This document shows positions 1 to 17,410 of a stretch of 17,410 bases of DNA, in pieces. The DNA comes from an uncultured delta proteobacterium (lineage in GTDB: Bacteria > RBG-13-61-14 > DRUE01): NCBI GenBank assembly GCA_903930515.1, contig CAIYYW010000343.1, positions 1 to 17,410 on the forward strand, written 5' to 3'. Made by a program: the position numbers and the translations under genes. Position 1 is the first letter of the stretch. Every line of letters starts with the position of its first letter. The notes under the pieces are model-generated. The model did not search any database and had not been told where the DNA came from. It saw nothing but the letters and a program-made list of their open reading frames with translations.

Positions 1-1147
1 CTTTGTCACCGCGTCCGGAAACGTTGATGACCAGCAGTTTACCTTTACCCATCTCCTTCGCGAGCACCTTGGCCTGTGCCACGGCGTGCGCGCTTTCCAG
101 CGCCGGGATGATCCCTTCGTAATGGCAGAGCATCTCAAAGGCGTCCAGCGCCTCCTGGTCGGTGACCGAAACATAGGTCGCGCGGCCGGTGTCCTTGAGC
201 CAGGAATGCTCCGGCCCGACCCCGGGATAGTCCAGGCCGGGCGCGATGGAATGGGCCGGCTGGATCCGGCCGGCATCGTCCTGGAGCAGATAGCTTTTGG
301 ACCCGTGCAGAACGCCGATGCTCCCCGCGGAAAGGCTCGCGGAATGTTCGCCGGTGTTCAGTCCTTTTCCCGCAGCCTCCACCCCGATCAATTGAACCGA
401 GCGGTCCTTGATGAAGGGAAAAAATATCCCCATCGCATTGGACCCCCCGCCTACGCAGGCTAAAATCGCGTCCGGCAATTTCCCTTCCAATTTCTTGATC
501 TGCTTTTTGGTTTCTTTGCCGATCACCTTCTGGAACTCGCGCACGATCTTAGGATAGGGATGAGGCCCGGCGACCGAGCCGAGCAGATAGTAGGTGGTCC
601 GGACATTGGTGATCCAGTCGCGGAGCGCCTCGTTGAGGGCGTCTTTCAGGGTTTTGGACCCGCTGGATACCGGCCGCATTTTCGCGCCCAGGATTTTCAT
701 CCGGAAAACATTCAGGCTCTGCCGTTGAATGTCTTCCTCGCCCATAAAAATTTCGCACTCAAACCCGAGCCAGGCCGCGACCGTGGCCGTGGCCACCCCG
801 TGCTGGCCGGCGCCGGTCTCCGCGATCAGCCTCGGCTTGTTCATCCGCTTCGCCAGCAGGGCCTGACCGATGGTGTTGTTGATCTTGTGCGCGCCGGTGT
901 GGCATAAGTCCTCGCGCTTGAGATAAATTCTCGCGCCCCCGATTTTTTCCGTGAGCCGCCGGCAGAAATAAAGCGGGGTGGGCCGGCCCACATAGGTCTC
1001 CAGGTGGAAGCTCAGCTCGGCTTGGAATTCCGGGTCGGGATAGTATTTTTCAAACGCCTGTTCCAATTCAATCAGAGCCGGCATCAAAGTCTCGGCCACA
1101 AACCTTCCGCCGAACTCTCCGAATTTGCCTTGCTTATCCGGTAGCAT
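1..1147 (-). CDS. trpB: Tryptophan synthase beta subunit, 3' end cut by window edge
   Basis: TrpB condenses indole with L-serine to L-tryptophan using pyridoxal phosphate, in the cytosolic alpha2beta2 complex with TrpA. Reading the minus strand from ATG at 1147 gives 382 codons without a stop up to the window edge; the family is usually about 395-400 residues, so only some 15 residues are missing. Visible motifs: FGEFGGRFV near the start, the PLP-lysine motif HTGAHKINN (Lys about 88), AETGAGQHG with the catalytic Glu, the phosphate-binding GGGSNAMG loop, and GRGDK at the edge. ATG 1147 was chosen because the family consensus begins a few residues later and a GAGGCGGTGA Shine-Dalgarno lies just upstream, inside the end of trpF. 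It overlaps trpF by 14 bases, implying translational coupling. trpA would be expected just beyond the window. Identification is firm. Confidence 0.97.
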
Positions 1148-1751
1148 TTCTCACCGCCTCAATAAATTTTTCCAGCTTCAGATGATCCTTGATTCCGGGC
1201 GAGCCTTCAACCCCGCTCGCGACATCCACCGCCCAAGGTTGAACCGCTTTGATCGCTTCCGCCACATTTTCCGGATTCAGGCCTCCGGCCAGGATGATTT
1301 TCCCGGCGCGCACTCCTGCCTTTTTCGCCAAGCCCCAATCCGGGCTGACCCCGCTCCCGCCGTATTGCGGGGTCTTGCTGTCAATCAGCCACCGAACCCC
1401 CGAATACCGATTAAGGATCCGCAAATCCGCTTCGGAGTCCAGACGCAACGCCTTGATTACCGGGATCGCGACCTCGTTGCAATATTCCGGAGTTTCTTCG
1501 CCGTGCAATTGCGCCCAATCCATCTGGATTGCCTGCGCAACCTCAATAATGTCCTGCAAAGGCTGATTCACGAACACCCCCGCAATTTCGGTCTTGCCTT
1601 TGACCTCGCTGAAAATCTTCCGCGCGTTTTCCAGGTCAATCCGGCGCAAAGTTCCGGGCCAGAAGTTGAACCCGAGGATGTCGGCTCCCAGCTCCACCGC
1701 CAGGAGCGCGTCTTGCATCCGGGTGATCCCGCAGACCTTAACCTTGACCAT
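1134..1751 (-). CDS. trpF: Phosphoribosylanthranilate isomerase
   Basis: Catalyses the Amadori rearrangement of N-(5'-phosphoribosyl)anthranilate to the carboxyphenylamino-deoxyribulose phosphate, third step of tryptophan synthesis. The 205-residue length is normal for a monofunctional TrpF. Motifs: KVCGITR at 5-11 with catalytic Cys7, QLHGEE at 81-86, the catalytic Asp in WLIDSK (Asp124), [10 protein letters not shown] at 154-163 and VDVASGVE at 175-182, the last two forming the phosphate site of the TIM barrel. The start ATG overlaps the end of trpC by 14 bases and has a GGGAG Shine-Dalgarno about 7 bases upstream. It is separate from trpC here, unlike the fused E. coli enzyme. Confidence 0.97.
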
Positions 1752-2532
1752 AGACCAACTCCCGAATTTTTTGCTCGGGATTTTCCGCAGCCAAAATGGA
1801 TCCTCCGATCAGGAAGGCCTGAACCCCGAGCGCTTGAAATTCCTCAAGCTCGGCTCGGGACGAGAACCCGCTTTCGCTGATGACGATATGGTCTTTGGGG
1901 ATGAGCGGGAGGAGTTTCCGGGTGGTGTCCAGGCTGGTTTCCAGGGTGTCCAGATTGCGGTTATTGATCCCGATCAGACGGGCTCCCGATTCCAGGGTAA
2001 TTTCCAATTCCGCCTGATCGTGGATTTCCACCAGGGGCGTCATTCCCAGTTCGCGGGTCAGGAGAAAAAGCTCTTGCAATTTTTTCGGGTCCAGCGCGGA
2101 GACGATCAGCAGGATCAGGTCCGCGCCATAAATCCGACCCAGGACCACCTGGAAAGTTGAGAGGATAAAATCCTTGCACAAGACCGGAAGATCGCATTGG
2201 GTTTTCGTTTCCTTTAAGTCTTCCAGGCTTCCCCCGAAATGGTCCTGCTCGCATAAAACCGAAATCGCCCGGGCGCCCGCCCGCTGATAAATTTTTGCGT
2301 AAGCCGCGGGACTTAAACCCGGACGCAACTCGCCCGCGCTCGGGCTTTTGCGCTTGAGCTCGGCGATGATGGGAATGGCGCCGTTTTCTTTCCGAAGCAG
2401 GCTCGCGAAAGGGTCCCGGAGGGGAGGCGCTTCGGCCAGGAGCCGCTCCAATCGGGGAAGCGGGAAAATTTCCCTCTGCTCTTCCATCCGTTTCTTTTTT
2501 CGGGCCAGGATTTTTTCCAGGAATTCCGGCAT
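1738..2532 (-). CDS. trpC: Indole-3-glycerol phosphate synthase
   Basis: Closes the indole ring: converts CdRP to indole-3-glycerol phosphate with loss of CO2 and water. At 264 residues it is the normal size for a monofunctional TrpC TIM barrel. Catalytic and binding motifs are intact: IIAELKRKSPSAG (Glu58, Lys60), LCKDFI (Lys120), VEIHD (Glu169), GINNRNL at 188-194 and ISESGF (Glu220, Ser221). It starts one base after the trpD stop and ends inside the start of trpF, so it is certainly part of the same transcript. The Shine-Dalgarno (AAGGA about 10 bases upstream) is modest, consistent with coupling to trpD translation. Confidence 0.97.
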   Translation of the reverse strand: MPEFLEKILARKKKRMEEQREIFPLPRLERLLAEAPPLRDPFASLLRKENGAIPIIAELKRKSPSAGELRPGLSPAAYAKIYQRAGARAISVLCEQDHFGGSLEDLKETKTQCDLPVLCKDFILSTFQVVLGRIYGADLILLIVSALDPKKLQELFLLTRELGMTPLVEIHDQAELEITLESGARLIGINNRNLDTLETSLDTTRKLLPLIPKDHIVISESGFSSRAELEEFQALGVQAFLIGGSILAAENPEQKIRELVYGQG

Positions 2533-2533
2533 T

Positions 2534-3547
2534 TTAAGAGATTCCTTGGGAGAGCTTGATCAACTGCTCCAGCTTGGATTTGGCTTTGCCGGACTGGATC
2601 GTCTCCTCGGCGATCTTGATCCCCTCCTTGATGGAGGCAGCCTTGCCGGAAACATAAATGGCGGCGCCGGCGTTCAGGAGCACAACCGAGGTTTTCGGCC
2701 CTTTGGCTCCGGCCAGGATTTCCCTGATCAGCTCGGCGTTATAATTTTTCGCTCCGCCCCTGATCTCCATCAGATGGCTTTTCGGGAACCCGAATTGTTC
2801 GGGCGTGATTTCGTATTCGCGGACCTGGCCGTCTTTAAGCTCGGCGATGAAAGTAGGGCCGGTGATGGTGATTTCATCCAAACCGTCCGAGCCGTGCGCC
2901 ACTAATGCGCGCTTGCTGCCCAGCTGGTTCAAGACTTCGGCGACGGGCCGGACCCATTTCTTGTCAAACACGCCCAGGAGCTGATGCTTGGCGTCCGCGG
3001 GATTGCTGAGCGGGCCGAGTAAATTGAAGATGGTCCGGATGCCCATTTCGCGGCGGGGGGTGATCGCGTGCTTCATCGCGGAATGGAGGAGGGGGGCAAA
3101 GAGGAATCCGATCCCGCATCGGGCGAGACAATTTTCCACCACCGCGACTTCCGCTTCAATATTCACCCCCAGTTCGGCGAGCACATCCGCGCTGCCGCAG
3201 GTGGAGGACGCGGCTCGGTTGCCGTGCTTGGCCACCGGAATCCCGGCCCCGGCCGCGACCAGGGCGCTGACCGTTGAGATATTGAAAGTCATGGAATGGT
3301 CCCCGCCGGTCCCGCAGGTGTCAATCGCGTCCGGGGGCGCCTTGATCTTTTGGGCCTTGGACCGCATCACCTTGGCCCCGGCCGTCAGCTCCGGAACGGT
3401 CTCTCCCTTGACCCTAAGCCCCATCAGGAACGCGGCCACCTGGCTGGGAGTGGCCAGTCCGGTCATAATCTCTTCCATCACCAGGGTCATTGAGTCCTGA
3501 TCCAGGTTGGATCCTTCCGCCAATAGCGCGATCGCGTCGGTGATCAT
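2534..3547 (-). CDS. trpD: Anthranilate phosphoribosyltransferase
   Basis: Transfers the phosphoribosyl group of PRPP to anthranilate, second step of the pathway. The 337 residues match the usual stand-alone TrpD. Seen in order: an N-terminal helical domain, the PRPP/Mg loop CGTGGDHSMTFNIST at 78-92, KHGNRAASSTCGSADVL at 107-123, the anthranilate-side HGSDGLDE motif and a C-terminal NAGAA segment. The glycine loop reads GGDHSMTFN rather than the common GGDxxGTFN, a conservative variant. It lies 19 bases after trpG with a strong Shine-Dalgarno (GGAGAAGGAG) just before ATG 3547. It is not fused to trpG, in contrast to enterobacteria. Confidence 0.97.
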   Translation of the reverse strand: MITDAIALLAEGSNLDQDSMTLVMEEIMTGLATPSQVAAFLMGLRVKGETVPELTAGAKVMRSKAQKIKAPPDAIDTCGTGGDHSMTFNISTVSALVAAGAGIPVAKHGNRAASSTCGSADVLAELGVNIEAEVAVVENCLARCGIGFLFAPLLHSAMKHAITPRREMGIRTIFNLLGPLSNPADAKHQLLGVFDKKWVRPVAEVLNQLGSKRALVAHGSDGLDEITITGPTFIAELKDGQVREYEITPEQFGFPKSHLMEIRGGAKNYNAELIREILAGAKGPKTSVVLLNAGAAIYVSGKAASIKEGIKIAEETIQSGKAKSKLEQLIKLSQGIS

Positions 3548-3566
3548 TTTCCTGCTCCTTCTCCGA

Positions 3567-4130
3567 TCAAAGCTCCAAAAAGTTTCTCAGCAATTTTTTT
3601 CCCTCTTCGGTCAGGATGGATTCCGGATGGAATTGCACGCCCTCAATGACAAATTGTTTATGCCGGATCCCCATAATCTCCCCGTCATCCGCCCGGGCGG
3701 TCACCACCAACTCCGGGGGAAGGGATTTTTCTTCCACCGCCAGGGAATGGTAGCGGATGGCGATAAAGGGATTTTTGATCGCGCGGAAAATGGTCTTGCC
3801 ATCGTGGCTGATTTCCGAGACCTTTCCGTGCATCAGCTTTTTCGCCCGGATGATCCTGGCGCCGAAGGCGTATCCGATTGACTGATGACCGAGGCAAACC
3901 CCGAACAAGGGCTTCCTGCCCGCGAAATGACGGATCAACTCCACGCAGATTCCCGCGTCTTCCGGCCGCTTGGGACCGGGCGAGATCACGATCCGCTCCG
4001 GGTTCAGCGCTTCAATCTCCGCGATGCTGACCTGGTCGTTGCGTTTGACGACCAACTCCTTTCCCATCTCGCCCAGGTATTGGACCAGGTTGTAGGTGAA
4101 GGAGTCGTAATTATCAATCATCAGGATCAT
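3567..4130 (-). CDS. trpG: Anthranilate synthase, glutamine amidotransferase subunit
   Basis: Class I glutamine amidotransferase that supplies ammonia to TrpE. The 187 residues are full length. The catalytic triad is present: Cys79 in GVCLGHQ, and His168 and Glu170 in VQFHPES. The N-terminal IDNYDSFTYNL and SPGPKRPEDAG (oxyanion region; usual form SPGPGxPxxAG) are also visible. Its ATG overlaps the trpE stop in an ATGA arrangement, and a GAGG Shine-Dalgarno sits 7 bases upstream. No pabA-specific context is present; its location between trpE and trpD argues for tryptophan synthesis, although it could also serve folate synthesis as in Bacillus. Confidence 0.96.
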   Translation of the reverse strand: MILMIDNYDSFTYNLVQYLGEMGKELVVKRNDQVSIAEIEALNPERIVISPGPKRPEDAGICVELIRHFAGRKPLFGVCLGHQSIGYAFGARIIRAKKLMHGKVSEISHDGKTIFRAIKNPFIAIRYHSLAVEEKSLPPELVVTARADDGEIMGIRHKQFVIEGVQFHPESILTEEGKKLLRNFLEL

Positions 4131-5632
4131 TGGTCCGCCTCGTTCAAACTTAGTCCGGCCCGGGCCATTTCAATCGCGCGCATCATGGCCTTGGCCTTGT
4201 TCACGGTTTCCTGGAACTCCAGGGCCGGGACCGAATCCGCGACCAGGCCGGCTCCGGCCTGGATATTGATCATTCCGTCCTTGATCAGGATGGTGCGGAT
4301 GGTGATGCACATATCCATATTGCCGTTGAAGCTGAAATAGCCGACCGCTCCCCCGTAAACCCCGCGCCGGCCCGGCTCCAATTCCTCAATGATCTCCATC
4401 GCCCGGATCTTGGGAGCGCCGGTCAGGGTCCCGGCCGGGAACGCCGCCCGGAGCACATCATAGGCGTCTTTCCCTTTTTCCAGCTCGCCCACCACATTGG
4501 ACACCAGGTGCATCACATGACTGTATCTCTCAACCACCATCAACTCGTTGACCTTGACCGTGCCGATCTTGCAGACCCTGCCCAGGTCGTTCCTTCCCAA
4601 ATCCACCAGCATAATATGCTCGGCTTTTTCCTTGGGATCGCTTTTCAACTCCTGTTCCAAGGCCAAATCTTCTTCCGGGGTTTTGCCGCGCGGACGGGTC
4701 CCGGCAATCGGACGCGCCTCGCATTTTCCGTCTTCCACCCGGACCAGCACCTCGGGCGATCCTCCCACCAGGAATTCCCCTCCCATTTTGAGGAAAAAGA
4801 GATAGGGACTGGGGTTGATGTGTCTCAGGGCGCGGTAGAGCTGGAAGGGATCCACCCGGGCCGGGGCGCGGAATCTTTGGCTGAGCACGGCCTGGATGAT
4901 GTCTCCGGCTCTGATGTATTGAAGGGTTTTTTCCACCGCGTTCTCAAATTCTTCCTTGGAGAAGTTGCTCTGGAAGCCGAGCGGGTCGCGGTTGACCGGG
5001 GGTTCCGGGATGGTGATCGGCGCTTTCAGCCTCTGCGCGATCCGCTCAATCTCCTGGATCGCCCTCTGATATTCATCGGCCAAGGACCCGCCGTGGTTGA
5101 TATGGGTATTGACCACGATCTTGATCGTGTGTTTGGCGCGGTCGAAAATAATTAGCTTGTCCGTGATAAACATATGCACATCAAAACCGCCCGGCTCGTC
5201 CGGATTCCTGGACGGGAGTTTCTCAAAAAAACGGACCAAATCATAGCCGAGGTATCCGACGGCCCCGCCGAAGAACCTGGGCAGGCCCGGGATCTGCACC
5301 GGGTGATAGTTGGACAGGATTTCCTTCAAGGGATCGAGCGGGTCGTTGAACCCTTCAATCTCCCGGAATTTAGACCCTTCAATGATCTCGGCTTTTTTGC
5401 CCTTGCTCCGGTAGATCAGTTTGGGCTCGGAACCCAGGAAAGAATAGCGCGCCCATTTTTCTCCGCCTTCCACGCTTTCCAGCAAAAAGGCGTAGTCGCT
5501 CGGCTCCAGGCGCAAAAATGCCCCAACCGGACTTTCCAAATCCCAGAGGATTTCTCCGTAAACCGGAATCAGGTTGCCGGAACGGGATAATTCCTGGTAA
5601 GAGGAGAATGCTGGATAATATTTAATCACCAC
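4127..5632 (-). CDS. trpE: Anthranilate synthase component I, GTG start
   Basis: Converts chorismate plus ammonia to anthranilate, the committed and feedback-controlled step. The 501 residues are normal. The N-terminal domain carries the LLES motif (50-53) and the chorismate domain carries NPSPYLFF (273-280), both part of the tryptophan feedback site in characterised TrpE proteins, so allosteric inhibition is expected. Other motifs: PIAGTRPRG (308-316), EHIMLVDLGRNDLG (338-351) and GTLTGAPK (401-408). The start must be one of two tandem GTG codons (5632 or 5629): an in-frame TGA stands at 5647-5645, the only upstream ATG is out of frame, and homologues begin about here. There is no recognisable Shine-Dalgarno, and the -10 box ends only 14 bases before the GTG. 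Confidence 0.96.
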   Translation of the reverse strand: MVIKYYPAFSSYQELSRSGNLIPVYGEILWDLESPVGAFLRLEPSDYAFLLESVEGGEKWARYSFLGSEPKLIYRSKGKKAEIIEGSKFREIEGFNDPLDPLKEILSNYHPVQIPGLPRFFGGAVGYLGYDLVRFFEKLPSRNPDEPGGFDVHMFITDKLIIFDRAKHTIKIVVNTHINHGGSLADEYQRAIQEIERIAQRLKAPITIPEPPVNRDPLGFQSNFSKEEFENAVEKTLQYIRAGDIIQAVLSQRFRAPARVDPFQLYRALRHINPSPYLFFLKMGGEFLVGGSPEVLVRVEDGKCEARPIAGTRPRGKTPEEDLALEQELKSDPKEKAEHIMLVDLGRNDLGRVCKIGTVKVNELMVVERYSHVMHLVSNVVGELEKGKDAYDVLRAAFPAGTLTGAPKIRAMEIIEELEPGRRGVYGGAVGYFSFNGNMDMCITIRTILIKDGMINIQAGAGLVADSVPALEFQETVNKAKAMMRAIEMARAGLSLNEADQ

Positions 5633-5646
5633 CCCATTAAAAAGTC

Positions 5647-5674
5647 ATTATTTCCAATTTCCCTTTTTTGTCAA
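5647..5674 (-). promoter_or_regulatory. Sigma70-type promoter of the trp operon
   Basis: On the minus strand TTGACA (5674-5669, 6/6 to consensus) is followed after 16 bases by AATAAT (5652-5647, 5/6). Transcription would start at about 5640-5638, giving a 5' UTR of only about 6-8 bases before the GTG of trpE. This leaves no space for a leader peptide with terminator/antiterminator hairpins, a T-box or a TRAP site. No TrpR-like palindrome is visible. The upstream SGNH gene ends at 5698 with no terminator, so some readthrough into trp is possible. Confidence 0.8.
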
Positions 5675-5697
5675 GTCCGGCCGGTTCCGAGCAACCC

Positions 5698-6732
5698 TTA
5701 CTTGAAAAGCTGGGGGGAATTTTCCAGGAGATGATTGAAAATGAACTCCGCGGCCAGGCGGTTCCCAAAGGGGTTGTAATGCGGGTCCTTGGTGGAGATC
5801 ACCAGCATTTGAGCCGGGAACCGGGAAAAGGGGGGGTAGAGGTCCAGTACCTGGAAGCCCGCGCGGGTTGCCGCGCTCGCGACTTTTTGGTCCAGGTCCC
5901 GGTAGCGGTAATGGTCCGGCCAATCAATGCCCGGCCGGGTGAGATGGGGAAGGATGACCAGCAGGATCGGAACCTGGTTTTGGCGGGACCAATTCCCCAT
6001 CTCCTCAAAAGACTGGAGGGTGGAATTCCATTTTGCCGGGCTTTGGTATAGATACCGGATATAGTCGTTATCCGACCGGAGCATTATTTCCAGTTTCTCT
6101 TTTGTGATCACCAGCAGGGAGAGCAGGTTGGAGTATTGCCACCAGGAGGGTGGATGGAAATATGATTTCAACGGCTGGATCGGAGATGTCTCCGGGTCAT
6201 TCAGGCAATAGCCGATTACCACCAGGTCGGGCGAAAAAGCCTCCACCTTGCGCGCCAGTTCCGCGGCCTCGTCCCGGGTGTCGTATCCGCTCACCCCGAA
6301 ATTCAAGACCTGGAAATTTTCGGATGGGAATTTTTCCCTGAGCAATCGCTCCAGGTTTTGCGGATAGTTGTCCTCAACATTCACTCCCAATCCGAAGGTG
6401 AACGAATCCCCCAGCATTACGATCCGTTTCTGGCCAAGGGATTTCTGAAGCGCGATTTCCCCGCCCCTCATTCCGAAACTATTGATCCGGATCCGGATCC
6501 CGTTGTAAGTCCCGTTTGCGTTCGGCCTTAATTCATAATCCAGTCCCGGGACCCGGGATGGTTGATGAAAATCCCTTTTCCAGGCCCGAACTTTCCTGGT
6601 CTCGGAGACCGCATAGTATTCAGGCTTGCGCAGAATCCGGAGGATCAGTTCGGAAACCGACAGGGCAAAAACGGCCGCGAGGAAAAAGAGCAGGGGACCG
6701 GCCAAAAGATTTCTCAAGGATTTTTTCCCCAT
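5698..6732 (-). CDS. Membrane-anchored SGNH/GDSL-type hydrolase
   Basis: Predicted 344-residue serine esterase or acetyl-hydrolase of the SGNH fold, anchored by one N-terminal hydrophobic segment (about residues 10-34) with the catalytic domain outside the cytoplasm. Family blocks are present: MLGDSFTFG with nucleophile Ser110, FGVSGYDT (block II Gly), GYCLND with Asn178, and DPHYNPFGN with Asp316/His318. The segment before block I (IRINSFGMRG) resembles the strand that precedes many cell-surface SGNH enzymes. Substrate is unknown; deacetylation or esterification of an envelope or exported polysaccharide is a family-based guess. The frame opens further upstream at a TTG (6780), but ATG 6732 is preferred: a -10 box lies 6 bases before it, so TTG would be upstream of the transcript. 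No Shine-Dalgarno. It is transcribed alone or runs on into trp. Confidence 0.85.
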   Translation of the reverse strand: MGKKSLRNLLAGPLLFFLAAVFALSVSELILRILRKPEYYAVSETRKVRAWKRDFHQPSRVPGLDYELRPNANGTYNGIRIRINSFGMRGGEIALQKSLGQKRIVMLGDSFTFGLGVNVEDNYPQNLERLLREKFPSENFQVLNFGVSGYDTRDEAAELARKVEAFSPDLVVIGYCLNDPETSPIQPLKSYFHPPSWWQYSNLLSLLVITKEKLEIMLRSDNDYIRYLYQSPAKWNSTLQSFEEMGNWSRQNQVPILLVILPHLTRPGIDWPDHYRYRDLDQKVASAATRAGFQVLDLYPPFSRFPAQMLVISTKDPHYNPFGNRLAAEFIFNHLLENSPQLFK

Positions 6733-6738
6733 TGATCT

Positions 6739-6767
6739 AATATATTTGAAATCAGGGCTAAAGACAA
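6739..6767 (-). promoter_or_regulatory. Promoter of the SGNH hydrolase, leaderless geometry
   Basis: Minus strand TTGTCT (6767-6762, 4/6) with a 17-base spacer and TATATT (6744-6739, 5/6). Six bases (AGATCA) separate the -10 box from ATG 6732, so the expected +1 is the A of the start codon itself. Lack of a Shine-Dalgarno sequence agrees with a leaderless mRNA. Confidence 0.7.
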
Positions 6768-6790
6768 AAATCTGACGCAAGAATAATTAG

Positions 6791-6823
6791 AAAAAAAGCG
6801 CCGGCTGAATCAGCCGGCGCTTT
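6791..6823 (-). terminator. Intrinsic terminator of the four-gene dehydrogenase/hydrolase operon
   Basis: A perfect inverted repeat, AAAGCGCCGGCTG (6795-6807) and CAGCCGGCGCTTT (6811-6823) with a 3-base loop, gives a 13-bp stem. Read on the minus strand it is followed by seven consecutive T (6797-6791). It lies 19 bases beyond the stop of the creatininase-family gene and ahead of the SGNH promoter, cleanly separating the two transcription units. Confidence 0.92.
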
Positions 6824-6841
6824 CCGCTCTTGTTTTCCTGG

Positions 6842-7951
6842 TTAAAAAGTCAGCCTGGGCAGGGAATAAACCGATTTCCAGCCTTTGCTCAAAGGTTCTT
6901 TCAGGTATGGCGCCATTTCCTTTGCGGACCGGAGCGTGACTTTTTCCACCGGGGGCAATTTCCCGGGCGGGAAGGTCTCCAGGATCTGGTCAATGCAGAG
7001 GGTGAGGTATTTGAGGATTGCCACGACCGGTTTTTTGGCCTTGGCCGCGGTGGCTCGGGTGGGCTGTCCCACAATCCCCTCGGGGGTGGCCTTGAGTTCA
7101 ATGGTCATCTGTCCCTCGCCCTCGGACCAGCGGTGGGGCCTATGGAAATTATCCACCGAGTTGTCAAAGTGTCCGCCCGGAAGCAGCGGCTCGGACTTGG
7201 TGTCAACCGCGTATTTCATCTCGCACATTCCTTTCGGGAACAGGAGCAGGGCGAGCGAGGTCTCGGCCTCGTCGGCATGGACAAAGGGGGTGTCAATATG
7301 GTCGGCCTTGGCGCCCGGATACCAGAACTCGCGTACCGCGCGGTGCCAGTCAATGACCTGGAACACGCCGGGGAGCTGGAACCGGTTCATAAACTCGTGA
7401 ATGGCGGCCTCCAGGATCCAAAGCTGGCCGTGGTTGTTGACGATGATCTGCTTGCGGAACCCGTCATTCCAGAGACCGAGCATGACATAAACCATATATT
7501 CCTTGACGATCTCCTGGGGGATGATCACATTGCCGGGCATGCCGATGTGATGATAGGGATGGCCGCCGTAGCTTAAGGGGTTGTGCGCGAGCGCGACCGG
7601 CCGTCCCTGCCTGGCCGAGTATCTCCGCAAGCCTTCGCAAATCTGGGTGACATTGAAACTGTCCAGGCCGGAAACATTGTGCGGGCCGTGGTTCTCGGTG
7701 CAGCCGACCGGGATCAGCACGATGTCGTTCTTGCGGCGGTTCTCAATCAGGTGCGTCCGGACCGTGGTCTGGATATATGATCCGGGCATGCCCAGCTCCG
7801 GCGGGGAAGGAATCCCGTATTCCGCCAGGATCTTGTCCAATTCCTTTTCCGAAGCGTCCCAAATCCGTTTCTTCATCCTCCCGACTTCCGTGTTTTCAAA
7901 TACGATCGCAGGGTGTTCCGTGGTGATCCAAAGGTCATTTCCTTTCGCCAT
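6842..7951 (-). CDS. iolN: Creatininase-family hydrolase, likely 3-dehydro-scyllo-inosose hydrolase (IolN-like)
   Basis: A 369-residue metal-dependent amidohydrolase-like protein of the creatininase superfamily. Metal-site motifs are visible: PVGCTENHGPH with Glu86 and His88, Asp97 in GLDSFN, His174 in VNNHGQL (NGHGGN in relatives) and HADEAETS at 225-232. It is longer than true creatininases (about 250 residues), having an N-terminal extension of about 75 residues and a C-terminal tail. Its partners are an IolM-like dehydrogenase and an IolO-like epimerase. In Thermotoga maritima IolN is the creatininase-family enzyme that hydrolytically opens the diketo-inositol ring to 5-keto-L-gluconate, which is the basis of the call. 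The start ATG has a textbook AAAGGAG Shine-Dalgarno 7 bases upstream. It is the last gene of the operon. Family call is firm, substrate is inferred. Confidence 0.72.
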   Translation of the reverse strand: MAKGNDLWITTEHPAIVFENTEVGRMKKRIWDASEKELDKILAEYGIPSPPELGMPGSYIQTTVRTHLIENRRKNDIVLIPVGCTENHGPHNVSGLDSFNVTQICEGLRRYSARQGRPVALAHNPLSYGGHPYHHIGMPGNVIIPQEIVKEYMVYVMLGLWNDGFRKQIIVNNHGQLWILEAAIHEFMNRFQLPGVFQVIDWHRAVREFWYPGAKADHIDTPFVHADEAETSLALLLFPKGMCEMKYAVDTKSEPLLPGGHFDNSVDNFHRPHRWSEGEGQMTIELKATPEGIVGQPTRATAAKAKKPVVAILKYLTLCIDQILETFPPGKLPPVEKVTLRSAKEMAPYLKEPLSKGWKSVYSLPRLTF

Positions 7952-7982
7952 TTTTATCTCCTTTCTTATTATTATTTTTTAT

Positions 7983-8038
7983 TCACCGCAAAGGCGCAAA
8001 GAATTTTTATTCGTAGCGCAGACACTCCTGTCCGCGCA
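7983..8038. repeat. Probable dispersed intergenic repeat with hairpin
   Basis: The 93-base gap between the second dehydrogenase and the IolN-like gene holds a direct repeat of CGCAAAG (within CCGCAAAGGCGCAAAG) and, after a short AT stretch, an inverted repeat GCGCAGAC (8016-8023) / GTCCGCGC (8030-8037) with a 6-base loop. On the transcribed minus strand the stem pairs over 8 bp with one G-U pair. From memory, very similar CGCAAAG and GCGCAGACA...TGTCTGCGC strings recur between genes in many environmental genomes and give spurious peptides with AQTLLS. That it is dispersed in this genome is inference; only one copy is in the window. Confidence 0.5.
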
Positions 8039-8044
8039 CAACTT

Positions 8045-9121
8045 TTACGGATGTATCACCACCTTGATCGCGCCGCCCTTTCGCTCGATAAAGGTTTTCA
8101 TTGCCTCGTTGATCTCTTTGAGCGGGAACCGGTGGGTGATGAGCGGGCCGGCCTTGACCCGTCCGTCGGCCATCAGCGGGAGCACCCGCTGCAGGCTCCA
8201 GTCCCCTTCGGCCTTTCCGCCGGCCAGGGTCATATTCCATTGCACCACCTTGTTGAGGTTGATCGGGATTTCTCCCGGGTAAATACCGACCAGGGCGACC
8301 CTTCCGTTCTTGCGCGTATATTCCACCGCGTCCTTGGCCGCCTGGGCCGTGCCCGCGCACTCAACCGTCAAATCCGCGCCGATGCCGTCCGTGAGCTTAA
8401 AGATTTCTTTCACCACATCCTTTTCCTTGATGTTGATGGTGAGGTCCGCGGCGCCCAGTTTCTTGCCCAGGTCCAGCCGCTCCGCCCTGGTGCCGGTGAA
8501 GATCACCCGGCCGGCGCCGAGCGCCTTGACCAGTTGGCAGGCCATCAGCCCGATCGGGCCGGGTCCGGAAACCACCACGGTCTCTCCCGGTTTCACCCCG
8601 CCGATCCGGGTGATGCCGTATTGAGCGGTGCCCGCGGTGGTGATCAGCGTGGCCTCGTCAAAAGAAAGCGAGTCCGGAATTTTGTGCAGGGTGTTGATGT
8701 GATTGATTGCGTATTGAGCATACCCGCCGTTCACGGTAAATCCATAATGGCGATGACCCGCGGCGAGGTTTCCGTAGTTCAAACAGGTGGTGTAAAAGCC
8801 CCGGATGCAGTTTTCGCAAATTCCGCAGCCCTTGTGCGGCTCCACCGCGACCCGGTCGCCGATCTGATATCCGACCGCGTCCTCGCCGAGCGCGACAATC
8901 TCCCCGGTATATTCGTGCCCGGGAATGTATTCCCCGAAGGGCGGATTGTTGGGCCAGCCATGCGCGACAATCTTGGGATCGGTCCCGCAAATCGCGCAGG
9001 CCTTGACCTGGATCAATACCTCCTGGACACCCGGCTTCGGAACCGGAACTTCTATCACTCGCAGGTCACTGAACCCGAACAAAACCGCGGCGTGCATCTT
9101 GGACGGAATCTGAGCGCTCAT
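8045..9121 (-). CDS. Zinc-dependent medium-chain dehydrogenase (polyol/threonine dehydrogenase type)
   Basis: A 358-residue MDR alcohol dehydrogenase. Catalytic zinc ligands Cys45 (AICGTD) and His69/Glu70 (PGHEYTG) and the structural-zinc loop Cys99, Cys102, Cys105, Cys113 (CGICENC then C) are intact, and the Rossmann motif GPGPIG lies at 186-191. After the second beta strand the sequence is TGTRAERL, with no acidic residue where NAD-specific members have Asp, hinting at NADP use or relaxed specificity. It is the third gene of the operon, 48 bases after the epimerase, with AGGAG 8 bases before ATG. Two roles fit: first oxidation of the cyclitol in place of IolG, or interconversion of D-tagaturonate with a hexonate, since L-galactonate dehydrogenase (LgoD) is also an MDR enzyme. 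The exact substrate cannot be read from the sequence. Confidence 0.85.
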   Translation of the reverse strand: MSAQIPSKMHAAVLFGFSDLRVIEVPVPKPGVQEVLIQVKACAICGTDPKIVAHGWPNNPPFGEYIPGHEYTGEIVALGEDAVGYQIGDRVAVEPHKGCGICENCIRGFYTTCLNYGNLAAGHRHYGFTVNGGYAQYAINHINTLHKIPDSLSFDEATLITTAGTAQYGITRIGGVKPGETVVVSGPGPIGLMACQLVKALGAGRVIFTGTRAERLDLGKKLGAADLTINIKEKDVVKEIFKLTDGIGADLTVECAGTAQAAKDAVEYTRKNGRVALVGIYPGEIPINLNKVVQWNMTLAGGKAEGDWSLQRVLPLMADGRVKAGPLITHRFPLKEINEAMKTFIERKGGAIKVVIHP

Positions 9122-9169
9122 TTTATTATCTCCTGCTGAACCTCAAGGCGCTGATACCCGGCGAACATT

Positions 9170-10021
9170 TTATTCATATTTAATTCCCATTTCCTTGAGC
9201 AAATTATTCGTCCATGCCAAGCTCGCTTCAATCATCTTCTGAGACTCCTCCGGCTCTTCCCAGCCTTCGGTCTCGTAAGAGAGCGCGCCGTCATATCCGG
9301 CTTTGACCATCATCTCCAGTGCTTCCCGCAGTTTCACCTCGCCCTTGCCCAGGATCACCGCGTTCCTCCCGACCACATCCTTCCAGTGGACATGGACAAC
9401 TTTATTTACCACCGGCTTGAGCACGGCGAGTTCATCCCCTTGCGCGGCTTGGTCCAGTTTCCATTCAAAGCCCTTCTTGGTGGTTCCCACATAATCCCCG
9501 CGATGCGGGTTGGCCGTGTCAAAATTTATCGCGAGCCATTTGGACGGGGCAAGACCGATGATTTTGGCGAGCCCGCCCGGAGAGAGCGAGAGCGATCCGT
9601 GCGGCTCTATTGCCAGATACACCTTGCACTTCTCCGCCACCTGCGCGAGCCGCGTGAGCTTGGGTTTCAGGATTTCCAGGGCCTGCTCAATCGTCATCCC
9701 CTCTGCCAGCCTGCCTTCTCCGGTCGCAACCACCGGCACGCCGGCTGCTGCGCAAAATTCCAGAGAATGCTTGAGGTCTTCTTCCGCGCTCGGCTCCGTG
9801 ATCAGTTCGCGGTGAGAGCCGATGCAGGTCACGCCGGAAAAGCCGAATTTATTGATTTTGTCGCGGAACTTGATCGGATCATCTTTGTCGGTTCGGATAT
9901 GATCGCACCAGGACATATTGGCTTCCACTTCTATATATTTATACCCGGCTTTGCCGATCCGCTCCAAAGCGAATTCCAGGCTTGACTTGCGGAACGCGAC
10001 CGTGTTGCATCCTATTTTCAA
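9170..10021 (-). CDS. iolO: TIM-barrel sugar isomerase/epimerase, likely 5-keto-L-gluconate epimerase (IolO-like), TTG start
   Basis: A 283-residue AP-endonuclease-2-type TIM barrel (xylose isomerase-like superfamily). The four metal ligands of this family are visible: Glu139 (AIEPHG), Asp168 (NFDTAN), His212 (HVHWKD) and Glu250 (SYETEG). Relatives include D-tagatose 3-epimerase, IolE, IolI and IolO. In the Thermotoga inositol route IolO converts 5-keto-L-gluconate to D-tagaturonate, and the neighbouring IolM- and IolN-like genes favour that role. The start is TTG at 10021: the upstream gene's TGA lies only 3 bases away in this frame, no in-frame ATG precedes the conserved KIGCNT strand, and a GGGGAG Shine-Dalgarno sits 7 bases upstream. 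The nearby ATG at 10028 is out of frame. Family firm, substrate inferred. Confidence 0.72.
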   Translation of the reverse strand: MKIGCNTVAFRKSSLEFALERIGKAGYKYIEVEANMSWCDHIRTDKDDPIKFRDKINKFGFSGVTCIGSHRELITEPSAEEDLKHSLEFCAAAGVPVVATGEGRLAEGMTIEQALEILKPKLTRLAQVAEKCKVYLAIEPHGSLSLSPGGLAKIIGLAPSKWLAINFDTANPHRGDYVGTTKKGFEWKLDQAAQGDELAVLKPVVNKVVHVHWKDVVGRNAVILGKGEVKLREALEMMVKAGYDGALSYETEGWEEPEESQKMIEASLAWTNNLLKEMGIKYE

Positions 10022-10024
10022 ATC

Positions 10025-11212
10025 TCATCTCCCCTTGCCGTATTTTTTCAGCGGCTTGGTCTTGCCGGTCATATCAAACACCACCTTGAGGGCCTTTTCG
10101 CCGAGCGAGAATTCCAGGGCTTCCTGCGCGTCGTCCAGGGCGAATTTGTGGGTGGTGAACTTATGCCAGGGGAAATCTTTTTTATATCTCTGCATCATCT
10201 TGATCGTGCGGTAGTATTCGGAATTGGGATGGTTGGTGTTCCCGAGCAGGAGCACATTTTTCGCGGCCAAATGGCGATGAACATTGATGGTGGTGGTCCC
10301 GGAGTCCACGAAATTGCCGGCTTCAAGGTAAGTCCCGCCCCGTCGGAGCAGGTCCAAACCTTCGGGCACAACCGTAGCGAGGCCGGTGGTTTCAATCACC
10401 ATATCCGCGCCTCTTCCCTCGGTCAGGTCGCGCACGAATTGCAGCCGTTCCTTGAAGGTGGTCTTCTTGACATTGACCGTGTAGTCCGCGCCGAATTCTT
10501 TGGACAGCTTGAGCCGGTAGTCCGAGGTGTCCAGGGCGATGATGTCGCCGGCGCCGAGCACGCGCGCCTTGATCAGGTGCGCGATGCCCATTGCGCCCAC
10601 GCCCTGGATCAGGACCGTGTCCATCAGGCCGAAGCCTCGGGAGGCGAATTCCATATATCCCTTGGCGCGGTCCACATTATTGGTCACCACCATCAGTTCA
10701 ATGTTCACGGCGATGTCAATGGGCATATCCGGCGGGACCTTGTACACGAACGAGCCGGGGAAGATATACATATACTCCGCCCATCCGCCGGTGAGATGGG
10801 GCCATTTATTGGAGGGAAAGTAAACGCCGTAGGTCCGGTTCTTGGCGCAATAGGGCCAGCCGAAAACATGGCGGCAATAATAGCATTTCCCGCAAATGAT
10901 GTTCGGGCACATGGTCACGCGGTCCCCGATCTTGAGCGGCCTTCCGTCATAATCCGGATAGGGCCCGTTCATCTCCACGATCCTGCCCACATTCTCGTGG
11001 CCCTTGACGCAGGGGAACACCCCGCGCTGCTCGGCCTCGGTGCCTGCGTAAAGGATCATTTCGCCCTTGTAAGCGTGCTTGTCCGTGCCGCAGATCCCGC
11101 TCATCTCCATCTGGATCACCATCGCGCCCGGACGGGGCTTGGGATACGGGAACCTCTGCACTTCCATTCTGCCCGGGGAAACCATCACCCCGGCCTTGAC
11201 CATCTTTGTCAT
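10025..11212 (-). CDS. iolM: Zinc-dependent dehydrogenase, likely scyllo-inosose 3-dehydrogenase (IolM-like)
   Basis: A 395-residue MDR dehydrogenase, longer than the 340-360 typical of sorbitol or threonine dehydrogenases. Ligands: Cys41 (GICGTD), His72/Glu73 (VKGHENVG); structural zinc Cys107, Cys110, Cys113, Cys122 with eight residues before the last Cys; Rossmann GVGAMG at 204-209; and Asp228 after the second strand (IIALDTSD), expected for NAD+. Inserts near residues 50-65 (after GTDKHAYKG) and 115-140 set it apart from the other MDR enzyme in the operon. Size, features and company of IolN- and IolO-like genes fit IolM, which oxidises scyllo-inosose to the diketone. As first gene of the operon it has an AAGGAGG Shine-Dalgarno 7 bases before ATG; the in-frame ATG three codons later would lie too far from it. 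Dehydrogenase certain, substrate inferred. Confidence 0.7.
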   Translation of the reverse strand: MTKMVKAGVMVSPGRMEVQRFPYPKPRPGAMVIQMEMSGICGTDKHAYKGEMILYAGTEAEQRGVFPCVKGHENVGRIVEMNGPYPDYDGRPLKIGDRVTMCPNIICGKCYYCRHVFGWPYCAKNRTYGVYFPSNKWPHLTGGWAEYMYIFPGSFVYKVPPDMPIDIAVNIELMVVTNNVDRAKGYMEFASRGFGLMDTVLIQGVGAMGIAHLIKARVLGAGDIIALDTSDYRLKLSKEFGADYTVNVKKTTFKERLQFVRDLTEGRGADMVIETTGLATVVPEGLDLLRRGGTYLEAGNFVDSGTTTINVHRHLAAKNVLLLGNTNHPNSEYYRTIKMMQRYKKDFPWHKFTTHKFALDDAQEALEFSLGEKALKVVFDMTGKTKPLKKYGKGR

Positions 11213-11219
11213 CCCCTGT

Positions 11220-11243
11220 CCTCCTTGAGCGCCGAAAGCGGCG
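11220..11243 (-). promoter_or_regulatory. Shine-Dalgarno with adjacent GC hairpin in the operon leader
   Basis: The minus-strand leader carries CGCCG (11243-11239), a 4-base loop and CGGCG (11234-11230), then three bases later AAGGAGG (11226-11220), 7 bases before the ATG. The hairpin does not cover the ribosome site but sits directly beside it. No known riboswitch class is recognised in the roughly 85-base leader. Confidence 0.4.
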
Positions 11244-11301
11244 GATATTTTTTGAAACCAGTATCACCGGAGTTGACCTGACCAGAAAGGAGTTTGCAAA
11301 A

Positions 11302-11333
11302 ATTAGTCTAATAAGATTGGAGCAGGCTGTCAA
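11302..11333 (-). promoter_or_regulatory. Promoter and possible operator of the iolM-like operon
   Basis: Minus strand TTGACA (11333-11328, 6/6), 17-base spacer, TAGACT (11310-11305, 4/6). The expected start is near 11298, giving a leader of about 85 bases. A perfect 11-bp palindrome ATTAGTCTAAT (11302-11312) covers the -10 box and is placed where a repressor would block RNA polymerase. No regulator gene lies in the window. Confidence 0.65.
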
Positions 11334-11383
11334 GATCAGCGGAGAACCGGCAAGTTTAAGATTCGGTAATTATTTTTGACGGC

Positions 11384-14026
11384 CTATCGCCTTCCCTGAT
11401 TGATCCGCCAATCAACCCGCTTGCCGGCCTGGAAAGAAACGGGGAATTTGGCCTCGTGGTTTTGAAGGTCAACGATGGTTTCCCTGCCGTCCACGGCCAC
11501 GACGATTTTATCCCGGAATCCCGGGGGCAGTTTGACCCGGAGGGTGATCCATCCCTCAGTCGGGAAGATGAAATAGCCGGAGATTTGATCCGAGTTTTTT
11601 TCTATGCCGACGAATTTGGTTTGCAGCCGATACTGTTCAAGCGGGATCAGCGGATCAATCAGGTATCCTTCCGCAGTCGGGTTGAACCCGGCCATCCGGG
11701 CGAGCGCCCACATCATCGGTCCGTGCGAGTTATTGTTCATCACCGGGAAGAGGGACGGTCCGCCGGCGATTTTACTTTCCAGCCAGGTTTGGCCGGGTCG
11801 GTCGGAGAAGACGGAATTGAACGAATCCGGCCCGGACCAGATTCCATACCATAGTTCCGGGTATTGGATCGCGTGCCAGGCCAGGGTATTTTTTTTCAGC
11901 TCCTCAAATCCCATTTCCGGATTGTGCCGGGCCAAGGCGTAAGCGCCCGGGCCGTTGATCGCGAACCAGATCCCTCCCCGCTCCTGGGTGCCCGGCTTGG
12001 CGAACAGGGAACCCTTGACATCCGAACTGATCATCATCCCCAGCTTGCTGGGTTGGCGGAGTTTCCGGTCAATATTTTTAAGCAGCAAATCCTGCTGATC
12101 CGCGCTGAGAAGGTTGTCGCTGAGCAAAGCCCAGACCTGCGGTTCCAGGAAAATTTCCCTGGTCCCGAAGCTTTTTCCCAATGCGGAATAGGCCCTTGGG
12201 AACCAGCCTTGGGAGAGCCATTGCTTTTGCAGACCGATTTTGACCCTGTCATAAAAGGCGTCAACCTCGGCCGCCTGTTTTCCCTCGCCCGCGGCCTTGA
12301 GCAGACCGGAAAAAATCGGGAGGATATCGCAGGCCATCGCGGAATTGAGCGCGCTCTCTCCGTCAAAGAAGGTGAGGATAAAATCCAGCGGATCGTTCCT
12401 GGTCACCAGCAGGGTCATCTGGTCGTTCCAGTCGCTCATCCGGAGCTGGATCAGGTTATGACGGCCGGTTCCAATGTCTTTTTCCAGATGTTGATAGGCC
12501 CGGACCAGATGCTCCAGGACCGTGCCCTTTTCTCCTTTTTCCTTGGGCCAGAAGGGCAATTCTTTTTGCAGGAAAGCAAAATCGCGCGTGGCGAAAACAT
12601 ATTCGGAGGCCGCCCATAAAATCCAGAGTGAGAGGTCGCTTGGTCGGTAGGGGATGGTGTATCTCTTGCCGTAACCTTCAAAGTCGTAAAACATCCGGCC
12701 GGAGCTTTCCTGGCTGGACAGGCACAATTCAATCATCTCCCGCGCCAGTTCCGGCTCGAAATAAATCAGCCCGAGAATGAACCCGGCCAAATCGCGGGTG
12801 GCGCCGTGGATGCCGAGGACATAAACATAATGACCGCCCTGGGGGGCAAAATGTCGGTTATAGTAGGCGTCATACAGGAAGCTGGAAGCCAGATAGTAGT
12901 TGTTCCATTCCAACTCCCGCGAGAGGAATTGATCTTGTCCCGCGGATAAATCCGGCCGGAGCGACTTCCAATAATCAATGGTCTGTTCCCATAATTTTCC
13001 CGGTTCATTGACTTTCAAAAGCAGGTCTTCAACTTTTTGCGCCTTGGCATAGCCATAGGCGAAATTCAAAACCTGCTCCTGGCCCGGCTCCAGCTCAACC
13101 TTGACCATATTGAAGAGCGCGAAATTTTTCCCCGGGGACCGGGGGGCAAGGCTTGCGGCCGCGAGCAGATTCTTGAGCCCGGCCGATCCTTTAAAGCCGG
13201 CGCCGGTAAAAATATCATTCTTATTTACGGCAAGCGCAATGGCCTTTGCGTCCAACGAGGCCAGAAAAATATCCGGAAGTTCCCGATCCCGGCCAATGAC
13301 TTTGGGGGGATACCCGCCGTCTTTAGACCAGATTTTGTCGCTCCGGGCGATGGCCAAAGATTTTTCAGGATTGATCTCCGGGGTGAATTTGATCTGGTCG
13401 CTCGCGCGCTTGTTGGCGGCCTGGGAAGCCAATACCTTGATCTCCATCGGGTTGACATCAAAATACGCGAAATATTGAACGCTCCTTTTTTCCGGGGATA
13501 AATTTTTCAGTTTCACCCGCATAATCAAGACCGGCAGGTCCCCGGCCGGGGCGAAGATGGTCTCATTGAGCAGGAGTTGATTATGTTCCATCTCTTTTTC
13601 AAAGTATCCCTGGCCGAACAAGCGCAGTTTGACCGATCCTTTTGGGCTGTATGGATAATAAGTTGCAAAGGAGGTGTCGCCCTCCAGCACAAACCCGAAC
13701 CCGCCGGAATAGGCGAGCCTGGCGGGATCATAATAATTGAGCCATCTCTGGGCGGAATCGTTGTAGAAAAGCTGGACAAAACCGGCATTAGCGGCGATCG
13801 CGTTAATGTGGAGATTGCCGATCTGATGCCAGGCCAGGTTGGTTTGCTCCGATCCTCTGATCCAGCGCGCGCGGGGATCGTTGGTTTGATCCATCTCATA
13901 CTGATATGCAACCAGGCCGGAATCGTCCCTGATCCATTTCCCGAAAATGCCCGAGCCCTGATAAAAATCCGCGCCGAGCAGGCCGAGCGTCAAAACCGCC
14001 AACCCAAATTCAATCCCTTTCCTCAT
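11384..14026 (-). CDS. Exported GH94-like carbohydrate-active protein
   Basis: An 880-residue protein with an N-terminal hydrophobic signal or anchor (about residues 4-18), a beta-rich domain (about 25-330) and an (alpha/alpha)6-type domain resembling GH94 (cellobiose/chitobiose phosphorylase family, formerly glycosyltransferase 36). Supporting strings: LNYYDPARLAYSGGFGFV in the N-terminal domain (GH94 enzymes have similar Tyr/Gly-rich text), SDWND at 531-535 matching the GDWND motif that carries the GH94 general acid, and GGIWFAINGP at 684-693 resembling the NGAxYxHxGPW region. The TGSAGW-type phosphate-site text of true phosphorylases is not seen, and export also argues against phosphorolysis, so hydrolysis or another activity is possible. 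ATG 14026 was chosen over a TTG seven codons upstream because GGGGAGG lies exactly 7 bases before it. It is transcribed alone, upstream of the dehydrogenase operon; its possible promoter (TTGCAT 14076-14071, TAAGAT 14053-14048) is weak. Confidence 0.72.
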   Translation of the reverse strand: MRKGIEFGLAVLTLGLLGADFYQGSGIFGKWIRDDSGLVAYQYEMDQTNDPRARWIRGSEQTNLAWHQIGNLHINAIAANAGFVQLFYNDSAQRWLNYYDPARLAYSGGFGFVLEGDTSFATYYPYSPKGSVKLRLFGQGYFEKEMEHNQLLLNETIFAPAGDLPVLIMRVKLKNLSPEKRSVQYFAYFDVNPMEIKVLASQAANKRASDQIKFTPEINPEKSLAIARSDKIWSKDGGYPPKVIGRDRELPDIFLASLDAKAIALAVNKNDIFTGAGFKGSAGLKNLLAAASLAPRSPGKNFALFNMVKVELEPGQEQVLNFAYGYAKAQKVEDLLLKVNEPGKLWEQTIDYWKSLRPDLSAGQDQFLSRELEWNNYYLASSFLYDAYYNRHFAPQGGHYVYVLGIHGATRDLAGFILGLIYFEPELAREMIELCLSSQESSGRMFYDFEGYGKRYTIPYRPSDLSLWILWAASEYVFATRDFAFLQKELPFWPKEKGEKGTVLEHLVRAYQHLEKDIGTGRHNLIQLRMSDWNDQMTLLVTRNDPLDFILTFFDGESALNSAMACDILPIFSGLLKAAGEGKQAAEVDAFYDRVKIGLQKQWLSQGWFPRAYSALGKSFGTREIFLEPQVWALLSDNLLSADQQDLLLKNIDRKLRQPSKLGMMISSDVKGSLFAKPGTQERGGIWFAINGPGAYALARHNPEMGFEELKKNTLAWHAIQYPELWYGIWSGPDSFNSVFSDRPGQTWLESKIAGGPSLFPVMNNNSHGPMMWALARMAGFNPTAEGYLIDPLIPLEQYRLQTKFVGIEKNSDQISGYFIFPTEGWITLRVKLPPGFRDKIVVAVDGRETIVDLQNHEAKFPVSFQAGKRVDWRINQGRR

Positions 14027-14033
14027 CGTTCTG

Positions 14034-14040
14034 CCTCCCC
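14034..14040 (-). promoter_or_regulatory. Shine-Dalgarno deciding the start of the GH94-like gene
   Basis: Minus strand GGGGAGG (14040-14034) stands 7 bases before ATG 14026. The upstream in-frame TTG (14047) would place the ribosome site inside the coding region, so the shorter 880-residue protein is the supported form. The rest of the 178-base divergent gap (14027-14204) holds only the two promoter candidates. Confidence 0.75.
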
Positions 14041-14167
14041 GGATCAAATCTTAGACTTGCGCGGGTAGTGATGCAAACCAAAAAGGGTGCGTGACAAATT
14101 TGGTGAGATCTATGGATGGGGAATTCTTTCGGCGGCTGTCCGCGCCTGGTTTTGGGATTGCGGAATT

Positions 14168-14196
14168 TTGGAAAAGGCCTGGGGTTGGGGTATAAT
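14168..14196 (+). promoter_or_regulatory. Promoter of the sulfatase-like gene, leaderless geometry
   Basis: TTGGAA (14168-14173, 4/6), a G-rich 17-base spacer and a perfect TATAAT (14191-14196). ATG follows after 8 bases (TCCCGGTA), so the mRNA would have a leader of zero to two bases. No Shine-Dalgarno is possible. Confidence 0.75.
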
Positions 14197-14204
14197 TCCC
14201 GGTA

Positions 14205-16301
14205 ATGAAAGAGCGGATCAAAATATTGGTTTTCGCGGTCCTGGTCTCAATGCTGTTCGGGATGGTGGATTATCTTTATGGGTACCTCCAGGAGATTCCG
14301 GGATTTAAGGCCGAGGGCCTCTATTATATGTGCCTGAGCCTGCTCTGGGGGCAATTGATCTATCTCAGCGCCGGAGCGGCTCTGGGAATTTTATTCGCGG
14401 CCGCCACGCTCATGTTCCGGAAATTTTTACAGCCCCGCCAGGACCTCTTCGGGATCGAACTCGGGATTCTGACCGGAATCTTTGCGTTCCTGTTGCTGGC
14501 CGCGATCACTCCGAGCGGGAATAAATGGAGGCTGTTCGTGACCCTGGACTTGGCGGCCGTGCTCGCGGTTTTCATCGGGTACGGGGTCAAGGTTTTCTGG
14601 AGCAGGTTTTTGGGGCATTGGCTGGGAGGGCCGGTGAAAGGCATTTTTATTCTGACCCAGGCCCTGCTCCTGGCCGCGGCCCTGATTATGCTCTGGATTT
14701 TGAAATTGCCGATTTACGATCGGGCCAAGGTCTTTATGTTGGCGGCCGCGGCCGGAGTTTTTTTCCTGGCGATTTTCTGGGCCAGGTTTTGTTTCCGGAA
14801 AAAAAACGCCCTCGCGATCCTGGCCTATTTGGCGACGGCTTTGATCTGCCTGTCGCTGCCGCTCCTCGGGTATCGGGGTGATCCGAAAGTTTTGACCGCG
14901 GGCAAGCCCAAGAATGAGTTGAATATCATCTGGATCATCGCGGACGCCTGCCGGGCGGATAATCTGGGGATCTACTCCGGAAACGGTTTGACCCCCAACC
15001 TGGATCAACTGGGCCGGGAAGGAGTGCTGTTCAAGAACGCCTATTCTAATGCGCCCTGGACCGTGCCCAGTATGCTCAGTATGACCAGTTCCCTATATCC
15101 CTCTATTTTTCAGTCGGTGTCCCGCTTCGGCATTTCTTACGGGGCAAGCCCGAAGCTGGAATTTTTTTCCGAGCGCCTTCAAAAATACGGGTACCAGACC
15201 CGGGCGGTCACCGCTAATTACCTGCTCGGCAACCGCGAGCTGACCCTGCGCGGATTTGACCGGGGCGACACCTTTTATTACCGATACCGGCTCCAGCGGG
15301 TCCGGTATTATCGGGTGATCCTGAAGGTCCATTATTTGACCCGGAGATTCCTGGGCCTGACCATGCTCCCGGACACCACCCGGATGGTCACCGAAAAGGG
15401 GCAGGAATCGCTCCGCGAGGCAAGGCGTCCCTTCTTCCTCTATCTCCATTTTATGAACCCGCACGACCCTTATAATCCGCCCGGGAAATATCTCAAGCAG
15501 ATCAAATACCAGGGCGTGCTCCGGTCGCCTTTTTATGTCAACGACCCGTTCCACCTTGAGGAGGACAAGGCTCATCCGCAGGAAGCGGACATCAAGATGG
15601 GTTTTTATTTTTTGAGCAAAGCGGACCAGGTTTTCATCCGGGATTTGAACCTGGGCAATGTCCGGTACCTGGATGAAAAGATCGGCGAGTTGATGAAGAC
15701 GATCCGGGAGCTGGGCCTGGAACAGAACACGGTGGTGATCTTTGCCGCGGACCACGGCGAGGAGTTCTGGGAACACGACCAGTGGGCGCACGGCCATTCG
15801 CTTTATGACGAGCTTTTGCATATCCCGCTGATCATCCGGGGGCCGGGGCTGAAGCCGAGGGTGATTGAGGAGCCGGTGGCGATGATCAACCTGGTGCCGA
15901 CCCTGGCCGAGTTGATCGGGATAGCGCCGAACCCGGATTGGCAGGGGAAATCGTTTTTACCCGCGCTCATTGATGAGACCTACCGGATTGCCCCGGAGCC
16001 GATTTTTGCCGAAGGCACGATCCGTCCCGAGGAGCTGAAAGCGGTCCGGACCCCGGAATACAAGATGATCATCGGGGCTATGAGCGGGAAAAGACTGCTG
16101 TTCAATCTGGCGGAAGACCCGAAGGAGCTTAAAAATATTTATCAGCAGGATTTATCGGAGGCCGAGGCGCTGCGGGAAAAAATCAAACTCTGGCAGGCCC
16201 GGGACCAGACCCTCAAGTCCAAGCTCCAGGTCCGCAGCCTCACCCCGGAAGAGCGCAAGGAATTTGACGAGCGGCTCCGAGCCGCGGGATACATTAAATA
16301 A
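14205..16301 (+). CDS. Seven-TM sulfatase/alkaline-phosphatase-superfamily enzyme with Thr nucleophile
   Basis: A 698-residue protein with about seven hydrophobic helices in residues 5-223, then a sulfatase-fold domain facing outward. Metal-site motifs: IIADACRADNLG (Asp247), nucleophile region NAPWTVPSM with Thr286, NPHDPY (His420), AADHGEEFWEH (Asp516, His517) and AHGHSLYDE (His531). Classical sulfatases have Cys or Ser followed by x-Pro-Ser-Arg there, which becomes formylglycine; Thr cannot be converted. Thr nucleophiles are known in the same superfamily in lipoteichoic acid synthase and phosphoethanolamine transferases, so a phosphotransferase or phosphodiesterase acting on envelope lipids or glycans is more likely than sulfate ester hydrolysis. 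A C-terminal charged helix (about 645-695) follows the domain. The gene stands alone on the plus strand, divergent from the GH94-like gene. Substrate unknown. Confidence 0.85.
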   Translation: MKERIKILVFAVLVSMLFGMVDYLYGYLQEIPGFKAEGLYYMCLSLLWGQLIYLSAGAALGILFAAATLMFRKFLQPRQDLFGIELGILTGIFAFLLLAAITPSGNKWRLFVTLDLAAVLAVFIGYGVKVFWSRFLGHWLGGPVKGIFILTQALLLAAALIMLWILKLPIYDRAKVFMLAAAAGVFFLAIFWARFCFRKKNALAILAYLATALICLSLPLLGYRGDPKVLTAGKPKNELNIIWIIADACRADNLGIYSGNGLTPNLDQLGREGVLFKNAYSNAPWTVPSMLSMTSSLYPSIFQSVSRFGISYGASPKLEFFSERLQKYGYQTRAVTANYLLGNRELTLRGFDRGDTFYYRYRLQRVRYYRVILKVHYLTRRFLGLTMLPDTTRMVTEKGQESLREARRPFFLYLHFMNPHDPYNPPGKYLKQIKYQGVLRSPFYVNDPFHLEEDKAHPQEADIKMGFYFLSKADQVFIRDLNLGNVRYLDEKIGELMKTIRELGLEQNTVVIFAADHGEEFWEHDQWAHGHSLYDELLHIPLIIRGPGLKPRVIEEPVAMINLVPTLAELIGIAPNPDWQGKSFLPALIDETYRIAPEPIFAEGTIRPEELKAVRTPEYKMIIGAMSGKRLLFNLAEDPKELKNIYQQDLSEAEALREKIKLWQARDQTLKSKLQVRSLTPEERKEFDERLRAAGYIK

Positions 16302-16310
16302 ACGGACAAC

Positions 16311-16323
16311 CGCGCCGGGCGCG
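16311..16323. other. Small GC hairpin in the convergent gap
   Basis: CGCGC / GCGCG with a 3-base loop lies in the 35-base gap between the convergent sulfatase-like and metallophosphoesterase genes. No T run follows on either strand, so it is not a convincing intrinsic terminator, although it could mark the 3' ends of either mRNA. Confidence 0.3.
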
Positions 16324-16336
16324 TGAAAGATAGGTT

Positions 16337-17335
16337 CTAAACTCCCGGGGTTTCCCGTGATCCGGGTTCGGAAACCAGAGACTTTTTTCTCCCGTGGGCC
16401 ATCCGGGAAAAAATTAAAACCACCACCACCACCACCAGGCCGATGGCCGTTGCCGGCCAGTATCTATACCAGGCCAGGAGCAGATATTTTTCCAGCCGAT
16501 CCTGATTCGGGATGTTTCCCAGGACCACCCTTTGCGCCTGGTATTGTCCGTCCTGGACCCGGAGCAATAAATATCCATAACTGGGAATATCTTTTTTCTG
16601 GGGAGCGCCGGCTTCCCCGGTGATGTAAACGGGGATCCCCTCGTATGAAAAAGCCATATAATCGTGGATATGGGAGCTGAAAATGGCGCTCACCGGATAG
16701 CGATGAGCCACTTCCATCAACCGCCCGGTCTGTTCCAACGACAGGCTATGCGGCTTGCCCCGATACAGGGTATAAGGAGGCTGGTGCATCATCAGAAAAA
16801 TTAGCTGCGCGCTCCCGGCCTCGGTCTTTAAGACCTGGTCCATCCATTTCAGTTCCGCGTCAAATTCCTTTTCCTCAACATTGTCAATCACCACGAACAA
16901 GGCCGCGCCCGCCTTGAGCCAGTAATGCCTGCTCCCGAAATATTTTTCATATAATTGATGTCCCCCGTCCCGATCCAGATCGTGGTTTCCGATCGCGGTA
17001 TAAACCGGAAAATTCCCCTGGCTCTCGTTCAGTTCATTAACGAAAAAATCAAAATTCGCTCTTTCTCCCCGCGAAACCAGATCCCCCAGAAGGAAGGCAA
17101 AATCGGATTTGGTTTTCGCGTCCAATATATTTTTTTCCATCGCCTCGGTATTTGTCCGGCAATCGCCCATCACCGCCACGACAAAACGGTCCGGATTCGG
17201 CAAACTGACGGCTTGGTTCCTGGGCAAATCCAAGGTTTCGGAAGCCCCGGAGAGACGACCAAAGGCTAAAAATGTTGAAAAAATCAGAAGCAGGATTAAC
17301 GCGGTAATCTTTCCCGCTTTGGCCCTGAGCTTCAT
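16337..17335 (-). CDS. Exported, membrane-anchored calcineurin-type metallophosphoesterase
   Basis: A 332-residue protein with a signal peptide or N-terminal anchor (residues 1-33, ending near LSGASE), a metallophosphoesterase domain and a C-terminal TM helix (about 289-311) followed by a basic tail. The five family blocks are seen: VMGDCR (Asp58), LLGDLV (Asp85), IGNHD (Asn117, His118), MMHQPP (His184) and SSHIHDY (His222, His224; usually GHxH). It probably hydrolyses phosphomono- or diesters on the outer face of the cytoplasmic membrane; substrate unknown. ATG 17335 is preferred over an upstream in-frame TTG (17383) because it begins a typical positively charged signal sequence. No Shine-Dalgarno or clear promoter is visible in 17336-17410, an A/G-rich stretch on this strand. 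The C-terminal TM contains six consecutive valines encoded by GTG repeats. It converges with the sulfatase-like gene. Confidence 0.85.
   Translation of the reverse strand: MKLRAKAGKITALILLLIFSTFLAFGRLSGASETLDLPRNQAVSLPNPDRFVVAVMGDCRTNTEAMEKNILDAKTKSDFAFLLGDLVSRGERANFDFFVNELNESQGNFPVYTAIGNHDLDRDGGHQLYEKYFGSRHYWLKAGAALFVVIDNVEEKEFDAELKWMDQVLKTEAGSAQLIFLMMHQPPYTLYRGKPHSLSLEQTGRLMEVAHRYPVSAIFSSHIHDYMAFSYEGIPVYITGEAGAPQKKDIPSYGYLLLRVQDGQYQAQRVVLGNIPNQDRLEKYLLLAWYRYWPATAIGLVVVVVVLIFSRMAHGRKKSLVSEPGSRETPGV
16419..16436 (+). repeat. Trinucleotide repeat (ACC)6 inside the metallophosphoesterase gene
   Basis: Six perfect ACC units on the plus strand are read as GTG codons on the minus strand and give the Val run in the C-terminal membrane helix. 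It keeps the frame if units are gained or lost, changing helix length by one residue per unit. Confidence 0.9.
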
Positions 17336-17410
17336 ATCATTTTTCAATAATCCATCGGATTCAAAAGGAAAATTCCCTCTCAAATCTTTTATTTCTTCTT
17401 CTTCCCTTTA

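Follow-up and report, generated by a model that had tools for sequence, protein, structure and literature searches.

To my knowledge, hydrolytic opening of inositol rings by an enzyme with the creatininase fold has been studied experimentally in just one pathway. In the pathway of Thermotoga, the substrate of IolN is a 1,3-diketo-inositol, whose ring the enzyme opens by hydrolysis. The route in Thermotoga maritima runs IolG-IolM-IolN-IolO (Rodionova et al. 2013, as cited in PMC12632266 and PMC5931981). The operon described here, part of a window of 17,410 nucleotides (the whole stretch of DNA analyzed), resembles that pathway in having a putative ring-opening hydrolase of the IolN family and in the types of its genes: zinc-dependent medium-chain dehydrogenase (MDR), TIM barrel, and creatininase fold.

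The operon and its proteins

A sequence-only reading of this DNA had claimed four co-directional genes between one promoter and one terminator, and so they lie, all on the minus strand:

11305 to 11333, minus strand: promoter-like site (TTGACA, 17 nt, TAGACT), 10 of 12 consensus positions, a consensus match only
10025 to 11212, minus strand: MDR1, zinc-dependent medium-chain dehydrogenase, 395 amino acids, first gene of the operon
9170 to 10021, minus strand: TIM, xylose-isomerase-like TIM barrel, 283 amino acids, TTG start
8045 to 9121, minus strand: MDR2, zinc-dependent medium-chain dehydrogenase, 358 amino acids
7952 to 8044, no strand: spacer from MDR2 to the hydrolase gene, with a CTTTGCGCCTTTGCGGTGAA-type intergenic repeat
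6842 to 7951, minus strand: IolN-family hydrolase (long clade), 369 amino acids, last gene of the operon
6793 to 6825, minus strand: intrinsic terminator, 15-pair stem, 3-nt loop, T run

The promoter-like match upstream of MDR1 is the best in the region by consensus scan, the terminator hairpin falls between the hydrolase gene and that of an SGNH protein, and each of the four genes has a purine-rich, ribosome-binding-like sequence ahead of its start. The gene types first read from the letters agree with the Pfam domains, all above cut-offs: ADH_N and ADH_zinc_N in both MDR1 and MDR2, AP_endonuc_2 in TIM (91 bits), and Creatininase in the hydrolase. The same search finds no Gfo/Idh/MocA domain in any of the four proteins. 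To one side of the operon are trp biosynthesis genes (named from sequence) and the SGNH protein, to the other a GH94-like protein, a sulfatase-like membrane protein, and a metallophosphoesterase. None of these has an obvious connection to the operon, and within it there is no transporter or regulator that would indicate a cyclitol. The G+C content of the four genes is 0.55-0.60 and does not mark out the hydrolase as foreign.

That the hydrolase is an IolN, as had been supposed, is borne out by curated model, tree, and active site, tying the operon to ring opening of the IolN type. It scores 306.4 bits against the IolN model NF041098 (NCBIfam), passing the cut-off of 245, as compared with 31 bits and 42 bits against the rival curated models for creatininase and MftE. 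About 57 residues precede the IolN match at its N-terminus. In a tree with outgroup creatininases, the hydrolase and canonical IolN group together with 100% support, and inside the IolN tree a long clade that includes the hydrolase (91%) is separate from the canonical clade (100%). Creatininase-type enzymes bind metal through E, H, D, H, and E, and the alignment has all five conserved in the hydrolase, whose TENHG...GLD, NNHG, and HADEAETS align with all IolN rows and most of the outgroup creatininases. Its predicted structure (mean pLDDT 78) has the creatininase fold, the sole matches at E < 0.001 being structures of the creatininase family.

Relatives of the hydrolase within the long clade (57-72% identical) come from contigs labelled Bipolaricaulota, Aerophobetes, Halanaerobiaceae, Desulfobacterales, Actinomycetota, Desulfarculales, and Clostridia, so that the clade spans several phyla. 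Several of those in other phyla adjoin genuine IolM (503 and 575 bits), IolO (382), or IolG (416); one genome (G280, locus L101) has in a single cluster IolO, a LacI-type regulator, IolM, long IolN, an ABC importer, and IolG. Given the curated model, the tree, the active-site residues, and such neighbors, an IolN function for the long clade appears well supported.

The sequence-only reading had also found IolM and IolO in the operon, and here profiles and trees are against it. The IolM model (NF041097) has a curated cut-off of 450 bits; MDR2 scores 224.8 bits and MDR1 137 bits. In the dehydrogenase tree, genuine IolM and 3ip1, the solved chain closest to IolM, form a 100% clade without MDR1 and without MDR2. 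IolM is nonetheless the best curated match of MDR2 (225 bits), followed by Tdh (218 bits), while the highest-scoring curated model for MDR1 is not an inositol enzyme. The nearest solved relative of MDR1 is 1vj0, which I take to be TM0436 of T. maritima, and in a small tree the two are grouped at 100%. Both operon dehydrogenases share the catalytic and structural zinc ligands of threonine dehydrogenase-like and 1vj0-like zinc MDRs, but 1vj0 (194 bits to MDR1) and Tdh (185 bits to MDR2) are too distant for a substrate to be transferred from them.

The cofactor loops differ. At the end of the second Rossmann beta strand, MDR1 has Asp, where IolM and a class of 340-residue MDRs have Glu, and its loop reads as NAD type, as had been said of it. 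MDR2 has a Gly-Thr-Arg loop at this position, which is acidic in all IolM and throughout the 340-residue class. Loops of this kind are read as NADP type from NADP-dependent alcohol dehydrogenases, which suggests NADP as the cofactor of MDR2. In the papers searched, no MDR-type inositol dehydrogenase is described for a catabolic pathway; the zinc alcohol dehydrogenase family does include a branch of 2-deoxy-scyllo-inosamine dehydrogenases (PMC8366029).

TIM scores 22.5 bits against the IolO model (NF041099, curated cut-off 300 bits). The alignment shows TIM with the epimerase superfamily's metal ligands (E/D/H/E) and without either substrate motif of IolO, NRYE or SNRWxPG, and the tree places TIM outside IolO. 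On these three grounds I reject its identity with IolO. A fold search with its predicted model (mean pLDDT 67.9, from a three-sequence alignment) gives near-tied matches (Z about 21-23.5) to DTE-like epimerases, IolI, IolO, IolE, and keto-glucoside lyases, so that the fold does not set TIM apart from DTE, IolI, IolO, or IolE and gives no verdict on its function.

The rest of the genome and the partner set elsewhere

It had been said that IolG was missing and that the extra dehydrogenase might take its place. The operon does lack IolG, yet the genome encodes it (469 bits; TIGR04380, cut-off 355), along with IolM (496 bits, cut-off 450, at a contig end), and IolO (322 bits, cut-off 300), each away from the operon, so that with the hydrolase (306 bits) the four Iol proteins lie on four different contigs. 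Replacement of IolG by an operon MDR is thus rejected for this genome. With these genes elsewhere, and MDR1, MDR2, and TIM failing the IolM and IolO models, the operon appears to be an extra module beside the standard pathway genes rather than a pathway with IolG replaced.

The operon hydrolase is the sole IolN over cut-off in the genome, although a second is possible, since the assembly is 93% complete and iolM stands at a contig end. The iolG gene is preceded by an ABC importer and a TIM-barrel gene. Further downstream in metabolism, a UxaE-like protein (86 bits) adjoins an SDR mannonate oxidoreductase, and a profile search for UxuA found none in this genome.

Relatives were sought in 386 genomes for TIM and 385 genomes for MDR1. 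Close relatives of the set MDR1-TIM-MDR2 occur in two other genomes. One (G002), of the same taxonomic order as the present genome, has MDR1-TIM-MDR2 87/76/83% identical to those of the operon, followed by an ORF that weakly matches an AAA domain and by a canonical IolN (523 bits). The other (G173), from another phylum and akin to the present genome no more closely than at the level of domain, has them across a contig break, 88/73/85% identical (MDR2 85% over 130 residues): one contig ends inside TIM, another starts inside MDR2, with a canonical IolN (531 bits) about 240 bases on. From the matching broken ends I infer that these contigs are neighbors. All three genomes have a gene of the altronate/galactarate-dehydratase family.

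Beyond these, relatives are scattered. In one genome (G318) a protein 50% identical to MDR1 is encoded with no TIM, MDR2, or IolN nearby. Plasmid records hold MDR1 relatives at about 31-34% identity and distant relatives of TIM (Rhizobiaceae TIM barrels, about 27%), two of the latter records with ABC transporters and a second TIM barrel adjacent; the search of plasmid records gave no IolN.

The partner set is more alike among the three genomes than are other genes of the same genomes. MDR1 is 88% identical between the present genome and G173, but their IolM proteins share 65% and their altronate-dehydratase homologues 52%, and between the present genome and G002 the set is again closer than IolM (72%). 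Such excess identity suggests that the set has moved between genomes by horizontal transfer. Only the hydrolase departs from this: it is 42-45% identical to the IolN of G002 and G173, which are 83% identical to each other and belong to the canonical clade. Either, then, the hydrolase would have been exchanged in place or IolN would have joined the set twice. Both origins tie MDR1, TIM, and MDR2 to IolN chemistry. The CTTTGCGCCTTTGCGGTGAA-type repeat at the junction of MDR2 and the hydrolase gene is possibly a scar of an exchange; repeats of this type are present three times around iolO in one genome of the same genus.

Sequence comparison establishes the operon itself, the membership of its hydrolase in IolN, the failure of its other proteins to be IolM or IolO, the presence of iolG, iolM, and iolO elsewhere, and the reappearance of the module alongside an IolN of the other subfamily, so that two IolN subfamilies alternate beside a constant partner set.

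The 340-residue MDRs, with which MDR2 groups weakly (59% support), are found beside IolM or IolN in G002, G173, and G047, all three without an IolG over cut-off. They score 190-198 bits against the dehydrogenase model PRK10083 (cut-off 376), presumably the family of E. coli YjjN, an L-galactonate dehydrogenase. If any MDR replaces IolG, it is more likely to be one of this class than MDR1 or MDR2. Since it resembles PRK10083, a role as sugar-acid dehydrogenase is equally possible.

A proposed second entry to ring opening, and the alternatives

I propose that the operon is a horizontally moving module of cyclitol catabolism, feeding a second cyclitol or stereoisomer into ring opening by IolN, and I put the probability of this, judging from genes and their neighbors, at about one half. 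IolG, IolM, and IolO are already encoded, so the simplest role for the module is to bring in another cyclitol or stereoisomer by a parallel route. Most likely the two zinc MDRs would carry out two successive oxidations, taking a cyclitol or inositol stereoisomer that IolG and IolM do not serve to the diketone. The hydrolase would then cut a C-C bond of the 1,3-diketo-cyclitol by hydrolysis, opening the ring to a keto-hexonate, and TIM would epimerize or isomerize either the keto-cyclitol or the ring-opened product. Two oxidations to a diketone fit the presence of two zinc dehydrogenases, and adjustment of a product fits an enzyme with an epimerase fold. As the only IolN found in the genome, the hydrolase would probably also complete the standard IolG-IolM-IolN-IolO route. 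The earlier idea that a different cyclitol or a new branch of the pathway is involved lives on in this proposal and is now the better reading, with a substrate that I infer, as I do the order of steps and the roles of MDR1, TIM, and MDR2.

Rather more tentatively, MDR1, TIM, and MDR2 might be a self-sufficient second set, transferred horizontally, whose substrate is some cyclitol besides myo-inositol and whose product is a diketone fit for ring opening, with IolN as a shared hub for which either subfamily is accepted. Several things weigh against the proposal. The module turned up in three genomes only, the operon has no transporter or regulator indicative of a cyclitol, MDR1 and MDR2 stand too far from their nearest characterized relatives for a substrate to be named, the fold of TIM fits several enzyme types, and UxuA is absent from the genome. 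The NADP-type loop of MDR2 would also fit a reductase acting after the ring is opened.

That last point leads to the strongest alternative, possible but a good deal less probable. MDR1 would oxidize the cyclitol, the genome's IolM would make the diketone, IolN would open the ring, and MDR2 would be an NADPH-dependent reductase taking 5-keto-L-gluconate or D-tagaturonate to altronate or mannonate, with TIM as the epimerase between them. Earlier it had been suggested that one operon dehydrogenase handles the uronate product; MDR2 may do so, and its Gly-Thr-Arg loop, set against the acidic residue of all IolM and the 340-residue class, favors this somewhat, a cofactor loop being an indication only. 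The altronate/galactarate-dehydratase genes of all three genomes would suit such a route, and in Luteolibacter the steps after 5-keto-L-gluconate include an NADPH-dependent tagaturonate reductase and an IolO-like 4-epimerase (PMC12632266). Against it, the SDR mannonate oxidoreductase beside the UxaE-like gene could already reduce the uronate, and the best curated model for MDR2 is IolM, not a uronate reductase.

I consider it unlikely that the operon acts on something other than a cyclitol, such as a keto-sugar or a beta-diketone derived from an aromatic compound, with IolN recruited for that hydrolysis. In fold, TIM lies no further from 3-keto-glucoside lyases and deglycosylases than from IolO, and the top curated model for MDR1 lies outside inositol metabolism. 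Yet the module adjoins IolN of two subfamilies, the long one found elsewhere in inositol contexts and the canonical one being the curated IolN itself, and no other IolN passes the cut-off in this genome, which has iolG, iolM, and iolO.

Least probable is that the operon is by itself a complete variant of the Thermotoga pathway (IolM, IolN, and IolO, with the extra MDR in place of IolG), for although its IolN is confirmed (306 vs 245 bits) and a replacement is conceivable in G002, G173, and G047, where another MDR class accompanies IolM or IolN in the absence of IolG over cut-off, its own genome has iolG (469), iolM (496), and iolO (322) elsewhere, and MDR1, MDR2, and TIM neither reach the cut-offs for IolM and IolO nor group with these in the trees.

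Comparison with described systems

Returning to the module as a second entry, its recurrence with a changing IolN subfamily makes its dehydrogenases and its epimerase, so far unassigned, candidates for a part in cyclitol catabolism, and the analysis defines a long clade of IolN distributed over several phyla. The L-glucose pathway of Luteolibacter LG18 starts from L-glucose or L-galactose, with no ring-opening hydrolase described (PMC12632266). The IolN equivalog NF041098, a 3-dehydro-scyllo-inosose hydrolase, shares with the operon hydrolase the E/H/D/H/E ligands and an HPYHH segment. The hydrolase differs in having NNHG where canonical members have NGHG and DWHR where they have NWYY, in its lower score (306 bits against 523-540), and, relative to the canonical IolN of related genomes, in belonging to the long clade at 42-45% identity. 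T. maritima, like the genome described here, has genuine IolG, IolM, and IolO. Unlike the T. maritima pathway, the operon has MDRs other than IolM, a TIM barrel other than IolO, and no gene of the Gfo/Idh/MocA type.

Gaps and flanks of the operon

Between MDR2 and the hydrolase lies a repeat of the CTTTGCGCCTTTGCGGTGAA type, and the gap that bears it may be a recombination point. Another genome of the genus has three copies of this repeat around its iolO (L091, at 3682, 5689 and 5779). In G002, a genome of the same taxonomic order, MDR2 and IolN are separated by a 439-residue ORF that neither the window nor G173 contains. Upstream of the operon lies a GH94-like gene, whose 887-residue product has no NCBIfam match; a promoter match stands between this gene and the operon.

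Window 7951-8045: gap between MDR2 and the hydrolase, with the CTTTGCGCCTTTGCGGTGAA-type repeat
Window 11384-14047, operon's strand: GH94-like gene
L047 9898-11214: 439-residue ORF, weak AAA-domain match

A 340-residue dehydrogenase class

Four loci carry an MDR of a 340-residue class adjoining IolM or IolN:

L039 3041-4060
L048 6776-7789
L085 10396-11415
L086 3354-4433

No IolG exceeded the cut-off in the three of these four genomes that were searched. The class is a candidate for IolG replacement or for a sugar-acid dehydrogenase.

UxaE-like and iolO loci

L090 6797-8260: UxaE-like protein (86 bits, the match covering part of the model)
L084 7752-8585: KduI/IolB-family gene, found also in L087 and L091, adjoining iolO

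The UxaE-like gene neighbours an SDR mannonate oxidoreductase (364 bits) and a BtrH-like acyltransferase. The KduI/IolB-family gene follows iolO in the window's own genome, where its product scores 249 bits to IolB, and in G001 and G002; for a Thermotoga-type route, such a partner of iolO is unexpected.
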